Origin: a virus
Length of the DNA: 64,000 nucleotides
Virus record (IMG/VR): IMGVR_UViG_3300005663_000045
Coordinates: 1 to 64,000 of that record
Reading direction: 5' to 3' (one strand)
Shown here: piece after piece, positions 1 to 64,000 of the stretch
Position numbering within the stretch: the first letter of the stretch is position 1
Layout: each line of letters opens with the position of its first letter
The notes under the pieces: generated by a model
The model's database searches: none
Told to the model about the DNA's origin: nothing
The model's input: only the letters and a program-made list of their open reading frames with translations
Made by a program: the position numbers and the translations under genes

Positions 1-456
1 ATCGGCACGAAGATCCAAGTGCTATGCACACACACCAGTTATGACAAAGGACTCGCCACGTTCATCTACCTTCGCAACAGCGAAGTTTACACCACGGCGG
101 TTCCGATTAAAGCGAAGCACTTTGTCACCCCGGAAAGCACGACTAATTGGTTTGACGTTACCAATTCGGCCACTGGCTATGCCGCTGACAATGCTTCGGC
201 TACTGCGGTTGGACTGAGCACGATGTCCAGTACAACTGGCCGTTACGGCTGGTTTTGGTGCGGGGGCATCTGCCCGACGCAGTACGTGGCCGCCCTCGAC
301 GGAGACTTTGCGACAGATAGTGCAGTCGTTGCTGGCGTGGCGACCCTGAGTAACCTGGGTACCACAACGACGACTTATGGGGCATTGGGTCTTTCGATAG
401 GACTCACAAATGCCAACACCCTTCCCGTGGCGATGACCCTCAAGGCGGACGCCTAA
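1..456 (+). CDS. Virion-like protein, 5' truncated by window edge
   Basis: The frame is open from base 1, so the true start lies to the left; the first start-like codon inside the window is GTG at 19. The visible 151 residues are rich in Thr, Ala, Gly and Ser with alternating hydrophobic residues and no catalytic motif, which is typical of beta-rich phage decoration or structural proteins. It is followed 33 bases later by another small protein of the same composition. No family recognised; a structural role is inferred from composition and neighbours. Confidence 0.6.
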   Translation: MGTKIQVLCTHTSYDKGLATFIYLRNSEVYTTAVPIKAKHFVTPESTTNWFDVTNSATGYAADNASATAVGLSTMSSTTGRYGWFWCGGICPTQYVAALDGDFATDSAVVAGVATLSNLGTTTTTYGALGLSIGLTNANTLPVAMTLKADA

Positions 457-489
457 TTCATGGGGTAACTCCCAGAAAGGAGATAGCTC

Positions 490-777
490 ATGGCTTGGGA
501 CCATACTAACCAGTTCCAGACCCAAGATCGGCATAGCCAGATTGAGTACGGCACGCTGACGCTTGGGGCGACTGGTACGGTAGAGTGCTACACCTACCTT
601 AGTGCCATTCATTCCGCAAAGGCCACACACAAGGCGGCAGAATCCGGCAATGTGTTAGCGGCCTCGACCATCATGTGTGACTGCACGATTACCACTAATG
701 CGGTCACGTTCTCAGATTCCGCTGGGGCAGTCAACGCTAGCGCAACCATCACGTATGAGTTGCGCGGCGTAGCCTAA
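490..777 (+). CDS. Small virion-like protein (95 aa)
   Basis: The ATG follows a good ribosome-binding site (AAAGGAG, 8 bases upstream). The protein is Thr/Ala-rich with beta-strand periodicity, like the preceding gene, and has no recognised domain. The two probably form a small virion or decoration pair. Function is inferred only from position in the structural block. Confidence 0.6.
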   Translation: MAWDHTNQFQTQDRHSQIEYGTLTLGATGTVECYTYLSAIHSAKATHKAAESGNVLAASTIMCDCTITTNAVTFSDSAGAVNASATITYELRGVA

Positions 778-827
778 GCGGTAATAAGTGTCCGTCGTCC
801 CCGGATGGGACGGCGGCGTCCCGGTGG

Positions 828-855
828 GGCTCCCCTGACTTCGGTTGGGGGAGCC
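828..855 (+). terminator. Strong GC hairpin between virion genes and sugar-modification island
   Basis: GGCTCCCC at 828-835 pairs with GGGGAGCC at 848-855 around a short loop containing TTCG. A second hairpin (CGTCGTCCC/GGGACGGCG) lies just upstream. There is no U-tract, so it may be an attenuator or RNA-stabilising stem rather than a classical intrinsic terminator. It marks the left border of the island. Confidence 0.4.
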
Positions 856-884
856 GTTCCGGGGGCAAACTCGAAAGGAATTCG

Positions 885-2792
885 ATGACTTGGACACCGG
901 GACAAAACAAAGTGACGGGACTAATATCTCTACCCCGTCTGTCATTCACGGATAATTGGGGATGCGCAGTACAGGCTTTTTTCCAACTCCAAATACCCCT
1001 AATGCACGGGACCGGGGCTTACTGGTCCCAATCCTTATCACGCATGATGGAGACGGTGGTAGATCAGGGTTTTGAATATGCTATAACCCTAGATTACGAC
1101 ACCGTCTTCTATGCGGGGCATGTTAAAGAACTGATTCGTTTAATGAATGACAACCCTGATGCTGGCGCTATTTGGGCTACTCAGGTACGCCAACATGACG
1201 ATGTTATCCTTTGCGGGGTATACGAAGAAGATGGTAAAACACCCAAGTTGGTTTCGGTAAATGATTTTGACGGGGACATTACCAAGGCCACTGCCGGACA
1301 TTTTGGACTGACCATCTTCCGTTGCGAATCCCTCAAGGCAATACCTAAACCGTGGATGCGAGGGATACCCAATAAGGATGGAGAATGGAATAACGGGAAG
1401 ATTGATCCCGATTGGTCATTCTGGTTAAATGCGAGGGAAGCGGGCCTGGTGGTTTATCAGGCAAATCGCGTAAGAGTCGGTCACATGCAAACGATGGTAT
1501 CGTGGCCGGGCGACGACTTCCGCCCGGTTCATCAATACTTGATGGATTGGCGGGAAAACCAGCATCCTGACGTGGTACACGCCTACCCCGACGCCTCTGA
1601 TGCACGCCCCCTGCTAACAGCCTATAGGACATACAAGCACGGCCGCCCACCAGCACGACTACATGACGAGCCTCCGATAGAACACGTCGTCAACGACGGG
1701 AAAATACGACTCAACCTTGGCTCGGGCGACCATGTCGTGCCTGGGTATATCAACATCGACCGGAAACTAGGAACGGAAGCCTATCCGCTCGATTATCCTG
1801 ACGAGAGCGTGGATGTAATACGTGTGTCGCACCTACTTGAGCATTTTGCCATGCGTGAAGTACCCGCCGTATTAACTGATTGGGTGCGAGCGTTAAAGCC
1901 CGGTGGCGTACTGAAGCTTGCCGTGCCAGACTTCGATTTTATCATCAAGTCGCGCCAAGAGGAGAACGGGCATCCGTGGCCCCTATATCTTTTCGGTGGG
2001 CAGCTTGACGACGATGATTTCCACAAAAGCCCCTGTAGCAAAAAAGATATTGCGAGATTGATGGTATATTGTGGGTTGGATCAGATTTCGCAATGGACAT
2101 CTGAAATTGATGATGCTGCGGCGATGGAGGTGTCTTTGAATTTGCAGGGAGTAAAAACAGCCACAAACATTGACGGCAGCACAGAAATTCGCGAGTGCAT
2201 ATCCGGTTACGAATGGCTACAGGAGAAGGCCAACAACATCTACAGTCAGTTTGGCGAAGATGGTGTCTTGGCTGCTATTTTCGAGAGGATAGGCACAGAG
2301 AACAAGTGGTGCTTCGAGGCTGGGGCCTTCGATGGAATCACACTTAGCAATACACGGGCATTGGGTGAGAAGGGGTGGACAAGGATCCTTGTCGAGTCCG
2401 ATGCCAAAGCCGTTGCAGGACTGGAAAGCAACACGCTTACTAATGATAAAATAAGCCACGAAACACTGGAAAAAGACGGGGAGCACAGCCTGGACGCGAT
2501 ACTTTCTCGTTACGAGGCACCCAAGGACATTGACCTGGTATCATTGGACATCGATGGTGACGAGGATCAGATTTGGGTGGGAGTGACACACTACACTCCA
2601 CGCGTAGTCGTAGTTGAATACGTGACTTCCACTGAGACTTGCACGAAGAGAGTCCTGCAGGCTGGGGCGTTAATGGGGTATACGCCAGTCTTCCTTTCAA
2701 AGTCGAATTTGATTTTTGTCCGCACAGACCTCCTTGGGTTGTTACGGGGTATGGTGCCGAAGGATGAAGATAACGCTGGGAAGGCAAATTAA
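885..2792 (+). CDS. Three-domain glycosyltransferase / methyltransferase / FkbM-like fusion
   Basis: 635 aa, start chosen by GAAAGGAA 7 bases upstream. Residues ~10-260 look like a GT-A glycosyltransferase, with a DYD (DxD) metal/sugar-nucleotide motif at 70-72. Residues ~273-420 form a class I SAM methyltransferase with a glycine-rich SAM loop LNLGSGD at 277-282 and downstream LKPGGVLKL. Residues ~450-620 resemble FkbM-type methyltransferases (SQFGEDG at 454-460, FEAGAFDG, SLDIDGDE near 553-560). It is the first gene of an island with sulfotransferases and an epimerase, so it probably builds and O-methylates a glycan. Substrate unknown; it could decorate virion proteins or host surface sugars. 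Confidence 0.8.
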   Translation: MTWTPGQNKVTGLISLPRLSFTDNWGCAVQAFFQLQIPLMHGTGAYWSQSLSRMMETVVDQGFEYAITLDYDTVFYAGHVKELIRLMNDNPDAGAIWATQVRQHDDVILCGVYEEDGKTPKLVSVNDFDGDITKATAGHFGLTIFRCESLKAIPKPWMRGIPNKDGEWNNGKIDPDWSFWLNAREAGLVVYQANRVRVGHMQTMVSWPGDDFRPVHQYLMDWRENQHPDVVHAYPDASDARPLLTAYRTYKHGRPPARLHDEPPIEHVVNDGKIRLNLGSGDHVVPGYINIDRKLGTEAYPLDYPDESVDVIRVSHLLEHFAMREVPAVLTDWVRALKPGGVLKLAVPDFDFIIKSRQEENGHPWPLYLFGGQLDDDDFHKSPCSKKDIARLMVYCGLDQISQWTSEIDDAAAMEVSLNLQGVKTATNIDGSTEIRECISGYEWLQEKANNIYSQFGEDGVLAAIFERIGTENKWCFEAGAFDGITLSNTRALGEKGWTRILVESDAKAVAGLESNTLTNDKISHETLEKDGEHSLDAILSRYEAPKDIDLVSLDIDGDEDQIWVGVTHYTPRVVVVEYVTSTETCTKRVLQAGALMGYTPVFLSKSNLIFVRTDLLGLLRGMVPKDEDNAGKAN

Positions 2793-2803
2793 GGAGAATT
2801 ACC

Positions 2804-3580
2804 ATCCTAGTCTGGCTCGCTTCTTGGCCCCACTGTGGGAGTTCCTTGCTACGTACATTCTTGCGAGATGTCTTTGGGATAGAGTGCCATTCGACATACC
2901 CGGAAGTGTCTATGGAGTTCATGGACGGCTCAGCCGCTATGGAATTTGGCACAAATTGGGGCGCTGAACTTTATGAGAGAACCATATCGGGGCCTGAATG
3001 GGTTGGACTAAAGACCCATGAGTATTTGCTTGACAGCAATCCGGTCATTTGGATTGTCCGGGACGGCCGGGATGCGTGTGCGGGCTTGGCGCGATACTGG
3101 GACATGAGTGTCCGGGATGTTATGGTTGGCTTGTCGCCCTCGGGGCTTCTTTACGGTACGTGGGCGACATCCTATCATGTGTGGTATCCGCCGGGGCGCG
3201 CCAACCGCATTATGGTACGATTTGATGATATTCTGGAGCGGCCGGAAATGGTCATAGAGCAAGTGGCCAATCTGTTATCCATCAAGCCTATTGGCAAATT
3301 CGTAAACCGCTTCAAAGAAGGTCACAAAAATAATCCGGGGCTATTCTCCGGGAGAGGCAAAGATCATAGCAATTTTGAGCACAATGACTGGGAATTGTTC
3401 TGGCGTATCAACGGATCCGTAATGAAGGAACTCGGTTATGTTGACGAAATACCCCAGTTGACACCGCTTCCGACCGATCAGCAGGAACCACGGGGCGTTC
3501 TTATAGTGAAGTCAAAGGCTATTAGCAGGCCCAAGTTTTTATCTTACCCCGTAAAGGACATCCTAGAGGCGGATACATGA
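2804..3580 (+). CDS. Sulfotransferase-family protein with non-canonical start
   Basis: The conserved N-terminal PAPS-binding strand/loop (LVWLASWPHCGSSLLR) is encoded upstream of the first ATG/GTG/TTG in frame (TTG at 2846). The frame is open back to 2774, and the only initiator-like codons correctly spaced after AAGGAG (2791-2796) are ATC at 2804 or ATT at 2798, so ATC 2804 is chosen. The 3'-phosphate motif is present (VIWIVRDGRDA). The fold matches cytosolic PAPS-dependent sulfotransferases. It overlaps the next sulfotransferase by ATGA. A single-base error in the start codon is an alternative to a real ATC start. Confidence 0.75.
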   Translation: MLVWLASWPHCGSSLLRTFLRDVFGIECHSTYPEVSMEFMDGSAAMEFGTNWGAELYERTISGPEWVGLKTHEYLLDSNPVIWIVRDGRDACAGLARYWDMSVRDVMVGLSPSGLLYGTWATSYHVWYPPGRANRIMVRFDDILERPEMVIEQVANLLSIKPIGKFVNRFKEGHKNNPGLFSGRGKDHSNFEHNDWELFWRINGSVMKELGYVDEIPQLTPLPTDQQEPRGVLIVKSKAISRPKFLSYPVKDILEADT

Positions 3581-4314
3581 TTGCGCATTTAGCGTCTTGG
3601 CCCCGTAGTGGGAATTCCATGTTGCGCTTACTGATCTGGCAGGTGTTTGAAAAGCAAACCTTTCCAGCCGTTGACGAACGGGCTCTGATTTCGGTTCTTG
3701 GTACTGACACAGGTTTGCGTCTTTCGGGGAAAGACGACCCGGATTTTGCCAAGACCCACAAGCCGCCTTCAGACGACAAACCTGCCATCTTTATTGTCCG
3801 AGATGGGCGTGACGCGATAGTGTCCTTTTACCATTACATCCATACGGTAACGCACCATCCGGCCAGTATGCGGCAGGTTATTTGCGACCCAGCGCCGACT
3901 GGTACACCTTCTCCTGGTAATTGGTCGGACTTCTTCCACGCATGGCAGCCGCTCACTCGGGATGACCGGATATTAGTGAAGTACGAAGAAATGCTGGAAG
4001 AACCCGATACTGTCATCGACAGGGTCGCCATCGCGTTTAACCTGAAACCGCAACGTCGATTCGTCAATAATTTCCCAGCCCTCCAGTCGCGCATTACTCA
4101 TGGGGTGTTCCGTACTGGTAAAAACGGAGGATGGCAAGGCCGATTAGTGGGGACTGATTTGAAACTCTTTTGGGAAGTTCACGGGGACGTGATGGAACAG
4201 TTGGGTTACGGAAGGAAAGATGATGGGCGAACCACCGGAAAGCATCCAAGAAGCGACGAAACAGGAACTCATGCGGCAAGGGGTACTCTCGACGGGAGAA
4301 GACTACCCAGTTAA
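3577..4314 (+). CDS. Sulfotransferase-family protein
   Basis: 245 aa. The 5' PAPS-binding motif is at the very N-terminus (LASWPRSGNSMLR) and the 3'-phosphate-binding motif (IFIVRDGRDAIVSFYHY) lies near residues 70-87. It starts in an ATGA overlap with the preceding paralogue, so the two are translationally coupled, and the 3' end is overlapped by the MazG-like gene. It would transfer sulfate from PAPS to a hydroxyl, most plausibly on the glycan made by this island. The two sulfotransferases are clearly related but far from identical, so they may act at different positions. Confidence 0.82.
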   Translation: MIAHLASWPRSGNSMLRLLIWQVFEKQTFPAVDERALISVLGTDTGLRLSGKDDPDFAKTHKPPSDDKPAIFIVRDGRDAIVSFYHYIHTVTHHPASMRQVICDPAPTGTPSPGNWSDFFHAWQPLTRDDRILVKYEEMLEEPDTVIDRVAIAFNLKPQRRFVNNFPALQSRITHGVFRTGKNGGWQGRLVGTDLKLFWEVHGDVMEQLGYGRKDDGRTTGKHPRSDETGTHAARGTLDGRRLPS

Positions 4315-4660
4315 ATCCCAGCCGTATGACCGCGAATTTATCGCCGGGTTCAATCGTGTTGCCGAGCGGATTTATGAATGGTCTGCCCGCAGGGGCTTCT
4401 GGCCGGACGGGGACAGGAACGACGGTGAAGCACTTGCGCTCATCCATTCTGAGGTAAGTGAGGCCCTGGAATGTCTTCGTTGGGGTAATCCGCCAGACAA
4501 AAACCTAGGAGACTTCTCTGGGGCGGAAGTGCAGATTGCAGATGCAGTCATGCGCATTATGGATCTTGCGCACGGGCGTGGTTGGCGAGTAGCGGAAGTG
4601 ATTTTTGAGAAGCTCAGATTTAATGAGTCCCGGGAATACCGGAACGGCAAACAGTTCTGA
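4220..4660 (+). CDS. MazG-like / all-alpha NTP pyrophosphohydrolase
   Basis: 146 aa. The C-terminal 80 residues carry the all-alpha NTP-PPase signature: an acidic helix with ExxE (HSEVSEALE), then EVQIADAVMRIMD, then a basic patch. These enzymes hydrolyse nucleoside triphosphates to monophosphate and PPi. ATGATG lies after GGAAGGAAAG; either ATG fits. It overlaps the sulfotransferase by 95 bases and touches the FkbM gene (TGATG), showing tight coupling. It may clean nucleotide pools or alter alarmones during infection; the link to the sugar island is positional. Confidence 0.72.
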   Translation: MMGEPPESIQEATKQELMRQGVLSTGEDYPVKSQPYDREFIAGFNRVAERIYEWSARRGFWPDGDRNDGEALALIHSEVSEALECLRWGNPPDKNLGDFSGAEVQIADAVMRIMDLAHGRGWRVAEVIFEKLRFNESREYRNGKQF

Positions 4661-5487
4661 TGGAGCAGTTCTACAAGAAGGTCTTGGCGATATTCCCCGG
4701 GCTGACCCTGAATATCGTGGATGTTGGCGCACGGATCAACCCAGGGGCGGAAGCTAACTACGAACCATTATTGCGGGCATTTCCAGGGTCAAAGGCACTC
4801 TGTTTTGACGACGGGGATTGTGCGAGTGACGAATCCCACATATACAAACAGGTGATACTAGGGGTACGACGAGAAAGTCGGGATTTCTACCAGACCAAAC
4901 ATCTAATGTCGTCCTCTTTGTATGAACCTGCCGTCACCCTGCCCAATGGAACTGTATGCAGCGGCCCGGACCGAACATTTATCAAGATTCTCGTAGAAAC
5001 TGTGCCCCTTGACGAATTGTTGGATACGTCAGGCATCGACTTACTGAAGCTCGATGTTCAAGGCGGAGAACTAGACGTACTGAAGGGCGCAACAAAGACT
5101 CTTGCCCGAACAGGCTTGGTCGTATCGGAAGCGGAACTCGTGCCCCTGTATAAGAACCAACCCCTTTTCGGGGACCTTTGCGCATATCTCGCTGACTACG
5201 GCTTTTCTTTCCATCGCCTTATCGGGATGGGCGGTTTCGACCCAGCTACTCGGGAGCAATTGGCCGGCGATGGATCATTGAAACCTCACCTCTGGGCGGA
5301 CGTATTCTTTATGCGTACTATGCAATGGATGGCGCAGTCACCACGCCTGAGACCATTAAAACTAGCTCTTGTTGCGACCTGTTATAGCATTGCAGATTTC
5401 GCCGCCGCCATGTTTCGTTGTTACGACGAAGAACACCACTTGGACTTACTCCCCGCCTACCGCGCTGCTCTGGCGCGATCTACCTAA
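4660..5487 (+). CDS. FkbM-family methyltransferase
   Basis: 275 aa. The SAM-binding start is NIVDVGARINPGAE at ~18-31; the FkbM-type segment VPLDELLDTSGIDLLKLDVQ with DVQGGE follows near 125-145. FkbM enzymes O-methylate sugars or polyketides. Its start overlaps the MazG-like stop by one base. With the FkbM-like domain of the fusion gene upstream, the island encodes two such enzymes. Likely substrate is a glycan, by inference. Confidence 0.78.
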   Translation: MEQFYKKVLAIFPGLTLNIVDVGARINPGAEANYEPLLRAFPGSKALCFDDGDCASDESHIYKQVILGVRRESRDFYQTKHLMSSSLYEPAVTLPNGTVCSGPDRTFIKILVETVPLDELLDTSGIDLLKLDVQGGELDVLKGATKTLARTGLVVSEAELVPLYKNQPLFGDLCAYLADYGFSFHRLIGMGGFDPATREQLAGDGSLKPHLWADVFFMRTMQWMAQSPRLRPLKLALVATCYSIADFAAAMFRCYDEEHHLDLLPAYRAALARST

Positions 5488-5502
5488 TCACAAGGGGTTT
5501 CC

Positions 5503-6399
5503 ATGACCGACCTCACCAGAACAGCGGGAGCGATGTGCGACCGCATCGAGACAATGACCGGCAATGCGACTGCCAATGTTGCCTTGGCACACTTGAACCG
5601 TGGATACGTCCGCTTGCTTGGGGGGATTGACCCGCGCGATCCGCTTGGCGATGCACATGTATGGTCGTTCCTCCGCCCGAAGGACACGATGACATGGTGG
5701 ACAACGACCACAACGGGCGTGGGAACCATCACTACCAATACGACGCTCACCGTTGCGGCGGCTACCTTCTATCCGTCTATGGTCGGTGCGACGATTACTT
5801 CCGTTACGCTTGAGACTGCTTACACGATTTCCGCCTACACCAGTTCCAAGGTTGTCACGCTTTCGGCGGATGCTTCTGCCGATAACGGGGACACCTTCAC
5901 TATCGCGGCCACTGGTACGTATCAACTACCGGACGACTTCGGCGGGATGGTGGATGATTTTGTTTTCGATTACTCGTCCGCGGGACCTCTACATGACTTA
6001 GAAGAAGTTTCGCTGGCCCGCATTGACGAGTTGCAGCGAAACGACAGCGGCACTGGGGAGTCACAGTATTGGGCGATCATGCCCCGCTCCCTTGTCCTCA
6101 CTGCTAGTCAGAAATACGACGTGATTGTTTATCCCACACCCTCTACCACGTGGACGATCCGGTATCGTTACCAGGTACTTGCAACTGTGCTGACTGATGC
6201 GACCACGGTGTATTTGCCTGGGTCCCCCTTATTCAGTCAGGCCGCCGAATGCGCGGGATTGGCCGAAGCAGAACTAATGACAGGGCATGTTCACGGGGTT
6301 TGGGAGGGCCGATTTGCTGAGGCGATGGAGGCGGCTATCGACGAGGACAGGAGTCTCTTCAACGATTGGGACGCCCCCGTGAATACGAGCGATGTCTGA
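5503..6399 (+). CDS. Putative virion adaptor / head-tail connector protein
   Basis: 298 aa. The N-terminal helix (MTDLTRTAGAMCDRIE) is followed by a Thr-rich beta insertion (~65-145) and a C-terminal helical part with LPDDFGGMVDDF and a late acidic helix. That pattern, an alpha-helical adaptor interrupted by a beta domain with an LPDDF-type motif, resembles phage adaptor/tail-completion proteins. It sits between an FkbM enzyme and an epimerase, so virion and sugar genes are interleaved. Assignment is by architecture only. Confidence 0.5.
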   Translation: MTDLTRTAGAMCDRIETMTGNATANVALAHLNRGYVRLLGGIDPRDPLGDAHVWSFLRPKDTMTWWTTTTTGVGTITTNTTLTVAAATFYPSMVGATITSVTLETAYTISAYTSSKVVTLSADASADNGDTFTIAATGTYQLPDDFGGMVDDFVFDYSSAGPLHDLEEVSLARIDELQRNDSGTGESQYWAIMPRSLVLTASQKYDVIVYPTPSTTWTIRYRYQVLATVLTDATTVYLPGSPLFSQAAECAGLAEAELMTGHVHGVWEGRFAEAMEAAIDEDRSLFNDWDAPVNTSDV

Positions 6400-7193
6400 T
6401 GAAACTAGAAGACGTGCGAATTGTACTGGCGGGCGACGAGAAGTTTCTTGGTCGTCATATTCGAGACCGGCTGCTGGCAATTGGTGCCGCGCCGGTTTTT
6501 TTGTTAGGTGATTACAACCTGACACACGCCCCTGATGTCTTTCGGATGTACGATGAACTCGCCCCGAAGATAGTGGTTCACGTCATTCCGGGGGACAGCA
6601 CAGCCCGGGCGGCTCATTCCGCCATGACTACGAGTCTGAACCTGATAGAACATACGAGAGGGCAAAAGCTACACAAGTACGTCCAGGTTGCGCCTGTGGG
6701 GGTGTATACGAACGCATTGATAGCAATGCTTCATGCGTACCGCCGGGATTACAACTTAAACGGCATCTCGCTCATGTGGTCGGGGGTATACGGGCCGGGC
6801 GGTAACGGAATAATTGCCGGATTGGTCCGGGCTTTCTGCGAGGCCAATAAGAGGAACCAAAAGGAGGTCCTTCTTTGGGGGCCGAAGGCTGCGGCCAACG
6901 ATTTTGTATATGCCAAAGACCTTGCTCGGGGCGTGGTGCAGGCACTTCACGATTACGACAATGCCGAACCCCTGATATTTCGGTCTGGGCAGGAAGTGAC
7001 AATCCGTGACCTTGCCAAGCAGATCAAGGAACTAACTGAGTTCACGGGGGATATCAAGTGGAACGGCCCTCACCCTCACTACCCGGAAGGTGTTTACACC
7101 AAAGCTGCGGAGGAAGTCTTGGACTTTCAAGTACACACTCCATTGGAAGAAGGCTTGCGAAAGACAATCCAGTGGTTCAGGAGAGAAACCTAA
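6399..7193 (+). CDS. NAD-dependent epimerase/dehydratase family protein
   Basis: 264 aa. The ATG overlaps the previous stop by one base (TGATG); an earlier in-frame ATG at 6366 is less likely. The N-terminus has a Rossmann strand and loop (VRIVLAGDEKFLGRHI), and the GVYGPGGNG signature is typical of nucleotide-sugar epimerases (~130). The usual YxxxK catalytic pair is not clear: the corresponding region reads HAYRRDY. It may be a divergent or non-catalytic member. It would supply or remodel an activated sugar for the glycosyltransferase upstream. Confidence 0.75.
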   Translation: MKLEDVRIVLAGDEKFLGRHIRDRLLAIGAAPVFLLGDYNLTHAPDVFRMYDELAPKIVVHVIPGDSTARAAHSAMTTSLNLIEHTRGQKLHKYVQVAPVGVYTNALIAMLHAYRRDYNLNGISLMWSGVYGPGGNGIIAGLVRAFCEANKRNQKEVLLWGPKAAANDFVYAKDLARGVVQALHDYDNAEPLIFRSGQEVTIRDLAKQIKELTEFTGDIKWNGPHPHYPEGVYTKAAEEVLDFQVHTPLEEGLRKTIQWFRRET

Positions 7194-7196
7194 CCC

Positions 7197-8186
7197 ATGG
7201 CGCTTAATCTTCAACCAGAGAGGAATACCCAGTACGAGACCCCTCGCGGGATCGTGTACGTGCGGTTCTTCACCGTAGCCAAGGGTGGGTATGCGGCCAA
7301 CAAGCCCGCCAAGGGGAGTTTACTACCTGGCGAAACGGGCCTTTTGGGCGCGCGGGCGAAGACGATCAAGCGGTGGCAGCCGAAGGGGAAGGACATTGGT
7401 GCGCTCGACGGGGTTGAGGTCCACTATGAGGAATTGTCAGCGTACGCAGCAGCCTCCGCTGCCCTAGCTGCTGTTGAGTTGCTGAATAGTCGCAGGACGT
7501 GGGAGGAAGGCAATAAGGTATATGCGGAGAGATTGTTCGTCTCGGATGATAAGGATTCTGAGATTTCCAGGGGTGATACGTACCCGGACGATTCAGGCTT
7601 GGGTGCTGCATATCGAAGGGTTGCCCTTACCCCTCGCCTGACAGAAGAGGACATGCCGGGACGGTACTTCCACCAAGTCATCTATGTAAACTTTATCGCC
7701 CACGCTTCCGGGAACCTCGAAATCATCGGCAGCGGGAGGACGTGGGAAGAAGGCAACAAACTCTACGCGGAACGGTTGTTCGTGAGTACGGATGGGAGTT
7801 CCGGGATTTCCAGGGGGGCTACCTTACCTGCTGACTCCGGTTTGGATGCGGATTATCGGAGGGTGGCTTTAACACCAGGTTCGATAGTCGAGACTTTTCC
7901 CGGGCGGTATTTGCACAGGGTTACATATGTGAACTACATCGCTCACGCTTCTGGTTCCGGGGAGATCCTTGGCAGCAGGAGAACGTGGAGCGAGGGGCGC
8001 AGGACGCTTGCCGAGAGGCTTTTTATAACAACGGACGGAAATTCTGGTGTTACAGAGAATGATTTGTACCCAGCGGATGCTGCCCCAAATGGGAAGTACG
8101 CGTTGGCACCCGAGAACACGGTAGAGGTCTTTCCGGGGCGGTATCTCAGCAGGGTCCTCTACGTGGGACAGCGATCATACACCTAA
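7197..8186 (+). CDS. Virion-like protein with three tandem 81-residue repeats
   Basis: 329 aa. After a ~99-residue N-terminal part, the protein consists of three copies of an 81-residue unit starting at residues 100, 181 and 262 (RTWEEGNKxYAERLF ... PGRYxHxVxYVN). The third copy is more diverged and slightly shorter. The repeated Tyr/Trp/Arg-rich beta pattern suggests a fibre or surface-binding structure. RBS is weak (AGAAACCTAACCC). No family recognised; structural role inferred. Confidence 0.65.
   Translation: MALNLQPERNTQYETPRGIVYVRFFTVAKGGYAANKPAKGSLLPGETGLLGARAKTIKRWQPKGKDIGALDGVEVHYEELSAYAAASAALAAVELLNSRRTWEEGNKVYAERLFVSDDKDSEISRGDTYPDDSGLGAAYRRVALTPRLTEEDMPGRYFHQVIYVNFIAHASGNLEIIGSGRTWEEGNKLYAERLFVSTDGSSGISRGATLPADSGLDADYRRVALTPGSIVETFPGRYLHRVTYVNYIAHASGSGEILGSRRTWSEGRRTLAERLFITTDGNSGVTENDLYPADAAPNGKYALAPENTVEVFPGRYLSRVLYVGQRSYT
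7494..8183 (+). repeat. Three in-frame 243-bp repeats
   Basis: Units begin at 7494, 7737 and 7980, encoding the 81-residue protein repeats. Units 1 and 2 share RTWEEGNK(V/L)YAERLFVS almost exactly; unit 3 reads RTWSEGRRTLAERLF. The exact 243-bp period implies in-frame duplication and then divergence. Confidence 0.85.
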
Positions 8187-8195
8187 GAGATTGAC

Positions 8196-9065
8196 ATGGC
8201 ATTAACCTTACGGTCCCAGACGAAAGAACGAATCGGCGCTAACCAGTTCGCCGTCACCGAGGAACACGCTACCGCGAACAGCGAGATAGTGTCGCAACTT
8301 GACACACTCGCTAACACTTCGCACGGTGATTACGGGGGCGAGACCGCCCCTATTTGCATGCGCGTGCAGGGGACGGGTCATTATTACCGACAGGACGAAG
8401 CGCGGGTAGTTGCTTATTACCGCACGCGCAATTGGACGGAGTGGATGATGGACAACGTCAACAAGGCGATTGTCTTCACCACGCCCGCCAATTCATCTCA
8501 GAGGCGAAAGCGCGACTTGGATGACAGGTTGCTAACGGGGCAATCTGAAGATGTCGTGGATAATGTCGTTCGCGACATTGACGAGGGCGAGAACTTTGCG
8601 GTTCGGGCGAAGCAACACGTTGCCGTCCATGCTATCGTCGATTCCAAGGCCACCTACATAGATGCCTTTGATTTATTAGGGGGGAAAATCAACAACACCG
8701 CAATGTCCGACATTAAGACAGGCGAGGCCGGGCACTTATTGTATCAGAACATGAATGTCGAACCAATACTCAACGACAGCCCGCTCTATAAGGTCATATA
8801 TAACTTTCTCCACAACGTAAAGCCTTGGAATGCGCAGTGTTTGTCTGTCGAGTACGAGTGGACACAGAAGGCGTTTCCTGCTTATTCGTGGCTTGACTCG
8901 GATGGGAACCTGATTACGCAAAACTTTTTCTTCAAGTGGCTGTGGAATAGGACAGGGGACAGCTTCTACGCAAGGCTATTTGAGGAAGCTGACTTCTCTC
9001 TTATCAACACAATGGCCGGAGGCGCTGCCGGTGGCGGAGGTGGTGGCGGGGCTGGCGTTTTCTAA
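8196..9065 (+). CDS. Virion-like protein with glycine-rich C-terminus
   Basis: 289 aa, mixed alpha/beta composition, no enzyme motif. The last ~20 residues are a Gly/Ala run (AGGAAGGGGGGGAGVF), a feature of fibre tips and assembly hooks. It overlaps the next gene by one base (TAATG). It lies in the virion block and is probably a tail- or fibre-associated protein. Family not recognised. Confidence 0.6.
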   Translation: MALTLRSQTKERIGANQFAVTEEHATANSEIVSQLDTLANTSHGDYGGETAPICMRVQGTGHYYRQDEARVVAYYRTRNWTEWMMDNVNKAIVFTTPANSSQRRKRDLDDRLLTGQSEDVVDNVVRDIDEGENFAVRAKQHVAVHAIVDSKATYIDAFDLLGGKINNTAMSDIKTGEAGHLLYQNMNVEPILNDSPLYKVIYNFLHNVKPWNAQCLSVEYEWTQKAFPAYSWLDSDGNLITQNFFFKWLWNRTGDSFYARLFEEADFSLINTMAGGAAGGGGGGGAGVF

Positions 9066-9916
9066 TGGGCGATAACTTTGGAAAACGGATAGACCTTTTC
9101 GGTCGGCAGGAAGAGACTCGCTCGTATTTGCGCAATCTTTCTATGATCGAACCGCCGAAGCCACTAGAGCTGCCACGGCACGAAAAAGAAAATGAACGAT
9201 TATCGCGAAGTAATCGCGAGCAAGTTTCGCAGCAAACAGGAATTTCTGTTGAAGAATTAGAACGGCGAAAGAAACAAATTGGATTGGCTTCGCTTCCGAA
9301 TGTTACTGAGGAAACGTCATCGCCGAGCGATGATACAAGCAAGGGCGATACGACTCCTGACGACCCACGCGCGCGATTAGCGGACGCCGAAGCGAAGATA
9401 AACCAACTCGTCCAGTTCATATCCGACCAGAGGGAAGTATCTGTCCCCCAGAACGCCGACCTTGAAAGAAGCTATGAACTTGAAGGGGCAGAGATAACCG
9501 AGATCGTGCCGGGCGATGGAATTGACGTAGATAATCCGGCACCAGGGCAGTTTATCGTGTCTTTGGCGACCAAGTTCTTGGAGGAAGAAGAAGCAACCGA
9601 TAGCGACACTGACCTCGATAACGACCAGGGTACTCACGATAACCCACTTGCGTTAGCAATCGGGGTTTCTGCTAACGCTGATGTGGACGAACCGCAAACC
9701 GACACATGGAACAGAAATTCACAAGGGGTGAATGACGGGTTCACGATGGCCTTCCACCGTTCGGCGTATAGCGACACCGGCGACGAGGTCTTCCACGGCG
9801 ATTATCGCGTAGTCACATTCGACTCACAAGGCAAGGCGGTAAGCGTTACCCTGGAAACCGAATACACCGTAGATGCCCCCGAGGACTGCGACATTATCGA
9901 CGGAGGTACGTGGTAA
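9065..9916 (+). CDS. Acidic virion-like protein sharing a QTGI helical motif with the 870-aa protein
   Basis: 283 aa. Residues 49-76 (REQVSQQTGISVEELERR) closely match residues 350-368 of the protein at 15556 (REQISRQTGIPVKELEKR), with related DNA as well. The centre is Asp/Glu-rich and probably disordered; the C-terminal ~90 residues look beta-rich. The shared motif is probably a docking or packaging element used by two virion proteins. Starts and ends in one-base overlaps with its neighbours. Confidence 0.6.
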   Translation: MGDNFGKRIDLFGRQEETRSYLRNLSMIEPPKPLELPRHEKENERLSRSNREQVSQQTGISVEELERRKKQIGLASLPNVTEETSSPSDDTSKGDTTPDDPRARLADAEAKINQLVQFISDQREVSVPQNADLERSYELEGAEITEIVPGDGIDVDNPAPGQFIVSLATKFLEEEEATDSDTDLDNDQGTHDNPLALAIGVSANADVDEPQTDTWNRNSQGVNDGFTMAFHRSAYSDTGDEVFHGDYRVVTFDSQGKAVSVTLETEYTVDAPEDCDIIDGGTW

Positions 9917-10506
9917 TGGGCACTATACGCCTTAAACGCGGCGCAGGCGCCCCGAGTACTGGGGACCTCGTCGAGGGCGAACCGGGCATCGACCTCACCA
10001 ACAAGATCGGCTATTTTGATGTCGGCAACGTCATCTACTACGTGGGGCAGTACATCCCCGGCTCCGCAGGCATCGACTTCATTCACGCCGTAGACGAAGA
10101 CGTAGACATCATCACGCTCGCGGGGATTACCAATACGCCTAAACTGTATTGGGACCAATCGGAGGATGCCCATAGACTCACGCGAGGGCTTGTCGTTGAC
10201 CGGGGATTGAGAGTGGCAGGGCTACAACTCGCGGTGGTGGCGAAGACCGCGGCGTACACCGCAACAGCCCTAGATGATGTGATTACTTGTGGTGCCGGTA
10301 ACGAGACATTCGCTATTGATCTCCCCGCCCCATCAGCCGCGCTGACCGCAAAAGTATTCTTCATCAAGAACGTAGGGACTGGCGTAATTACAGTGGACGC
10401 CAATACGACTGGCGGCACAACAATAGATGGGAGCAATACCCAAACAATCAATCAGTACGAATGTTTACAAGTTATCTCAGATGCCAGTGTTTACTGGGCA
10501 ATATAG
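9916..10506 (+). CDS. Tail fibre / receptor-binding-type protein
   Basis: 196 aa. The N-terminus (TIRLKRGAGAPSTGDL ... GEPGID ... IGYFDVG) matches the common phage fibre head motif, in which an (I/L)xRG strand is followed by LxxGEPG. The C-terminal half (FFIKNVGTG, GTTIDGS) is a short beta-prism-like repeat ending in a YW pair, as in many fibre tips. An upstream GTG at 9910 is in frame, but ATG 9916 overlapping the stop is preferred. Confidence 0.65.
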   Translation: MGTIRLKRGAGAPSTGDLVEGEPGIDLTNKIGYFDVGNVIYYVGQYIPGSAGIDFIHAVDEDVDIITLAGITNTPKLYWDQSEDAHRLTRGLVVDRGLRVAGLQLAVVAKTAAYTATALDDVITCGAGNETFAIDLPAPSAALTAKVFFIKNVGTGVITVDANTTGGTTIDGSNTQTINQYECLQVISDASVYWAI

Positions 10507-10515
10507 GAGAATATT

Positions 10516-11148
10516 GTGAGTTTATGGAAACTAATTAATGGGCGATGGGGAAGTGGTGCCGGTCAGACCGACGAAATTAGAATAGATGCTTCTACTAACG
10601 CTCTTATTACAATGGACCACGAACTCCATGAAATACATGCGGGCGGTTCTTTTACTGTTCATGTTGATAATACAACAGCAAATACAGACGACCATCGTAC
10701 CCTTCTTGGTTTTGAAACACCAGCCGGTACAAAATGGGCACATATGATCGTACTTATTGGTGCTTCAAATCCAGCGGAAGCATTTTTCTATGAAGGTATT
10801 ACAATAGACGACGATGAGGGAGTTGAGCTAACTATTGAGGACAGGAACAGAAATACTGATAATACCAGTGTTCTGTTATCATTTGAAAATCCTGCCGTTG
10901 CCGGACTTGTTACCTGGATGAATGAAACCCAACTTGCGACTGCTAATTTCGTATCAGGTACAATCCTCGATCATTTTCAGGTTATTGCAGGTTCAGGGCC
11001 GAAAGCATTAGGTGGTACTTCCAGGTCAACAGAAGAATGGATATTAAAACCATCAACAAAATATGCTGTAGTTATACAGAATGTAGGTGCGAGCACAAAC
11101 TTGCACGAAATACATCTTGATTGGGATGAAGATACTGATATTAATTAA
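10516..11148 (+). CDS. AT-rich virion/decoration-like protein
   Basis: 210 aa, GTG start after AGGAGA. Beta-rich sequence with conserved-looking LHEIHAGGSF and STKYAVVIQNVGASTNLHEI segments, as in phage beta-sandwich decoration proteins. Codon use is visibly AT-rich compared with both neighbours, and the intergenic DNA after it is AT-rich too. This suggests acquisition from another phage together with the truncated gene that follows. Confidence 0.6.
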   Translation: MSLWKLINGRWGSGAGQTDEIRIDASTNALITMDHELHEIHAGGSFTVHVDNTTANTDDHRTLLGFETPAGTKWAHMIVLIGASNPAEAFFYEGITIDDDEGVELTIEDRNRNTDNTSVLLSFENPAVAGLVTWMNETQLATANFVSGTILDHFQVIAGSGPKALGGTSRSTEEWILKPSTKYAVVIQNVGASTNLHEIHLDWDEDTDIN

Positions 11149-11179
11149 CTCTTATAACTTATAAACTAGGTAAAGTAAT

Positions 11180-11239
11180 ATGAAAGTAACTTTCAATATT
11201 CCAGATGAAAATATAGGTCGTATAGACGCCGGAACTTAA
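11180..11239 (+). pseudogene. Truncated 19-codon remnant of a phage gene
   Basis: ATG at 11180, TAA at 11237. The peptide MKVTFNIPDENIGRIDAGT looks like the N-terminus of a small phage protein with a (M)KVTFNIPD start, cut off after 15 residues. It lies inside the AT-rich cassette, and base composition switches back to GC-rich right after its stop, so this looks like a recombination scar. Confidence 0.45.
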
Positions 11240-11241
11240 TC

Positions 11242-11781
11242 ATGACGGCCATCGCTATCCCGAAGATTGAGTTCCCCCACATTTGGGTGCCGAAGCTCCC
11301 CTCATGGCGCGACCTTGCCCGCTTGCTCCACCTACGCAAATCTCCCGGTTCCGGCCACATGATGAAGAACGCGGGCGGGCACCTTCTAAATGGTTGTGCT
11401 TTCGTAAGCGATGTACCGTGTACGGATTGCCTGGCAGCAGAGCCAGGCGCGACGGTGACCGTTAGTGGTAGTTGTACGTACTATAACGGCACGTATGATT
11501 TCTGGTTCTCAAACCCGGGGGGGCCACCGTGCACATGGGTGTTGCTCCACCAAAACGCAACGCATCCCCTAAATGACCTACGGTTGCAGTGCATTGTTAA
11601 ACATTGGGAACCTGGCGTGTGGACGATTTGGCTTACCACGGACGGGGTCAGTATCCCAGGGTATTACACAGTCGATCCCGACTATGAGAACATAACCTGT
11701 CAAGGGGGCCAATTAGTCGGTAACGCAACCCTACCTGGGGACAATGGGTGCACCGGCACTGCCGCGGTGACGCTCACATGA
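11242..11781 (+). CDS. Cysteine-rich hypothetical protein (179 aa)
   Basis: After a Pro-rich amphipathic N-terminus (~1-45), the protein has about nine cysteines and a series of Trp/Tyr/Gly beta-like segments. Regularly spaced cysteines suggest disulfides or a surface-exposed role. It overlaps the next gene by ATGA. No family recognised; position suggests a virion accessory protein. Confidence 0.55.
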   Translation: MTAIAIPKIEFPHIWVPKLPSWRDLARLLHLRKSPGSGHMMKNAGGHLLNGCAFVSDVPCTDCLAAEPGATVTVSGSCTYYNGTYDFWFSNPGGPPCTWVLLHQNATHPLNDLRLQCIVKHWEPGVWTIWLTTDGVSIPGYYTVDPDYENITCQGGQLVGNATLPGDNGCTGTAAVTLT

Positions 11782-12074
11782 AAAAGCCATGCGGGAACGC
11801 CGCGGTACCCAAACAGAACACGCGGGAAATTCTCGCCACAATGTGGGAAAAGTTGACAGGAGAAGATCGTTTAGGATACGCAAAAGAAAGCTTGCGGAAG
11901 CAAAGGTACTCTAAGTGCACACACGCCAGCAAGTGCGGGCGGATGTGCCCAAATCTCATAAAGGATTTCGGGATAGAAGAAGTCTTCTGTCGGGATATTG
12001 CCACGGGGAAAGAAACACCGCTCTATGAAGCCTTGGAGAATCCCGACTTTGAATGCCCGATAGGGCTGTTCTAG
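11778..12074 (+). CDS. Small Cys-containing protein (98 aa)
   Basis: Starts in an ATGA overlap with the upstream gene (a longer in-frame start at 11748 is disfavoured). Basic N-terminus, then cysteines at CTHASKCGRMC and FC, which could bind a metal. Last plus-strand gene before the convergent minus-strand cassette; its stop lies 4 bases from the facing stop. Confidence 0.55.
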   Translation: MKKPCGNAAVPKQNTREILATMWEKLTGEDRLGYAKESLRKQRYSKCTHASKCGRMCPNLIKDFGIEEVFCRDIATGKETPLYEALENPDFECPIGLF

Positions 12075-12078
12075 GGAT

Positions 12079-13089
12079 TCAGTCGATCCTTTGGTTCTGC
12101 CAATAGGCTTGATCGGCGATTCGTTGCTGTGCTGATGTATTTTTGTCAATTGCCCGCCTGATTCGCCTTAGTTGATACGCTGTTGAGTCTGGATCATAGG
12201 TGGTGGTGTCTGGTCGGTTGTGGCGCTTTCCTGATGTAGTTGGAAATCCAAATATTCGCCCACGGGGACGACGGTTTGCCGCCACGCTCCGACGATGTGG
12301 GCGGGCAAGATGCGCCAGTGAGGCCGACAGATAACCTCGACCACCGCAGGTCTGACAGCGCAGCCTTCCCTTTATCCCGTCACCACCGCAAGAAAAACAA
12401 TCTATGACACGAATGAGCGGCTTGGGGGGGCTTTTGGGTTTTGCCGCCGACTCGTGCAATTGTTTGTAGTACCAATCAAGCACATAATCCGTCGCTTTGT
12501 CAGATGGCGGATTATCTGCGGTATAGCCCTTGGAACCAAAATACTCCCGGGTCCATCGCTGCGCCTCGTCGCTGTTGGCGGCCGGGTAGCGAGATTCCAT
12601 GTCGGTAATCGTTTTTGCGTACGCTGCCCGCGCAATGTTTTCGGCTTCTCGTTTGGCGCGCTGTTGCTTGGCGAATTCTTCAAAGTCATCGAATATATCG
12701 GGCTTGTGTTCCTGTGCAATGTTTTTGATCTCTTGTTTGGCGCGGACTTGCTCGACCAGTTCTTCCTGTCTAGCGCGCAATCTTTCCAATTGTTTTTCGG
12801 CGAGTCTACGTTCTGCCCGATCCCAAATATCCTCTTGTTTGGCGAGGGAAACTGGTCGGTCAAGGACCGCGCCTTCTGGTAGCGGGGGCGTATCCAAGAC
12901 GTAACCCTTCGGCAGCGGAGACAGCTCCTTGGTATTCGTAAACTCATCCCAACCGACCGTGATTGGTGTGGGGCTTGGAGTTGAGGGCAGTGAGCGGGTG
13001 CGATTTAAGGCGAAACCTACCAGAAGGCCCGCACCCAATAAGGTTGCCCCGATAGCGATCTGCTTCATTTGAGGTAGTCCACGCATCAT
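12079..13089 (-). CDS. Membrane-anchored coiled-coil protein with DnaJ-type zinc ribbon
   Basis: 336 aa. A TM segment (IAIGATLLGAGLLVGFAL, ~10-27) is followed by a Pro-rich linker containing LPKGYVLD ... LPEGAVLD, a charged coiled coil (~80-160), then CFSCGGDG ... CQTCGGRG, a DnaJ-like zinc site. The LP(x)G(F/Y)xLD motif recurs at the N-terminus of the 2,093-aa protein. It has its own promoter at 13102-13129. An initial M2 or M8 start is also possible. It may be a virion or moron protein; function unknown. Confidence 0.62.
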   Translation of the reverse strand: MMRGLPQMKQIAIGATLLGAGLLVGFALNRTRSLPSTPSPTPITVGWDEFTNTKELSPLPKGYVLDTPPLPEGAVLDRPVSLAKQEDIWDRAERRLAEKQLERLRARQEELVEQVRAKQEIKNIAQEHKPDIFDDFEEFAKQQRAKREAENIARAAYAKTITDMESRYPAANSDEAQRWTREYFGSKGYTADNPPSDKATDYVLDWYYKQLHESAAKPKSPPKPLIRVIDCFSCGGDGIKGRLRCQTCGGRGYLSASLAHLARPHRRSVAANRRPRGRIFGFPTTSGKRHNRPDTTTYDPDSTAYQLRRIRRAIDKNTSAQQRIADQAYWQNQRID

Positions 13090-13101
13090 ATCATCAGTGT
13101 T

Positions 13102-13129
13102 ATTCTAGCGTTTTGTCGGCGATTGTCAA
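13102..13129 (-). promoter_or_regulatory. Sigma70-type promoter of the minus-strand membrane protein gene
   Basis: On the minus strand TTGACA (13124-13129) and TAGAAT (13102-13107) are separated by 16 bases and are preceded by TTTTTCC. The same TTTTTCCTTGACA-n16-TAGAAT block recurs at 14164-14191, and a weaker version at 14462-14489. It lies directly upstream of the start at 13089. Confidence 0.75.
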
Positions 13130-13263
13130 GGAAAAACCGCCAGGACCCCTTGGATGGGGATGTGATTGGGACGAAACTGAAGCAAATCCACGCGGCTGTG
13201 TTAAGAACAAACAGGTACGGACCAACGCCATAACATCCGGGCCGCTTAGCCGTAGACTTGGCT

Positions 13264-14133
13264 CTACGGCGGCTTACGAGCGACAACATTCATGGCATTC
13301 CCCATTGGGAACACAAGGTATGCCATCGCATGAGGGTTCAATCGTCCTAGTGACGTCACGGCACGCAATGAGGTCGCCACCACACCGTTTCGGAGCTTTC
13401 GGGCGATACGTCGCAAGCGAGTGCGCTCGAAGCAAGGATCCAATGAAACAAGCTCGAACCCAGCGGCCTCCAGGGCCGTTTGAATTCCTTGCCGTGAGAA
13501 GACGAAAAGATGTCTTGGCGGGGAGTACCACTGAACCCTCCCCGGAAGGAGCCTGTCAAGCCAATCATCCCCTATTCCAGTGTCGAGGAAAAGAAAACCA
13601 CCTGGGATCAGCACTTCGTGAATCTCACGGAGTACGCTCATAGGGTCCGTCAGGTGCTCAATTGTCGCCCAAAAGGTTACAGCGTCATACGGCTTGCCAC
13701 CCTGCAACACTTTCAAGCTATCCCCGCACGTTGCTTTGACGCCCAACACGTCCCTGGCATAGTCGATTCCTGCCTGTGAAATATCGATTCCTTCGGCTTC
13801 TAATCCGGCATCAACGCATTCCTTCAGAAAAAAGCCTTTGCCGCACCCGAAGTCTAAGAGTCGCTTGCATCCGTTCCCCAGGACGTTGTGAACCATCTTG
13901 ACCTTGAAGGGAAAGTCGGCCTCCGCACGGGACTTACATAACTCGCATCTTCCGCCCAACTCAGAGAGACCATGGAACCTTGCGTAGTAAGGCGCCAACT
14001 CGTCGATCGAGGGCATCGGGTGAACAAACGCGGTTCGGCAGCGCAGACACTTGTACATGTCATGTGTAAAGGTGCGATACTCGAACTCGGTCTCCTTGCC
14101 GCAAATAACACATGCTGGACTTTGAACAGTCAT
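13264..14133 (-). CDS. Zinc-ribbon class I SAM methyltransferase
   Basis: 289 aa from the ATG at 14133, which has GGGAG just upstream; an ATG at 14148 adds five residues. Two CxxC pairs (CVICG, CLRC) open the protein, followed by RLLDFGCGKGFFL, a canonical motif I, then acidic motif II (GIDISQ) and a post-I region with DAVTFWATIEHL. This is the Methyltransf_23-type fold seen with sugar or small-molecule C/O-methyltransferases. It sits alone with its own promoter and terminator, so it behaves as a moron expressed independently of the late operon. Confidence 0.8.
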   Translation of the reverse strand: MTVQSPACVICGKETEFEYRTFTHDMYKCLRCRTAFVHPMPSIDELAPYYARFHGLSELGGRCELCKSRAEADFPFKVKMVHNVLGNGCKRLLDFGCGKGFFLKECVDAGLEAEGIDISQAGIDYARDVLGVKATCGDSLKVLQGGKPYDAVTFWATIEHLTDPMSVLREIHEVLIPGGFLFLDTGIGDDWLDRLLPGRVQWYSPPRHLFVFSRQGIQTALEAAGFELVSLDPCFERTRLRRIARKLRNGVVATSLRAVTSLGRLNPHAMAYLVFPMGNAMNVVARKPP

Positions 14134-14163
14134 TCGCTCCCAACACATCGTATCACCAACTGC

Positions 14164-14191
14164 ATTCTAACGTTTATTCGGCGTTTGTCAA
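14164..14191 (-). promoter_or_regulatory. Sigma70-type promoter of the minus-strand methyltransferase gene
   Basis: Minus strand TTGACA (14186-14191), 16-bp spacer, TAGAAT (14164-14169). The sequence around it is nearly identical to the promoter at 13102-13129, including the T-run before the -35 that also forms the tail of the upstream terminator. Confidence 0.75.
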
Positions 14192-14193
14192 GG

Positions 14194-14222
14194 AAAAACC
14201 CCCGGCCGGGCTAGGACCGGGG
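14194..14222 (-). terminator. Intrinsic terminator after the 30-aa gene
   Basis: On the minus strand CCCCGG (14217-14222) pairs with CCGGGG (14200-14205) and is followed by a U-run (14194-14198). The U-run is also the upstream part of the next promoter, so terminator and promoter are fused. Confidence 0.7.
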
Positions 14223-14230
14223 ATGCCCTC

Positions 14231-14323
14231 TTAGGAAAGTAGCTCTAGGACCAGAGCTACAAGTTGCGCGGCTTCTTTGAGAAGCAGCACAATCTTCCTA
14301 ATGGGTTCAAGAAGCGAACCCAT
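14231..14323 (-). CDS. 30-aa hydrophobic/amphipathic peptide
   Basis: ATG at 14323 lies 5 bases after AAGGAG; stop TAA at 14231. The peptide is Leu/Val/Ala-rich (VLLLKEAAQLVALVLELLS) with spaced charged residues, so it would form one amphipathic or membrane helix. It has a promoter (14462-14489), a structured 5' UTR and a terminator of its own. Small toxins, exclusion peptides and lysis regulators look like this; the role is unknown. Confidence 0.6.
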   Translation of the reverse strand: MGSLLEPIRKIVLLLKEAAQLVALVLELLS

Positions 14324-14461
14324 TATTTCTCCTTGTCTCCCGGGCGTGTTTTGAGGCCTGGGCCCGGGGGCCAGGCGTTGTCCCGGTGGGGCCGCTAGCA
14401 AAAAACACTGGCGGCCTCAATATCGGGGTGTCTGACCAAAGGAGCGTTGGGGGCAAAGGTT

Positions 14462-14489
14462 ATTGTCGTAATTCTTCGGCGCTTGTCAA
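14462..14489 (-). promoter_or_regulatory. Third copy of the moron promoter
   Basis: Minus strand TTGACA (14484-14489), 16-bp spacer, GACAAT (14462-14467), preceded by a T-run like the other two copies. The -10 is poorer. It points at the 30-aa gene through a ~140-nt leader with two GC hairpins (GGCCGC/GCGGCC and GCCTGG/CCAGGC). Confidence 0.6.
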
Positions 14490-14513
14490 GAAAAAAACAC
14501 CGGGGCAACTTAT

Positions 14514-14628
14514 TGGGGCGTGGCGCAAAGCAGCAACCAAGAAGCGACTTTGACGACTGATTCTGACGAGCTCTCGATAAGCCCGCTTGGTTCCGTGCGG
14601 TCCTTACGGATACCACCGCCGCGCCCCA
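14514..14628. ncRNA. Candidate structured RNA, ~115 nt
   Basis: TGGGGCGTGGCG (14514-14525) pairs over its full 12 bases (one G-U) with 14617-14628. Inside, AACCAAG (14535-14541) pairs with CTTGGTT (14586-14592) and CCGT (14593-14596) with ACGG (14606-14609), giving a three-way-junction-like fold. There is no ORF on either strand with support. It lies between the leftward promoter and the rightward gene at 14705, so it could be the 5' UTR of that gene. Strand cannot be decided. Confidence 0.4.
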
Positions 14629-14704
14629 GTATATTGCTCTAATCCACAGAAGACACCAAACAGCCGGGGAAATCAACCCAATTGCTTTTACGTGAGGAAT
14701 TATC

Positions 14705-15544
14705 ATGGCTGCAGACGATGTGACCGTCTGGAATGGCGACGGTAACGACAATGCTTTCGCTACCGCCGCGAACTGGGAAGGCGATGCAATCCCGCAGAGT
14801 ACAGGCGGGTCGATCTTCCCCGCGCTGGCGCAGGCTACGGCTGTCGATGTTGCGGGTTCGGATCAGAGTGCAATCGAACTCGTTGACACGATGATTGAGC
14901 CCGGTTGCGCGCTGAACTTCGGCTCACGACCAACCCCCTTATGGCTTGACACCGACAACTTCATAGACAGCGGAACTGGCAAGAAGTTCCTCAAGTTTGA
15001 CGCCTGCGCTTCGATGCGACTACTCAGCGGCGCTGCGTCGGCTGCAGGGTACAGTTACGGCACCAATATCACAAGCGTTGCCGCCATTACCCTATTGACC
15101 TGCAACGTCGGCAAGAGTCACACGGTTGGGATAGCCGCACACGAAGACGAAGTGGCGACGGTTACGACCATGAGCTTGCTCCAGGGGATAGTGACTATCG
15201 GCAACGCGGTTGCTTCAGTGGGAACCATGTACGTTGACGGGGCTACCGTGAGTAACAACAGCGCGTGTACCACCTTGAATGTTAGTAGCGGGGCGATTTA
15301 CCAAAGGCAAGGCACGGCCGCCACGGTGAATCTCAAGGGCGGGAGACTGTACCTGAACATGCCTGCCGCGAACATGCCCACCACGGTAAATCTCTACGGT
15401 GGGATTCTTGACATGAGTCAGGACGGTATCGCCAAGACAGTCGGGACACTCAATTACTATGGCGGCCAGATATACGACCCGGCCAACATCCTCACTATCA
15501 CCACACTGAACCGCTTCAAGGGCGGCACGATAAGCGTGGCGTAA
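14705..15544 (+). CDS. Beta-helix-like tail spike/fibre protein
   Basis: 279 aa. The opening (TVWNGDGNDNAFATAANWEGDAIP) has the N-W-G ... A-x-N-W pattern found at the start of phage and autotransporter-like beta-helical proteins; the remainder is short beta-turn repeats rich in Gly, Thr, Asn. The gene at 59059 begins similarly (QANWSAANAWESVEGG), so the two may be related spikes. GAGGAATTATC precedes the ATG. Confidence 0.55.
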   Translation: MAADDVTVWNGDGNDNAFATAANWEGDAIPQSTGGSIFPALAQATAVDVAGSDQSAIELVDTMIEPGCALNFGSRPTPLWLDTDNFIDSGTGKKFLKFDACASMRLLSGAASAAGYSYGTNITSVAAITLLTCNVGKSHTVGIAAHEDEVATVTTMSLLQGIVTIGNAVASVGTMYVDGATVSNNSACTTLNVSSGAIYQRQGTAATVNLKGGRLYLNMPAANMPTTVNLYGGILDMSQDGIAKTVGTLNYYGGQIYDPANILTITTLNRFKGGTISVA

Positions 15545-15555
15545 AGGGGTCTTAG

Positions 15556-18168
15556 ATGCCTTTTGGAATAACTTACAGAACCCCCAAGGGACGCCGCTGG
15601 GATCAGAGGCTAGGGCGGATGGTTGGTCCTGCGCCGGAAGAGGAGTTTGTAACCGGACCGTTTAAGGGGACATTCGGGATCGTACCGCGAAAGCGCAAGG
15701 CGGCTGCCTTGATGGGGCAGAACGTCGAGGAAGTCGTTACACCCCCGGGCATGGGTCCGAGCGGGGAGACGCCCGTATCGCCTGCGCCGCCTCCGGTATC
15801 CGCACCCTCTGAGACAGGAAGAGGTGGGGTTGGGTTGCCGGTTGCGCCTGCGAGTTCACCTGTGGTTGCCCCCTTGGGCGCGCCGGGGTCAACCTACCCT
15901 GTCCCGCCCGACGATGGTGTGCGCCCGGGAGAGAGCTATCCGAATATGCCCCCTACCGAAAGGCCGGAGCTATATTCAGGAGTCAACCCACCCGGGATTC
16001 CCGAGCCTTACTCGGGAATCCGTCCACCCGGGACATCCCCGGCGTTAGCGGCTGCTGCCGCGCCCACTACCCCAGCAGGGCAAACAGACTACGCCCCCGA
16101 GGACATTGCAGGCTTGAACGAAGCTGCGCTTGCCACGAAGAACCCAGAGGAACAGCAAGCCGTCACAGAGTTCATGGAGGATAAAGGGCTTCCTGTTCCG
16201 CTCAGGCTTCAGCTTGAGAAGTTCAAATACGAACGTGCTCAGAAACGAGCCGAATGGGAAAAGGGCGGATGGTCTCCGCTGCCCGAAACCAAGGCGGGTA
16301 AAAAGGCCGACAGCGCCCTGCGGTTCCACAGGGGTGAGGAAATCCAAGGCCCCCCAAAACTTTATCCCGCTGACGAACTAGCGCAGTTGGAGTTCCTGAA
16401 CGACGAATCCGACGCGATGCTGAAGTGGAACTACGATGCGGATCAGGCATACGACTACGCATTCAAGCGCTACCAAGTTCGCTACCCTGACCGGCCCGGG
16501 CCGAGGGAGTTCATGGGCGGAGCACCAGAATTCAGGGAAGACCGAGATCTTCCTGTTATTGGTGGCGGGCCGGGATTATCCAACGAAGAGGGTTCACGGA
16601 GACGCCGCGAGCAGATTTCAAGGCAAACGGGAATTCCTGTCAAAGAGTTGGAGAAGCGTCAGCGAACAAACGATATTGCTACCCAAGAACGCCGTCGGGA
16701 CAACCTGAACAACATAGACCAAATCGGCAGAGGGCGGTCGTGGGAACCTAATTTCTATACAAGTCCCGGCCCAACTGTACCCGGAGCCATAAGAAAAGGC
16801 CCAAGCGGTGAGGACATCCCCGCAGAGGCATTCCCGAAACTCCAAAAGGAGGTCGCGCCGCTACTGAAGAAGAGAAGCGACCTCATGGGCAAGCTGAAGG
16901 ATGAGACGCTAACTCCGGGCGAGAAGAAGCTGGTTGAATACGAAATCGACATTCTTAGCAGGGAGATTACGAAGACTGGGCAGAAGTACGCCGACCGTCC
17001 CGGGGAAGATCCGGTAGTTTCTGCTGTTCGCCAGGTCGCCCCCGGCACGAAGACGGGGGATTTGATGGGCGGGCAGAAGACGTTGCGGGACAAGGCTCAG
17101 GCGAGAAAGGGAGCTGGACTGACGAAGGTTCGCAGTCGCAAGCCGCTTGATGTGCGCGGACTGAAAGAAACTAAGTCCGCGATCGAGGCCGTGAAGGGCG
17201 CTGCCAGTGTTCCAGGACAAGGGCAGGCTGCTCTTGATATGGCCGAACAGATTTACTACAACGCGCGCGGGGCGAACAACTACCACCAGATTCCCGAACT
17301 GGCGGAGATGGCCGCGCTCGTAAAGATGCAGCGCAACTCAGGTGTATCCACGCAAGACGCTGTTCGTGCTGCCGCCTACATGGTCTTCGGCAAGGACATG
17401 GCGGAGATGGCTGTGAAGCGACAAGCACGGCTTGCTGGCGAGAAGAAAAAGGCTGTTGCAGCAGAGGCCAAGACTAACAACGAGATTATGGAAGGCCTCA
17501 TTAAGAGCACGGCAAAACTCCCGGAAGAAGAGGCCGGAAAGTTTATTGACAAGTTGCTCGACACATACGGGAATGATCCGCGGTTCGCAAACACCCCGGC
17601 GATGCGGAAGTTGAAGATCATGCAAGAGGTCGGTGCGCCCCTTGGAAAGCAACCCAAGGAAGAAAAGAAGGGCAAACCTGTACGCACAACAGGGCAGATG
17701 AACAACCGTGCCGAAGCTTTCGTTTATGGCGGGGATCCCAGAGAAGACAAATCAAAAAAGGACGAAATCGCCCGCGACGAGCAGGGTAACACCCTTTATC
17801 AGGGTGAAGCAACGCCCTACGACTACAAGACGACCACGCCTGCCCAACGACGTAATGAGCTTCGTCGCCGTTACAAGAAATTCGTTCGTCAGCATCTCAA
17901 GGTGGGGTTCTCTCAGGACCAGATAGATCGCACTTGGTCCTTCTGGATTCACCACGACGACAACCCACAGATTATCAAGGATTGGGATGTTGCCAGGCCG
18001 AGGGGGTTCCCTGAGTTTGGGGAAGCCGTGTCTACGGGATCGCCTGTTGCAACTACGTCCTCTCGGCAGCTTGATCCGCAACGGACTACCGCCGATGCGC
18101 CCACGGCGACTGGGCCAAATGGCGAGAAAGTTGTTTTGGTTAATGGTCAGTGGGTGCCGTTGCAATGA
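15556..18168 (+). CDS. Large Pro-rich virion/internal protein (870 aa)
   Basis: Residues ~60-180 are a Pro/Ala/Gly-rich disordered linker with a duplicated YSGxxPPG motif. Residues 347-377 carry the QTGI helical motif shared with the protein at 9065. The rest is helical and Lys/Glu-rich, typical of internal or ejected virion proteins. It ends in an ATGA overlap with the 2,093-aa gene and is probably its virion partner. No catalytic motif found. Confidence 0.6.
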   Translation: MPFGITYRTPKGRRWDQRLGRMVGPAPEEEFVTGPFKGTFGIVPRKRKAAALMGQNVEEVVTPPGMGPSGETPVSPAPPPVSAPSETGRGGVGLPVAPASSPVVAPLGAPGSTYPVPPDDGVRPGESYPNMPPTERPELYSGVNPPGIPEPYSGIRPPGTSPALAAAAAPTTPAGQTDYAPEDIAGLNEAALATKNPEEQQAVTEFMEDKGLPVPLRLQLEKFKYERAQKRAEWEKGGWSPLPETKAGKKADSALRFHRGEEIQGPPKLYPADELAQLEFLNDESDAMLKWNYDADQAYDYAFKRYQVRYPDRPGPREFMGGAPEFREDRDLPVIGGGPGLSNEEGSRRRREQISRQTGIPVKELEKRQRTNDIATQERRRDNLNNIDQIGRGRSWEPNFYTSPGPTVPGAIRKGPSGEDIPAEAFPKLQKEVAPLLKKRSDLMGKLKDETLTPGEKKLVEYEIDILSREITKTGQKYADRPGEDPVVSAVRQVAPGTKTGDLMGGQKTLRDKAQARKGAGLTKVRSRKPLDVRGLKETKSAIEAVKGAASVPGQGQAALDMAEQIYYNARGANNYHQIPELAEMAALVKMQRNSGVSTQDAVRAAAYMVFGKDMAEMAVKRQARLAGEKKKAVAAEAKTNNEIMEGLIKSTAKLPEEEAGKFIDKLLDTYGNDPRFANTPAMRKLKIMQEVGAPLGKQPKEEKKGKPVRTTGQMNNRAEAFVYGGDPREDKSKKDEIARDEQGNTLYQGEATPYDYKTTTPAQRRNELRRRYKKFVRQHLKVGFSQDQIDRTWSFWIHHDDNPQIIKDWDVARPRGFPEFGEAVSTGSPVATTSSRQLDPQRTTADAPTATGPNGEKVVLVNGQWVPLQ

Positions 18169-21100
18169 CTAGGGCGATCACAAAGCTAGATGAACTGCCT
18201 GAGCTTCCACCGGGGTTCACTTTAGATGAGCCCATGCCGCCATTGCCGGAAGGCTTCACGCTGGATACGCAGCCCGCCTTGGCACAACGCATGGCGCAGA
18301 ACCTTGGGATTACTCCGGGGGAGAAGCCCACTTTCCCACAACCTACAACGCCGCAGACTTTGGGGCAGGCAACTGGCGGGGCTTTGGTGCATGGGGCGGC
18401 TGGAACGGCTGCGGGACTACTGAGAACGGGCGAGCGGGAAGAAAGGGCGCAAATCAAAGTTCGTCTCGCTCGCGGTATACGAGTTGCCAACTGGCTCCAT
18501 GGCAAATCGCCAGAAGAAACCGAACAGCAAATCCAAGAAGCGCACGCTCAGTTAGATCGTCCGACAATCTTGAGTCAAACAGCCGGGCAAATTGAACAAT
18601 GGAGGGACGAGCATCCTGAATGGGCACCAGAGCAAGTTGACAATGCCCTGCAATTGATTACTAATCCAAAAGCCCTAGCTGGGAATCTTTCTGCGATGAT
18701 TCCTTATATGGCTGCGACGACGGCCGCTTTTCTTACCGCTGGCCCCGCTGCTGCTGGCCTTGTTGCTTATGGGGTGGAAAGCGACAGTGCTTACCAAGAG
18801 GCTATCGCTGGCGGCGCGACAGAAGAACAGGCACAAACTGCTGCAAGAATTACAGGAACCATCAACGCCGTCATAGAACTCGCACAAGTGGGGCGATGGT
18901 TGAAATTCGGCAAACGTGGTGGCAGGGCGCTCTTCGCGCGCGAAATAACCCGTAGGGCAAAAGCGAAGATGTTGACTGGTATGGCAGCCAAGCTTGCAAT
19001 TGAAGAGGGACTGGAAGAGGTCGCGCAAGGTACAACTGAAGATTTGGTTGCCTTGGGTGTATACGACCGACCTGTACAGGATTTCTGGAAGAACCGCTCC
19101 GTGGAACTTGTTTTGGGTTCGGTTGGCGGTTTGTTTATGGGCGGCGCTTCTTTGGCGGCACAGGCTGCAATAGCGCAAACTCGCGAGGTTGTCCCGACTG
19201 TTGAACCTACGCCTATTGCCCCAACTCCCGAACCCATCCCTGTAGAGCCGCCCCCTGCACAACCTGCTGCACCCGCTCCCCCTGTACAGCCTGCCCCAAG
19301 TGAAGCGGTAGCACCAACTAAGCCCGCCCCCGCTGCGCCAAGCGTACAAAGCGTACGTTCTGTACAGAAAGCAAAGCCTACTGGTGATATATCCGCCGAA
19401 AGAGCGCAAAAGCCCGAAGCTGCGGTGACTCCTACGCCGGAAGTGCCCCCAGCGGTCCCTGAGAAGCCTGTTGCGCCCAAAAAGGCACCAGTTAAGGAAG
19501 CCGCCAAACCCCCCACAGAAGCCCCTGTAGTAGAGGGGAAGCAACCGTGGGAGATGACGGATTCTGAAATCAAGGCTCGGCGTGATGAAGGATATGCTTC
19601 GTTCCTCGATTTTGCCAAAGACGGAAAGGATATCCTACGAGACCATAAGAAATACGGACGTATTGGGGTCGAAAGAAAGTGGGCAGTTGAGTCGGCCGTT
19701 CGCAAAGGCAAGCCCGTCCCCGCCAAAGTCCTCAAGGAATACGCAGGCGAGAAGTGGGCGGACGAAGCGCTGGCAAACCTAGGGGGTAAACCTACGGGGT
19801 TAAGCCCCATAGGTAAGGCGCAACGTAGGGGGTTGCCGCAAGAAGCCCCTGTAGTAGAGGGGAAAGTGTTGGCTATACCATCTGTCTTACAAAAGGTCAG
19901 CAAGGGCCGTGTAGCCAAAGCATTTATTAAAGCTGTTGATGATATGAGTGCTGCTGCTCGTGCTAGTGGGACTAGTAAGGGTGTCGCAAAAGCTGACCTC
20001 GATTTCATGCAAGAGGCTATAGAGAAGATGCGGGCAGTAGCATTAGGTCGCTTGAATCTTCCTCCGGGTGAGAAAACAGCAGACGTTAATCGGTTTTTCA
20101 ACACTCTACACGCGAGATTACTTGAGAGGATGCCCTCACGTAAGACCAAGGCCGGGCCTGTGTTGATTATTGATGAGGATCGGGGTAGCTTAATCTCCGA
20201 GAGGGTATCTGATGTTTTAGATACCTTCGATCAGGCCATACGTGAATCTGCTCCTTTAACATTTCCTAATGTGAGGGCGGTCACAGAAGATATAGCAACC
20301 GAAGAAGAGGACATCAGCAGGATTGTTGTTCAGTTCGAGGGCAAATTGGCGTTTAGCGATTTTGTCGCCCTTGTAGAACAGCATTTTCCGAATGCGAGAG
20401 GTCTTTCGACGGGGAATCTTGTCGGCAATAGAAGACCGATTAAGTTCAAATCTGAGACTGCCAAGCCTGGTGGCGCTACCTTTCAACTTAGCGGAGTGTC
20501 ACCTGACGAGTTCCTAGCCATCGCAAGGAAGCCTATTCCCAGCCTCCCAGAAGCCCCTGTAGTAGAGGGGAAGGTTGATACCGCACTCACTAGGAAGCGC
20601 GAACAACTCGCCGCAGCTATCGAGAAAATAGAGAAACTACAGGAGGGATATCGCAAGACTGACGATCCAGGTACCGCCGTAACCGGACGTAGCGGAATAT
20701 CACGGGTGCGAACAAAGCGTATTGCCCAACAGCGAGACAGGACGATTGACCTTGCCGTTAGGTCGGTAAAGCTAAGAGAGGATTTAGAACGGGTCGAGGC
20801 CCAGATTAAAGCACAACGAGGTGCGCCAAAGAGGGAGGCCGCAGAACGCGGAGCAACCGACCGACTCACTGAGCAATTCGACACGATAGAAGTTGGGGAC
20901 CTTATAGATGTAGGCGGCAATACGCCTCTCCGTGTTATCAAGAAGAACCGTAAGACAGTGATCACAGATGGCGGAAGCAAGTGGGGACCCCGCGAGATTG
21001 TCGGGGTTACCAAAAAGGAAGTGCCTGTAGCAGAGCCGAAGCCTGTACCCCCAAAGCGCACGATTGTACCCAAAAAGCGCACACTCAAGGAAGCCGTTGC

Positions 21101-24100
21101 CGAGAAGAAGGCTGCCAAGAAACCCAACATCCTCCAACTCCGCAAGCAGGCGAAGGAACGTGGGGTAGACGTATCTGACATTAAGGGCCCAGGTGCGGCG
21201 GTGAGGATACAGGAGAGGGTAGCAAAGCCCCCTGTGGAGCGTATTACGGACGCCGACCACAAGAAGGCACTCAAGACACTAGAGGACACAAGGCTTCTCG
21301 GTGGGACCCCGCTAAGCGCAGAACAAAAGAAGGCTGCTGGCGTTGTTGGCTTATACCACTACGAGCAAGGCTTGCGCAAATTCGGCGAATGGAAGGCGGC
21401 AATCAAAAAGGATGTTGGCGAGGAAGTCACCTTGCATCTGCCGACGATCTGGAAGCATATCAAGCCTGGGCGCGTTCGTCTCGCCGCAATCGAGAAGGCC
21501 GCAAAACAGGCCGCTAGGATCCCCCCGAGCAAAATCAAGCGCGGTGTCCGCGAGATAATTAAGCCTGCCGAGGAAGAGGTTCGCATGACCCCACGGCAAC
21601 TGTTGGTCTTCGCCCTGAAGCACGAGGCCAAGGCTGCCCGAAAAGGATTCCGTGCCGGGCAACTTGACATGGCTGCACAGGGGGCAGATGTCGCCAAGTT
21701 TGCGACCGAGCATCTTCCTGTTTCCGAAAGAGGCAAAGTCCTCAAGACGATTGCCAAAGCGCGAACCCCTGCGGAATGGCGGGCGGTGGTTCGGGCGGTT
21801 AATCGGATTATCGAAAATTACGACCGGGCGGAGGCTTTCCGGGAATTCAAGGAAGCACAAAGCAAAATCGACCGTCGACACATGGAGCCAGTAACCAAAG
21901 CAAAGGTTGACGCTCTGCTCGATAGTTTCGCCGTATCTCAGCCCGCAGAAAGAACTCTCCGTCGTGCGCGTTCGCTTATAGACGCATACGGCCGAGACGA
22001 GTTGGGCGAAATTCCCCAACAGCTTGTTGGGCGCGCGGAATCTGCCTTAGAACGCGCCGGGAAGGTCCCGCTAAGAAAACTTACGCCGGACGCTATTCGT
22101 GAAGTGGCGACAGCGATCAACACCCTTGTCCATCTTAACGCGACAAAGAATCGAATGCGATTCTCTAAGAAATACAAAGATGCGAACAAGGCTGTTGCCG
22201 AGGCTTCGCAAAATGTTCTTGATCGGCATCATCCCAAACACCAAACAGAAATCGGGAAGTTTGAAGAAAAGCGTCTCCAGCGATGGGTTGTCCAGGCCGC
22301 AACATGGCACCAACTGAGCCCAGACACCAAGTCTTTCATTCTTGGCGGGGAAGACAGTGCCGTCTATGACTTGCTGTTTGAGGGCCCCCGCGAAGGCCAG
22401 GAAATTGCCTTGGGCCTTACGCAACAAATGAAGGACTATAGCGATGAGGCATATAGCAAAGCGGGGATAACCTCTGGCGACATTGACAAGATGAGTGCGG
22501 AAGTCGGGGGCAAGGACTTTGATATTGTCAAGGTCACCCTTCCAACAGCCACCAGCGAAACAGGTGCTCGTGTTGAATCTATCGAGATGACTAAGGGGGA
22601 ACGCGCAAGATTTCTTTGGACTGTCAAAGATCCGCAAAACCGGGCTGAACTACTGCGAGACAAACAGAAAGGCATAACATTCAGGCGCACGCCTGGGCAA
22701 AACCCCGTGAAGCTTCGCGCCAAAGATATAGTGGCAATTGAAAACTCCGCAACGAAGGAAGAGCGAGCAGTTGTTGACATTGCTCACGATATTGTCAACA
22801 AGGACGAACTTCTCCGCGGGCCATTGAATGAGGCATGGCGTTCCGAGTTTGGTTTCGATATCGCCCAAAGAGACAACTATTCCCCCCGCCGCCGCGACCC
22901 CGAATTTCGCAAAGCCAAGGCCGACCCGAACAAGATCATGCAGGAATGGTTTAATCGGCAACTTGAGCAACAAGGGATTTTCAAGACCCGTGCCGTTTCC
23001 AACGACCCCTTTATCATCGGCGATATCTTTGTTGACCTGCCTGCTCATATCGCTCGCGTAGCTTCATTTGTTGGCAAGGGTGGGCCGACTCATGATGCCG
23101 CGCGGCTACTTCAAGACCAGGGATTCCGCAAGGCCGTCCGTTCGACGTTCAAGCATGGCGACGCATTGTTGCTTGATATCGAGAAAACCCTGAAGGATTA
23201 TCGTGGGCTTAATGCGTCAGAAGTAGGAATCGTAGCGCGTATAGTCAAGGGAGCTATCCGCCGGTCGCATATCGGAGCGCTAGGACTGAAGCTGCAGATT
23301 GTCTTGTACCAGACGGTCAGTTACCTGAACGCGACTAACGAAATTGACGCACGGATTCTGTTCTCTCCCAAGACAACAAAGCTGGCGTTCAGTAAGGGGT
23401 TCATGCCGAAGATGCGGGAGGTTTCACCGACACTCCGTGCACGCCATGAAGCATCGGCGCATGAGATCCTTACCCCCGGCGCTTCTGGCAGTATGGCCAG
23501 TCAGTTTTGGGGAATTACAGAAGAGGGCGTCTTGGGTCGCGCAGGAATGAAGCCTATTCATGCTGCGGATTCCCTTGTGATGCGCGTCATCAGTGCGGGA
23601 GCCTACCGCGAAGGTGAAGCCAAGGGTCTTTCCGGGGATGCGTTGTGGGAACATGCTGCAAAGCGAGCAAGGCAAATCATCGACCGCACCCAACCTACAT
23701 GGGGGCTTCTAACCACTTCCAGCATTCACCGCGAGGCTCGGCATAATGTGTTCGTGAAGCTGGCGGCCACGATGTTTTCGTCACAGCGGAACAAGAACCT
23801 CAACATGGCGGCTCGGGCAACAAGCGAATATCGACATAGCAAGAAAACCGCCGTGGATCAGGCGAAAGCCGCAAGGAAAATCCTCGTTCCAACCTTGGTT
23901 AACGCAGTGATGATCGCTGCAATAGCGAAGGGTTATTCGTGGCTGACGGGCAAGTTGTTCGCTAAATTATTCGGCACGGAAGAAGACGAAAAAGGCTGGG
24001 GCAATTACGCGCTTCTGGTTTCACAGCGGTTGTTCGGTAGCTGGCTTGCCTTTGGTGATATTGCCTCAGAGATTGTACGGGCGGCGGTGGCCGGGCTACT

Positions 24101-24446
24101 TGACATTCCAGAAATATTTATTGAGCACCGACCTAACATTTTAGCCCAAGCCGCTTCAGATACGGTTTCGTCAATTGCCTCGCTTTCTATCGCAACCGAA
24201 AAATACATCAAAGCGGATACGCGCAAAGGTCAAGACGCGGCCTTTCGGGGTTTTATCAGGGCAGCCGAAAAGGGAACTAGGGCGGCAACGGTTTTGGGTG
24301 GGATTCCGGCAGGTGGGGTCCTTCAACTCGAACGCATGGCCCGGCGAGCGAAAGCGAGAAAACCCAAAGGTGGCGTTGCTCCCCCAACACGCGCTACACG
24401 GCGAACTCGCCCGAGCCGGGGAAGACCACGAAGGACCAGAAGATGA
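18165..24446 (+). CDS. Giant polyvalent / ejection-type virion protein (2,093 aa)
   Basis: Start chosen at the ATG overlapping the upstream stop (ATGA); a GTG at 18150 is also in frame. Order: duplicated LPPGFTLD/LPEGFTLD motifs at the N-terminus; hydrophobic Ala/Gly helices (near 18700-18780); Pro/Ala linker; a WEMT ... GKPVPAKVL segment of the large-polyvalent-protein type; three EAPVVEGK repeats separating modules; long helical, Lys-rich regions; a hydrophobic pair near 23880-23980; a basic C-terminus. Phage proteins of this size and makeup are delivered with DNA. No transglycosylase or polymerase motif was identified. Confidence 0.7.
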   Translation: MTRAITKLDELPELPPGFTLDEPMPPLPEGFTLDTQPALAQRMAQNLGITPGEKPTFPQPTTPQTLGQATGGALVHGAAGTAAGLLRTGEREERAQIKVRLARGIRVANWLHGKSPEETEQQIQEAHAQLDRPTILSQTAGQIEQWRDEHPEWAPEQVDNALQLITNPKALAGNLSAMIPYMAATTAAFLTAGPAAAGLVAYGVESDSAYQEAIAGGATEEQAQTAARITGTINAVIELAQVGRWLKFGKRGGRALFAREITRRAKAKMLTGMAAKLAIEEGLEEVAQGTTEDLVALGVYDRPVQDFWKNRSVELVLGSVGGLFMGGASLAAQAAIAQTREVVPTVEPTPIAPTPEPIPVEPPPAQPAAPAPPVQPAPSEAVAPTKPAPAAPSVQSVRSVQKAKPTGDISAERAQKPEAAVTPTPEVPPAVPEKPVAPKKAPVKEAAKPPTEAPVVEGKQPWEMTDSEIKARRDEGYASFLDFAKDGKDILRDHKKYGRIGVERKWAVESAVRKGKPVPAKVLKEYAGEKWADEALANLGGKPTGLSPIGKAQRRGLPQEAPVVEGKVLAIPSVLQKVSKGRVAKAFIKAVDDMSAAARASGTSKGVAKADLDFMQEAIEKMRAVALGRLNLPPGEKTADVNRFFNTLHARLLERMPSRKTKAGPVLIIDEDRGSLISERVSDVLDTFDQAIRESAPLTFPNVRAVTEDIATEEEDISRIVVQFEGKLAFSDFVALVEQHFPNARGLSTGNLVGNRRPIKFKSETAKPGGATFQLSGVSPDEFLAIARKPIPSLPEAPVVEGKVDTALTRKREQLAAAIEKIEKLQEGYRKTDDPGTAVTGRSGISRVRTKRIAQQRDRTIDLAVRSVKLREDLERVEAQIKAQRGAPKREAAERGATDRLTEQFDTIEVGDLIDVGGNTPLRVIKKNRKTVITDGGSKWGPREIVGVTKKEVPVAEPKPVPPKRTIVPKKRTLKEAVAEKKAAKKPNILQLRKQAKERGVDVSDIKGPGAAVRIQERVAKPPVERITDADHKKALKTLEDTRLLGGTPLSAEQKKAAGVVGLYHYEQGLRKFGEWKAAIKKDVGEEVTLHLPTIWKHIKPGRVRLAAIEKAAKQAARIPPSKIKRGVREIIKPAEEEVRMTPRQLLVFALKHEAKAARKGFRAGQLDMAAQGADVAKFATEHLPVSERGKVLKTIAKARTPAEWRAVVRAVNRIIENYDRAEAFREFKEAQSKIDRRHMEPVTKAKVDALLDSFAVSQPAERTLRRARSLIDAYGRDELGEIPQQLVGRAESALERAGKVPLRKLTPDAIREVATAINTLVHLNATKNRMRFSKKYKDANKAVAEASQNVLDRHHPKHQTEIGKFEEKRLQRWVVQAATWHQLSPDTKSFILGGEDSAVYDLLFEGPREGQEIALGLTQQMKDYSDEAYSKAGITSGDIDKMSAEVGGKDFDIVKVTLPTATSETGARVESIEMTKGERARFLWTVKDPQNRAELLRDKQKGITFRRTPGQNPVKLRAKDIVAIENSATKEERAVVDIAHDIVNKDELLRGPLNEAWRSEFGFDIAQRDNYSPRRRDPEFRKAKADPNKIMQEWFNRQLEQQGIFKTRAVSNDPFIIGDIFVDLPAHIARVASFVGKGGPTHDAARLLQDQGFRKAVRSTFKHGDALLLDIEKTLKDYRGLNASEVGIVARIVKGAIRRSHIGALGLKLQIVLYQTVSYLNATNEIDARILFSPKTTKLAFSKGFMPKMREVSPTLRARHEASAHEILTPGASGSMASQFWGITEEGVLGRAGMKPIHAADSLVMRVISAGAYREGEAKGLSGDALWEHAAKRARQIIDRTQPTWGLLTTSSIHREARHNVFVKLAATMFSSQRNKNLNMAARATSEYRHSKKTAVDQAKAARKILVPTLVNAVMIAAIAKGYSWLTGKLFAKLFGTEEDEKGWGNYALLVSQRLFGSWLAFGDIASEIVRAAVAGLLDIPEIFIEHRPNILAQAASDTVSSIASLSIATEKYIKADTRKGQDAAFRGFIRAAEKGTRAATVLGGIPAGGVLQLERMARRAKARKPKGGVAPPTRATRRTRPSRGRPRRTRR
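19517..20572 (+). repeat. Three identical 24-bp intragenic repeats (EAPVVEGK)
   Basis: AGAAGCCCCTGTAGTAGAGG plus GGAA occurs identically at 19517-19540, 19841-19864 and 20549-20572, with a degenerate fourth copy near 21018. Each contains CCCCT/AGGGG as an inverted repeat and encodes EAPVVEGK in the same frame. Spacings (324 and 708 bp) are multiples of three, as expected if the repeats mark the borders of exchangeable protein modules. Confidence 0.8.
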
Positions 24447-24733
24447 CGAACCGTAACGGAATCATAATGAAAGTCATTGGAAGTATCGTTGGGACCGTAG
24501 CTGTAACGATTCTGATAGGGCTCTTCATAGCTTACGGGGACGCCCGGGCGGAGGCCAAAACGGTAGAGCAGCACGAAAGCCGACTAACGAAGGTAGAGTC
24601 GGGCATCGAGAAAATCAAAGAGGATATTGGCAAGATCAAGGTAAGTATCAAGGGGATCGAAAAAGACTCAGAGAAGAACACTGAGCGGTTTGTCGAGATA
24701 CAGCGGCGTTTAACGAGCATGGAAAACAAATAG
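24443..24733 (+). CDS. Single-TM coiled-coil protein, lysis-associated candidate
   Basis: 96 aa. One N-terminal TM segment (VIGSIVGTVAVTILIGLFIAY) is followed by a regular heptad coiled coil to the end. The topology fits an inner-membrane spanin or a holin-associated protein; it precedes two lipobox proteins. Starts in an ATGA overlap with the giant gene. No sequence family recognised. Confidence 0.55.
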   Translation: MTNRNGIIMKVIGSIVGTVAVTILIGLFIAYGDARAEAKTVEQHESRLTKVESGIEKIKEDIGKIKVSIKGIEKDSEKNTERFVEIQRRLTSMENK

Positions 24734-24743
24734 GAGACGTCAC

Positions 24744-25292
24744 ATGTGTAAGACCTTGGGTTGTTTGATTCTTTTGTTACTGGTTGGCTGTGCGAACTTC
24801 GGCGACATCACGAAGGATTTCAAGGCCGCCAACCCCGAACTGTCTACCATCATGGTCGACGAGGACAACGATGGGCTGGCGGATACGGCCATAGTTACGA
24901 AAAACGGGCAGATGCTCATCGACCCTGAGACGGGCGCGCCGATGGAAATTCCCGAAGTGAGAGCAGCTCTTGATGCGGCGAAGGCTACGGATAATATCGT
25001 TGGCCTTGAAATCGAATCATGGGCGTCGCTCTTGGTGTTGCTCGGCGTACCAGGCGCAGGGATCGGTACCCTTATCGGTAGGAAGTGGGGCAAGATAAAG
25101 CCGACACAGCGGGCGACCCTCTTGTGGAGTAGTCTGAAGGAATTCATCGGCTCGATCGAGATAGCGCGCAACGGAGGTACCGTTGAACAGAAAGCCGAGA
25201 TGACAGAGAAATTTGGCGCAATCTCCAAACAGGCCCGGGATCTCTTGGTTGATCTGAAGGGCGAATTGAAGAAAGAAGAGCAGGCTGGATGA
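24744..25292 (+). CDS. Lipoprotein with hydrophobic C-terminal segment, lysis-region
   Basis: 182 aa. N-terminal signal with lipobox LLVGC (Cys16). DEDNDGLADT (~40-50) resembles an EF-hand-like calcium loop. A second hydrophobic stretch (SWASLLVLLGVPGAGIGTLIG) is followed by a charged amphipathic C-terminus. Such a combination occurs in phage membrane proteins near lysis genes. RBS GGAGACGTCAC. It may work with the small lipoprotein that follows. Confidence 0.6.
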   Translation: MCKTLGCLILLLLVGCANFGDITKDFKAANPELSTIMVDEDNDGLADTAIVTKNGQMLIDPETGAPMEIPEVRAALDAAKATDNIVGLEIESWASLLVLLGVPGAGIGTLIGRKWGKIKPTQRATLLWSSLKEFIGSIEIARNGGTVEQKAEMTEKFGAISKQARDLLVDLKGELKKEEQAG

Positions 25293-25561
25293 GGTGGTTC
25301 CTCTTAATCCTGATTCTCCTGACCGGCTGCGCCAATGGCAAGACGACCTTTCTAGGTGATGGGCCCTTGCGCCTGGAACTAGGGTCGTATCTACCCGACG
25401 AGCACAAGGACATTCTCTTAATCGAGGACACCGAGAAACGCCTTGAGATGTACAATCTGCACGCGGTCCATTTGGGGTATCCCGTATTCGTCCTGAGCCC
25501 GCTCACTATGGAATTCCTCCTGAAGCAAGCGGAGAAGGCGAGACGGAACAGCGACTTCTAG
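25289..25561 (+). CDS. Small lipoprotein (outer-membrane spanin candidate)
   Basis: 90 aa with a short signal and lipobox LLTGC (Cys14). Overlaps the preceding lipoprotein by ATGA. Size, lipobox and place at the end of the late block fit an outer-membrane spanin partner of the TM coiled-coil protein at 24443, although the mature part lacks the usual proline-rich stretch. If correct, the host has an outer membrane. Confidence 0.5.
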   Translation: MRWFLLILILLTGCANGKTTFLGDGPLRLELGSYLPDEHKDILLIEDTEKRLEMYNLHAVHLGYPVFVLSPLTMEFLLKQAEKARRNSDF

Positions 25562-25579
25562 CCCACCCTGAAATTTCAT

Positions 25580-25663
25580 GTTAATCGTTACGAACGGTTA
25601 ACAACGAAAGAAGCGGTAGGTAAAAGGAAGGGCGCGACGTGCCGTTAGCATCGCGTCCCTTCC
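25580..25663. other. Palindrome and hairpin at the end of the late block
   Basis: 25580-25602 is a 10-bp inverted repeat with a 3-base centre (GTTAATCGTT ... AACGGTTAAC, one G-T pair). 25626-25663 is a 12-bp hairpin (GGAAGGGCGCGA with TCGCG-bulge-CCCTTCC) without a U-run. The 188 bases between the last lipoprotein and the tRNA hold no gene. The palindrome lies ~390 bp from the integrase and could be part of the attachment region or an operator. Confidence 0.4.
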
Positions 25664-25749
25664 GCGTTCTGTGTTCAGGGGATTTACTCCCCTCGTACCT
25701 ACCATGATAATTATCGGCGATAGTATTCGATTAGGCAAGGGAAAAAAGG

Positions 25750-25822
25750 TGCCCCGGCGAGGACTCGAACCCCGAACACGAACTTAGTAGGTACGCGTGA
25801 TTTCCAATTTCACTACCGGGGC
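25750..25822 (-). tRNA. tRNA gene, anticodon reads ACU (Ser-type?), isotype uncertain
   Basis: 73 nt with a perfect 7-bp acceptor (GCCCCGG/CCGGGGC), 4-bp D-stem (GTGA/TCAC) with GG in the D-loop, T-loop TTCGAGT and discriminator A. The anticodon stem CGTAC/GTTCG has one T-T mismatch; the loop CTACTAA places ACT at 34-36 after T33. The variable arm is only 4 nt, which does not fit a normal serine tRNA. CCA is not encoded; CCTTTTTT follows. Probably a phage-carried, partly degenerate tRNA. Confidence 0.75.
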
Positions 25823-25856
25823 ATATCATCCAAACTAGGGCCACAGTCTACCACAG

Positions 25857-25880
25857 CCCCCGCTCAGGCGGGGGTTTTTT
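25857..25880 (+). terminator. Intrinsic terminator of the late operon
   Basis: CCCCCGC (25857-25863), loop TCAG, GCGGGGG (25868-25874), then six T (25875-25880). It stops plus-strand transcripts coming through the lysis genes before they enter the oppositely oriented integrase region. Confidence 0.85.
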
Positions 25881-25991
25881 ATGCGCTTTTTGTCACAGGC
25901 GTTGTCATAAACGATGCGCGGGCTAAGCCAAGTCGCTTTCGGGTGTTGCTTTGTTTTGAGGCCCCAAAATCCGATCACTTTTGACCGAATT

Positions 25992-27011
25992 TTAGATCGT
26001 TGCCAGGGCTTGCCTGCCCCCATGCTCTACTGTGAACTGGGCGTAGAACCGCTCTGTCGTCTGAATAGATGAGTGGCGGAGAATCCGCGAGACATCCTCT
26101 ATCCTTCCCCCCTCCTGGAGAATGAGAGACGCGATCGTATGCCTGAATATGTGCGTGAGGATCCCCTTGCGGGCGAACTTCGGGAACTGCGGGGCGAGCT
26201 GCCTGAAATACTTGTTCCAGTTTCCGCGGGCGCGCGGGCGGAACACGAACTCATCATCTTCTTTGGGTAGCCCTTTGAGTACTCCAACGAGTTCTGGGTG
26301 CATGGGGATAGATTTGTAGCCTCCCTTCACCTTGGTGGCGCGGACACGAATGGTCGGCTGGTTGCCAAAGCGAAGGTCGCTCCAGCGAAGCCGTTCTAGT
26401 TCTCCGAGGCGCAATCCTGTATAGCTGAGGACAAGTACCGGGCACAAGTTTCCTTTTCTCGCAAAATTTCTTACCTCCTCCAACTCTTTGCGTGTCAGGT
26501 GGATGATCTCCTTGTCCTCGATTTTGGGCCGCTCGGTTTCCAGAATCGGGTTACTGGACACTTGGTGTGATCGTACAAGCCAGGAGAAAAATCTTCCCAG
26601 GTGAGCGTGTTCGGTAACGGCGGCCGCTGGTGAGAGGCCGGAATCCAAGCGGTGATTCAGGTAAACTTCTATCTTCGCGGCGGTTATTTCGTCAGGCGTC
26701 TTGATGTCGTGCATCTTCACAAACGCACGAATCGTGGTTAATTTGAAGGCGAGATAGTTCGGTTGGTTTCGGTGTTTCTCATGGGCCCCAAACTGCTCTA
26801 ACAAGCGATCTATTGGCTCGTTCGAGCCGTTGCCGTAGACTGCCTCAAGGATTTGTTGCGCCCGATATCCCGCCTCTGTTTTGGTGCCGCAGTGGAGGCT
26901 GATCCGCTGCTGTCTTTTGCTCGGGGTCGGGTGGGAATACCAAAAGATGTCACCCCTTTTGTAGATGGTTCCCTTCTTGACCCACCGCCTGTACCACGCC
27001 GTCTTATTCAT
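25992..27011 (-). CDS. int: Tyrosine recombinase / phage integrase
   Basis: 339 aa. An N-terminal arm-binding-like basic region and a SAM-like core-binding domain (~65-155) precede the catalytic domain. Catalytic residues are visible: R201 (TGLRLGELERLRW), K227 or K229, H287 and R290 (HIFRHT), H313 (LRHSS) and Y323. It integrates and, with an excisionase, excises the phage. It is transcribed away from the repressor. Neighbouring tRNA and palindrome at 25.58-25.82 kb make that side a candidate attP. Confidence 0.93.
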   Translation of the reverse strand: MNKTAWYRRWVKKGTIYKRGDIFWYSHPTPSKRQQRISLHCGTKTEAGYRAQQILEAVYGNGSNEPIDRLLEQFGAHEKHRNQPNYLAFKLTTIRAFVKMHDIKTPDEITAAKIEVYLNHRLDSGLSPAAAVTEHAHLGRFFSWLVRSHQVSSNPILETERPKIEDKEIIHLTRKELEEVRNFARKGNLCPVLVLSYTGLRLGELERLRWSDLRFGNQPTIRVRATKVKGGYKSIPMHPELVGVLKGLPKEDDEFVFRPRARGNWNKYFRQLAPQFPKFARKGILTHIFRHTIASLILQEGGRIEDVSRILRHSSIQTTERFYAQFTVEHGGRQALATI

Positions 27012-27277
27012 GGCGACCTCCGAAAACTATAAGACCGTTGGCACAACGTTTTGCACATTTTAGCATAAACTCCAGCAAAATCAACAAAAGACAGTTTCTC
27101 GAACAATGAAAGGCTAGCTAAGTCGTTATGTCCCGTGAGTGGTGAACTTGCGGGATTTTGTTTGCGCAAGTGGCTGTTAAGGCAAAGAATTAGAACCGCC
27201 CATCGGTTCGTGTTGGTTCGTGTTGCGCCGGATATCCTGCGCGCAGACTGTCGCTTTGTTACAGTGATTTGGCACAA

Positions 27278-27601
27278 TTATGGGGTCTCGCCCTTGTTCG
27301 CTTGGCAGATTTTCTTGGTGCAGGCAAGCCCTCCCGCCAAGAGAAAAACAACCGCCCATTGAAGCAACAGCCGTGTTGTGTCAATTCTCAACGACGTCCT
27401 ATTCCGCAATCTGTATTGGTATGAATGTCCCCCGCCTCGGTGATCCCAGCCCCATCCCAGCGGCCCAATCCACAACCAGCCGTACCCGACAGAGTGTCCT
27501 GTTTGCCGCTTCCACGGTGGGTAGATAAGCGTCCCGAGTAACACGCCGATCACGACCCAAACAAAGGCAATCTTCCAGAAACTAGAACTTCTTTGGCCCA
27601 T
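27278..27601 (-). CDS. Two-TM membrane protein in the lysogeny region
   Basis: 107 aa. TM1 (FVWVVIGVLLGTLIYPPW) is followed by a Gly/Trp-rich hydrophilic loop, then RIDTTRLLLQWAVVFLLAGGLA as TM2 and a short cytoplasmic tail. This layout resembles small bacterial membrane proteins with an (I/V)D..RLLL TM2 motif. GGGAG lies 8 bases before the ATG. Between integrase and repressor it is well placed to be a lysogenic-conversion or superinfection-exclusion protein (inference). The 266 bases between it and the integrase start show no supported gene. Confidence 0.6.
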   Translation of the reverse strand: MGQRSSSFWKIAFVWVVIGVLLGTLIYPPWKRQTGHSVGYGWLWIGPLGWGWDHRGGGHSYQYRLRNRTSLRIDTTRLLLQWAVVFLLAGGLACTKKICQANKGETP

Positions 27602-27672
27602 AACCCTGCTCCCGTCTTAGATGAACACCTGATATAAGAACTGATTATCTCGGGGATTATCGTAGATAATGC

Positions 27673-27700
27673 TTGACTTGGGCATCTGCCCCGGTACAAT
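27673..27700 (+). promoter_or_regulatory. Sigma70-type promoter 1 (rightward)
   Basis: TTGACT (27673-27678), 16-bp spacer, TACAAT (27695-27700). It points at the small gene starting at 27826, upstream of a second promoter. The ~70 bases between contain an inverted repeat (CAGCAGCC/GGTGCTG) and a run of seven T near 27760, so a short transcript is possible. Confidence 0.55.
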
Positions 27701-27774
27701 AAAGATACAGCAGCCGCACTGAGAGGTGCTGATTCTTTCGACAGCGATCTGAGAATTCTTTTTTTGCATAGCCC

Positions 27775-27804
27775 TTGACAGTATACCTAACAGCAGCCTA
27801 ATAT
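27775..27804 (+). promoter_or_regulatory. Sigma70-type promoter 2 (rightward)
   Basis: TTGACA (27775-27780), 18-bp spacer, TAATAT (27799-27804), then GGGAGG and the ATG at 27826, giving a leader of about 15 nt. Strong core elements. Confidence 0.65.
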
Positions 27805-27825
27805 ACAGCTAGGGAGGATCGACCG

Positions 27826-28062
27826 ATGCGAGCTGGTGTGAGTGCGCGAGCAAGCGGGCCAGGAACTCGGTACCTGGTAAAAGCATTTCGCAAGCAAATC
27901 AACCTCCTGTCCCCAGGGGGCCGAGAGAGGTATCTGGCCTTTCTTCTTACTCAATTCGATGACGCTGCCGTTCCTGTTCAACAAGTTCAGCCAACTTTGC
28001 GATCTCCCGAAGCCGTAGATGGTCAGGGAGCTGCCGCAGATACTCAGTTCCCTTTGCGGTAA
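27826..28062 (+). CDS. Small basic protein convergent with the repressor gene (78 aa)
   Basis: It has a strong promoter and GGGAGG 8 bases before the ATG. The N-terminal ~45 residues (LVKAFRKQINLLSPGGRERYLAF) look like a folded helical segment; the last third overlaps the 3' end of the repressor gene on the other strand by 116 bases and looks less protein-like. It could be a Cro-like antagonist, or mainly a source of antisense RNA to the repressor. Function unknown. Confidence 0.5.
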   Translation: MRAGVSARASGPGTRYLVKAFRKQINLLSPGGRERYLAFLLTQFDDAAVPVQQVQPTLRSPEAVDGQGAAADTQFPLR

Positions 28063-28315
28063 TAGCCTCTTCCGCAGGCAGGAATATTTCTGTGGTCATT
28101 AATTCGGTGTCTGGGATTTCCAGTACCTCCGCCAATCTGAAAATGCGTGAACCTCGGGGGATTCGTTCCCCACGCTCGTAGCGCGATATTTGAGTGTGCT
28201 GATCAGTCCTGAGACCGATAGCAACAGCGATTTCTTGCTGCGTCATGCCACGGCGGTTTCGCCATTCTTTCAGTTTCGCTGGATCAAATACGCTCATGCC
28301 TTGCATTGTATCCAA
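27947..28315 (-). CDS. XRE-family HTH repressor (CI/Cro-like)
   Basis: 122 aa from the TTG at 28315, which has GAGG 5 bases upstream; ATGs at 28306 and 28297 are alternatives. The HTH is LKEWRNRRGMTQQEIAVAIG followed by QISRYERGERIPRGSRIFRLAEVL (~15-65). The C-terminal part is a short acidic/basic helix, with no LexA-type peptidase domain. It is divergent from the early promoter at 28417 and is the obvious lysogeny regulator. Confidence 0.85.
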   Translation of the reverse strand: MDTMQGMSVFDPAKLKEWRNRRGMTQQEIAVAIGLRTDQHTQISRYERGERIPRGSRIFRLAEVLEIPDTELMTTEIFLPAEEAITAKGTEYLRQLPDHLRLREIAKLAELVEQERQRHRIE

Positions 28316-28358
28316 TTTAGCCTCGCGTAAACTTTTTTTATCCCCCTAAGTCCAATTT
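28311..28358. promoter_or_regulatory. Candidate repressor operator repeats
   Basis: TCCAATTT occurs at 28311-28318 and 28351-28358, 40 bp apart, in the divergent region between the repressor start and the early promoter. Four helical turns between copies fits cooperative binding by a dimeric HTH protein. Nothing else in the 100-base interval is gene-like. Confidence 0.4.
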
Positions 28359-28416
28359 CTTGCTCGGATTAGGCCAGTAAAGTCCACGGTGCGGCCTAGA
28401 AACGATACAAAAAGAC

Positions 28417-28445
28417 TTGATATCTGGTCTAGTCCTGCCGATAAT
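28417..28445 (+). promoter_or_regulatory. Rightward early promoter
   Basis: TTGATA (28417-28422), 17-bp spacer, GATAAT (28440-28445), predicted start near 28452. It lies just right of the repressor gene and reads into the structured leader and the excisionase-like gene, so it is the PR equivalent. Confidence 0.65.
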
Positions 28446-28451
28446 GTCTCA

Positions 28452-28609
28452 TGTAAGGAGCTAACAAGCAATGACTGGCACGCTAGCCAAATCAGTTCTC
28501 TGTAGAAGCGAAAGCCGGGACGAACCTGCGGGCCGGGCCGGTTTCTACTATGGAGGGTCCGAAGGCGAGGCTAGCGTGCCGATAGCTGACGGGCCCTCCT
28601 TCTTTTTTG
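28452..28609 (+). ncRNA. Structured early leader with intrinsic terminator (attenuator-like)
   Basis: GGCACGCTAGCC (28477-28488) is perfectly complementary to 28569-28580. GTAGAA (28502-28507) pairs with TTCTAC (28543-28548). A 9-bp stem GGAGGGTCC (28552-28560) with GGGCCCTCC (28591-28599), one G-U, is followed by TTCTTTTTT, an intrinsic terminator. The 3' half of the 12-bp helix lies in the loop of the terminator hairpin, so the two either form a pseudoknot or compete. This is the design of an attenuator or a put-like antitermination RNA. An ATG at 28471 after TAAGGAG could encode a leader peptide. Confidence 0.6.
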
Positions 28610-28744
28610 ATGGGTCGAGCATGGACGGGACGAGAACGCAAGGATGCGTGGGGGCGGTCAATAATCACTCCTATCCTCTCTTTGGCCGCCTTGCCGGAAC
28701 AACCCCTCCTCCATTAACGACAAGATATTCTAGCAGGGGAGCGA

Positions 28745-28945
28745 ATGATGTCCAAGGAAAAACCAAAGGAAAAGATGCTGATGAACCAGAAGGAGGCCGT
28801 CGCCTTCTTGGGCATAGGGCGGACGGAGTTTTGGGAGGGCATCTATCCAATATTCAGGGACAAGAAACTGTGGCCGCCCATGTTCAAGCGGAAATACTAT
28901 CCTCGCGATGTTCTCTTGGAGGTCATTCGCGGGGAGTGGAACTGA
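28745..28945 (+). CDS. Excisionase / MerR-like HTH protein
   Basis: 66 aa; ATGATG after GGGGAG. The core MNQKEAVAFLGIGRTEFWEG ... YYPRDVLLEVI is a winged-helix helix-turn-helix of the excisionase/MerR type, ending in a short positively charged then acidic tail. First gene of the early operon, next to integrase and repressor, so a recombination directionality factor is likely. The larger overlapping open frame at 28471-29508 is regarded as chance. Confidence 0.72.
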   Translation: MMSKEKPKEKMLMNQKEAVAFLGIGRTEFWEGIYPIFRDKKLWPPMFKRKYYPRDVLLEVIRGEWN

Positions 28946-28980
28946 CGAGACTCCTATCTGTAGATGCAACGGTGAAGGGT

Positions 28981-29015
28981 GCGCCCCTGCTTTGTGGCGG
29001 GGGCGCATTGTTTTT
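28981..29015 (+). terminator. Second early terminator
   Basis: GCGCCCC (28981-28987) pairs with GGGGCGC (29000-29006), then ATTGTTTTT. It lies between the excisionase-like gene and the zinc protein, so the rest of the early operon needs readthrough or antitermination. Confidence 0.75.
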
Positions 29016-29020
29016 CTCTG

Positions 29021-29353
29021 ATGGGCGAAACGATGGAACGAAACGCACGGACGCGGAAGTCCATTCGGGAATACTTGAAGATCGAGACTGCTCCTTTTTG
29101 TTCGGCTTGCGGGCGAGAAGTGGAAGCCTGTTCCCGGAGCAGCAAGGCCGTCGTCTGCTTTCGGTGCACGGCGATTGCAGTCTCCACCCCGAGGAAGCCG
29201 GTCACCAATACCCGGAAGTGTCCCGACTGCGAAGGCCCCCTCGGTCCTCGATGCCGGTTTTGCCCGGAATGCGCTACAAAACGCCGCCGAACTGCCCAAA
29301 GAAGGGCGACACAAAGAAATCGAACTACGCTTTCTGGTGCTGTCAACAGTTAA
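29021..29353 (+). CDS. Double zinc-ribbon basic protein; ends inside repeat element A
   Basis: About 110 aa from the ATG at 29021 (29033 and GTG 28979 are alternatives; no clear RBS). Two CxxC pairs form one ribbon (CSACG ... CFRC) and a second ribbon follows (CPDCEG ... CPEC), then an Arg-rich tail. Short, Arg-rich and directly after a terminator, it is a candidate RNA-binding antiterminator, by position only. Its last codons (AVNS, stop) are part of the repeat that recurs at 57.4 kb. Confidence 0.6.
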   Translation: MGETMERNARTRKSIREYLKIETAPFCSACGREVEACSRSSKAVVCFRCTAIAVSTPRKPVTNTRKCPDCEGPLGPRCRFCPECATKRRRTAQRRATQRNRTTLSGAVNS

Positions 29354-29451
29354 GCGGTTTTGACATGCAGCAAACCCCTATAAACAGGCTTGCCTATCTT
29401 AACACAAACACAAGGCCGACCCGTAGGGCCTCGGCGCAGTTAACTGTTGAC
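29342..29451. repeat. Repeat element copy A with 12-bp inverted ends
   Basis: GTCAACAGTTAA (29342-29353) and TTAACTGTTGAC (29440-29451) are perfect inverted ends. Between them, 29372-29404 matches copy B (57404-57436) at 29 of 33 positions (AAACCCCT..AAACAGGCTT.CCTAT.TTAACA). The spacing of ends and core is nearly the same in both copies, and in both the left end supplies the stop codon of the preceding gene. See copy B at 57375. Confidence 0.8.
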
Positions 29452-29507
29452 AAGGCGATCCTGGGGCATCCTGGCGCGTTTGTCAACCAACGAGAGGCGA
29501 GGATCTG

Positions 29508-29714
29508 ATGCTAACTAGACAAGAGTACAAAATTCTCCGGCTCGTCCTTTTTGGGTACGAACAACAGGAAGTCGCTAAGCGCCTAAGTCTCAACACGGCC
29601 ACTGTAAGCCGGAGTCTTGATTCGGTGGAGAGGAAGAATCCGCTCTTGGGGTGTGCTTTAGGGGTAATCAAGAAAGTACACCATCAACAACAATTAGCGG
29701 AGGCCGTCGCATGA
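29508..29714 (+). CDS. LuxR/sigma-region-4-like HTH protein
   Basis: 68 aa. LTRQEYKILRLVLFGYEQQEVAKRLSLNTATVSRSL is a classic four-helix HTH (GerE or sigma70 region 4 type) with almost nothing else attached. It is the first gene right of repeat A and is ATGA-coupled to the next gene. A small transcription regulator of the early operon is likely. RBS GAGGCGAGGATCTG. Confidence 0.75.
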   Translation: MLTRQEYKILRLVLFGYEQQEVAKRLSLNTATVSRSLDSVERKNPLLGCALGVIKKVHHQQQLAEAVA

Positions 29715-29959
29715 TCTACCGACCAAGAAAGACCGCCCCACGACCTGTTGCCCAGTGCGAGCCCGACCCTGATGGATTCGTCAAGCCTTGGTGGTTGGCT
29801 GAATGGGTGACTTGTGAGTTTTTCAGGGACAAGGCGGGACGGCTGTACGCCCACGCCCACGGGCGGCGGGAGCAAACCAAGAAGCCGAAACACGAGGATC
29901 GCGCCCGCGAACGGGACGAAGACATCATCTCCACGTGGTACGAGGTAAGTGCGGCGTGA
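29711..29959 (+). CDS. Small basic hypothetical protein (82 aa)
   Basis: Starts in the ATGA overlap with the HTH gene (a longer frame from 29651 is disfavoured). It has a WWLAEWVTCEFF segment and a charged C-terminus ending in SAA. No known domain. Confidence 0.6.
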   Translation: MIYRPRKTAPRPVAQCEPDPDGFVKPWWLAEWVTCEFFRDKAGRLYAHAHGRREQTKKPKHEDRARERDEDIISTWYEVSAA

Positions 29960-29993
29960 AAGTTTACCCAATAACCAGCGTAAGGGGCAAGCC

Positions 29994-30167
29994 GTGGACA
30001 CGAAGCGATGCAGCGCGTGCGGGAAGCGATTTCCAGAAGAACAGATGGTACCCATCAGATGGACGCGGGGCGGAAACGCAGCGCACCTTTGTGCCGGGTG
30101 CAAGCGGCTGTGGCGAACCTACGGACGTGCGCCGCGGAAGCAAGGAAGGAAGCTGACATGTGCATGA
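29994..30167 (+). CDS. Small zinc-finger protein, GTG start (57 aa)
   Basis: GTG at 29994 with AAGGGG 6 bases upstream. The sequence CSACGKRFPEEQM ... HLCAGCKRLW is a four-cysteine zinc ribbon followed by an Arg/Lys-rich tail. Overlaps the next gene by 10 bases. Confidence 0.6.
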   Translation: MDTKRCSACGKRFPEEQMVPIRWTRGGNAAHLCAGCKRLWRTYGRAPRKQGRKLTCA

Positions 30168-30595
30168 TAGTTGACGAAGCAGTCACCAAGAAAGTCCAAG
30201 CCCGGCTGAAGCGTGGAGGGGGAGTGGCTAGGTTTTGGAAGGTGTTTAGAGTAGAGCCTTGGGATAAGAGAACGCTTCGGGCAGTAGCTTTTCCGAACCG
30301 GAAGAATGGTAAAATAAACAGGCCGGGGCGCTATCGGTCTAGCCGTCAGAAGAAATCCTATCGGGCAACAACAATATATAGTGGCTACCACGTTTTTTAC
30401 ACTGAGGAGGCGGCTAACTCCTGGGCGGACACTGGCTGGTTCAGAGAGACAATGAAAACTGTTCCTGTTTGGTGTCGCAAGGCAGATTTTGTAGTCGGCG
30501 GCCACTGGAAAGATCATCAAGCTTTTCAAGCCGTCTTCACCCATATCAAGATCAAGCCTAAAGACTTCGCCAAGGCTACGGGAGGTAAGGCATGA
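30158..30595 (+). CDS. Hypothetical phage protein (145 aa)
   Basis: ATG chosen after AAGGAAG; an open frame extends upstream but overlaps the zinc-finger gene. Residues 20-100 alternate beta segments with Trp/Tyr (FWKVFRVEPWD, YSGYHVFYTEEAAN), and the C-terminus ends FAKATGGKA, nearly the same ending as the next gene (FKATGGKV). The shared 3' end and start junction indicate recombination between neighbouring genes. Confidence 0.6.
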   Translation: MCMIVDEAVTKKVQARLKRGGGVARFWKVFRVEPWDKRTLRAVAFPNRKNGKINRPGRYRSSRQKKSYRATTIYSGYHVFYTEEAANSWADTGWFRETMKTVPVWCRKADFVVGGHWKDHQAFQAVFTHIKIKPKDFAKATGGKA

Positions 30596-31014
30596 CTGAT
30601 ACTCCAGAGATACTTTCGGTCAAGGCCGTTCTCGTTAGGCTTCATGGACGTGGCAGGGGCTTCAAGTACACCTGTCAGTTTACTGACGGGGAAGAGTGGA
30701 TCGTAGGCCGGTTTCGCTTTCGATATTACTCCGATTCATATGAAACAACATGGAACGCTTGGGCAAGACATCCCGACGGAGAGGAACTGCTAATAGTCCA
30801 TGGCTTTATCGGGCATGGCCAACCCTGGCTTCTTCATGGCGAGTGGAACGCAGAACTACAGGAAGTACTCCGTGAAATCAACGACGCTTGTTTTCTTGGT
30901 GAACAGAGAGAGAAACAGGAGCAAGACGAGAGAGATGTGAAGAAAGCTGTGGCTGCCGCCAAGAGCAAGGCCAAGTTCAATGCGTTCTTCAAGGCTACGG
31001 GAGGTAAGGTATGA
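30592..31014 (+). CDS. Hypothetical phage protein (140 aa)
   Basis: Coupled by ATGA to its neighbours. Beta-rich N-terminal half (FKYTCQFTDGEEWIVGRFRFRYY) and a charged helical C-terminus ending FKATGGKV. The 3' end plus RBS (AAGGCTACGGGAGGTAAGG) duplicates the junction of the previous gene. No family recognised. Confidence 0.6.
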   Translation: MTDTPEILSVKAVLVRLHGRGRGFKYTCQFTDGEEWIVGRFRFRYYSDSYETTWNAWARHPDGEELLIVHGFIGHGQPWLLHGEWNAELQEVLREINDACFLGEQREKQEQDERDVKKAVAAAKSKAKFNAFFKATGGKV

Positions 31015-31340
31015 CTGACAAACTCACATTCGGCCCTGTGCGAATCGAAGAGGATATCCATGTTGAGGTCGAAGTTGCGCCTGGCTGGCTAGATGACAAA
31101 GACGACTGGGAAGCTTTGCGTCGTCGGGCCGAGATCGTTGCTAAAGAGATCAAACGGCATGTGGATGGATGGGCGTCTGTCGGCGTGCGGTCTAAATCCA
31201 AAGAAGTATGCCCATTTTGCTGCAACGACTGGGAGGTCGTGGAAGAAGGGGACGGATTCAACATGCCCCCAGGAACACCACTTTGTTGCGAGAAGGCACA
31301 AGAGGCTTTCAAGGCTACTGCTGAGGGAGCGAGCGGATGA
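31011..31340 (+). CDS. Hypothetical protein with cysteine cluster (109 aa)
   Basis: Acidic beta-like N-terminus, a helical centre, then CPFCCNDWE and LCCEKAQ, a probable zinc-binding pair of Cys-rich knuckles. Ends FKATAEGASG, a variant of the endings of its neighbours. ATGA overlaps on both sides. Confidence 0.6.
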   Translation: MTDKLTFGPVRIEEDIHVEVEVAPGWLDDKDDWEALRRRAEIVAKEIKRHVDGWASVGVRSKSKEVCPFCCNDWEVVEEGDGFNMPPGTPLCCEKAQEAFKATAEGASG

Positions 31341-31522
31341 AAGGCTTAACAGTAAAGAATGAATGTCCTCTATGTGGTGCAGCCCGATGTCCTGCATCAA
31401 ATGAATGTGAGTGCGGGTCGGTGTTCCCAGACTACGGGTTTGGCTTACTTGATGTGCCAATCTACGAGAGCAAGCAGTGTCTTCGTAATCAGCTTGAGCA
31501 GGCTACGGGAGCGAGCGGATGA
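31337..31522 (+). CDS. Small zinc-ribbon protein (61 aa)
   Basis: CPLCGAARCPASNECECGS is a Cys-rich zinc-binding motif near the N-terminus; the rest is a short amphipathic helix ending QATGASG. Coupled by ATGA to both neighbours. Confidence 0.62.
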   Translation: MKGLTVKNECPLCGAARCPASNECECGSVFPDYGFGLLDVPIYESKQCLRNQLEQATGASG

Positions 31523-31848
31523 ACAATGATGATTGGGAAGTAATAATGGCTGACCTCCGCCGCCAACTCTCACAGGCGACCAAGCGTGTAGAGGAACTGG
31601 AGGCTGTTGTAGATGGCTATCCCAAGATGGCAGATGGCCCAGTGATTACAAAGGGCGCTCAAGTGTTTCCAAGCATTTGTGCTGAGGATGAGAGAGGCGG
31701 AGAAGTTGTTGGGTTCGTGGTTCTTGTCCGCGACAACACCCCGCAGGATACCAAGGACGTTAAACTTCTAGAGCTAGACGAAGATGACGTAGTAGAAGCA
31801 TGTTTCTCCACCCAAGCCGCAGCCGAGCAAGCCCGGAAGGAAGAATAA
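31519..31848 (+). CDS. Hypothetical protein with N-terminal coiled coil (109 aa)
   Basis: LRRQLSQATKRVEELEAVV forms a short coiled coil, followed by a beta-like acidic region (VVGFVVLVRDN, VKLLELDEDDVVE). It resembles many small phage early proteins that share an LEELEAV-type helix. Overlaps the next gene by one base (TAATG). Confidence 0.58.
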   Translation: MNNDDWEVIMADLRRQLSQATKRVEELEAVVDGYPKMADGPVITKGAQVFPSICAEDERGGEVVGFVVLVRDNTPQDTKDVKLLELDEDDVVEACFSTQAAAEQARKEE

Positions 31849-32177
31849 TGAGCGAGCCAACAGGAACGAAACTCTTTGCCCCGGTGAGTGATGAGGGCGT
31901 ACTCGAATACGTTGCCAGGGAGTGCCTGTGGGTAAGGGAGATCATGGATTCCGAGGGCGACCCCGACGTACCCGGCGGTACCCATCTCGTTAAGCGGGTC
32001 GAGCTTCATTTCGTGGACGGTAACATCGTCGATTTAGCCATGTCTGAATACTGGGGTGAGGGACTTGCGTTGCCAACTGTAATGACCGGAATGAAGTGCG
32101 GGAGAGAGTTTCGCATGACACTACTGAGCGTCGATCGCGGGAGTAAGCGCGCGACGTACGAGATTGAGGTGCTTTGA
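31848..32177 (+). CDS. Hypothetical phage protein (109 aa)
   Basis: ATG at 31848 overlaps the previous stop. Alternating beta-strand composition with a conserved-looking C-terminal strand (RATYEIEVL). No domain recognised. Confidence 0.58.
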   Translation: MSEPTGTKLFAPVSDEGVLEYVARECLWVREIMDSEGDPDVPGGTHLVKRVELHFVDGNIVDLAMSEYWGEGLALPTVMTGMKCGREFRMTLLSVDRGSKRATYEIEVL

Positions 32178-32232
32178 TAGCCGAACAGGGCGATGAAGAC
32201 TACCACCGCAGAGCGGAAGAAGGACTGAGGAC

Positions 32233-32331
32233 ATGAATGAGCCACTGACAAAAGAAGAAATACACGCGAGAGTATGGGCCAACCTTAATGTGCTTCTTGC
32301 TGCGATGAGGAAGTTAGGGGAGAAACCATGA
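32233..32331 (+). CDS. 32-aa helical peptide
   Basis: ATG at 32233, stop TGA overlapping the start of the HNH gene (ATGA). Peptide MNEPLTKEEIHARVWANLNV... ends LGEKP, all-helical and translationally coupled to the endonuclease gene. Short but well supported by junction structure. Confidence 0.55.
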   Translation: MNEPLTKEEIHARVWANLNVLLAAMRKLGEKP

Positions 32332-32804
32332 CTGACACCAAAGACGACGGCGGACCTGTAGACGGAACGCTGCTTCTGCTAGCGACGGGCGAAATTGCAA
32401 CTGTCTCTGAAGCGGATATTGAAGTGGTGAATCTTTATGCATGGCGACTTGGCTTGAATGGGTATGTCTACCGTGTTGGTGGGAGAAAGCGTGGGGAAGT
32501 CTGCCTATTGCATCGCTTTGTTATGAATGTTTGCAACGGCGAAGAGATCCATCACATCAATGGCAACAGATTGGATAACCGTCGGGAAAATCTAGAGATC
32601 ACCACGCGGAGCGAGCATCAGCGACAGCATCATTCTCATATTACATCTGCTCGCAACCGCTCAAACCGTATATATCCGCTTTCCAGACATTGCCTTGGGT
32701 GTGGGAAGTTGTTCCGTGTGCATCCAGACCATCGGGGCCGCAACCGCTATTGTTCTCGGGATTGCGGGAACCGCAACAGAAGGAAGGTGTGCAATGTCAG
32801 CTAA
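32328..32804 (+). CDS. HNH homing-type endonuclease
   Basis: 158 aa. A CLLHRFVMNV ... EEIHHINGNRLDNRRENLEI block (~61-88) is the HNH signature of phage homing endonucleases, and the C-terminus holds a zinc-like CLGCGKLF ... CSRDCG. Such genes are mobile in phage genomes and cut allelic sites. Coupled by ATGA; next gene overlaps its 3' end by 11 bases. Confidence 0.88.
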   Translation: MTDTKDDGGPVDGTLLLLATGEIATVSEADIEVVNLYAWRLGLNGYVYRVGGRKRGEVCLLHRFVMNVCNGEEIHHINGNRLDNRRENLEITTRSEHQRQHHSHITSARNRSNRIYPLSRHCLGCGKLFRVHPDHRGRNRYCSRDCGNRNRRKVCNVS

Positions 32805-33051
32805 TCCTGCGACAAGTGGCATGTCAGTACGCCAGCACTACAAGGCTATGGCGATGAATGCTTGGGTTGGTTTCTGTACAGACATGGCAATGTCGCATTC
32901 TGGTTCAATGTCTGAAGTACCTTACGACGATATAGTTGGCAAATCTTCTGCACTTGCCGACGCCATGCTGAAAGAAGACCAAGAGTTTGCGGCGATATGT
33001 GTTACGGCAAAGATATTACGGAAAAACCAGGAGAAGAACAATGGCGATTGA
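32794..33051 (+). CDS. Hypothetical protein (85 aa)
   Basis: Starts within the end of the HNH gene (GAAGGTGTGCA before ATG). Mixed helical composition with Met/Ala-rich centre (KAMAMNAWVGFCTDMAMSH). No domain recognised. Confidence 0.55.
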   Translation: MSANPATSGMSVRQHYKAMAMNAWVGFCTDMAMSHSGSMSEVPYDDIVGKSSALADAMLKEDQEFAAICVTAKILRKNQEKNNGD

Positions 33052-33265
33052 ACCGCTGGATGGTTATGGGATGGATGTTGAACGGGGGTATCCCGACAAC
33101 ACCAAGATCGACCGCGTGCTTATAACCGAGCGGAACATGCTTGTGTTCATGGACAAGCTCAACGAACTCGTAAAAGTTGTGAATAAGATGCAGGCGATGA
33201 TGAATAGCAAGTTGCCTTCTGGTGTCGAGCATAACCTTCAGGAGCAACCCAATGACCCCAAATGA
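33041..33265 (+). CDS. Hypothetical protein with short coiled coil (74 aa)
   Basis: GAGAAGAACA precedes the ATG. The central helix LVFMDKLNELVKVVNKMQAMM is a likely coiled coil. Overlaps both neighbours slightly. No family recognised. Confidence 0.55.
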   Translation: MAIEPLDGYGMDVERGYPDNTKIDRVLITERNMLVFMDKLNELVKVVNKMQAMMNSKLPSGVEHNLQEQPNDPK

Positions 33266-33797
33266 CATACCAGATGTTGCAATGCCGTCTTGCGACAGCA
33301 TTCCTGAATGGGCAATGGAAGCAGCGAGACTTATTGTAGAAGACTTGCTCGCCGGCAACCCTGACAAAGATTACGTACTTACGGTCCTCATTCGTAGATA
33401 TGCCCGCATCATCGCCTCGCACGCACCCCAAATAAACGAGCGGCTGCTGGAAGGATGCAAGCTTGGGCTAGGGCTGACTGAAAGTCTGGTATGGAATTTT
33501 AACGAAACAATACGGGTCATAAACAACTTGTTCCCTTTCGATAAGGAACCTGTTGGGCTAATATCAGAACCCCCGCTCGATTCTTTGAGAGCTGCTATCG
33601 CCGAAGCCGACTCCCACATTCCCCACTACGACAAGCTCGTCAAGATCGCCCGGCTGGTGGTGGAGGGATGCGAAGAGGGAACGATTATTAGTGCACTTGA
33701 TGCCGTAGATGCAGCTTACCAACTCGCCGTCCCCATCCTCGAAGACATAGACAAGTCCGCCGAAGCGGGAACCGCGAAGGAGGAAGAGAAGAAATGA
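33252..33797 (+). CDS. Acidic helical hypothetical protein (181 aa)
   Basis: ATG at 33252 after CAGGAG (an upstream frame at 33222 is disfavoured). All-helical sequence with an acidic N-terminus and a C-terminal Glu/Lys tail. No catalytic motif. Ends ATGA-coupled to the muramidase-like gene. Confidence 0.58.
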   Translation: MTPNDIPDVAMPSCDSIPEWAMEAARLIVEDLLAGNPDKDYVLTVLIRRYARIIASHAPQINERLLEGCKLGLGLTESLVWNFNETIRVINNLFPFDKEPVGLISEPPLDSLRAAIAEADSHIPHYDKLVKIARLVVEGCEEGTIISALDAVDAAYQLAVPILEDIDKSAEAGTAKEEEKK

Positions 33798-34327
33798 AAC
33801 TCAAGCACAGAATCTTCCTTGGTATTCTAGCCGTAGTTATCTTAATAATCAGCCTGTCTGTATTCCTCAACAGTGTTTTTGAACTTATAGATTATTTGAA
33901 TACACCAGAAGCGGCGCGCGGGTCATCCGTCCCAAATACTAATTTGATACTAACTGATACCAATTTAGTATCTGTTAATCACCAGAACATTAGAGCACAA
34001 TCAGACGTTCCCACCTTGGCAACAATTGAGACCGCGATTCCCTATTACTGGTGGAGAGAATCACGCTGCGGGCAGGACCCTAATTCCAAGCCGGGAATCG
34101 TAGGGCCTGCTGGTGAACAGGGAGGATATCAGGTTACCCCCGGATTTATCCAATTTGTTTGGGACACATGGGGTTATGCAATCAATCCTCTCGACAATCG
34201 GTCCTGCATCATCGGGATAACACTGTGGCTGTCTCGCTACGCACAGAAGGCGGGCGTGAGAACGCTTGAGGAATACTATGACCTCTACCGCCTGGGCTAC
34301 AAGGGCTACATGAGGACATTGAGATAA
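33794..34327 (+). CDS. Membrane-anchored lysozyme / transglycosylase-like protein
   Basis: 177 aa. A single N-terminal hydrophobic segment (FLGILAVVILIISLSVFL, ~8-25) anchors or exports the protein. The C-terminal part follows the SLT/lysozyme layout: catalytic-type Glu89 in WWRESRCG, GEQGGYQVTP at 107-116 (the usual GxxGxxQ position), and YRLGYKGY at 165-172 (the YNxG position). It would cleave peptidoglycan. Its place in the early rather than the lysis region suggests entry, wall remodelling or an early-expressed lysin. Confidence 0.65.
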   Translation: MKLKHRIFLGILAVVILIISLSVFLNSVFELIDYLNTPEAARGSSVPNTNLILTDTNLVSVNHQNIRAQSDVPTLATIETAIPYYWWRESRCGQDPNSKPGIVGPAGEQGGYQVTPGFIQFVWDTWGYAINPLDNRSCIIGITLWLSRYAQKAGVRTLEEYYDLYRLGYKGYMRTLR

Positions 34328-34366
34328 CCCCGCAGATCATGGTAGCTGCACTTGAGGACTGAACCA

Positions 34367-34600
34367 ATGGCGAAAGCAAAGACAGTACCAACGAAACCGG
34401 AGTGGGCAGAGGCAGCAGCAGCATTAAAGGAAGCTGTCAAAGAAAAGGAAATAGACGCAGAAGCGGAATGGGTACTTTGTGGAAGTACAACCATTCGTGT
34501 TACTGATGGGTATCTTGAAATTTGCGATACGCTAACTGGTGAAGAATGCCGCGAACTCCGCGACATACTCAACTCCATGTATCCCAAGGATAAGGACTGA
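34367..34600 (+). CDS. Acidic hypothetical protein (77 aa)
   Basis: ATG at 34367 after GAGGACTGAACCA. A Lys/Glu-rich helical N-terminus is followed by a beta hairpin-like segment (STTIRVTDGYLEICD) and an acidic helix. No family recognised. Confidence 0.55.
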   Translation: MAKAKTVPTKPEWAEAAAALKEAVKEKEIDAEAEWVLCGSTTIRVTDGYLEICDTLTGEECRELRDILNSMYPKDKD

Positions 34601-34604
34601 AACG

Positions 34605-34814
34605 ATGAAAAAAATTACAGTAGTAAAAGCCAATGTTGCAAAACCAGTTCTTAAGATTAAGGCACTTACTGTCTATGAGATCTACGAGGAAAGTACTGGA
34701 GATTGGTTCTGCTATGGGCAGGAATACTCTTTGGCAAAGGCAAGGAGCGTAGCTAAGAGACTTGATGGCCCTACTGTTATTGTCAGTGCACATCTTCCAG
34801 CAGTAGAGATGTAA
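34605..34814 (+). CDS. Small beta-rich protein, paralogue of the 36435 gene (69 aa)
   Basis: KITVVKANVAKPV opens the protein and an aromatic centre (EIYEESTGDWFCYGQEYS) precedes a helix and a C-terminal strand. The protein at 36435 has the same layout (KVTVVKSAGRP ... WSFDNDYTSLKGA), so they are probably paralogues. The large RNA candidate lies between them. Confidence 0.55.
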   Translation: MKKITVVKANVAKPVLKIKALTVYEIYEESTGDWFCYGQEYSLAKARSVAKRLDGPTVIVSAHLPAVEM

Positions 34815-34898
34815 CCAACACCCCAGCCCCCGCTGATGGTGGGCCTGTCTGCCTGTTCGGTAGGCTGAAGCTATTGAGTATAACTGAATATGGATACA

Positions 34899-35653
34899 TG
34901 CTGGCGGGCGGCTCTAACTGGCATAGCTACCAGGTATCCGGGTTGGCGCGAACCGGCAGGCAGTGTCCGCTGGCCGTCAGTGCCCAGCACTGCTGCTGAC
35001 CCCGCCGGCATTGATACAAGGACTCGTCTGCGGCGTGGTGTGAACACGCTCGAAGTGGGACAGGCCCAATACAGTGTTCGGTTCCCGCTCCGACGCTTGG
35101 GCATAGCAGGCAGCGGGTAATGGCCAATCCTGCCGGGCGAGTCCTTTTGAATGAATGGCCTCCTTATCCCGCGAAGTTCCAGCAATGCGGGCTCTGGTGG
35201 AAATAGGGAATGGCTGAAGGCAGCACAACCAACCCGCATGGGATGTTGTTCTGATTGTGGCGATAGCCATAACCAACTTCAGCATTCGGAGGCCCCGGTA
35301 CTACTGGCGGTGCTTTGTTGGGAATGCCCGGCGAGGAAGTAGCTACCACGCCAGTATAGGGTACGGGTGAGTAGGAATCTGACGCCGTGCGCAACGGTTG
35401 AACGAAAGCCCGTACCCGAACGATTATTTCTCCCCGTGCTGCATAGCCGTCATCGAATGGGCGGAACCTCGGGCCATTGGCGGTAACGCGCGATTTAGTA
35501 CCTGGTCCGTCGCGCCGGGTGGGTGAAGCCCGGCCACGGGGAGCATATGCGGCGGTGGGCGACGAGCGAAAAGCCCTCTAGCTAGTTAGGCCGACTACTG
35601 GTTGGAGTCAGGAGTAACGTGCCTGAATGTAAGGTGCAAATCCTTCCCGTCGC
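34899..35653 (+). ncRNA. Candidate giant structured RNA (~755 nt, seven domains)
   Basis: No ORF in this interval has credible sequence or a ribosome site, but complementary segments tile it in order without crossing. Domain closing helices: 34899-34908/35001-35010 (10 bp, one G-U); 35018-35026/35138-35146 (9 bp); 35157-35163/35288-35294 (7 bp); 35302-35309/35349-35356 (8 bp); 35359-35367/35409-35417 (9 bp); 35430-35438/35535-35543 (9 bp); 35559-35564/35648-35653 (6 bp). Inner helices include 35084-35089/35112-35117, 35213-35219/35277-35283 and 35514-35519/35529-35534. The last domain holds a T-arm-like hairpin (AAGG, 7-nt loop, CCTT). Size, phage context and tRNA-like features recall GOLLD or ROOL RNAs. 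Plus strand is inferred from neighbours. Confidence 0.72.
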
Positions 35654-35689
35654 AATGAGTTTGGAACACTAACTTTAAGGAGATGTGAA

Positions 35690-36322
35690 ATGAACAAGGA
35701 TTTGACAGACATTACATTGGTTGTGGACCGAAGTGGGTCTATGCAGTCCTGTTTAACTGAAGCACAAGGCGGGATCAATGCTTTCATTTCAGAGCAGAAA
35801 GAGGTTCCAGGCGAAGCGTTGCTGACCATTCTGGAATTCGATACCGCCTACGATTTCGTTTGTAGTGGGACGCCCATCAAGGATACTCCCGAATACAAGC
35901 TCGTTCCTCGTGGTATGACTGCGCTTCTAGATGCGGTGGGTCGGGCAATCAATGAGACTGGAGAACGGCTTGGCAGAATGGACGACGAATCCCGTCCCGG
36001 GCTGGTCGTCATAGCAATCATCACAGACGGTCACGAGAATGCCAGCCATGAATTCACAAAGCAGCAAGTCAAGGTAATGGTGGATCGGCAAACCAACGAT
36101 TACCAGTGGAAGTTTGTATTCCTTGGCGCAGATGCGGGAGCGTTTGATGAAGCTGCTTCAATCGGAATCCATGCTGGAAGCACTGTAATGTATGCTCCAG
36201 ACAAGAGCGATAAAGTATACGCTGCAACCTCTGCGAATGTCTCTATGGCCCGATGCGATATGGCGGCTGGAAGAACGGTGTGTATGGATTGGAGCGACGA
36301 GCAACGAGCAGAAGTTAAGTAA
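35690..36322 (+). CDS. vWA-domain protein (MIDAS metal site)
   Basis: 210 aa, close to one complete vWA domain. MIDAS residues are present: D13xS15xS17 (LVVDRSGSM), a Thr in RGMTALLDA, and the Asp of IAIITDGHEN. A good RBS (AAGGAG) lies 8 bases before the ATG. vWA domains bind protein ligands through a metal. It begins 37 bases after the large RNA candidate, so an RNA-protein pair is possible, recalling Ro60-type vWA proteins with Y RNAs, although no TROVE domain is present. Confidence 0.85.
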   Translation: MNKDLTDITLVVDRSGSMQSCLTEAQGGINAFISEQKEVPGEALLTILEFDTAYDFVCSGTPIKDTPEYKLVPRGMTALLDAVGRAINETGERLGRMDDESRPGLVVIAIITDGHENASHEFTKQQVKVMVDRQTNDYQWKFVFLGADAGAFDEAASIGIHAGSTVMYAPDKSDKVYAATSANVSMARCDMAAGRTVCMDWSDEQRAEVK

Positions 36323-36434
36323 ACCCCCACTCGTCGCGTGCGGACACGGGCGTGACGGGCTTAGAAAAACATCCATTCTTAGCGAATGGGTAAGGAAAAG
36401 ATAGGATGCGAAATTTACTTAAGAGGAGCATGAG

Positions 36435-36641
36435 ATGAGCAAGACAGGAAAGGTGACAGTTGTTAAGAGTGCTGGAAGACCAGCTGAAACTATTTTTCAG
36501 CGATGGATACATGACGGATATTCTTGGAGTTTCGATAACGACTATACTTCTCTAAAAGGTGCACAACAACGCGCAACGCGCGAGCCGTATTGTGACTGCA
36601 TCGTCAAAGTCGAACTTCCTGAAGTATTGCCCAAGAAATAA
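36435..36641 (+). CDS. Small beta-rich protein, paralogue of the 34605 gene (68 aa)
   Basis: KVTVVKSAGRPAETIFQRW ... GYSWSFDNDYTSLKGAQQRA ... VKVELPEV follows the same strand-aromatic-helix-strand plan as the gene at 34605. RBS AAGAGGAGCATGAG. The 112 bases upstream contain no supported gene. Confidence 0.58.
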   Translation: MSKTGKVTVVKSAGRPAETIFQRWIHDGYSWSFDNDYTSLKGAQQRATREPYCDCIVKVELPEVLPKK

Positions 36642-36778
36642 CAGAGGCGTGGACGGTCCCGCCTCACTGCATCAGTATTGGTACGAAAGGAGCGCGTTGC
36701 TAAATGGGTTAAACCTTTATTAGTGAACTCACGAAGTACCCCCGCTCATCCCAAGCTGGGCGGGGGAATTGAAACCAA

Positions 36779-36808
36779 TCCTCCTTCGCTAAAGCTATGG
36801 CGGACGAG
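36779..36808. repeat. Hairpin element 1 (TTCGCTAAAGCTATGGCGGA family)
   Basis: CCTC ... GAGG ends flank TTCGCTAAAGCTATGGCGGA. Related palindromes occur at 47724-47749 and 48699-48724. All three sit just upstream of a gene start with an AAAGGA(G)-type ribosome site following. The ~190-bp gap from 36642 also contains a CCCCCGC/GCGGGGG hairpin near 36738. Confidence 0.6.
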
Positions 36809-36831
36809 GCTGGAAACGGAAAGGATAAACG

Positions 36832-37314
36832 ATGCAAGAACTGGCTAAGGAAGTGCGAAGGGCGGTAGCTAATTGGCCCACAAGTCATGCGGAAGCTATT
36901 CTCTGCGCCGCTGACATCATAGCCAACCTGCCCGAAGAGCCTGGAGGGTATAGGTTGACAGGAGAGTATGGACCGTCAGAAGGAAGGCCCATACTTGATG
37001 GTAACGGCAAGTTAGTCCCTGAAGGATTACCCTACACAAGCTCGCATTACCTCATCCTCGAACCTGTAACCCCCAAGTTCAAGGCTGGGGATATTGTGTG
37101 TACTCAGAACATTCGACTTCGCATTGTTGATAAAGAGGGAAATTTGTGCTGGGTGGACAATGGAGATGTCGCGCTGCGCAAGGACTCTATTAAGGGCGAT
37201 TGGCACAAAGCCTCATGTAGTGAAAAAGAATATTACTTTTCTAAGTTCCCAGAATATGCAGCAAGAATGACGGCTCGGCTTGCCCGCGAGGTCTACTCTA
37301 AGGACAAACCATGA
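36832..37314 (+). CDS. Hypothetical phage protein (160 aa)
   Basis: GGAAAGGATAAACG precedes the ATG. A helical N-terminus (LAKEVRRAVANWP) is followed by beta-rich segments including FKAGDIVCTQNIRLRIVDKEG, an SH3-like pattern, and a helical C-terminus. ATGA-coupled to the exonuclease. No family recognised. Confidence 0.58.
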   Translation: MQELAKEVRRAVANWPTSHAEAILCAADIIANLPEEPGGYRLTGEYGPSEGRPILDGNGKLVPEGLPYTSSHYLILEPVTPKFKAGDIVCTQNIRLRIVDKEGNLCWVDNGDVALRKDSIKGDWHKASCSEKEYYFSKFPEYAARMTARLAREVYSKDKP

Positions 37315-38207
37315 CTGAACAACGGGAAATCATCGAATGCCCCGAACCGGGAATCTACTACGGGATCCCCGAGGAAACCTACCACGCCTGGGACGCATTC
37401 AGTAAGAGCAAGGTGGGCGAGCTAATCAAGAGCCCCGCGCACATGCAGGCGCGTCTACGAGAAGGGCTCGATACCGCCGCGGTCCGCTTGGGGAGTCTCA
37501 CGGATACCGTTGTATTCGATCCTGACAAGTTACTCGAACGATTCTCTATCCAGCCTTCAACCTACGTCGACGATAAGAAAGAGACAAAGCCTTGGAACAT
37601 CAACGCCAAGAAGTGCAAGGAAATCCTCGCCCAACTGGAGGCCACGGGTAAGGGTAAGCCCATTTCCAACGCGATGTATCAGGCGGCAATGGCGCTCCGT
37701 GAGGCCGTCAAGCATCAACCGGCGGCGATGGGACTGCTCCAACACGGGCAATCGCAGGTGAGTATCGTCTGGGACGATCCTGATACCGGCGTTCGATGCA
37801 AGGCCCGCCTGGACTGGTACTGGCCCGCACACAGTATCACCGACCTCAAGACGACGAAGGATGGCAGCCTTGAGGGATTCCCCCGTGAGATGAACAAGTA
37901 CGGCTACCACATTCAGGCGGCGGTTTATACCGAGGCCGTCGCGGTCCACACGGGCAAGGATCTGCCGTTCTTCATCATCGCAGCTGAGAAGCCCGCGAGA
38001 AACCACGCTGTCGGTGTCTACCAGGTCGGTGAGGACTCGATCTTGGCCGGGCGGAACGTCTGGAAACGCGCCCTCTACAAGTACCGCGAATGCAAAGAGA
38101 ACAATCACTGGCCGGGCTACAGCCCGTTTATCGAGCCGATTGATATTCCAGACTGGGCAATACGCGCAGAACTGGGAGAGGAGATATCTAATGTCAGGGA
38201 ATTCTAA
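37311..38207 (+). CDS. RecE-like PD-(D/E)XK exonuclease
   Basis: 298 aa. An N-terminal GIPEETYHAWDAFSKSKVGEL block and the nuclease core (VRCKARLDWYWPAHSITDLKTTKD), with Asp168, Asp178-x-Lys180, Gln202 and Tyr206 (HIQAAVYTE), match the PDDEXK-type domain of RecE / exodeoxyribonuclease VIII C-terminal nucleases. It would degrade dsDNA 5' to 3' to feed annealing. Followed by the candidate annealing protein and an SSB-tailed protein, i.e. a recombination module. Confidence 0.85.
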   Translation: MTEQREIIECPEPGIYYGIPEETYHAWDAFSKSKVGELIKSPAHMQARLREGLDTAAVRLGSLTDTVVFDPDKLLERFSIQPSTYVDDKKETKPWNINAKKCKEILAQLEATGKGKPISNAMYQAAMALREAVKHQPAAMGLLQHGQSQVSIVWDDPDTGVRCKARLDWYWPAHSITDLKTTKDGSLEGFPREMNKYGYHIQAAVYTEAVAVHTGKDLPFFIIAAEKPARNHAVGVYQVGEDSILAGRNVWKRALYKYRECKENNHWPGYSPFIEPIDIPDWAIRAELGEEISNVREF

Positions 38208-38976
38208 TAATCCTGAAAACACCGAGATTGTGGTTGCTGAAGTAGCTACCGGCCTTGCCGTGGTAGGGACGCCTGAACAGATGGAAGCGAAGCTGGAAGA
38301 TTTCGGCAAGCAGCGCGAGATCATCACAAAGTACGTCGAGGACAATCTGGTTGAGGGCAAAGACTACGGCCCCGCCTACGAAGGCAGCAAGAGGACGCTG
38401 CTCAAGCCCGGCGCGGAGAAGGTCTGCCGTCTGTTTAACACCCGCCCGACGTGGAAGCGTGATGATGAGACGTGGGAGATGCTTGGTTCGCCCGCTGGGG
38501 TGGTTTGTTACCTCTGTCACATCATCGACAACGTGACCGGGAAGATCGTGGGTGAAGGTCGCGGTGCGGAGAGGGTGGGCAACAAGAAGCGTGACGCCAA
38601 TAAGACCATCAAGATCGCTGAGAAATGCGCCTTGGTGGACGCAGCGCTCTACACCTTCTGCCTCTCGGAGATGTTCACGCAGGACGATGGGGGGCTAGGC
38701 AACGGTAATGGTGCGGCGTCCTTGGAGGATGAGAAGGTCACGCTAAAGGCCGAGGTCGCACATAAACGGGTGGGCTGCGAGTCCAGCCTGACCGATGCCG
38801 GGTTTATCCGTGTCGCGGCCAAGGTCGAACTGCACAAGGACCACATCGACACGCTAGGCGAATTGGCGCATATGCGGAAGGTCCTGATCGAAGATGCCGC
38901 CTACGACTGGGCGACTGGTGAACGAATCCCCGCGAACATCAACGGGTCTGATAGCGACAAATGGGAGCACGAGTGA
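38191..38976 (+). CDS. Putative single-strand annealing / recombination protein
   Basis: 261 aa from ATG 38191. Central block GEGRGAERVGNKKRDANKTIKIAEKCALVDAALYTFCLSEMFTQD has the pattern GEGRGA ... DxNKxIKxAxKxAxVDAxL ... LSExFTQD typical of a widespread phage protein group linked with annealing proteins. It overlaps the exonuclease gene by 17 bases, supporting an exonuclease-annealase pair. The exact superfamily (Rad52-, RecT- or Erf-like) is not certain. Confidence 0.6.
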   Translation: MSGNSNNPENTEIVVAEVATGLAVVGTPEQMEAKLEDFGKQREIITKYVEDNLVEGKDYGPAYEGSKRTLLKPGAEKVCRLFNTRPTWKRDDETWEMLGSPAGVVCYLCHIIDNVTGKIVGEGRGAERVGNKKRDANKTIKIAEKCALVDAALYTFCLSEMFTQDDGGLGNGNGAASLEDEKVTLKAEVAHKRVGCESSLTDAGFIRVAAKVELHKDHIDTLGELAHMRKVLIEDAAYDWATGERIPANINGSDSDKWEHE

Positions 38977-38977
38977 A

Positions 38978-39307
38978 ATGCCAGAATATGACAACGAGAT
39001 GAAAGGCGTGTTGTTCAGGAACACGCAGAAGACAACCGACAAACACCCAGATTATAAAGGCCAGTGCACTATCGGCGGGCGGAAGCTTTGGGTTGCGGGT
39101 TGGATCAATACTTCGCAACAAGATGGCAAGAAGTACATGGCGCTGAAATTCAGCGTACCCCAGGAGCAGGCCCAGCAGCCCGCGCCGCAACAACAATATC
39201 CGTCGCAGGGAATCGCACCGCCGCCTCAACAGGCAGCGCCACCGCCCGCCCCTCCGCAACAGCCATCAGTAGGTAAGAACTACCCGGATGATGACATTGG
39301 GTTCTGA
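38978..39307 (+). CDS. SSB-like protein with acidic C-terminal tip
   Basis: 109 aa. N-terminal GVLFRNTQKTTDKHPDYKGQ and KLWVAGWINTSQQDGKKYM resemble DUF736-like small beta proteins. A Gln/Pro-rich linker then leads to DDDIGF, very like the DDDIPF tip with which bacterial SSB recruits repair proteins. Together with RecE-like and annealing genes upstream, a phage single-strand DNA-binding role is likely. Confidence 0.65.
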   Translation: MPEYDNEMKGVLFRNTQKTTDKHPDYKGQCTIGGRKLWVAGWINTSQQDGKKYMALKFSVPQEQAQQPAPQQQYPSQGIAPPPQQAAPPPAPPQQPSVGKNYPDDDIGF

Positions 39308-39340
39308 TCTGAGCAATCCGTGGACTGAAGGAGCTTCTAG

Positions 39341-39502
39341 GTGAGCGAACTATCTGACCTAGCAGAAACCGCCCTTGAGCGAATGACGCCTGAGCAGCGA
39401 CAGCTTTATGAGGACATTGTTACTATTCGTGATAGCTTTGGCTCAGTAGTAGACGTGAACGCTTTAGTGAGGGCGGTAAGGAAGGAGCTTCTAGGTGAGT
39501 GA
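39341..39502 (+). CDS. Small helical protein, GTG start (53 aa)
   Basis: GTG at 39341 inside GAAGGAGCTTCTAGGTGAG, a 19-bp sequence that recurs exactly at 39481-39499, where it starts the next gene. The protein is helical (LAETALERMTPEQRQLYEDI ... VRAVRKELLGE). Codon pattern and junctions support it. Confidence 0.6.
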   Translation: MSELSDLAETALERMTPEQRQLYEDIVTIRDSFGSVVDVNALVRAVRKELLGE

Positions 39503-39857
39503 CGAACTAACGGATGCAACGCGAAGCGGAGCAGACGATAAAACCATCGCCCAGGCAATAGATGAGGACCTACCAAACGGGCAGGCAGGCTGGTGCTGGA
39601 AAAATAAACATTGCGGTGATCATACCATGTGGCATAGTCGCCGTGATTGCCTAGAATGCAAACGCATCCCCGACATCGGCGAGCACAACGTACTGAAGGT
39701 TATCGAGTGGTGGCGCAAGAAACATCAATGCGACCATAATGTTATTGATGACGTGAACCAGTGTTTTCAGGAACTTATGGGTGGGCATACTTCGTCAGTA
39801 GGCACCACGAACAACATCCTCTACACCATCGCCTCAGCGATAAGGGCAAGCAAATGA
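39495..39857 (+). CDS. Cys/Trp/His-rich hypothetical protein (120 aa)
   Basis: GTG start in the second copy of the 19-bp junction repeat. Contains CWKNKHCGDH, CLECKRI and HQCDHN, a likely zinc site. Overlaps the previous gene by 8 bases and the following by ATGA. Confidence 0.58.
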   Translation: MSDELTDATRSGADDKTIAQAIDEDLPNGQAGWCWKNKHCGDHTMWHSRRDCLECKRIPDIGEHNVLKVIEWWRKKHQCDHNVIDDVNQCFQELMGGHTSSVGTTNNILYTIASAIRASK

Positions 39858-40048
39858 GCGCTATGGAATTAGCAGAACGACTTTGTGCTGCGATTGGCCT
39901 TGCTTTCATTATTATGGCCATCATTTGCGATACCCCATTACTAGAGGCACCAGAGATGAAACTTCCCCTCCTTTGGATTGGTTGCTCAATATTCATCTTA
40001 AACCCAATCATTCGCGTAATTCGAGCATGGAAAGAGGGAAGCAAATGA
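39854..40048 (+). CDS. Two-TM small membrane protein (64 aa)
   Basis: LCAAIGLAFIIMAIICDT and LPLLWIGCSIFILNPII are two TM helices separated by an acidic loop. ATGA overlaps on both sides. Function unknown. Confidence 0.62.
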   Translation: MSAMELAERLCAAIGLAFIIMAIICDTPLLEAPEMKLPLLWIGCSIFILNPIIRVIRAWKEGSK

Positions 40049-40584
40049 ACGAAGACATACAAGCAGAAATAGATCGCCGGGACAAGCGGGATGAAGAATG
40101 GCATGAGAAACAGATGAAGGAGATGGGTAAAGGTTTGACATCAATACCGTGTGATCAACTGCAAGAGTTAATTGAAGATGTACAAAGACTCCAAGCCGAG
40201 AACGCGGAACTCAAAGCCAAGCTCGCAATAGAGAAGAACTGCCTCACTTGGATGACCAATGACGAACGTGTCGCAATGCAGCATGACCTAATGTACCGAG
40301 ACACGCTTGTTGCGGACCTCAAAGAAGTTCTAGCGGACAAGCGAAGGCTTACTAAAGAGATTGCATCACTCGTACTTGGTGACGATTGCCCGGAATCCCC
40401 CTCCCTGTGTGATGTGGTTCATTACGTCCGGGATGCTCTCTCCACCGCCCGGCATGATGTAGGAATAAGCATGTGGCGAGGTATTGCAACGTGGATTGCT
40501 AGCCGGGGTACTCAAACGGGCCAATCTACTACTGTCCAAGAAATTCTCGATGAACTCCGCCGCATGGCAGAGGAGAAACCATGA
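40045..40584 (+). CDS. Coiled-coil hypothetical protein (179 aa)
   Basis: Helical N-terminus, then DVQRLQAENAELKAKLAIEK and DLKEVLADKRRLTKEIASL, two coiled-coil segments, and a C-terminal helical region. Many small phage early proteins share this plan. ATGA coupling. Confidence 0.58.
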   Translation: MNEDIQAEIDRRDKRDEEWHEKQMKEMGKGLTSIPCDQLQELIEDVQRLQAENAELKAKLAIEKNCLTWMTNDERVAMQHDLMYRDTLVADLKEVLADKRRLTKEIASLVLGDDCPESPSLCDVVHYVRDALSTARHDVGISMWRGIATWIASRGTQTGQSTTVQEILDELRRMAEEKP

Positions 40585-40769
40585 GCAAGAAGGGAATTCA
40601 GATAGCAGCAGACATCTTTGCAGGTATGCAACAAGCGAGATATGAGCTTTTTGAGTTAGGTACCCAGGAACATGACAACCGAGATATCCTTCTCGCCCAA
40701 ATGCTAGAGAAGGGGAAAGACGCCATGAAATGGGACTTTTGCAAAATCACTACGAAGGAAACACCATGA
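40581..40769 (+). CDS. Hypothetical protein (62 aa)
   Basis: Short helical protein, ATGA-coupled, with GAGGAGAAACC before the start, one of the recurring junction sequences. No domain recognised. Confidence 0.55.
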   Translation: MSKKGIQIAADIFAGMQQARYELFELGTQEHDNRDILLAQMLEKGKDAMKWDFCKITTKETP

Positions 40770-41005
40770 GCAAGCGACTCAAACTAGGCCGAGATTACGA
40801 TGGGTGGGCAATGAGATATCCAGAGGGTTACTTAAAAATAAATTCTACGCAACCTAGTCAAGTCGAGTGCAGGTGGCATTGGTGCGGAAGCCGTCCTATG
40901 AGTAAGAAAGAATGGCGTCGTTGGCGCAGGCTAGGCTACCGCTGCGTCAGGGTCAAGCTGGTGGAGGTTGGCCCTCCGAAGCAGCAGCGAAGGATGGTGA
41001 AGTGA
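40766..41005 (+). CDS. Small basic Trp/Arg-rich protein (79 aa)
   Basis: ATG at 40766 in an ATGA overlap after AAGGAAACACC. The C-terminal half is strongly basic (KKEWRRWRRLGYRCVRVKLVEV), compatible with nucleic-acid binding. No family recognised. Confidence 0.55.
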   Translation: MSKRLKLGRDYDGWAMRYPEGYLKINSTQPSQVECRWHWCGSRPMSKKEWRRWRRLGYRCVRVKLVEVGPPKQQRRMVK

Positions 41006-41211
41006 TGTGTAAGAAATGGGACGAAGCCGGTTATCCTCCACGCTGTTTAGGCGATGTTCGTACTCGCAATGCAAATATTGATAGACGGTGGCAATTGTGT
41101 GAAAGATGTGAGGGAACTGGGAATGAACTGTTCCTTTCCTATCGTATGTGTGCACAATGCCGCGGGACTGGACGAGCGCACCGCAAAGTTACCATTGAGG
41201 AACAACCATGA
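41005..41211 (+). CDS. DnaJ-type zinc-finger small protein (68 aa)
   Basis: CERCEGTG ... CAQCRGTGRA is a DnaJ-like CxxCxGxG pair. Start overlaps the previous stop by one base (TGATG). Such orphan zinc fingers recur several times in this window. Confidence 0.65.
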   Translation: MCKKWDEAGYPPRCLGDVRTRNANIDRRWQLCERCEGTGNELFLSYRMCAQCRGTGRAHRKVTIEEQP

Positions 41212-41252
41212 GCTTCAAAGACATGACAGACGATGAGGTGCGGAATGGATGA
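41208..41252 (+). pseudogene. 14-codon remnant
   Basis: ATG after GAGGAACAACC, a genuine-looking junction, encodes MSFKDMTDDEVRNG then TGA. It reads like the first residues of a longer protein; the next gene starts inside it in another frame. Probably a deletion scar. Confidence 0.35.
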
Positions 41253-41466
41253 AGTGATTACATGCAAATGCGGCAATCAGGCTTGGGTAATTGGCGAAAT
41301 GGGGGCAAGGTGTTCTCGCTGTAATTACTGGATACCCTGCACCGACGGATTTTACCAAGAATGCCGTGAGCAGATGGAGCAAGACCCCCGGCTTACAAGG
41401 AAAAGACAAGGAAGTCACAATGAAAAAGCCAAGGACGGCGCTGAAGAGAACGCCATTCAAAAATAA
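41245..41466 (+). CDS. Zinc-ribbon protein (73 aa)
   Basis: ATG at 41245 (41233 also in frame). CKCGNQAWVIGEMGARCSRCN is a compact rubredoxin-type zinc ribbon at the N-terminus; the tail is charged. Overlaps the HNH/NinG-like gene by 47 bases. Confidence 0.58.
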   Translation: MDEVITCKCGNQAWVIGEMGARCSRCNYWIPCTDGFYQECREQMEQDPRLTRKRQGSHNEKAKDGAEENAIQK

Positions 41467-41959
41467 GGCCCGACCCAGCGGGATAGCCCATCAAAGCAAA
41501 CCCCGCGAAGGCCGAGCCCGGAAGAAACCAGACCCCAACTCTCCGTATCAGTTGAAAAAGGCTGATAATCGCTGGAGTAAGGTAGTCCGGGAAAAGGCTG
41601 ATTACAAGTGCCTTTTCTGCGGCCGCAGCGGGCGTGACTACAACCCCGATACCGGGATTCCCTACGTCACCAACGCCCACCACATGATACCCAAGGGGGT
41701 AAGTAAGTTCTACCGCCACAACATCAATAACGGAATCTGTTTGTGCTTCTATTGCCACAAGCACCACGAGGAATGGTCACCCCACGCGAACAAGACGGGT
41801 TTCTGGAAGAAATTGAAGAAGGTCGCGCCCGTGGAGTATCGCTGGTACATGAAGCGCAAGGATGAAGTCCACCCCAGCGTAAAGGTGAACTACAAGCAGG
41901 TGGCAAGTGTGATGCAGGACATCCTCGACGGGAAACTGTTGGGAGAGGAAGAGGAATGA
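41420..41959 (+). CDS. HNH nuclease, NinG-like recombination protein
   Basis: 179 aa. Basic N-terminus, then CLFCGRSGRDYNP ... NAHHMIPKG ... CLCFYCHKHHEEW, a zinc-stabilised HNH core (His-His, later Asn/His residues). Lambda NinG and related Rap-type nucleases share this layout and act in phage recombination. ATGA-coupled to the next gene. Confidence 0.75.
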   Translation: MKKPRTALKRTPFKNKARPSGIAHQSKPREGRARKKPDPNSPYQLKKADNRWSKVVREKADYKCLFCGRSGRDYNPDTGIPYVTNAHHMIPKGVSKFYRHNINNGICLCFYCHKHHEEWSPHANKTGFWKKLKKVAPVEYRWYMKRKDEVHPSVKVNYKQVASVMQDILDGKLLGEEEE

Positions 41960-42741
41960 ACGAGACAATCAAAGAACGCGGGATACCATTCTCAGGCGAG
42001 ATGGTCCGGGCGATTCCCGACGGGCGAAAGACGCAGACGCGCAGGATTATCAAGCCGCAACCGGATTATTCAAGACTGAAACCCTACGTTATATTAAAAG
42101 CCCATCGCTGCCCCGAACTTGGACCTGTTCATCTTGGGCGGCGACAGTGGGGGCTGTATGTTGAACCGTACAACGCACGCGATGTTCCTTACGTTGCATA
42201 CAACTGCCCCTACGGTGTCCCCGGCGACCGCCTGTGGGTGAGGGAGGCATTCGCTTACGTTCGAGAGAATAAACTGGGACCACATCGGCAGCCATGCCCA
42301 TCACATTTATATCGGCGCACAGCCCTACCTCAATGGCCAGAACCACATGATCGGCGAATTATTTGGAAGGCAGATGGGGCGTTTTTGTTTCGTGATGGAA
42401 CTGACGTTAAATGGAAGCCCTCCATCCACATGCCACGCTGGGGGTCTCGGATACTCCTGGAGATAACAGACATCCGCGTCGAGAGGGTGCAGGAGATCGG
42501 TATATACGATGTCGCCGCCGAGGGGGTGGATTGCACGGGGCTGATAGAGGGATTTGAGATCGAGGCGGATGGGCGCGCTGACGGAAACGAATATGACGCC
42601 CCGGATGATTTCGTGCAGATAGCAAAGGAGAAGTTCGCGACTCTTTGGGACTCACTCAACGCCAAGCGGGGATACGGCTGGGATGCAAACCCCTGGGTGT
42701 GGGTGATCGCGTTCAAGCAAATCGTAAATGTAAATGACTGA
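41956..42741 (+). CDS. ASCH/PUA-like phage protein
   Basis: 261 aa. FSGEMVRAIPDGRKTQTRRIIKPQ, PYGVPGDRLWVREAF and KPSIHMPRWGSRILLEITDIR ... GYGWDANPWVWVIAFK are the signature blocks of a common phage ASCH/PUA-fold family with probable RNA or modified-base recognition. Residues ~195-225 form an acidic insertion. Overlaps the following gene by 8 bases. Confidence 0.75.
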   Translation: MNETIKERGIPFSGEMVRAIPDGRKTQTRRIIKPQPDYSRLKPYVILKAHRCPELGPVHLGRRQWGLYVEPYNARDVPYVAYNCPYGVPGDRLWVREAFAYVRENKLGPHRQPCPSHLYRRTALPQWPEPHDRRIIWKADGAFLFRDGTDVKWKPSIHMPRWGSRILLEITDIRVERVQEIGIYDVAAEGVDCTGLIEGFEIEADGRADGNEYDAPDDFVQIAKEKFATLWDSLNAKRGYGWDANPWVWVIAFKQIVNVND

Positions 42742-42931
42742 CTTCGCGGAAATCCTGGTTGAAGAGCTTTTCAAGCGCGGCATGACGGAATACGACAACC
42801 CGAAGAAGTACGGAGAGGCGAAATGGGCGCACGAAGCCGCCGAGAAGCGGTGGAAGGAGATAACAGATGCCTTGGAACCCATCACCGGAAGTAGCAGTCG
42901 CGCAAGACGCGGCGAAGAAACTGAACGCTGA
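42734..42931 (+). CDS. Small helical protein (65 aa)
   Basis: MTDFAEILVEELFKRGMTEYD and later helical, charged segments; 65 bases overlap the next gene in another frame. Both frames have protein-like composition. No family recognised. Confidence 0.5.
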   Translation: MTDFAEILVEELFKRGMTEYDNPKKYGEAKWAHEAAEKRWKEITDALEPITGSSSRARRGEETER

Positions 42932-43073
42932 GGTCGGCGTGGTGGTGATCTACGTGAACCGCGACACCTTGGGTATGGCGAGCTACGGCCACAATAAGGC
43001 TCTCTGCGCTGAGATGGGCAAGCTTGGCGACCATCTCTATGAAGCAGCAATGGAATATATTGATGAGCATTAA
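42867..43073 (+). CDS. Small alpha/beta protein (68 aa)
   Basis: A strand-loop pattern VGVVVIYVNRDTLGMASYGHNKALC with a preceding helix suggests a tiny ferredoxin-like fold. AAGGAGATAACAG precedes the ATG. Its 3' end overlaps the following start. Confidence 0.55.
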   Translation: MPWNPSPEVAVAQDAAKKLNAEVGVVVIYVNRDTLGMASYGHNKALCAEMGKLGDHLYEAAMEYIDEH

Positions 43074-43479
43074 AGGCTACAGGCCGGACAAGATTGGCGG
43101 AATAACAGAGCCGTCATCCTCTCGCTGGGGTCCGCTGAGACCAGAGGCGAAGGATAAGCGCACTACTGCTTTGGAGGCCCAGAGGCAACGGATACAGGGT
43201 GATCTGGCTGTACTCGGGGAGGCCGCTCCCGAACGGATCAGACAGCGACAGGAACCAAGGTCCACTGAGGACCGCGCAGAGGTCTACGACCGCATCAAGG
43301 TTTACCGCGCCGGGGATCCAGGGGCAACGTGGCTGGAGATATGGTTAGGCACGCCGAACCACTACAGCAATGCGCAGTCGCTTCGGGGAAGCATGGTAGA
43401 TGAGGCCCGTAGTCGCGGCGAACAGTTCCCGTCGAGATACAAGTCGAAGCCGCTGTTCAAGGAGAAGGAAGATGGCTAG
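43063..43479 (+). CDS. Hypothetical protein (138 aa)
   Basis: ATG at 43063 overlaps the preceding gene. Arg/Gln/Glu-rich helical centre and a C-terminal part with YDRIKVYRAGDPGATWLEI that looks like a small helical (HTH-like) domain. No definite family. Confidence 0.55.
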   Translation: MSIKGYRPDKIGGITEPSSSRWGPLRPEAKDKRTTALEAQRQRIQGDLAVLGEAAPERIRQRQEPRSTEDRAEVYDRIKVYRAGDPGATWLEIWLGTPNHYSNAQSLRGSMVDEARSRGEQFPSRYKSKPLFKEKEDG

Positions 43480-43684
43480 ATGTATTAGATGCGGTGTGTA
43501 TATGGGTAGGATGGGTAGGCGTATTTGTGGTGAGTGTATGCAAGAGTGGAAGCAACGGCGTACAGATACATTTGCTCAGGCGGTAGAAGAACTAGGCCCG
43601 CTGACAGCCAAAACACACAAGGTAATCCTCAAGCGAGTGAAACATCTTGAACGTGCCGCCAAGAAGGAAAAATCTAATGAATAG
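43472..43684 (+). CDS. Zinc-ribbon small protein (70 aa)
   Basis: CIRCGVYMGRMGRRICGECM is a four-Cys ribbon at the N-terminus; the rest is a basic helix. Overlaps both neighbours by 8 bases. Confidence 0.62.
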   Translation: MARCIRCGVYMGRMGRRICGECMQEWKQRRTDTFAQAVEELGPLTAKTHKVILKRVKHLERAAKKEKSNE

Positions 43685-43955
43685 TCGCACGGAGTCGATG
43701 TATGCCAAGATTGTGTTTCATGGCAAACACATTGCAATTCACCATCAGCCTATCGCTGCGGGACACACTGATTATTACGCGATAACCAAAAACCTTGGTG
43801 GTATGTTAGGTTGGATTCGATGGTATGCGAACTGGCGACAGTATTGCTGTTTCCCCTGCGAGGGCACGATCTGGTCAGTTGATTGCCTAGCCGACGTATC
43901 CACATTTACAGAGAAGTTAAATACTGATGCTGCCAAAGCTGCCAAGGAAAGATAG
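43677..43955 (+). CDS. Hypothetical protein (92 aa)
   Basis: Contains HGKHIAIHHQPIAAGHTDYY and a Trp-rich segment (GWIRWYANWRQYCCF). No catalytic family recognised; start overlaps the zinc-ribbon gene. Confidence 0.55.
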   Translation: MNSRTESMYAKIVFHGKHIAIHHQPIAAGHTDYYAITKNLGGMLGWIRWYANWRQYCCFPCEGTIWSVDCLADVSTFTEKLNTDAAKAAKER

Positions 43956-43959
43956 GTAA

Positions 43960-44958
43960 ATGGCGAAGTCCCCGGCATTCCAGATGTATCCGAAAGACTG
44001 GCTGAGCGACCACCGGGTCAAGCGCCTCTCCTGGGCCGCCAAGGGCTATTACGCCGAACTCCTGATGTTGATGTGGGCCGAAGGGACCGATTCCCTCCCG
44101 GATGACGATGCACAAATTGCGAAAATTTTGGGTGTTAGACTCTCTCAATGGGGTGCAATTAAATCCCAAATAATGTACCCTACCGACCCTATGTTCTTGG
44201 CAGAAAACGGGCGCTTGGTATCCGAGCGGTTGCGCGCCGAACGCCTGAAGCAGCAAGAGTCTAGGACGAAACGACAGAACGCCGCAGCCAAGCGATGGGG
44301 TAAGCAAAGCATATGCAATGCAGATGCAAAGCAATGCACTGCTTCTTCTACTGCTTCTGCTACTGCATTAACACCCTCTATATCTCCCTCTTTGAATGAA
44401 GCCAGCGACCCAGACGATGCTCGGTACGGCGGCCCCGTGCTGCCTCAGTTCAACGACGGGCGAGACCTCACCCCCCAGGGACGGAGAGCCTGGGAACTCC
44501 TGGAGCCCCTCAGAGAGAAGGCAGAGGCGTTCCCACCACCGGGTGATAAGCATTTGAACCGGCTTGGTGCGGAGACCGAGCCTGCCGCCCTCGAAAAGAT
44601 GACTGTTGGGGATCTGAACGAAGCCGCACGCGACTACCAGAAGCGTTACGGGAAGGACACGACCGCCAAGTGGGGGATTGGTTATCTCATATCAATCTTG
44701 AACCGGAATTGGACCATCAGCCGCGAGCAAGACAAAAAACAGGAAGCTCGCGATGCGGCCAAGAACAAGCTGGCCGTCGACTTGGCCTCGAAGCAAAAAA
44801 GCGAGGACGAGTATAAGCGCATGAAGCGGGAGTGGAAGAAGCTCTCAGTCTCTGAGCAGCTTGGCGTGATGGAAAACTATAAACGTGAATACAACTTCAA
44901 GACTGCCCCCGAATCCGTGGTGATTCAGTGGTGGTGGAACAAGCAACAGGGAGAGTGA
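43960..44958 (+). CDS. DUF1376 replication-initiation protein
   Basis: 332 aa. The N-terminal PAFQMYPKDWLSDHRVKRL ... GYYAELLMLMW is the DUF1376 winged-helix signature found in phage replication (O-like) proteins. A Ser/Thr-rich linker follows; the C-terminal part is charged and helical and ends in IQWWWNKQQGE. The linker DNA near 44310-44350 has repeated ATGCAATGCA-type stretches, a possible origin. It is followed directly by the radical SAM gene. Confidence 0.75.
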   Translation: MAKSPAFQMYPKDWLSDHRVKRLSWAAKGYYAELLMLMWAEGTDSLPDDDAQIAKILGVRLSQWGAIKSQIMYPTDPMFLAENGRLVSERLRAERLKQQESRTKRQNAAAKRWGKQSICNADAKQCTASSTASATALTPSISPSLNEASDPDDARYGGPVLPQFNDGRDLTPQGRRAWELLEPLREKAEAFPPPGDKHLNRLGAETEPAALEKMTVGDLNEAARDYQKRYGKDTTAKWGIGYLISILNRNWTISREQDKKQEARDAAKNKLAVDLASKQKSEDEYKRMKREWKKLSVSEQLGVMENYKREYNFKTAPESVVIQWWWNKQQGE

Positions 44959-44959
44959 G

Positions 44960-45958
44960 ATGAAAGCAATAGGCACGAACATTGTCAAGAAAATCTCGGT
45001 TCCCACTGGCGATATTCTCATCATTAAAGGGTCTGTCGGATTGTTGGAAATGGTGTCACTTGGGGACTACGGCAAAGAGGTAAACCTAAAATGCGACGCG
45101 ATGGACCTCAAGCGAGAACCCGCCCCGGTGAAGCATACAAAGTTGCTCCCATTGACGGAGAAATGGGTTTTAACAATATCGACACAATACGGCTGTTCGA
45201 TGAATTGTACGTTCTGTGATGTACCACAGGTGGGGCCGGGTAGAAATGCGTCGCGTAACGACATGACCAAACAGCTCCTTGCTGGCCTATCAATCCATCC
45301 CGAAATTGAGTTTACACGAAGGCTTAATGTGCATTTTGCCAGGATGGGTGAACCGACGTGGAATCCCGAAGTGTTGGAAACGGCTCGATGGCTCAAGACA
45401 CACATTGACCCCGAGTACGCAGTGCATCCGGTGGTATCCACGATGATGCCGCGTCATAACGAATGGCTGAGGACGTTCATTCACACTTGGATGCGGATTA
45501 AAAATCGCCTGTATCGTGGCAATGCGGGATTGCAGATAACCGTGAACTCCACAAGTCCGGCAGAACGGGAAGCAATATTCAATGGTAACGCCCTCGACTT
45601 GTGGGGTATCGCAAAGGTTTTAGATGGGGTAATTCCAAGCGGCAGGAAGATCACACTGAACTTTGCTGTAGCAGGCTTCGTTGTAGAACCGGATGAGATC
45701 AAGCGATATTTCGATCCCGACTATTATATTATCAAACTGACGCCAATGCACAAGACCCAAGCGGCAGAAAGTGGCGGGCTGAAGACCAGCGGAGACTATA
45801 CAACCTACCAGCCGTACCAAGAACTAGAACAGGAATTCATAGGCGCAGGGTATGATGTGCTAGTGTTCATCGCAAGTGCCGCAGAAGATGATAGCCGGAT
45901 TACTTGTGGGAATGCAATCCTATCGCACAAGGGGGCAAGCCAAGGAGAACCCCAATGA
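44960..45958 (+). CDS. Radical SAM protein, RlmN/Cfr-like
   Basis: 332 aa. Iron-sulfur motif CX3CX2C at C79, C83, C86 (GCSMNCTFCDVP). MGEPTWNPE, QITVNSTSP and a late TCGNAIL (C316) align in order with RlmN/Cfr blocks, including the C-terminal CG cysteine that becomes methylated in those enzymes. The other mechanistic cysteine of RlmN, 7 residues before the cluster, is Thr72 here. So it may modify RNA by a different chemistry or another substrate. ATGA-coupled to the next gene. Confidence 0.75.
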   Translation: MKAIGTNIVKKISVPTGDILIIKGSVGLLEMVSLGDYGKEVNLKCDAMDLKREPAPVKHTKLLPLTEKWVLTISTQYGCSMNCTFCDVPQVGPGRNASRNDMTKQLLAGLSIHPEIEFTRRLNVHFARMGEPTWNPEVLETARWLKTHIDPEYAVHPVVSTMMPRHNEWLRTFIHTWMRIKNRLYRGNAGLQITVNSTSPAEREAIFNGNALDLWGIAKVLDGVIPSGRKITLNFAVAGFVVEPDEIKRYFDPDYYIIKLTPMHKTQAAESGGLKTSGDYTTYQPYQELEQEFIGAGYDVLVFIASAAEDDSRITCGNAILSHKGASQGEPQ

Positions 45959-46473
45959 CTGACACATGCCCGAAGTGTGATGTTTGTGGAAAGCCAATGA
46001 CTTTATCATCCAATGAGAATTATTGGTTTTGCCATTCGTGCGAGGAACAGCCAAGCAAGGAGCAGCCTTTCACAGGCAAATGCCCAGGGTGTGGCAGCGG
46101 CGAACTATTCCACATACCCAATAGTGACTCGTGCAAGAAGAGTCAGATGTCACTGCTCCGCCGCCAGCTTGAGCAGGCCAAGGAAGATGCAGCCGGATGG
46201 AAGGAATTGGCCGAACAGGAATCACGGATGCGAGCGGAGATGGTCAGCACTGCAAGAGACATTGCTGTTCTTGAAACTAAACTTGTTTGCAAGGCAGAGC
46301 TTGAGCAGGCCCGGAAGCGTATCGAGGAATTGGAAGACAAGAACCTCCGCCTCGTAATACACGTCGGAGAATTAGAGATAAGCTTGAAGCGTTTCGGCAA
46401 CGCCCACAGCATGTCGCAGGTGCGGAGACTAACGGCCCAATTGTTAGTGTTAGATGTGAAGGAGACGGATTGA
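45955..46473 (+). CDS. Zinc-ribbon coiled-coil protein (172 aa)
   Basis: Two ribbons (CPKCDVCGKPM ... CHSCEE and CPGCGSGELF ... C) open the protein, followed by a ~90-residue coiled coil (LLRRQLEQAKEDAAGWKELA). Probably a nucleic-acid-binding or scaffold protein. ATGA overlap after AAGGAGAACCCCA. Confidence 0.6.
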   Translation: MTDTCPKCDVCGKPMTLSSNENYWFCHSCEEQPSKEQPFTGKCPGCGSGELFHIPNSDSCKKSQMSLLRRQLEQAKEDAAGWKELAEQESRMRAEMVSTARDIAVLETKLVCKAELEQARKRIEELEDKNLRLVIHVGELEISLKRFGNAHSMSQVRRLTAQLLVLDVKETD

Positions 46474-46474
46474 C

Positions 46475-46804
46475 ATGGAAGATCACGTAGGCCAAAAGCT
46501 GCAAATAGCAAACTCGCTGTTGCGAGAGGCGATTAAAGAGCTTGAAGTCCAAAACGCCCGTCTCCAAGCTGTTTTAGACAAGCTGCCCTCTTTGGAAGCC
46601 ATTTTGGATAGTATGGCTCGTATCCAGAAGTCAATCGAAAGACACATCTCTTGGAAGAAGTACCGACAACCAGGCGGGACGGAAGGCCTTGTTCATGGGA
46701 ACCTAGCCCACCACAAAGAAGCCCTCTTGGATTATTCACAAGTCATGCAGACACTAATATTCACCCGCGAAGCAGCAGAGAAGGCGAAGGGAGACTCCCA
46801 ATGA
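46475..46804 (+). CDS. Coiled-coil hypothetical protein (109 aa)
   Basis: LLREAIKELEVQNARLQAVL is a coiled coil; the remainder is helical with a short GGTEGLVHGN loop. ATGA-coupled to the kinase-like gene. Confidence 0.55.
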   Translation: MEDHVGQKLQIANSLLREAIKELEVQNARLQAVLDKLPSLEAILDSMARIQKSIERHISWKKYRQPGGTEGLVHGNLAHHKEALLDYSQVMQTLIFTREAAEKAKGDSQ

Positions 46805-47328
46805 AAACATACGCAGTCTTAGGCTACACACAGAGCGGGAAATCGACTGTCGGCAACATGATCGCCAAGGCCACGGGAGGGGATTCCGCGAGTATCAGCG
46901 ATTACCTGAGCGTCCATCTCGGGGACGTATGGGGCCGACATGGGTATGAGATACAGAATCTCAAATCGCATCCAGTAGCTGGGCCTTACATCCGCCAGCA
47001 ACTCTACGAACTCGGCCGCCTTGCAGAAGACCAAGACCCCCTCTCCATCATCAACCAGATGCTCGCAGATGACGTCAGCATCATCTGTGGGATGCGGACG
47101 ATAGTAGAATTACAGGCCACAATCGAGGCCAAGCTGTTCGATCAATACTGGTGGGTGTCGAGGTCTGGGAACGTGGCCAGGGTAACAGACAAAGTTCATT
47201 ATCTCAGCTTGGACGTTCGTCTCTTCAACACACCTTCAGAAATAATGTTTATGTTCATCGACAACAGCGGAACGCTTGAGGACTTGGAATACAAGGTCCT
47301 CGACGCACTTGGAAAGGAATCCAAATGA
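46801..47328 (+). CDS. P-loop nucleoside/nucleotide kinase-like protein
   Basis: 175 aa. Walker A GYTQSGKST (8-16) at the N-terminus, with an acidic/aromatic centre and YLSLDVRLF near the C-terminus, resembles small dNMP/adenylate-kinase-like phage enzymes. ATG chosen in the ATGA overlap. With the DUF4406/deoxyribosyltransferase-like gene next door, it fits nucleotide metabolism. Confidence 0.68.
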   Translation: MKTYAVLGYTQSGKSTVGNMIAKATGGDSASISDYLSVHLGDVWGRHGYEIQNLKSHPVAGPYIRQQLYELGRLAEDQDPLSIINQMLADDVSIICGMRTIVELQATIEAKLFDQYWWVSRSGNVARVTDKVHYLSLDVRLFNTPSEIMFMFIDNSGTLEDLEYKVLDALGKESK

Positions 47329-47765
47329 GCAAGCTAATTAAGGTCTACATTGCCGGGCCGTACAGCAAGCCCGACCCCGTGGAGAACACGCGGTTCGCAA
47401 TCCTGTTCGCAGATAGGTTGCTGAGGGCGGGGTACGTGCCATTCGTTCCGCACCTGACGCACTTCTGGCATTTTCTGGAGCCCCATCCATATCGAGACTG
47501 GCTCGATTACGACAGCGAATGGCTTGAGGTCTGTGATTGCCTCCTGCGGATGGCTGGGGATTCGCCCGGCGCGGATGCCGAGGTCGAGCAGATGCGCGAG
47601 TTGGGCAAGCCGGTATTTCATACGGTTCTTGAGCTTGCAGCCGCGTTCGCGCCACCAAAACCAGAGGCCCTACCAGAACTGGCAAGAAGTAGAACCACAG
47701 AGGATACAGAGAACACGGATTCGCCCGCCATAGCCTCGGCGACGGCGGGAAAGGAGTGTGTGTGA
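47325..47765 (+). CDS. DUF4406 / nucleoside 2-deoxyribosyltransferase-like protein
   Basis: 146 aa. KVYIAGPYSKPDPVENTRFA opens with the (V/I)Y(I/L)AGP motif, and CDCLLRMAGDSPGADAEVE contains the later conserved LR..GDS.GA.AE region of this family. The last ~20 residues are encoded by hairpin element 2. Possible roles: base exchange or nucleoside/ligand sensing. Confidence 0.75.
   Translation: MSKLIKVYIAGPYSKPDPVENTRFAILFADRLLRAGYVPFVPHLTHFWHFLEPHPYRDWLDYDSEWLEVCDCLLRMAGDSPGADAEVEQMRELGKPVFHTVLELAAAFAPPKPEALPELARSRTTEDTENTDSPAIASATAGKECV
47724..47749. repeat. Hairpin element 2
   Basis: CCCGCC (47724-47729) pairs with GGCGGG (47744-47749) around TAGCCTCGGCGAC. Related to elements at 36779 and 48699; followed by AAAGGAG and the next start at 47765. 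Confidence 0.6.
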
Positions 47766-48142
47766 TGGCAAAGAAGGCAATAGATAAACGGCTAGGCCAA
47801 CTTGAGAAGAAACAAAAGAGAACACAAATAACAAAGAAGACGACAGAGGAACGCCTAGAAGAACTTGAAGAAGGCATGAGATGTATGGACGAAGGCCATA
47901 GCTGGGACATAACGGCGGACTCCCCCGTGTTTCGGGTGGATACGCCCTCTATGGAATACCATACATACTATACGCTTTCGCTTATAAGGGAGTGCCGTAT
48001 GTGTGGGAGAAAAGAAGGGGCATACTTTCATCTTGAAGACCCAGCCCACTACAAGCAGTTAAGGGAATTTTTTGGTTATGGGCCGCAGCGCGGCCAATTT
48101 CGCTGCATTAAGGAGAACAGAAATGCCAAAGAAAAAAGCTGA
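47765..48142 (+). CDS. Hypothetical zinc-site protein, first of two tandem paralogues (125 aa)
   Basis: A Lys/Glu coiled-coil N-terminus, then MDEGHSWDIT and RECRMCGRKEG. The next gene has DGGHSWVWA and QRKCRFCGATEL in the same order, so the two arose by tandem duplication. The GHSW/CxxC pair could form one metal site. Start overlaps the previous stop (TGATG). Confidence 0.6.
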   Translation: MAKKAIDKRLGQLEKKQKRTQITKKTTEERLEELEEGMRCMDEGHSWDITADSPVFRVDTPSMEYHTYYTLSLIRECRMCGRKEGAYFHLEDPAHYKQLREFFGYGPQRGQFRCIKENRNAKEKS

Positions 48143-48425
48143 GAAAACAGACCCCGTGCTAGAAATGGTTCGGGAAATTCGGGATGACACACGCAAGTTG
48201 CGGCGCTCGCAATGCAAGAAAGACGGCGGGCATTCGTGGGTTTGGGCGCAGGATAAACAAGTATTTGGCGGTTTTGCTTGGTCGGTCATGCTTGGAGAAG
48301 CGGATGATGCTTACTTGGAACTTCAGCGGAAATGTCGCTTCTGCGGGGCAACAGAACTGAGGACGTTCAATCTCCTGAACGGCGGCGGGCGTCGTCGAAT
48401 GTACAAATTCATCCGCGGCGAGTAA
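48123..48425 (+). CDS. Hypothetical zinc-site protein, second paralogue (100 aa)
   Basis: Same order of motifs as its neighbour (HSW ... CRFCG), with a shorter coiled-coil start. AAGGAGAACAGAA precedes the ATG. Overlaps the first copy by 20 bases. Confidence 0.6.
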   Translation: MPKKKAEKTDPVLEMVREIRDDTRKLRRSQCKKDGGHSWVWAQDKQVFGGFAWSVMLGEADDAYLELQRKCRFCGATELRTFNLLNGGGRRRMYKFIRGE

Positions 48426-48452
48426 AGGAACCCAAACAGAAAGGACAGAACT

Positions 48453-48677
48453 ATGCCTAATGGCGGTGGAACAGGTTACTTCGATCATTCAGATCAGCAG
48501 GATCATCATCACCAAGAAATTGAATCCTTGAAAGCAGAGAACGCGCGGCTGCGGGCTAACCAGATTGCCGCCCGAGTATGGTGTGACGAGCAGATGGAGA
48601 AGTACAAAATGGATGCTGACGCCTGCCAGGCCATTGCAAAGATTCTCACCGAGGTCATGGTTCGGCAAGAATCCTGA
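48453..48677 (+). CDS. Coiled-coil small protein (74 aa)
   Basis: GGACAGAACT precedes the ATG. His-rich N-terminal stretch (DHHHQ) then IESLKAENARLRANQIAAR as a coiled coil. No domain recognised. Confidence 0.5.
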   Translation: MPNGGGTGYFDHSDQQDHHHQEIESLKAENARLRANQIAARVWCDEQMEKYKMDADACQAIAKILTEVMVRQES

Positions 48678-48698
48678 ATCATGCAGGGAAGCGATGAA

Positions 48699-48724
48699 TC
48701 CGCCATAGCTTCAGCGAAGGCGGA
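48699..48724. repeat. Hairpin element 3
   Basis: TCCGCC (48699-48704) pairs with GGCGGA (48719-48724) around ATAGCTTCAGCGAA, then AAAGGAG and the start of the phosphoesterase gene. The best-preserved copy of the family seen at 36779 and 47724. Confidence 0.65.
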
Positions 48725-48738
48725 AAGGAGTATCAGGG

Positions 48739-49581
48739 ATGACGAAGAAACTACGAGTACCAAATCTGGTTATTGTCTCCGACCTTCACTGTGGCTGCAG
48801 GGTTGGCCTATGCCCGCCGGAGCCCGTCTCCCTCGACGGAGAGGGTACGTATCACGCCTCCAAGCTCCAATTGAAGATGTGGGCGATGTGGCGGGAATTC
48901 TGGGATGTATGGGTGCCGGAAGCATGCCGGAATGAACCATATGCGGTGGTTGTAAATGGCGATTCGTTAGATGGTGTACACCACAACTCCACGACACAGA
49001 TTTCTCACAATCTCAAAGACCAAGCCGATGTTGCGGAGGCCATATTGAAACCCATCGTGGAGGCGTGTGACGGTCGGTTCTACATCATTCGCGGCACCGA
49101 AGCCCATGTGGGCAAGTCGGGAGTAGAAGAAGAGCGCTTGGCAAAGTCCTTGGGCGCTGTCCCGGACGAGGCTGGCCGATTCGCTCGATACGAATTATGG
49201 GCTCGTGTGGGTACGGCCCTGGTCCACCTCATGCACCACATCGGGACGACTTCGAGTAGCGCCCATGAAGCAAGCGCCGTGAATGCCGAACTGACCGCTT
49301 CGTATGTAGAGGCGGCGAGATGGTCCGAAGAGCCTCCTGATTACGTGGTCCGCTCACACAGGCACAGGGCGATCGTAGTGGATCTCGATTGTGCCAAGGG
49401 CTACGCCGCAGGGATAGTTACCCCAGGCTGGCAGGCGAAGACGCCGTTTGCTTACAAGATTGCAGGAGCGAGGCTCGCCCCTCCGCAGTTTGGTGGTTTC
49501 TTGATACGCCAGGGGAATGAGGAGCATTTCTACCGCCGCAAGGTCTTCTCGATAGGGCGACCGAAAGAGGTGCGGGTATGA
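48739..49581 (+). CDS. Calcineurin-like metallophosphoesterase
   Basis: 280 aa. SDLHCG with D15 and H17, NGDSLDG with D75, RGTEAH (in place of the usual GNHE, H123), a His in LVHLMHHIG and a late SHRH. These are the metal ligands of calcineurin-like phosphoesterases, though the Asn of the GNHE motif is replaced by Thr. AAAGGAGTATCAGGG precedes the ATG. May act on nucleotides or protein/DNA phosphates. Confidence 0.8.
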   Translation: MTKKLRVPNLVIVSDLHCGCRVGLCPPEPVSLDGEGTYHASKLQLKMWAMWREFWDVWVPEACRNEPYAVVVNGDSLDGVHHNSTTQISHNLKDQADVAEAILKPIVEACDGRFYIIRGTEAHVGKSGVEEERLAKSLGAVPDEAGRFARYELWARVGTALVHLMHHIGTTSSSAHEASAVNAELTASYVEAARWSEEPPDYVVRSHRHRAIVVDLDCAKGYAAGIVTPGWQAKTPFAYKIAGARLAPPQFGGFLIRQGNEEHFYRRKVFSIGRPKEVRV

Positions 49582-50237
49582 CCGAGCAGATAACGATGGA
49601 CGAGTGGCTGGCGGAGATGGACAAGATACACGCTGACGACGAGGGATTAACGGGGCCAGAGATAGCGAAGATATCAGGCCGGTCAGAGAGTACGACATTC
49701 CGCATGCTCTTTAAGGGCCTTACTGCTGGTCGGTATACCAAAGGATATGCGACTCGGACAAACAGCAGGGGTGCTTTGAGGCGGGTGTCCGTCTATCGAG
49801 TGGTGAGCGGGGATGAATGGCAGCAGGAGCTGGAGAAGTGGTCTGGCGGGGATGACGGGCTGACCACTAGAGAAATAGCGAAGATGTTGGGGTGCTCTAT
49901 TAGGCCAGCCTATCACATGATTCACAAGGGAATCGCCGCTGGGAGATACACCGAGGGTTACGCCCTACGGGCAGACAGGATTAACCGACAACTGCGTGTG
50001 CCCGTCTATCGGCTGGTGAGCGGGGATGAATGGCAAGTGGAAGTAGATAAATGGTTCAAGGAGGACCAGGGATTGACGGCGGTAGAGATAGCGAAGGCGT
50101 CAGGTCACGCCAAGAACACGATGCGCCGGTTGATAAACAGGGGCGTTGCTGCTGGCAAATACATTAAGGGCTTTGCTTATCGGAGGGACAAGAGAGGCAC
50201 AAAGATTCATGTACCTGTTTACCGGGTGGTGAAGTGA
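49578..50237 (+). CDS. Protein with three tandem HTH-like repeats
   Basis: 219 aa built of three ~70-residue units: DEGLTGPEIAKISGRSESTTFRML, DDGLTTREIAKMLGCSIRPAYHMI and DQGLTAVEIAKASGHAKNTMRRLI, each followed by a (T/A)AG(R/K)Y ... GYA/GFA ... VYR basic wing. Each unit is an HTH with a wing, so it probably binds a repeated or long DNA site. Coupled by ATGA. Likely an early regulator or origin-binding protein. Confidence 0.75.
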   Translation: MTEQITMDEWLAEMDKIHADDEGLTGPEIAKISGRSESTTFRMLFKGLTAGRYTKGYATRTNSRGALRRVSVYRVVSGDEWQQELEKWSGGDDGLTTREIAKMLGCSIRPAYHMIHKGIAAGRYTEGYALRADRINRQLRVPVYRLVSGDEWQVEVDKWFKEDQGLTAVEIAKASGHAKNTMRRLINRGVAAGKYIKGFAYRRDKRGTKIHVPVYRVVK

Positions 50238-50428
50238 AAAAGATCCTCCTCGAAGACGCCGAAGGCGATCCGTGCTTCATCGGGCATACCGACCCGTGCG
50301 GTTTTGCCCGCGAGCAATATGTGTTCGTGCAGGTTGGCGGCAAGGTGGGATGGTTCACAGCTAAGGGTGCGCGCGAATTCGCCAAGACGATAGAAGAGGC
50401 CGCCAAAGAACTAGAGGTGGGCAAATGA
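50234..50428 (+). CDS. Small hypothetical protein (64 aa)
   Basis: Acidic then beta-like centre (YVFVQVGGKVGWFTAKG) and a C-terminal helix. ATGA overlaps on both sides. No family recognised. Confidence 0.55.
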   Translation: MKKILLEDAEGDPCFIGHTDPCGFAREQYVFVQVGGKVGWFTAKGAREFAKTIEEAAKELEVGK

Positions 50429-50514
50429 TGCGTCTATCCACAATCATCTTCAATTTGGCTGTCGCACTGGCCGCCCTGGTGTGGGTGCTGCAACAACTGG
50501 GGCTGATTCCATGA
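50425..50514 (+). CDS. 29-aa single-TM peptide
   Basis: ATG at 50425, stop overlapping the next start (ATGA). IIFNLAVALAALVWVLQQLGL is a TM helix with almost no flanks. First of three tiny membrane proteins in a row. Confidence 0.6.
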   Translation: MMRLSTIIFNLAVALAALVWVLQQLGLIP

Positions 50515-50594
50515 AGAAGCTCTTGGATATCCTGCTGGCTATCGGAGAGCGGGTGTATGAGTTTTTCTTCGGGACAGGAGACACGAAATGTTAG
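50511..50594 (+). CDS. 27-aa amphipathic membrane-active peptide
   Basis: MKKLLDILLAIGERVYEFFF ... is an amphipathic helix with a charged C-terminus; overlaps both neighbours. The pattern is like short holin-type or toxin peptides. Confidence 0.55.
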   Translation: MKKLLDILLAIGERVYEFFFGTGDTKC

Positions 50595-50707
50595 CTGGAA
50601 CACCAACAGGAATAGCGTTAGGGATGATGGCGCTTGTGCTGGTCGGCGCGTGGTCGCTAGCGTATCTGTTTAGATTCAAGGGGTTCGGACGAAAGGAAAA
50701 CACATGA
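50588..50707 (+). CDS. 39-aa single-TM peptide
   Basis: ATG at 50588 after GGAGACACGAA; stop in ATGA overlap with the YopX gene. ALGMMALVLVGAWSLAYLF is one TM, followed by a basic tail. Confidence 0.6.
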   Translation: MLAGTPTGIALGMMALVLVGAWSLAYLFRFKGFGRKENT

Positions 50708-51189
50708 CTCGCGAACTGAAATTCAGGGCATGGGATCAAGCCGAAAAGAAATGGATTCCTGGCGGTTATGGTTTCCACATCACTGGCGAGGCCATGATGT
50801 TGGGCGGGCTGTTTCAAGATCGCTGTCTTGGGGAACTCGACGATGTTGAAATAACACAATGGACCGGCTTGCTCGACAAGAATGGGAAGGAAATTTTTGA
50901 GGGGGACATCGTGGCCACTGGCACATCGGAGGATCACGTTCTTGCGGTTGTGCGCTTCGGTAAGGGCGAGAGAATCTGTTGGCATTACGACGACCATAAG
51001 GAGCTAGAGTTTCACGGCTGGTATCTGGAAGGGCTGATTGATTGTGAAGATGAGTTGTACAACCGCGAGATGATAATCGTTGGGAACGTCTATGAAAACC
51101 CATCTTTGGTGGAAGATCGCCAACGAGCGCAAGAAGAAAAGCGCGACAAGGAATGGGAAGAATTGAAAAATAGCAAGGGGTGGGTGTAA
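50704..51189 (+). CDS. YopX-family phage protein
   Basis: 161 aa. RELKFRAWDQAEKKW, QWTGLLDKNGKEIFEGDIV and IIVGNVYENPSL are the three signature blocks of YopX proteins, common in phages of many bacteria. Their exact biochemical role is unknown. ATGA-coupled to the tiny membrane genes. Confidence 0.85.
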   Translation: MTRELKFRAWDQAEKKWIPGGYGFHITGEAMMLGGLFQDRCLGELDDVEITQWTGLLDKNGKEIFEGDIVATGTSEDHVLAVVRFGKGERICWHYDDHKELEFHGWYLEGLIDCEDELYNREMIIVGNVYENPSLVEDRQRAQEEKRDKEWEELKNSKGWV

Positions 51190-51191
51190 CT

Positions 51192-51293
51192 ATGACGCGC
51201 GAAGAACCTACAGGCCGGAGTTTCAAGGACGCTCTCATTCGCCTTGTGATAGACGAATGCCCAACTGCTGGCCGTGATGGGAGAATGAGATGA
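51192..51293 (+). CDS. 33-aa peptide upstream of the nucleotidyltransferase
   Basis: ATG two bases after the YopX stop; stop in ATGA overlap with the next gene. MTREEPTGRSFKDALIRLVI is helical. No known function. Confidence 0.5.
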   Translation: MTREEPTGRSFKDALIRLVIDECPTAGRDGRMR

Positions 51294-52066
51294 TACCCAA
51301 GCCGATATATGACAAGCACCAATCCCTCTCCGACTGGTCGATACTCCTGGGCTATCGCGGGTCCATCGCGCATGGGATGTACGTTCCCAACACCGACCCG
51401 AACTCCATCGACGACAAGGACGTGATGGGGATCGTCGTCCCACCAAGGGACTATTACTACGGGCTCAAGACCTTCGGATCCAAAGGGACGAAGGAGATCA
51501 CGGACGGTGAATGGGATATCGTCCTGTTCGAGTTGACCAAAGCTGTTCGATTGCTCGCCAAGGGCAACCCCAATATACTACAGATCCTCTGGCTGAAGGA
51601 AAACTACTACATCAAGATCACCCCTGCGGGTCAGTTGCTGATAGACAACCGCGAACTGTTCGTCGGCAAGCACGTGTACCACAGCTTTGTCGGCTACGCC
51701 CACGGCCAGCTTCACAAGATGACGCACTGCCCGGGCAGGGGGTATATGGGTGCCAAGAGAAAAAGACTCGTCGAGAAGTTCGGCTACGACACCAAGAACG
51801 CCTCCCACTTAGTGCGCCTACTCCGTTTGGGGATTGAGTTTCTCTGTGATGGGGAGTTGCAGGTGGAGCGCCCTGATGCACAGGAACTTCTTGCGATCAA
51901 GCGAGGGGAATGGCCTTTGGAGAAGATCGAGGCGGAGGCTGCGAGGCTGTTTGAGGTCGCACAAGAGGCGCTTACCCATTCCCCGCTCCCGCCGAAACCG
52001 GAAACAGAGAAGATAAACGCGCTGTGCGTGGACATTGCTGAGTGCTGGCTGTCAGATAAGGAGTAG
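51290..52066 (+). CDS. Predicted nucleotidyltransferase (COG3541-like)
   Basis: 258 aa. GYRGSIAHGMY ... DDKDVMGIVVPP carries the GS ... DxD nucleotidyltransferase motif; the C-terminal half is helical with a basic GRGYMGAKRKRLVEKFGYDTKNASH block. Resembles a predicted nucleotidyltransferase family found in bacteria and phages. May modify RNA ends or a small molecule; note the tRNA-like RNA ~280 bases downstream. Confidence 0.72.
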   Translation: MIPKPIYDKHQSLSDWSILLGYRGSIAHGMYVPNTDPNSIDDKDVMGIVVPPRDYYYGLKTFGSKGTKEITDGEWDIVLFELTKAVRLLAKGNPNILQILWLKENYYIKITPAGQLLIDNRELFVGKHVYHSFVGYAHGQLHKMTHCPGRGYMGAKRKRLVEKFGYDTKNASHLVRLLRLGIEFLCDGELQVERPDAQELLAIKRGEWPLEKIEAEAARLFEVAQEALTHSPLPPKPETEKINALCVDIAECWLSDKE

Positions 52067-52070
52067 CAAG

Positions 52071-52340
52071 ATGGAACAGGTTAAAGATGTAGATTTGGCG
52101 GAGTTGGTGGATTCCTCGGAAGGCGAGATCTTTGCCGAGAAGCAGCGGTCTGTAGCTGGCTTGGTCAAGAAGCTGCTGCAAAGGCAGGAGATCCTGGCCA
52201 AGGAAGTCATGGCCGCCGAGAAGTCCTTGGCGAAGAAAAAAGAAGGGCTTTTCAAGGTCGAAGTCAAGATCACGAAGCTGCGAGACGGCGACTGGTCCGT
52301 GCTTCAAGAGGACAAGCCCCAGGGCCAGCAAGAGAACTGA
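52071..52340 (+). CDS. Coiled-coil small protein (89 aa)
   Basis: ATG at 52071 after GGAGTAGCAAG. Charged heptad coiled coil (LVKKLLQRQEILAKEVMAAE) with an acidic start. No family recognised. Confidence 0.55.
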   Translation: MEQVKDVDLAELVDSSEGEIFAEKQRSVAGLVKKLLQRQEILAKEVMAAEKSLAKKKEGLFKVEVKITKLRDGDWSVLQEDKPQGQQEN

Positions 52341-52346
52341 CAACAT

Positions 52347-52507
52347 CGCGGCGTGGCGTAAACGGACAACGCCTGCCGAACTTTCCTGGTTGAGTAGGCC
52401 CCAAGCTGAACGACGCTGCGTAGTAACCCCTCTTCCGGGCGAAGCCAGCAGGATACGCGGGAAATGTGTTTCGGCAAGGATTGCGGGTTCGAGTCCCGCC
52501 GCCGCGA
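52347..52507 (+). tRNA. tRNA-like gene with an 89-nt insertion in the anticodon arm
   Basis: Acceptor CGCGGCG (52347-52353) pairs perfectly with CGCCGCG (52500-52506), discriminator A. D-stem GCGT/ACGC (52356-52359/52369-52372) with GG in a 9-nt loop. T-arm GCGGG-TTCGAGT-CCCGC (52483-52499) is perfect. The anticodon stem TGCCGAA (52374-52380) pairs with TTCGGCA (52470-52476), but instead of a 7-nt loop there are 89 nt with internal helices (52382-52386/52460-52464, 52418-52422/52454-52458, CTTC/GAAG 52432-52444). No U33-containing loop of 7 nt can be formed by removing a segment, so an anticodon cannot be assigned. Confidence 0.7.
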
Positions 52508-52523
52508 GTGAAAGGAGCATGAG

Positions 52524-52775
52524 ATGAAGCATGATTTCGAGATAACACATACGATGGCAACAAGGACGCTAGAGGGCTCTGCACCACATAGTTATTGGGG
52601 GCTTATGCACCGCGAAGCGGAGGGGGTCTGTAGGCGGTGCGGCGTGCGTGTGTGTGTCTCTAGCGACGGGATGACTGATGGTTTGGCTGAGGAAGAACTT
52701 CGGAAGGTATTTAGGCAGACAAATTGTAAGCCAAGAGGTTTTTGGCGGCGGTTGTGCTTTTGGGCAGGAGAATGA
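52524..52775 (+). CDS. Zinc-site small protein (83 aa)
   Basis: GVCRRCGVRVC plus a later Cys pair suggest a zinc knuckle; the last third is basic (KPRGFWRRLCFW). AAAGGAGCATGAG precedes the ATG. Confidence 0.55.
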   Translation: MKHDFEITHTMATRTLEGSAPHSYWGLMHREAEGVCRRCGVRVCVSSDGMTDGLAEEELRKVFRQTNCKPRGFWRRLCFWAGE

Positions 52776-52776
52776 G

Positions 52777-52905
52777 ATGAAAGAATCTAATGGGATTGAC
52801 CTATTTGACGAAAAATACCGTATTCGTTTCCAATTGACTTGGGGGGCAATGATCTACTTCATGACGCCCCGGATTGACGGCCCGTACACGCTCATCAAGA
52901 TGTAG
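52777..52905 (+). CDS. Small hypothetical protein (42 aa)
   Basis: ATG at 52777 after GGAGAATGAG. LFDEKYRIRFQLTWGAMIYF is a short beta-like segment. No domain recognised. Confidence 0.5.
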   Translation: MKESNGIDLFDEKYRIRFQLTWGAMIYFMTPRIDGPYTLIKM

Positions 52906-52915
52906 GAGAATAAGT

Positions 52916-53128
52916 TTGCCGGTCAAGGACGACCAAGACAATCCGTGGAACTTGCTGACAGAGCCGCAAAAGCGATGCGTCAAGCTATTGATTACTGAAG
53001 GATTATCGGTATCAGAAGCCGCGAAACAAGAGGGGGTGACGGCTCGCGCGATATACTACCGGATGCAGGGTATCGTCCAACGGTTCCCTGGTGCCAATCG
53101 CACACTCTATAGGAACCGCAAGTCATGA
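52916..53128 (+). CDS. HTH protein, TTG start (sigma region 4-like, 70 aa)
   Basis: TTG at 52916 lies 7 bases after GGAG. LTEPQKRCVKLLITEGLSVSEAAKQEGVTARAIYYRM is a helix-turn-helix of sigma70 region 4 type, comparable to the gene at 29508. Probable small regulator. Confidence 0.65.
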   Translation: MPVKDDQDNPWNLLTEPQKRCVKLLITEGLSVSEAAKQEGVTARAIYYRMQGIVQRFPGANRTLYRNRKS

Positions 53129-53162
53129 GACCTTCACTTTCTGCCTAATTATAGAGGGGACT

Positions 53163-53258
53163 ATGTATGTTGAAAGCGCGAGAAAATGGTTTTACGAGCA
53201 AAGATCCCGGGCTTCAAGCCCGTTAGACGAACAACAAGCGTCGATCCGTTTGAGCTGA
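53163..53258 (+). CDS. Possible 31-aa peptide
   Basis: ATG at 53163 shortly after GAGGGG. MYVESARKWFYEQRSRASSP is helical. Overlaps the zinc-ribbon gene in another frame, so only one of the two early starts may be used. Confidence 0.3.
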   Translation: MYVESARKWFYEQRSRASSPLDEQQASIRLS

Positions 53259-53398
53259 GCAAATGCGAAGATACTCGGCAAGCTAGGCCGGATGAAATTG
53301 TCACAGCGAAGATGGATGGGTGTTGTCCGAGGTGTGACGCTCCGGGAGATTTCTACTCCGACGGTGGTTTGTGCGTGAAATGCGGATTCAGCTACTAA
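53186..53398 (+). CDS. Zinc-ribbon small protein (70 aa)
   Basis: C-terminal CCPRCDAPGDFYSDGGLCVKCG is a clear zinc ribbon. The RBS is weak (GAAAGCGCGAGAAA). The N-terminal half is Arg/Pro/Asp-rich and unstructured. Confidence 0.6.
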   Translation: MVLRAKIPGFKPVRRTTSVDPFELSKCEDTRQARPDEIVTAKMDGCCPRCDAPGDFYSDGGLCVKCGFSY

Positions 53399-53399
53399 T

Positions 53400-53579
53400 A
53401 TGTCACACGCCGAGAAATGCCCATTGTGCGAAGGAAGCGGAAGGGTAGATACCAACTACGCGGATCCTCGATGCCACGGCTGTGACGGTAAAGGCTGGAT
53501 AGCAGTTGAGGACAACACACCAATGCCCTTCCCGGACATCAAGCCGCTTCGACAAGGTTTCCCAGCGCGCCTTGAATAA
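53400..53579 (+). CDS. DnaJ-type zinc-finger small protein (59 aa)
   Basis: ATG just after the previous stop. CPLCEGSGRV ... CHGCDGKGW is a DnaJ-like CxxCxGxG pair followed by a Pro-rich tail. Another member of the orphan zinc-finger set (41005, 12079). Confidence 0.65.
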   Translation: MSHAEKCPLCEGSGRVDTNYADPRCHGCDGKGWIAVEDNTPMPFPDIKPLRQGFPARLE

Positions 53580-53671
53580 TTTGAACTTTACGTCTTGGAG
53601 AGGGCGCAATGCTCCATATGCGACCCCCAGAGATGGGGCGCTGAGCCGCCAGCATTAACCACACCCCTGAG

Positions 53672-53932
53672 TTAAGTGGAAACCCGTATGACTTGGTTCC
53701 CGTCTGAATCGGTGTCCCATTCCCACGTGAGATTATCAGTCCAAGTATGTGTGGACTGGTTGTAAGCGTGGAATTCTACAGACCCAGCAAAGCATGCACA
53801 GTCAGCACTCCTACATAACTTCTCTCTGAGCCATTGGAGTTGAGGGGCTGTAATCAGTCCTCCATCTTCCAGGCCTACTGTGACCTCAGTGTTGTGATGC
53901 GAGATGTAAGCTCTAACTGGAATGGTCAGCAT
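53672..53932 (-). CDS. Minus-strand hypothetical protein (86 aa)
   Basis: Protein-like alternating pattern: IPVRAYISHHNTEVTVGLED, an amphipathic helix, and a C-terminal beta strand (NQVIRVST). It is the only minus-strand gene within the early region, between small plus-strand genes and tRNAs, so it may be a mobile or moron gene. No RBS is evident. Confidence 0.45.
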   Translation of the reverse strand: MLTIPVRAYISHHNTEVTVGLEDGGLITAPQLQWLREKLCRSADCACFAGSVEFHAYNQSTHTWTDNLTWEWDTDSDGNQVIRVST

Positions 53933-53952
53933 ATTTCACACTGGGCACCATT

Positions 53953-54012
53953 ATATGGCAGAGCGCCGCTCCTGTAAAGCGGTGGTTGGGGGTTCGAATC
54001 CTCTCGCTGGCC
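53953..54012 (+). tRNA. Degenerate or 3'-partial tRNA (anticodon TGT, Thr-like)
   Basis: The anticodon arm (CCGCT-CCTGTAA-AGCGG, 53966-53982), T-loop TTCGAAT and 3' acceptor CGCTGGC are tRNA-like, giving anticodon TGT, but position 33 is C rather than T. No 5' acceptor GCCAGCG is found at the right distance upstream (the sequence there is TCACACT/GGGCACC), and the D-arm is poor. It looks like a truncated or decayed tRNA-Thr. Confidence 0.45.
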
Positions 54013-54073
54013 TTGAAATAGAAACCAACAGTGCCAACCTAATCAGCTTGGTCATAAACAACACTACAGAGCC

Positions 54074-54148
54074 GGTGGCTGTGGCTCAATTGGCTAGAGC
54101 ACTTGGTTGTGATCCAAGGGATTGAGGGCTCGAGCCCCTCCGGCCACC
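54074..54148 (+). tRNA. tRNA-His (GTG)
   Basis: G(-1) at 54074, acceptor GTGGCTG/CGGCCAC, D-arm GCTC/GAGC, anticodon arm CTTGG-TTGTGAT-CCAAG with GTG, T-arm GAGGG/CCCTC and discriminator C. The extra 5' G and C73 are histidine identity elements. CCA is not encoded. Confidence 0.93.
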
Positions 54149-54172
54149 CGTTGTGTTGCAGAAGTGACGAAA

Positions 54173-54202
54173 TATGAGTCACAACAGCCTTTGTGACTCA
54201 TA
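54173..54202. other. Perfect 12-bp hairpin and repeats in a 410-base gene-free interval
   Basis: TATGAGTCACAA (54173-54184) and TTGTGACTCATA (54191-54202) form a perfect inverted repeat with a 6-base loop. Further right, TAAG(C/T)GTTTTACA occurs at 54247-54259 and 54267-54279 (20-bp spacing), and CTATAAG/CTTATAG is an inverted repeat at 54524-54542. Nothing gene-like is seen from 54149 to 54561; it looks like a regulatory or origin-like region. Confidence 0.45.
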
Positions 54203-54561
54203 CGTGCAACTCAAGGCGTACGGATTTCCGGGAAAGCGGGCCGAAGTAAGCGTTTTACAGGGCTCGTAAGTGTTTTACACGCAGTAGAGACATAATTGAG
54301 CGCCGCCAGGTGGTCACCGAAAGACACCCTGACTAATCAAGTGAAGCCGCGGTTAAAGTCAAAGCGGGCAGCAATCAGTAACTCAGGCAGCCGTTAGCAA
54401 CCTAGTCCTGATAAACAAACAAAATCTAGGCTCTGCGCCACCCCGTGCGGTTGAATCAGTTGCCCGTCGCGACTTAATGCTCAAGAAGAGGGAAGATCAG
54501 GTTAGAACGGGGTCTACGAATAGCTATAAGGAATGCTTATAGTGTCGTAAGAGATTCTTAT

Positions 54562-54720
54562 ATGGCTCCTAAGATGCCGAGTTGTAAGGAAGTAGTTGCG
54601 AATCCCGGGCTCTGGGTGAAGATTCAAAGAGAACTGAGAAGCCTTCGGCTCCAGATCACCAACAAAGACATGATAATCGAGGATCTTCAAGATAGGATGT
54701 ATGGCCTTAAGGACGAATGA
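54562..54720 (+). CDS. Small helical protein (52 aa)
   Basis: ATG at 54562; helical charged C-terminus (VKIQRELRSLRLQITNKDMI) suggests a coiled coil. No strong RBS (GATTCTTAT). The inverted repeat CTATAAG/CTTATAG lies 20 bases upstream. Confidence 0.5.
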   Translation: MAPKMPSCKEVVANPGLWVKIQRELRSLRLQITNKDMIIEDLQDRMYGLKDE

Positions 54721-54806
54721 GGCTGGAGGCCTTGTTTGGATACTGAGAATAATCTGTTATCCTACCCAAGCCCCCAATTGGTGAAATAAGGGGCGGGGAT
54801 ACGCGG

Positions 54807-54908
54807 ATGGACTCTTTAGCCACCATTGGGATAGTGCTTTTCGGCGTATGGGAGGCCCGCTGGTGGTTCCCGATCGCGTACTTGGCAGGCATGTACGGGT
54901 TGGTCTGA
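54807..54908 (+). CDS. 33-aa membrane peptide
   Basis: ATG at 54807 after AAGGGGCGGGG. LATIGIVLFGVWEARWWFPIAY is two short hydrophobic helices with a Trp-rich hinge. Function unknown. Confidence 0.5.
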   Translation: MDSLATIGIVLFGVWEARWWFPIAYLAGMYGLV

Positions 54909-54945
54909 TTGCTGCGTTGTGGGTGTGGATTAAGGGGCATCACGG

Positions 54946-55200
54946 ATGAGCGATGGTTACTCGATACTAAAGCTGCTCAAAGAAAAACAGTTTGGGGCGT
55001 TCCGGGACATCACAGACGAAATGATCGAGGATAGTGGCTTGGGGGTGGACGGGAAGAAGATACTCTATTCTGTCCGGGGGAACCTTTGGACAATCCAGGA
55101 TGATCTTTATGGCACAGGGATGAAGTTTTTAGCGTGGTATGCGGTGAAGGACGTTTTGGCATCACTAGAGGCGATAGAATCCCAGGAGTCTCACGGATGA
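54946..55200 (+). CDS. Acidic helical hypothetical protein (84 aa)
   Basis: Helical N-terminus (LKLLKEKQFGAFRDITDEMI) and Tyr/Trp-containing second half. ATGA-coupled to the next gene. No domain recognised. Confidence 0.55.
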   Translation: MSDGYSILKLLKEKQFGAFRDITDEMIEDSGLGVDGKKILYSVRGNLWTIQDDLYGTGMKFLAWYAVKDVLASLEAIESQESHG

Positions 55201-55589
55201 GCACAGGGATGTTCCAGCCTTGCATTCACTGCGGGAAACGGACGTTTGAGATCACTACTCTTAATGGCGAAGGCCCCCTTTGCCGGGCATGCCAAGAGGA
55301 TTATCACGAGGCCTACATGCAACGCATGCGGAATCACCGGGAGGGACGAATGAGCAAACGCCCTATTTGTATCTGCTGTGGGCAGGAAACCGACAAGCAC
55401 CATTCAGGCCTAGGCTTTTCATATAAGACCCACTGGGTAAACGGCAAAGGCCCGTATTGCGAGTCATGTTCGGAGCATATTGCGTGTGTTCGAGCACCGA
55501 AGCGCACGGTTGAGGACGAATTGCAGCATTTCCTTACCTACGTTAGGGAATATTTCAGAAACGACTACGCCAAGGACAGCGACGGATGA
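55197..55589 (+). CDS. Tandem zinc-ribbon protein (130 aa)
   Basis: Two related halves: CIHCGKRTFEITTLNGEGPLC ... C and CICCGQETDKHH ... NGKGPYCESC. The second half could also begin at ATG 55350. The duplicated NGxGPxC pattern suggests internal gene duplication. ATGA overlaps on both sides. Confidence 0.62.
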   Translation: MSTGMFQPCIHCGKRTFEITTLNGEGPLCRACQEDYHEAYMQRMRNHREGRMSKRPICICCGQETDKHHSGLGFSYKTHWVNGKGPYCESCSEHIACVRAPKRTVEDELQHFLTYVREYFRNDYAKDSDG

Positions 55590-55849
55590 GCGGCGAAGAC
55601 TGGGCCACGGCGACCGAGACGCCTAAAGTTGGGGATGCTGTGGTGTTCGACGGCGGGCGTAGACGTTCTCTGAGCGATCTTAGCCCCGGTGACCTTGTAA
55701 CTGATTGGCGGTTTGTCTACGTTGTTTGTGAGGATGGTAAGTTACGGATACCGAAGGAATGGCCTGTCTTTGAGGCAAACCAATTAGGTGAGGCTAGGAT
55801 CATATACCCATTTACCCATTACGATATAAAGAGGGCGAATAATGGCTAA
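55586..55849 (+). CDS. Beta-rich hypothetical protein (87 aa)
   Basis: VGDAVVFDGGRRRSLSDLSPGDLVTDW suggests a small SH3-like beta domain. Overlaps the next gene by 8 bases. No family recognised. Confidence 0.55.
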   Translation: MSGEDWATATETPKVGDAVVFDGGRRRSLSDLSPGDLVTDWRFVYVVCEDGKLRIPKEWPVFEANQLGEARIIYPFTHYDIKRANNG

Positions 55850-56027
55850 CCGCATAAGTGACATTCCGCTCCTGGGCTGGGATCCGCCGCCCGAGTGCGT
55901 GCAGGCCCCCGCGCCGAAGCCTTACGAGTGGAAGGAGCCCTTACCCCCTGCGAGGCTGGTTGTGGAGCGAGCCCGAAGGACCGTTCATTTGGACAATACC
56001 GCCCAAATCACCCCGAAATCGGAATAA
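55842..56027 (+). CDS. Pro-rich small protein (61 aa)
   Basis: Short protein with WDPPPECVQAPAPKPYEW, probably disordered. Start overlaps the previous gene; no known domain. Confidence 0.5.
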   Translation: MANRISDIPLLGWDPPPECVQAPAPKPYEWKEPLPPARLVVERARRTVHLDNTAQITPKSE

Positions 56028-56047
56028 TCAGCCTGCGAGGATTGCCT

Positions 56048-56290
56048 GTGAGCGACGAACGCGGGGTAAAAGGTAGTACGGGCCCGGATTTGGCCTTGCC
56101 CGCCTATAACGAACTGCGCTTGCAAGCAAAGCATTTGGTGACTTGCTACGGGCTTGACGTAGTCATGCGGATGCTGGCCATTCATGCAGGCGAGACCGCG
56201 AGTACCTACCAAGACCAAACAGCGATTGAGGCTTTTCGCCGCATACACCGCTGTGTAAAAGAGCTAGAGGCGCTGTACCACCGGAGATGA
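56048..56290 (+). CDS. Helical hypothetical protein, GTG start (80 aa)
   Basis: GTG at 56048 after CGAGGATTGCCT. Helices LRLQAKHLVTCYGLDVVMRML and EAFRRIHRCVKELEALY. Ends ATGA-coupled to the next gene. No family recognised. Confidence 0.52.
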   Translation: MSDERGVKGSTGPDLALPAYNELRLQAKHLVTCYGLDVVMRMLAIHAGETASTYQDQTAIEAFRRIHRCVKELEALYHRR

Positions 56291-56775
56291 GTATGGATAA
56301 GTTTGACGAGAAGGCTTTTATGGCTCTCGCTGACACGCTATCTAGGCTACGCAAGGCCGAAGTTGCGGTCTGTGGGGAGCTTAAGGCGGCCTTGCCATCG
56401 CCACCTAGTGATTCTAAGTATGCCAAACCAGTAAGGTGTACAGATGCGGACGGCAAGGGTCTTACTTGCCGCCGCGTGCCGGATTCTGATGCTGGGAGAA
56501 GGGTTTGCCCTTTAGGGCTCCAGCTTGGCTTGCCGCCCTGGAATTTCCCTGGCAGCCGAAAGGCGAGTAAGCGAGAGGCCCGGTTAGTGATAAAATGGCG
56601 TGATTTATGGGACGGGATCTCCGAACTTAAGTGCACAATCGCGGGTTCTTTGCCACAAGATACTTGCGTTGTATACAAGGGTGAAGGTTACTGCGCAACA
56701 GGCGGCAGGGCATTAAATATCCGTGATGTGATAGACGTCCCTCGCCTTCCCACCGGAGACGAAGATGATAATTGA
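56287..56775 (+). CDS. Cys-containing hypothetical protein (162 aa)
   Basis: ATG at 56287 (a second at 56293). Helical N-terminus, then a Cys-containing region with loops (CRRVP, GRRVC, KCTIAG, DTC, YC). It ends PTGDEDDN, encoded by a CCCACCGGAGACGAAGAT repeat that also supplies the next ribosome site. Confidence 0.55.
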   Translation: MSMDKFDEKAFMALADTLSRLRKAEVAVCGELKAALPSPPSDSKYAKPVRCTDADGKGLTCRRVPDSDAGRRVCPLGLQLGLPPWNFPGSRKASKREARLVIKWRDLWDGISELKCTIAGSLPQDTCVVYKGEGYCATGGRALNIRDVIDVPRLPTGDEDDN

Positions 56776-57061
56776 ACTCGAACAACCCAAAAACCTCCTA
56801 TGCAATGATGCCCCACCGATCAGGGTTGGCTATTCTATCAGGCTAAAGCCCGAATCGAATGACGACCATAGGCGCTGCGGGGCTGTGATAAACCAGCTAA
56901 GACAGCTGGGCGTCAATGTGCGAAAAAGCCTTCGCCAGGCAGATGTTTCAGGCCTTCCCCCCGACCATCGTTGGCGGCGGTACGAGGGCGACTATGCGTC
57001 GTTTGCTATCGACCTCGGGGAGTTGCCCGCCGATTCTCCCACCGGAGACGATAATGGCTAA
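56765..57061 (+). CDS. Hypothetical protein (98 aa)
   Basis: Basic centre (RCGAVINQLRQLGVNVRKSLRQ) between acidic, beta-like ends. Its last codons (SPTGDDNG) come from the second copy of the CCCACCGGAGACGA repeat. No family recognised. Confidence 0.55.
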   Translation: MIIELEQPKNLLCNDAPPIRVGYSIRLKPESNDDHRRCGAVINQLRQLGVNVRKSLRQADVSGLPPDHRWRRYEGDYASFAIDLGELPADSPTGDDNG

Positions 57062-57386
57062 GTACAAAAGGTCGCATACACAGGCTGCCGGGCAGACAAT
57101 TCCCGATTGTCGCGTCTTAACTGCTGGAAGTAGCTGGGACGACGGTTCGACCATTGATGTCTGGCTTTTCCCTTCCGACCAGCGTACCCGCATACCTATC
57201 GCGGCTTTCCGCAAGTTTTGCGAAGAGGGCCTTGAGATCTGTGACGCGGCTGAGGCCCCCAAGCTTCGCGTCGCACCCACCGGAGACGAAGATCACCCCC
57301 TGGGCTTCCGCGAGGGGGATAAGATCTGGGTAAAATGGGCTTCGGAAGACGATCAACCTTCCGATTCTCCTGCCGTCAACAGTTAA
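57054..57386 (+). CDS. Hypothetical protein ending inside repeat element B (110 aa)
   Basis: Basic N-terminus (KYKRSHTQ), then WDDGSTIDVWLFP and IPIAAFRKFCEEGLEI, a small alpha/beta pattern. Contains a third copy of the repeat in frame (APTGDEDHP). Its final codons (AVNS, stop) are the left end of repeat element B, exactly as the gene at 29021 ends in element A. Confidence 0.55.
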   Translation: MAKYKRSHTQAAGQTIPDCRVLTAGSSWDDGSTIDVWLFPSDQRTRIPIAAFRKFCEEGLEICDAAEAPKLRVAPTGDEDHPLGFREGDKIWVKWASEDDQPSDSPAVNS

Positions 57387-57480
57387 CCGATTCTAGGGCC
57401 ACAAAACCCCTGCAAACAGGCTTACCTATTTTAACATTCAGGTGAGGGCGGGTCTTACCCCTTATTCAAAGTTAACTGTT
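57375..57480. repeat. Repeat element copy B
   Basis: GTCAACAGTTAA (57375-57386), core 57404-57436 (29/33 identical to copy A) and TTAACTGTT (57472-57480), a shortened right end. The element lies 28 kb from copy A in the same orientation. Confidence 0.78.
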
Positions 57481-57518
57481 AGTTAGGCCCTTAGAACGCA
57501 TCCTCAGCGTTTTCTCGA

Positions 57519-57553
57519 TTGTCACCTTTTGCCCTCAATATTGTCACCTTTTG
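57519..57553. promoter_or_regulatory. Direct repeats upstream of the metalloprotease-like gene
   Basis: TTGTCACCTTTTG occurs at 57519-57531 and 57541-57553 (22-bp spacing), just before the GTG at 57563. They look like a two-site operator. Confidence 0.4.
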
Positions 57554-57562
57554 AGACCATGA

Positions 57563-57844
57563 GTGAAACATTCCTTCCGCGGCAAATCCTACCGAGTACG
57601 CTTCCGCCAGTTTGCGCCCCACGAGCGGGACGCCACTGGGCTGTGCCATTGGGATGAGAAGCTCATTGAAGTCGATAAGAACCGCTCGGGGAAAGTGTTG
57701 TTGGGGATATTGCTGCATGAGGGACTTCACGCTTGCCTCCCGGATCTTAACGAGGACGCCGTGGCCGAGACGGAGGAGAGTCTGGCGGGTCTTTTGTGGA
57801 AGTTGGGTTGGCGGAATGATAAACCACCGGAACGAAAGGGATAG
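57563..57844 (+). CDS. HExxH metalloprotease-like protein
   Basis: 93 aa, GTG start. LLHEGLHACLPDLNEDAVAETEE contains HEGLH (HExxH) and a downstream Glu that could be the third zinc ligand, as in small phage metallopeptidases related to SprT or ImmA/IrrE. The N-terminus is a beta hairpin with a basic patch. Might process a repressor or virion protein (inference). Confidence 0.65.
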   Translation: MKHSFRGKSYRVRFRQFAPHERDATGLCHWDEKLIEVDKNRSGKVLLGILLHEGLHACLPDLNEDAVAETEESLAGLLWKLGWRNDKPPERKG

Positions 57845-57846
57845 TC

Positions 57847-58053
57847 ATGGACGAAAAGGTATTAGCGTGGATGAACTCTTTGCCGGACTACAGCAACTGG
57901 GCTTGGGAGTGCCCAAGCCGCTACGGCAAGCATCACGAACTTCGTACCGAAGATGGTGTGTATACCGTATCAGGCTATTGCTGCACGACTCCCGCGGGAG
58001 CTATATCTTTTATCAGCAACGAACCGGGCAGTACACCCGAAAGGATAGCGTAA
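57847..58053 (+). CDS. Small hypothetical protein (68 aa)
   Basis: Helical then beta-like with two adjacent cysteines (GYCCTTPAG). AAAGGGATAGTC precedes the ATG. No family recognised. Confidence 0.52.
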   Translation: MDEKVLAWMNSLPDYSNWAWECPSRYGKHHELRTEDGVYTVSGYCCTTPAGAISFISNEPGSTPERIA

Positions 58054-58065
58054 CGAGGAACAACT

Positions 58066-59040
58066 ATGGGCGATTACGGTGGTGATATAGGCGTACCGAG
58101 GTACATAAGGGGCTCCCGGTCTCGGTGGCAAAGGATCCTCAGCGGAGCGACCTCTACAACGGCCTTGGCCGCGAGGGCGTGTACGGCCACTCTGGGGGCT
58201 GCGTCAACAGCCTCTTCGGGGATGATCTCGACTGATGGCTTTACGGGTGTGCGCTTCATGTTCGGAGGCACTGATGCGGCCGACGAGAACACCACTTACC
58301 AAGTTACCTTGTGGTACGTCCACGAGCGCACGACCACAGAGAACATATTTGTCCCCATAATCGTTGCGGCTGGGAATGCCCAGTTGGGTGCCTTGACCTA
58401 TGCCGTGGCTGGTGCCATGGGTCCCGCGGCCAATCTGATCGCGGATACCATTACCGAGACCTTGGGATATGGCGGGACGAAATTGCGGGCCCACGCCGCC
58501 GATGCGATCGCCTTCCTTGAAGTGGCCACACAGAACGCCGCGTTTATCGAGGTGGAGATCGACAAGAACGCAGGCGGCAACGAGGCCGCGACCATCGACG
58601 TGCACATGCAGCGAGGCGAATGGGGGAGTGGTGGTTTCGGCGATGATGCTGTTGACCTTCTCACCACGATTGACGCTGACACGAGCAATCTTGCGACCTA
58701 TTCGGGTGCTGTCACGGGCGCGGGTATTACTTTTTCCCGTATATCACTGATAACCGCGGGTGCCGCGACGACTCAGCTTCTGGCGAAGACGGGATCTCAG
58801 ACACAGCGTTTGCACGGATTAGCGGTTACCGTAAGCGCCGGAGCTTTGGTTGAGATTGAGGACAAAGATGCAGGCGTATTGGCTACGTGGAATTTGGGGG
58901 CCAATGGCGGCATAGTGATTCCTTTCAACAGGGATCCCGAGGCCGCCATTCAGCAAACTGTCGTCAATAAGGGTTTACAGATCGTCAACAGTGCCGGAAA
59001 CCTGGGCGGCTACGCCTGGGTGTCTACATCGGCTGTTTAA
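58066..59040 (+). CDS. Virion structural protein (beta-rich, 324 aa)
   Basis: Ala/Thr/Gly-rich, alternating strands, with a late GLAVTVSAGALVEIEDKD segment. Composition and place before spike and terminase genes suggest capsid decoration or fibre. AGGAACAACT precedes the ATG. Confidence 0.55.
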   Translation: MGDYGGDIGVPRYIRGSRSRWQRILSGATSTTALAARACTATLGAASTASSGMISTDGFTGVRFMFGGTDAADENTTYQVTLWYVHERTTTENIFVPIIVAAGNAQLGALTYAVAGAMGPAANLIADTITETLGYGGTKLRAHAADAIAFLEVATQNAAFIEVEIDKNAGGNEAATIDVHMQRGEWGSGGFGDDAVDLLTTIDADTSNLATYSGAVTGAGITFSRISLITAGAATTQLLAKTGSQTQRLHGLAVTVSAGALVEIEDKDAGVLATWNLGANGGIVIPFNRDPEAAIQQTVVNKGLQIVNSAGNLGGYAWVSTSAV

Positions 59041-59058
59041 GGAGTCTGAGGATAACAA

Positions 59059-60420
59059 ATGGCCGTTCAACGCAAAACCTACTATGCCAACCAAGCCAAC
59101 TGGTCAGCCGCTAACGCCTGGGAATCCGTCGAAGGCGGAGAGGATGATACGGGACCCCCGGGCATAGGTGATACCGTCGTTCTCGCTTCCGGCGCTGGCC
59201 CTTGTACGTTGGATGAGAACTCCGCTGCTCTCGGCATTCTTGTAATGAATGGGTACAACAACACCCTAGCGATGGGGGTGAACTCCATCAGCGTTAATGG
59301 GGATGCGTCTCTCGACGGGACAATTACAGCGAGCGCTGGTGCTAATATGTATTTCTCCCAGAATTTCACCAAGGTAATAGGGATGACAGCGCTTCCGGCT
59401 GCGCTGAATATCGAGCTTGACGGCACTGGGAACGTGGCGTGCAACGGGGTTGCGGGCGGGGCGCTGATAATCAATACCGCTGGCACACACACGGCGGTGG
59501 ACGCAGGATTGTGGGATTCGTTTACGCTCACGGCGGGGACGTACGTTGACGGAGGTTTCGCCCATACTATCACTGGGGCAGTTGACATGGGTGCGGGAGT
59601 CCTCACAGGTACGAGCATTTGGGCAATGACGGGGACCACAACCTTCAAGTCCTCTTTTGCCAACGCCATTCCGAAGGATTTGCGTGTCGACGGGACGGTG
59701 ACAACGGTAAACCCTGCGTGCACCCGGAGACTTTCGGGCACAGGGGAGGTTATCAGCGGAGGCGGTACTATAGCTCTAAGTATACCTAACCCGACGGTAG
59801 CGTGGTGGGGATTCACGGGTACGATGACCGCCCTGCTCACTGTGTTTATTACGAACGACGTAGGCCCCGGCTCAGATTTGACTTTAGCGAACAAGCTCCT
59901 CATTCGTGCCGAATCTGGGGGTAGTAGAACCCTCACGATGGATGGGAATACCTATGTTCCTCCGGGCCACAAGACAACTTTCGATGCTACGAGCGCAGGC
60001 ACGAAGATGTCGGTCGTGTTCGGGGAATATAGCATCAATACTCCCGATCTTTGGCTTGGCGCTGCGGCTGGGGGGGCGGATAAAAGTGCTGGTGTTGACT
60101 TTGGGACAGCCGCCCACAAAATCACCAACCTCAAGAATCAACACGCGGATAATGTTAATTGTACTGTAGATTTCGGTTCTTCCTACATCGAAATCGGTAC
60201 GGGCGGAACACTTGACGGCTCCGAAGGCGGTACGGCTGACATTACTCCGACTTGCACAACTGGGGCATGTCATATCGTGGGCGGCGAAATAGCGAGGTGG
60301 GCGGACCCTACAGGCTTGGTTCACACCCACGACACCACCGTAACAAACTGTCACGCTAACTACACCGACAGCACACACGCGCATCCCGGGACGTTGATGG
60401 GCATGGGCGTTGGAATCTAA
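59059..60420 (+). CDS. Beta-helix-like spike/fibre protein (453 aa)
   Basis: Begins QANWSAANAWESVEGGEDD, like the gene at 14705, followed by many short Gly/Thr/Asn-rich beta turns that fit a right-handed beta-helix. The C-terminus is His/Thr-rich (THDTTVTNCHANYTDSTHAH), a possible metal-binding tip. Preceded by AAGGAGTCTGAGGATAACAA. Confidence 0.58.
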   Translation: MAVQRKTYYANQANWSAANAWESVEGGEDDTGPPGIGDTVVLASGAGPCTLDENSAALGILVMNGYNNTLAMGVNSISVNGDASLDGTITASAGANMYFSQNFTKVIGMTALPAALNIELDGTGNVACNGVAGGALIINTAGTHTAVDAGLWDSFTLTAGTYVDGGFAHTITGAVDMGAGVLTGTSIWAMTGTTTFKSSFANAIPKDLRVDGTVTTVNPACTRRLSGTGEVISGGGTIALSIPNPTVAWWGFTGTMTALLTVFITNDVGPGSDLTLANKLLIRAESGGSRTLTMDGNTYVPPGHKTTFDATSAGTKMSVVFGEYSINTPDLWLGAAAGGADKSAGVDFGTAAHKITNLKNQHADNVNCTVDFGSSYIEIGTGGTLDGSEGGTADITPTCTTGACHIVGGEIARWADPTGLVHTHDTTVTNCHANYTDSTHAHPGTLMGMGVGI

Positions 60421-60427
60421 TCCCCCC

Positions 60428-60494
60428 GGGGCGCATCGTCGCTCCCCTGCGTAAAACCTGTGGTGACTAGGCCCAGGTGTCGCTGCGCCCCTTT
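60428..60494 (+). terminator. Long-range inverted repeat before the terminase genes
   Basis: GGGGCGCA (60428-60435) and TGCGCCCC (60484-60491) are perfectly complementary around a 48-nt loop, followed by TTT. It may end the spike transcript or mask the ribosome site of the next gene. Confidence 0.45.
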
Positions 60495-60499
60495 GAATT

Positions 60500-60913
60500 A
60501 TGAATGTGGATACAAGAATACGCGATTTACAGGACTCCGTACCGCGAGAGGATGCTGAGGCGGTTCTTGAACCGGTAGTCGGGCCGCATGGCAGCGAATG
60601 GTTCGGCGACCGGCAGCATTACAGGGCGGATTGCCAACAACTCCAGAAGGCCATCAAGGACCGCTGGCCAATGGAGACCGATTTTCGCCATCGGTTGCTC
60701 GATAGGTTGATGCTGATGGTTGAGAACTCCGATAAGGAACGGCACATCTTGAGCGCTGCCCGGGCCTTGGCCAGTTTGGACAGAGACAATGTGGCGGCTA
60801 AGACTGGTGGCGGGAATGCTTCAGCAACTGCGGCCGTCCAGGTGAACGTAAACACGGGCAATGTAATTGACGACCTGCACGAGCGGATTGATGCGAGCAA
60901 GACACCGGGATGA
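60500..60913 (+). CDS. Terminase small-subunit candidate
   Basis: 137 aa, directly upstream of and ATGA-coupled to the large terminase. Helical throughout, with a basic DFRHRLLDRLMLMVENSDKERH segment and a Gly/Ala/Asn-rich tail, as expected for an oligomerising small subunit. No HTH is obvious; the call rests on position and composition. Confidence 0.6.
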   Translation: MNVDTRIRDLQDSVPREDAEAVLEPVVGPHGSEWFGDRQHYRADCQQLQKAIKDRWPMETDFRHRLLDRLMLMVENSDKERHILSAARALASLDRDNVAAKTGGGNASATAAVQVNVNTGNVIDDLHERIDASKTPG

Positions 60914-62733
60914 GTGAGACCCTCACAGTTACCCCCGCCCTCAAAGAATACGAACCCCAGGCATGGCAGTTCGTGCACGATACCGCTGATTGGTTCGCCC
61001 AGAATCTAAAAATTGTTGATCGGGACAATCAACTCATACCCCTCGTAGTCAATCAGCAGCAGATTCAAGTCCTGTTCTGGGTGGGTATGCAGTTCGCCGC
61101 GGGTGTTCCTGTAAGAATCATCATCCTCAAGGCTCGACGCATGGGGATGAGCACACTTATCACCGCACTTCTTTTCATGTTTGCGACCTTGTGGCCGAAC
61201 TACCCTGTCTTTGCCTGTGCTCACGATCAGGATGGAACGAACACTTTGCGCAGCATGGCGCAAAAGTTCCAAGAGGAACTTCCCGAACACCTGAAACGCG
61301 AGACGGCCTTTGACAGCAGGCAGGATATTGTCTTCAAGCCACCGCACAGGTCCAGCTACAACTTCCACACCGCAGGGGGCAAAAAAGGTGTCGGGCGCAC
61401 CAAAGAAATCACCGGCCTTCACGCCTCTGAAAAGGCCCACATAGACAGCGGCGACAAGTTTAACGCCTCGGTAATGGCTGCCGTCCCCCGACAGAACCCC
61501 CGGTCGTGCATCTTCCAGGAATCCACAGCCAATGGTGAGGCTGATCCGGGCAAGTTTCATGCGGCGTGGGTTGGCGCTGTTCAGCAGCGAAAAGATTCCT
61601 CTGATAACGTGCAGGGCTACTTGCCCTTGTTCTTCTCATGGTTGGACTTTCCCGACTACAGACAGGCACCATTGCCTAATTACACTTGGGGGGAGTTGAC
61701 CGAGAAGGAACTGTGGCTCAAGGGTCTTGGTGCCGACGAAGAGCAATTGTACTTCCGGCGATGCGTGATAGCCGAGGACTACAGCGGGGACGCCGACATA
61801 TTTTCTCAGGAATTCCCGGCGACTGCCAAAGAAGCCTTCCTCGCATCTGGCCGACCTGCAATACCAGCGTCTGTCATATCTTACCACGAAAGTCTCGCCC
61901 GACCTCCGGCAAGGAAGGTGCACCTGCACTGGGATGGCAAGGGTGAAGTGCTTGCCGTAGATGCTCCCGAAGGCGCGATGGAGTATTGGGAAGTATGGTA
62001 CGAGCCTATGGGGGTTGGCGAGGCGGACTACATTGTCGCCGGCGACGTAGCCGAGGGGAAACTGTCCGATCCGGCTAACGACAAGAGCAAGCCCGACCGA
62101 CATGGGGGTGCAGTTCTCAACCGGAGATACTTCCGCATTGATGCAATCTGGTCCGGTTTTCGGATGGGGGCGGACGTATTCGGACAGGAACTTCGCAAGT
62201 GTGCGGAGTGGTACAACCAGGCATGGGCGTCCCCCGAAGCAAACGCTGCGGGGCAGGCCGCCTTGGTCCCGTTCAAAGACTATGCCCGGATATTCCAGCG
62301 GAGACCTTCTGAGCCTGTTGGTGTAGAGGAAAAGGAACTTCCCTCGATAGGCTGGAAGACCACCACGGCCAACCGGGACTACATGATAGATATGTACAAC
62401 GCCGCATGTTCTGTGTCTGAGGAAGTTCGGCGGAAAGCGGGCTTCGGCGATCGCCTCCAAATCTTCTCCGACAAGGTAGTGGTGCAGGAGAAGGCGTTCG
62501 TTTGGAAGAAGAGCGGCAAGAGAGAACATCAAGCGGGGGAGTTTGACGACCTGTTATTCGCTTTGTTTGTCGCCTTGCAACTGCACATGACTTGCCCTCG
62601 GACATTGGAATCGCAGGAATGGAAGACGCAACGGAAGCGTTTGGGCTCGCAATGGTCTGGCGGTTTTGCAGGACCGGAGGATGACGATGAGGACGACGAG
62701 CCAGTCACTTGGGATAACGTAACTACATCGTAA
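60910..62733 (+). CDS. terL: Terminase large subunit
   Basis: 607 aa. A Walker A-like KARRMGMST (74-82), an acidic Walker B-type region near E174, motif III-like QESTANG (203-209), and a C-terminal RNase H-like nuclease with YIVAGDVAEG and EFDDLLFALFVAL. It pumps DNA into the prohead and cuts concatemers. Ends with an acidic tail (EDDDEDDE). Neighbours are as expected for a packaging module; portal should lie past 64 kb. Confidence 0.92.
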   Translation: MSETLTVTPALKEYEPQAWQFVHDTADWFAQNLKIVDRDNQLIPLVVNQQQIQVLFWVGMQFAAGVPVRIIILKARRMGMSTLITALLFMFATLWPNYPVFACAHDQDGTNTLRSMAQKFQEELPEHLKRETAFDSRQDIVFKPPHRSSYNFHTAGGKKGVGRTKEITGLHASEKAHIDSGDKFNASVMAAVPRQNPRSCIFQESTANGEADPGKFHAAWVGAVQQRKDSSDNVQGYLPLFFSWLDFPDYRQAPLPNYTWGELTEKELWLKGLGADEEQLYFRRCVIAEDYSGDADIFSQEFPATAKEAFLASGRPAIPASVISYHESLARPPARKVHLHWDGKGEVLAVDAPEGAMEYWEVWYEPMGVGEADYIVAGDVAEGKLSDPANDKSKPDRHGGAVLNRRYFRIDAIWSGFRMGADVFGQELRKCAEWYNQAWASPEANAAGQAALVPFKDYARIFQRRPSEPVGVEEKELPSIGWKTTTANRDYMIDMYNAACSVSEEVRRKAGFGDRLQIFSDKVVVQEKAFVWKKSGKREHQAGEFDDLLFALFVALQLHMTCPRTLESQEWKTQRKRLGSQWSGGFAGPEDDDEDDEPVTWDNVTTS

Positions 62734-62745
62734 GGAGTAACTGGG

Positions 62746-62898
62746 ATGAGATACAAGCTAAGCTGTGACGGGGTTGGCCTATTAAAGAGGATTGGCCCGG
62801 ACTGGTCGAAGGATTTTTATCACATTCACTCCGACGAAATGACTTTACTGGAGCGTTTGTGGCATTGCGCATTGCGAGTCATGTCCGCGAAGAACTAA
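62746..62898 (+). CDS. Small hypothetical protein (50 aa)
   Basis: AAGGAGTAACTGGG precedes the ATG, the same junction sequence that begins the next gene. Helical with a basic C-terminus (LLERLWHCALRVMSAKN). Confidence 0.55.
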   Translation: MRYKLSCDGVGLLKRIGPDWSKDFYHIHSDEMTLLERLWHCALRVMSAKN

Positions 62899-62913
62899 GA
62901 AGGAGTAACCGGG

Positions 62914-63249
62914 ATGCCACTTGTACTTACAGAATCTGAGCAAATTCTACCGATGGGCCCGCATGTATTGATTCGCAGGGTTGACGTTGAGGAAACCACG
63001 GAAGGCGGGATTGTCCTCCCCGACATTGCCAAGCAGAGGCCGTTTCGTGGAACGGTTGTCAAAGTAGGCCAGGGTAGGTTGCCTGAGAAGTGGACTTGGG
63101 ATGGCGAGAACATGCCGGACATGGTTCCTCTTAGCGTGGCGATTGGCGACGACGTTATTTTCAAGGCGTACGTCGGTACGGAAATACGAATTGACGACGA
63201 GGATTACCTTCTCGTTGACGAAGCGGACATTTACGCGGTTATTGAATAA
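62914..63249 (+). CDS. GroES-like co-chaperonin
   Basis: 111 aa. MGPHVLIRRVDVEETTEGGIVLPDIAKQ, GTVVKVGQG and IGDDVIFKAYVGTEI ... YLLVDEADIYAVIE match the GroES beta-barrel with its mobile loop. Phage GroES-like proteins (e.g. T4 gp31) adapt GroEL to fold the capsid protein. Its place after terminase fits. Confidence 0.88.
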   Translation: MPLVLTESEQILPMGPHVLIRRVDVEETTEGGIVLPDIAKQRPFRGTVVKVGQGRLPEKWTWDGENMPDMVPLSVAIGDDVIFKAYVGTEIRIDDEDYLLVDEADIYAVIE

Positions 63250-63260
63250 AGGAAACCGGG

Positions 63261-63452
63261 ATGGCAGATCCAAAAACAGTGAATTTCCAAAAGACAACGC
63301 GGAGACTTTGCGGGACGTGCAAGTACCTTATTGCCAAAGGTGGCGCGAAGTGTGCATGTCAGCATCCGGCGAACTTCCCAATGACGCACGAGATCCCCCC
63401 AGTGTCCATCTTTGATTCCTGCGAGGATCACCGATTCCGGGGTGAGGAATGA
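63261..63452 (+). CDS. Cys-rich small protein (63 aa)
   Basis: CGTCKYLIAKGGAKCACQHP ... DSCEDH has five cysteines and two histidines in a zinc-like arrangement. GGAAACCGGG precedes the ATG. No family recognised. Confidence 0.55.
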   Translation: MADPKTVNFQKTTRRLCGTCKYLIAKGGAKCACQHPANFPMTHEIPPVSIFDSCEDHRFRGEE

Positions 63453-63706
63453 GTGGAAAATGGGGAATCGGGAGTTACGACACAACGATAGACCGCATTC
63501 ACACATCTTGGGACGAAGCGACAAAGGTTTTCACGTTCGAGTGGGACCTCTCGCAAGACCAAGAGAAGCCCCACACTCATTACGAGAAGGAGATGTTGGG
63601 CCTCCAACGCTTCATGTGGGGTCATATGTGTAGTGTCGCGTGCAGTACGATCAAAGAGGCTAGTTGGTGGTCTAATGCACCGTACAGAATGGCGGGTGGA
63701 GCATGA
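63449..63706 (+). CDS. Small hypothetical protein (85 aa)
   Basis: Trp/His-rich (FTFEWDLSQDQEKPHTHY), ATGA-coupled on both sides. No domain recognised. Confidence 0.55.
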   Translation: MSGKWGIGSYDTTIDRIHTSWDEATKVFTFEWDLSQDQEKPHTHYEKEMLGLQRFMWGHMCSVACSTIKEASWWSNAPYRMAGGA

Positions 63707-63894
63707 TTACTGAAGGGATGTTGATTGGTGCCGCTCTTATCGCAATGGCGATGGTCGGCGCTGGGGTCATTATAGGCTTCTTGATTGGCGTGCGTGTTAC
63801 TGCGCGCCTTGCTGGACGTGACGAACCAATACTTTTCGACAAGCCGGGAATGGACATTGAAGACGAGGACGTGGACGATCTTGAAACTACGTGA
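63703..63894 (+). CDS. Small single-TM protein with acidic tail (63 aa)
   Basis: One TM helix (ALIAMAMVGAGVIIGFLIGV), a basic turn and an acidic C-terminus. ATGA-coupled. May belong to a membrane-associated packaging or lysis function. Confidence 0.58.
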   Translation: MITEGMLIGAALIAMAMVGAGVIIGFLIGVRVTARLAGRDEPILFDKPGMDIEDEDVDDLETT

Positions 63895-63903
63895 GGATAA
63901 AAC

Positions 63904-64000
63904 GTGGCTGTAGTAACAGGGGAGAAGCTCAAATCTCTGAATTCCCAGCTTGACGATTGGCGCACAGCGTGTCTCGACGAGACTGACGGCTGGTTGCAAA
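63904..64000 (+). CDS. CDS truncated by the right edge (portal candidate)
   Basis: GTG at 63904 after GAGGATAAAAC; 32 residues visible (VVTGEKLKSLNSQLDDWRTA), charged and helical. The next expected gene after terminase is the portal protein, but the visible part is too short to tell. Confidence 0.4.
   Translation, partial: MAVVTGEKLKSLNSQLDDWRTACLDETDGWLQ

Follow-up and report, generated by a model that had tools for sequence, protein, structure and literature searches.

A temperate-phage early leader with two predicted intrinsic terminators, a helix reaching into the loop of the first and a long open frame: a possible bistable attenuator

In the trp, pyrBI and rplJL leaders and in riboswitches, an intrinsic terminator lies between the promoter and the first gene, an alternative helix forms earlier than the terminator, and the outcome is altered by the position of a ribosome. 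The early leader analysed here is alike in these respects, the effect of the ribosome being that of a folding model, and differs from these attenuators in that the partner of its helix is the loop rather than the stem of the terminator, in that its leader frame has neither a stop codon nor a run of a single amino acid before the terminator, and in being set in a temperate phage's early operon. The Gifsy-1 IsrK locus (PMC4825925) likewise combines, in a prophage leader, an early terminator with long helices that are alternatives to each other and an upstream frame translationally coupled to the next gene; there, a short upstream ORF follows the terminator and action is in trans, whereas the phage frame begins before the first terminator and crosses two of them, and the observed likeness is one of layout. 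In P4 immunity, as set out in PMC4825925, the CI RNA is a product of the leader that causes termination by base-pairing with leader segments complementary to it; the present locus shares complementary segments in the early leader and premature termination as a possible control point, and differs in the single complementary target found, which lies upstream, and in having a protein repressor gene. The put RNAs of HK022 (PMC9378689) are structured RNAs located directly after the early promoter of a temperate phage and followed by terminators, as here, but the present leader has no put sequence or structure. Intrinsic termination is prevented by translation (PMC5021804); in E. coli, the ribosome has little effect on terminators lying within the first 100 bp of a coding region, those farther on are partly or wholly suppressed, and a terminator 28 bp past a stop codon keeps approximately 90% of its activity (PMC4824070). 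A reading frame crosses intrinsic terminators in the present leader too, but, compared with those intragenic terminators (PMC4824070, PMC5021804), the frame is not protein-like and overlaps two other genes.

The analysis was performed on a 64 kb window, meaning the whole stretch of DNA that was analysed, which is a section of a 68,631-base virus record. It was read as temperate-phage DNA because an integrase gene and a divergent HTH repressor gene are followed by a long rightward early region. The features referred to below are as follows (positions are those of the window).

25992-27011, minus strand: integrase gene.
27947-28306, minus strand: divergent HTH repressor gene (Pfam HTH_3, E=1.7e-12; PHROGs transcriptional regulators/repressors).
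28413-28430, no strand assigned: palindrome AGACTTGATATCTGGTCT covering the -35 box, with no other copy within 2 mismatches.
28417-28445, plus strand: early promoter candidate TTGATA-17-GATAAT.
28454-28473, plus strand: Shine-Dalgarno (SD) sequence TAAGGAG and start codon (AUG) of the leader frame, with a predicted anti-SD pairing of -8.4 kcal/mol.
28471-29508, plus strand: 345-codon open frame (the leader frame), spanning T1, the HTH gene, T2 and the zinc-ribbon gene.
28477-28488, plus strand: arm A of the 12-bp helix, GGCACGCTAGCC, which is codons 3-6 of the leader frame.
28502-28548, plus strand: hairpin immediately 5' of T1 in the terminator conformer.
28552-28611, plus strand: predicted intrinsic terminator T1, with stem 28552-28561/28590-28599 and tail TTCTTTTTT at 28600-28608.
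28569-28580, plus strand: arm A' inside the T1 loop, GGCTAGCGTGCC.
28727-28754, minus strand: leftward promoter-like site TGGACA-16-TAGAAT with an extended -10, a consensus match alone.
28745-28945, plus strand: gene for a small winged-HTH protein, weakly excisionase-like (codon signal; phrog_668, E=0.0018).
28978-29020, plus strand: predicted intrinsic terminator T2, with a 14-bp stem extending from 28978 to 29009 and a T-rich tail.
29033-29353, plus strand: gene for a Cys-rich zinc-ribbon-like protein (Pfam DZR, E=5e-4, below the curated cut-off).

Public viral contigs were searched with the HTH gene, zinc-ribbon gene, repressor, exonuclease, terminase, leader frame and integrase as queries and yielded no close relative; bacterial genome contigs (searched with the repressor) and phages and plasmids gave distant matches at best. 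Across all of these collections, distant matches were limited to the repressor, exonuclease, terminase and integrase. A tRNA-Ser-like gene with the unusual anticodon ACT (25748-25822, minus strand) adjoins the integrase gene and is a possible remnant of an attachment site.

The early promoter candidate is the top plus-strand promoter match between 28.4 and 48.3 kb, a region with 8 such matches against 14.8 +/- 3.8 in shuffled sequences, that is, fewer than in the shuffles. From its position, the transcript is expected to start near 28452, approximately 2 nt upstream of TAAGGAG. The palindrome over the -35 box is, judged by its sequence and position, probably a repressor operator. The leftward promoter-like site (28754-28727) points to the repressor gene, and RNA started there would be antisense to the leader; the site could give rise to such an antisense RNA or act as a second repressor promoter, as lambda PRE is.

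Terminators were scanned for in the 64 kb on both strands as 10-bp stems with at least 6 G-C pairs and at most 1 G-U pair, loops of at most 40 nt and, among the 9 bases that follow, 7 T. The sole matches were T1 and T2, and 20 shuffled sequences, scanned on one strand, gave none. T1 has a 10-bp stem, including one G-U pair, and a 28-nt loop, and was absent from the standard terminator scan because the loop limit there is 8 nt. T2 was formed in the folding model with a probability of 0.90-0.98 in all contexts tried, and has no competing helix. In both, a G+C-rich stem is immediately followed by a T-rich tract. The initial annotation had recognised a terminator at 28552-28599 and another, with correct coordinates, after an excisionase-like gene, and had drawn the perfect 12-bp helix between 28477-28488 and 28569-28580 as reaching into the loop of the first terminator; all its coordinates are confirmed, both terminators stand out within the 64 kb and arm A' lies in the T1 loop. 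The two terminators flank one small HTH gene downstream of the sole good early promoter, and it is well supported, from the sequence, that RNA polymerase would have to pass both of these strong predicted terminators before reaching the early genes. Terminators with shorter stems also occur in the window, for example near 25860. The downstream flanks of T1 (28600-28648) and T2 (29010-29055) resemble each other (TGATGGG...CGA...AACGCA.GGA.GCG), with equal similarity in 4 of 2000 shuffles, and may be a duplicated terminator module.

The HTH gene between the terminators has a clear codon signal. Its description as excisionase-like is plausible, given the phrog_668 match and excisionases as the top structural matches, but these matches are weak (Foldseek E=0.36, Z 4-4.5), and the protein has no match in Pfam or NCBIfam. 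The zinc-ribbon gene encodes five CxxC motifs and has a weak ribosome-binding site (SD energy -2.8) and no codon signal of its own. Two elements of approximately 110 bp, at 29341-29452 and 57374-57480, are bounded by inverted repeats GTCAACAGTTAA...AGTTAACTGTT(GAC) and share a conserved core AAACCCCTNNAAACAGGCTTRCCTATYTTAACA (29/33 identical), and each starts inside the final codons of a gene (GTC AAC AGT TAA). The core was missing from viral contigs in an exact search and the element had no phage or plasmid match; it is possibly a recombination site or mobile element. A small HTH protein of the GerE/sigma region 4 type is encoded at 29508-29714 in the early region, directly after the 345-codon frame, and could be a regulator.

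All 12 pairs of the helix between arms A and A' are Watson-Crick, and 80 nt separate the arms. The helix length, which was assessed post hoc after the helix had been noticed, was reached in none of 1000 dinucleotide-shuffled versions of the 160-nt leader. The 64 kb as a whole contain 5 perfect inverted repeats of 12 bp or more within 200 nt, where 0.75 are expected, and the helix alone, away from its leader setting, is therefore weak evidence. For the transcript 28452-28611, as for an attenuator, two folds of similar stability were predicted, one of which contains the terminator: -62.2 kcal/mol for the terminator state and -61.8 kcal/mol for the helix state, with equilibrium shares of approximately 0.32 and 0.68, respectively. 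In transcripts with 3' ends at 28580-28598 the helix had a probability of 1.00 in the folding model, and it would be able to form first since the 3' strand of T1 is still incomplete at these ends. Later 3' ends moved the balance mostly to T1 (0.97 at 28640), by which point the polymerase is already beyond the T-tract; as T1 is favoured in most contexts with a longer transcript, a switch would depend wholly on timing. When the upstream 97 nt were shuffled or swapped for other pieces of the window, T1 was weakened to this extent in 1.3% and 0.9% of cases, respectively. Modelled mutants with either arm broken gave T1 at 0.997-0.998, and those with the pairing restored gave the helix at 0.999. Each of arms A and A' can also form a small hairpin, and the 6-nt loops of the two are complementary. 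Extended by the three bases that follow it (28477-28491), arm A has a second, imperfect partner downstream of T1 (28681-28695, 11/15).

The initial annotation had termed the helix competing. In nested models the two structures exclude each other, but the helix pairs with the T1 loop and has no base in common with the T1 stem, and the energy of a pseudoknot holding both was roughly estimated at -58.6 to -63.6 kcal/mol, the folding program itself taking no account of pseudoknots or kinetics. With a similar estimated energy for that structure, competition is a prediction, and the possible pseudoknot is the main weakness of reading the leader as a switch. Thermodynamic support for a switch comes from the isoenergetic states, the ability of the helix to form first and the comparable weakening of T1 in approximately 1% of controls, but the mutual exclusion of the two states depends on the model.

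The initial annotation had overlooked the Shine-Dalgarno sequence and AUG that make arm A codons 3-6 of a frame, and the crossing of both terminators by that frame. The SD pairing is equalled or surpassed at 3.3% of ATGs in the window, and the frame terminates in TGATG, overlapping the start codon of the next gene. In the alternative frames of other plus-strand genes, 28,220 codons in all, no open run exceeds 123 codons, against 345 here. Multiplying segment probabilities gave a chance of approximately 1e-7 to 2e-6, depending on the codon model, for this openness, a figure to be discounted because the frame length, too, was assessed after being noticed. As a conventional gene the frame was rejected: its codon signal is nil, no homologue was found in viral contigs, by tblastn or in Pfam or NCBIfam, and a single-sequence structure model reached a pLDDT of 29.9, so that the product is probably not a folded protein. 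The openness stands, and given the lack of codon signal, homologue and foldable model, the frame may owe its openness to luck, or to something other than its product. The ribosome-binding site and frame overlap the regulatory helix, an arrangement suited to translational coupling if the frame is translated, although initiation may be inefficient, since the helix overlaps the start. A modelled ribosome at leader codons 1-10 gave T1 a probability of 1.00, and one at codons 25-34 a probability of 0.00.

The reading preferred here, tentatively and with belief short of even, is that the leader is a bistable attenuator that guards a temperate phage's early operon, with T1 under the control of the helix and T2 under that of translation. 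During transcription of the leader, arm A would pair with arm A' over 12 bp ahead of the emergence of the T1 3' strand, and this pairing would delay T1 formation so that the polymerase continues. Were arm A held as A' emerges, T1 would be freed and transcription would stop approximately 155 nt from the start. Arm A might be held by a protein, by an antisense RNA or by a ribosome that is initiating, or has stalled, at the leader AUG; an antisense RNA from the leftward site at 28754-28727 would suit this element of the model. A ribosome farther along the leader frame would instead mask T1 and let the polymerase pass. T2 would be passed under cover of the ribosomes of the 345-codon frame, or with a further factor. 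This division of labour follows from the distances of the terminators, taken with the measurements in E. coli cited above. T1 starts 81 nt downstream of the leader AUG, where ribosomes would come too late, and would need a device of its own, the helix; T2 lies approximately 507 nt downstream of the AUG and 32 nt past the stop codon of the HTH gene, whose ribosomes would not suppress it, and open-frame translation would. A narrower version, in which a frame without useful product is kept open solely to let ribosomes escort the polymerase past the two terminators, with the helix covering the start-proximal T1 and no dedicated factor involved, is thought quite improbable.

The initial annotation had stated that early expression must depend on antitermination, by a put-like RNA, a protein or a switch. 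Two strong predicted terminators do precede the early genes, but the claim is too strong, as early expression could equally be explained by partial read-through, by weak promoters farther downstream or by suppression coupled to ribosomes. Processive antitermination, in which an N, Q, AlpA or GafZ-type protein of phage or host, or another RNA, boards the polymerase near the promoter and crosses T1 and T2, is nevertheless the foremost alternative to the bistable attenuator, if itself unlikely; the helix would then be part of a loading RNA, or incidental. Serial terminators behind a single promoter are its classic layout, a single mechanism would serve both T1 and T2, the latter of which has no competing helix, and many early proteins are of unassigned function. 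AlpA (PMC7969949) and GafZ (PMC11150451) act at promoters with intrinsic terminators downstream. Against it, no antiterminator protein was recognised among the early proteins, the leader has no Rfam match, and a direct search for a put-like RNA was negative: a model built from HK022 putL and putR, which were located through their mutual similarity, recovered its own sources at E=8.9e-22 and 2.7e-19 and matched nothing in the leader at E values up to 10, and the sequence similarity between leader and put was at chance (28/300 and 97/300). The AlpA motif GGGACGN5GGTA (PMC7969949) was missing, by eye, from the promoter spacer TCTGGTCTAGTCCTGCC between the -35 and the -10. Rather unlikely also is an ordinary leader, in which T1 and T2 are real and merely insulate the operon or, by terminating part of the transcripts, reduce early transcription, while helix and frame are due to chance. 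Leaky terminators are common behind phage early promoters, inverted repeats of this length are expected approximately 0.75 times per 64 kb and the frame is without codon signal; yet the helix was matched in 0/1000 shuffled leaders, T1 was similarly weakened in approximately 1% of controls, and the open run is nearly three times the longest control run.

Two further readings are considered very improbable, and about equally so. In one, resembling P4 immunity, the short terminated leader RNA, which carries A' in its loop, would bind arm A of new transcripts in trans and block both the helix and leader translation, thereby promoting its own termination and keeping the prophage silent. The P4 CI RNA is a precedent (PMC4825925), and the hairpins of A and A' with their complementary 6-nt loops are in keeping with it; but P4 has seqA and seqC, whereas a second A-like target downstream is absent here within 2 mismatches, a protein repressor and an operator-like palindrome are already present, and the leader RNA bears its own arm A. 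In the other, the arms would be one quasi-palindromic protein-binding DNA site (GGC-N6-GCC) present twice in opposite orientation and acting by looping or repression. Each arm is indeed quasi-palindromic and several HTH proteins are encoded near by, but the second copy is located precisely in the terminator loop, and further arm copies were rejected as operators, their number in the window being at chance level (6 matches within 2 mismatches against 5.2 expected).

The elements of the leader are real and their combination is unusual. The mechanism of the bistable attenuator is a reasoned prediction, put forward with modest confidence as a variation on transcription attenuation. If it is true, nothing but ribosomes and the timing of RNA folding would gate the early operon, the decision on early genes would be tied to the translational state of the host, and a purpose would be given to an unrecognisable open frame that annotation would label a false gene or drop.

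Follow-up and report, generated by a model that had tools for sequence, protein, structure and literature searches.

Genomic setting

The DNA analysed (the window) comprises the first 64,000 nucleotides of a 68,631-base (68.6 kb) IMG/VR virus record. The record carries an integrase, and the phage is a little-known, temperate one; no close kin were found in the collections searched, TerL leads only to kin of at most 30% identity, and DUF3799 leads to none. Within a tightly packed gene region, an interval on the + strand is bordered by the stop of a 69-aa open reading frame at 34814 and the start of a vWA-domain gene at 35690. The upstream reading frame (34605-34814, +) has gene-like codon usage. 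The downstream gene (35690-36322, +), which has an AAGGAG ribosome-binding site, encodes a 210-aa protein with a DRSGSM motif and a weak match to Pfam VWA; relatives of this protein are present in 215 phage records.

A previous, sequence-only reading described positions 34899-35653 as gene-free, and codon usage bears this out. Open reading frames inside the interval have codon log-odds of -0.16 to +0.07, compared with +0.08 to +0.23 for most phage genes, and none of them matches those genes in codon usage. The GC content is 0.55-0.58, against about 0.47-0.54 in the surrounding DNA. As no promoter or terminator match was found on the + strand between 34810 and 35690, an RNA from this interval probably belongs to a longer transcript.

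Structure of the interval

Does the interval fold better than chance would allow? The chain-of-helices score of 34890-35660 is 54, compared with 36.2 +/- 6.5 for 300 dinucleotide shuffles, only one of which scored as high; these and the other shuffle figures are somewhat optimistic, as the tests were done after the claim had been made. The view that so regular a tiling by helices exceeds chance thus holds, with 299 of 300 shuffles scoring lower. Local folding with pair spans of up to 150 gives z = -3.81 on the + strand (none of 60 shuffles was as good) and -0.85 on the - strand; the background from 21 subwindows per strand has a mean of about -0.9 and a standard deviation of 1.4-1.7. The interval ranks first among 159 phage subwindows by summed base pairs; when long helices are weighted, subwindows 29201 and 28801 outrank it, and subwindows 401 and 25201 are stronger folding outliers. 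That other parts of the phage are equally unusual in folding counts against reading the interval as one RNA of about 760 nt. With the timing of the tests and these other regions taken into account, a structured + strand RNA at the interval is accepted.

Seven non-crossing closing helices had been listed, and all were found at their positions. Domain 1 (34899-35010, +) is closed by the 10-bp helix UGCUGGCGGG/CCCGCCGGCA and has the weakest fold of the domains (z = -1.0). In domain 2 (35018-35146, +; z = -2.9) the closing helix AAGGACUCG/CGAGUCCUU is lengthened by G-U and other pairs to 13 bp. Domain 3 (35157-35294, +; z = -3.5) is multi-branched and closed by GGCCUCC/GGAGGCC, and domain 4 (35302-35356, +; z = -3.1) by UACUGGCG/CGCCAGUA. 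A large purine-rich internal loop distinguishes domain 5 (35359-35417, +; z = -2.5), with closing helix GGGUACGGG/CCCGUACCC; domain 6 (35430-35543, +; z = -1.7) is closed by CUCCCCGUG/CACGGGGAG. The gaps between these six domains are just 2-12 nt, and each of the seven domains folds better on the + strand than on the - strand. Folded in isolation, domains 1 and 6 do little better than shuffles, which again counts against the single-RNA reading.

Homologues of domains 1-6 were found neither by blastn, nor with DNA patterns drawn from domains 2 and 5, whose matches were judged by their context to be due to chance, nor in 50 whole records of phages that carry the vWA gene. For the loop pattern of domain 5, neither viral nor genome contigs yielded a convincing relative. 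A search linked to the vWA gene (80 loci and the 50 whole records) revealed neither an RNA upstream of that gene nor a DNA match, and a distant blastn against phages and plasmids produced a single lead, the T-arm of domain 7. The covariation test is therefore confined to relatives of domain 7, and the case for a single giant RNA is made by thermodynamics, tiling, the strand bias and the non-coding character of the interval. The idea that domains 1-6 are extra copies of the tRNA-like element was rejected, their scores with covariance model R1 being at most 6.7 bits.

A tRNA-like module

The last domain was mis-bounded in the sequence-only reading: the helix GCGACG/CGUCGC with outer ends 35559/35653 is present, yet a better closing is the 7-bp acceptor GCGGCGG/CCGUCGC (35549-35555/35647-35653, +). 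With this acceptor the free fold reaches -42.5 kcal/mol, 5.7 better than the -36.8 obtained with the former closing, and homology model R1 independently picks the same pairs. Domain 7 is accordingly delimited as 35549-35654 (+), on the basis of the R1 match, constrained folds and the T-arm held in common with a family of phage tRNA-like elements. The predicted cloverleaf has a D-arm (35557-35560/35573-35576, +), a long central arm (35577-35606, +), a variable arm (35608-35612/35622-35626, +) and a T-arm (35631-35634/35642-35645, +) with loop UGCAAAU. When the T-stem is enforced as well, the class-II cloverleaf folds at -40.1 kcal/mol, within 2.4 kcal/mol of the optimum.

Domain 7 resembles class-II tRNAs (tRNA-Leu, RF00005) in its 7-bp acceptor, D-arm, variable arm, T-arm and T-loop motif. 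It differs from them in its long central hairpin, which has no 7-nt anticodon loop, and in a T-stem mismatch (U35630/C35646); there is no encoded CCA, and it is not identified as a tRNA by ARAGORN or by Rfam. Because the central arm is a long hairpin that lacks the 7-nt anticodon loop, the modelled structure should not decode, and domain 7 is most likely a non-decoding element.

R1, a covariance model of the phage tRNA-Leu-like elements described below, matches 35548-35655 with 33.0 bits (E = 5.6e-7), the best match in the window, with all seven acceptor pairs standard and paired at the model position. The runner-up in the window, at 44924-45011, has an E value of 0.061 and lies at a gene junction, and was rejected as a second copy; across the whole record domain 7 is the sole match. 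Scores with R1 are 24-39 bits for genuine tRNA-Leu genes and 50-89 bits for typical members of the phage family, so the 33.0 bits of domain 7 indicate a tRNA-type fold and are not proof of family membership. The sequence comparison thus points to a tRNA-type fold with a T-arm almost the same as in the phage tRNA-Leu-like family, by descent or by convergence, and kinship with that family appears likely. In common are the near-identical T-arm ATGTAAGGTGCAAATCCTT.CC and a 7-bp acceptor followed by GUGG. Among the differences, the Leu-type D-arm GGCGGAAUAGGUAGACGC is absent from domain 7, which has GGGCGACGAGCGAAAAGCCC instead; its T-stem is shorter, and it sits after a large structured RNA.

A family of tRNA-Leu-like elements in phages

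The weak blastn matches to the domain 7 T-arm fall mostly in unannotated gaps of phages of Enterococcus, Leuconostoc, Weissella, Listeria and Liquorilactobacillus, and in one Lactiplantibacillus plasmid. Elements closed by this T-arm start like tRNA-Leu (GUGGCGGAAUAGGUAGACGC) and have no recognisable anticodon arm. The exact T-arm pattern occurs in at least 120 IMG/VR stretches. The members comprise L097-L100, most of L103-L222, L243 and L244 (phages, a plasmid and viral contigs).

In layout, a fixed acceptor, D-arm and T-arm surround a hypervariable interior of 23-168 nt, with a median length of 65. Pairing between this interior and the segment that precedes the T-arm exceeds that in shuffles (p about 1e-9). 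In an alignment of 37 members, 98% of cells pair, eight of 16 pairs have changed on both sides, and covariation is 0.533, against 0.126 for shuffled controls and at most 0.125 for slid partners; the T-arm being fixed by the search pattern, the informative part is the acceptor and D-stem only. Among 108 members found with the model, 15 of 16 pairs have changed on both sides and the score is 0.565 against 0.147, in a set that is fitted to the model and also takes in variants of the T-arm and a small number of true tRNA-Leu genes. Covariation, which the earlier reading had proposed to test in the listed helices, is thus strongly positive for the helices shared by the relatives of domain 7, on which the test was run.

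ARAGORN recognised none of 130 family elements, and in the members scanned with Rfam no family matched at the member's own position. Some members are in tandem (L164:3558-3927, L175:7672-7828), and some carry a D-loop insertion instead of an insertion in the anticodon region only. Scrambled tRNA-Leu-like elements are also found in phages picked solely by their vWA gene (L243, L244, L248 and L249); those at L248:1501-1622 and L249:1501-1612 are tRNA-Leu-like genes with scrambled anticodon regions, the former with an encoded CCA end. Charging with leucine by LeuRS is not favoured, as 49% of members have A at base 73 and 42% have T, and most have no encoded CCA.

No description of the family was found in the literature covered, which takes in few subscription journals and preprints, so its novelty is provisional; from Rfam 15 it is absent where scanned. 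The trail from domain 7 to a common phage tRNA-like family that is missed by ARAGORN and lacking in Rfam is nonetheless the more solid part of this work. Many of the phages that carry it infect Firmicutes or come from rumen-type samples, and among the carriers are the cultured phages Enterococcus EFDG1, a Leuconostoc phage and Weissella PWc.

Comparison with known RNAs

GOLLD is a phage-encoded RNA of about 800 nt with many helices, found near tRNA or tRNA-like elements, and ROOL is a large ornate phage RNA often located by tRNA islands (PMC12286853). Both lie near phage tRNA islands and assemble into RNA cages (PMC12286853). The RNA of the interval is like GOLLD in phage origin, size, number of helices and a tRNA-like element, but the conserved 3' region of GOLLD was not found: the model (RF02032) gave no match at E values up to 5 in the interval and up to 10 in the 68.6 kb record. 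With ROOL the RNA shares large size and a phage origin; the ROOL model (RF03087) has no match in the 68.6 kb record, a weaker negative in that no control genome matched. Rfam covariance models as a whole (GOLLD, ROOL and others) produced no relevant match, at gathering thresholds or at E values up to 5. A large multi-domain structured RNA with a tRNA-like element, as first described, is supported; its kinship to GOLLD and ROOL is not.

Transfer-messenger RNA and bacterial Y RNAs (YrlA) also have tRNA-like domains that do not decode through an anticodon. Neither tmRNA nor Y RNA has a match in 34600-35900, no Ro/TROVE gene was identified near the interval, and the cloverleaf of domain 7 is entire within 106 nt, unlike that of tmRNA.

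Interpretation

In the reading preferred here, with a probability of about 0.5, the phage makes a non-coding RNA of about 760 nt from the + strand, in which six self-closed domains (34899-35543) are followed by the tRNA-like module (35549-35654); the vWA gene comes next. The grounds are the helix tiling (1 in 300), the + strand folding bias, the non-coding sequence, the R1 match, the acceptor and cloverleaf energies and the lack of + strand promoter or terminator matches. Against it, no comparable large RNA before a tRNA-like element was seen in the other phages checked. If this reading holds, giant phage RNAs, of which GOLLD and ROOL make up a short list, would gain a member of distinct architecture that carries its own tRNA-like processing site.

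Is this one RNA, or are there several neighbouring ones? A tRNA-like element that stands free (35549-35654) might adjoin unrelated structured elements, each maturing and acting alone. Every domain is self-closed, no homologue has the seven as a unit, and tRNA-like elements elsewhere are solitary or tandem, all in favour of separate RNAs; against this, domains 1-6 are separated by so few nucleotides, with no + strand terminator or promoter match between them, and R1 matches none of the six. Such an arrangement is rather unlikely.

A function as a long structured 5' leader, which would control in cis how the vWA mRNA is translated or how stable it is, is less probable still. The structured stretch stops about 20 nt short of the vWA ribosome-binding site, and in other phages 28 family elements are found no more than 60 nt upstream of a gene on the same strand. 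However, a leader of 750 nt would be very long, the nearest vWA relatives, in viral contigs, have no such RNA upstream, and tRNA-like elements elsewhere precede many different genes or tRNAs. Most doubtful is GC-rich DNA of an ordinary non-coding kind, or the decayed remains of a former tRNA or of former genes, with helices mostly due to chance: the raised GC content, the weakness of domains 1 and 6 and the absence of detected conservation fit it, but the tiling, the z of -3.8 with its strand bias and the intact acceptor and cloverleaf of domain 7 do not, and 750 nt of empty DNA are seldom kept in compact phage genomes.

If the RNA of about 760 nt is real, what might the module do? RNase P recognises the stack of acceptor and T-arm, and the place of a tRNA-like module, between a structured RNA and a gene, suggests tRNA punctuation. 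The 5' end of the module would be cut by RNase P (35548/35549), and its 3' end would be trimmed in the manner of a tRNA; this processing would release domains 1-6 as an RNA whose 3' end is defined, with the vWA mRNA left behind. More weakly, by analogy with GOLLD and ROOL, the freed domains 1-6 might act as a structural RNA.

In a bolder and tentative form of the proposal, which we hold to be somewhat improbable, domains 1-6 would be the first known giant phage RNA of a new class. At its end would stand an outlier of a phage tRNA-like family, as yet undescribed, with a fixed acceptor/D-arm/T-arm scaffold, a hypervariable payload in the anticodon region and maturation by RNase P. Members of that family would be natural tRNA scaffolds bearing RNA domains that change fast.

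Other sites in the phage

A second candidate structured RNA lies at 28470-28611, with a long-range 13-bp helix at about 28476/28582 and z = -3.9 for 115 nt; an alternative fold is a terminator-like hairpin with a T-run near 28608. The 345-aa open reading frame that overlies it (28471-29508) has no coding signal, and Rfam gave no match for 28470-28611. The segment 401-1171 has no long inverted repeat, yet its folding is unusually good on either strand (z = -5.6 and -5.1).

A perfect 13-bp inverted repeat, TGTCAACAGTTAA/TTAACTGTTGACA, is present at 29341-29353 and 29440-29452, its arms 86 nt apart, and flanks a TTGACA-N17-TATAAA-like stretch (read by eye); the two arms may be a pair of operators where the + strand gene block begins. 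A tRNA-Ser with the unusual anticodon ACT (25748-25822, -) adjoins the integrase gene (25992-27011, -) and may be an attachment site or else a tRNA in decay. Positions 51290-52066 encode an RlaP-type nucleotidyltransferase of the RNA repair pathway (Pfam PF10127, E = 2.8e-20).
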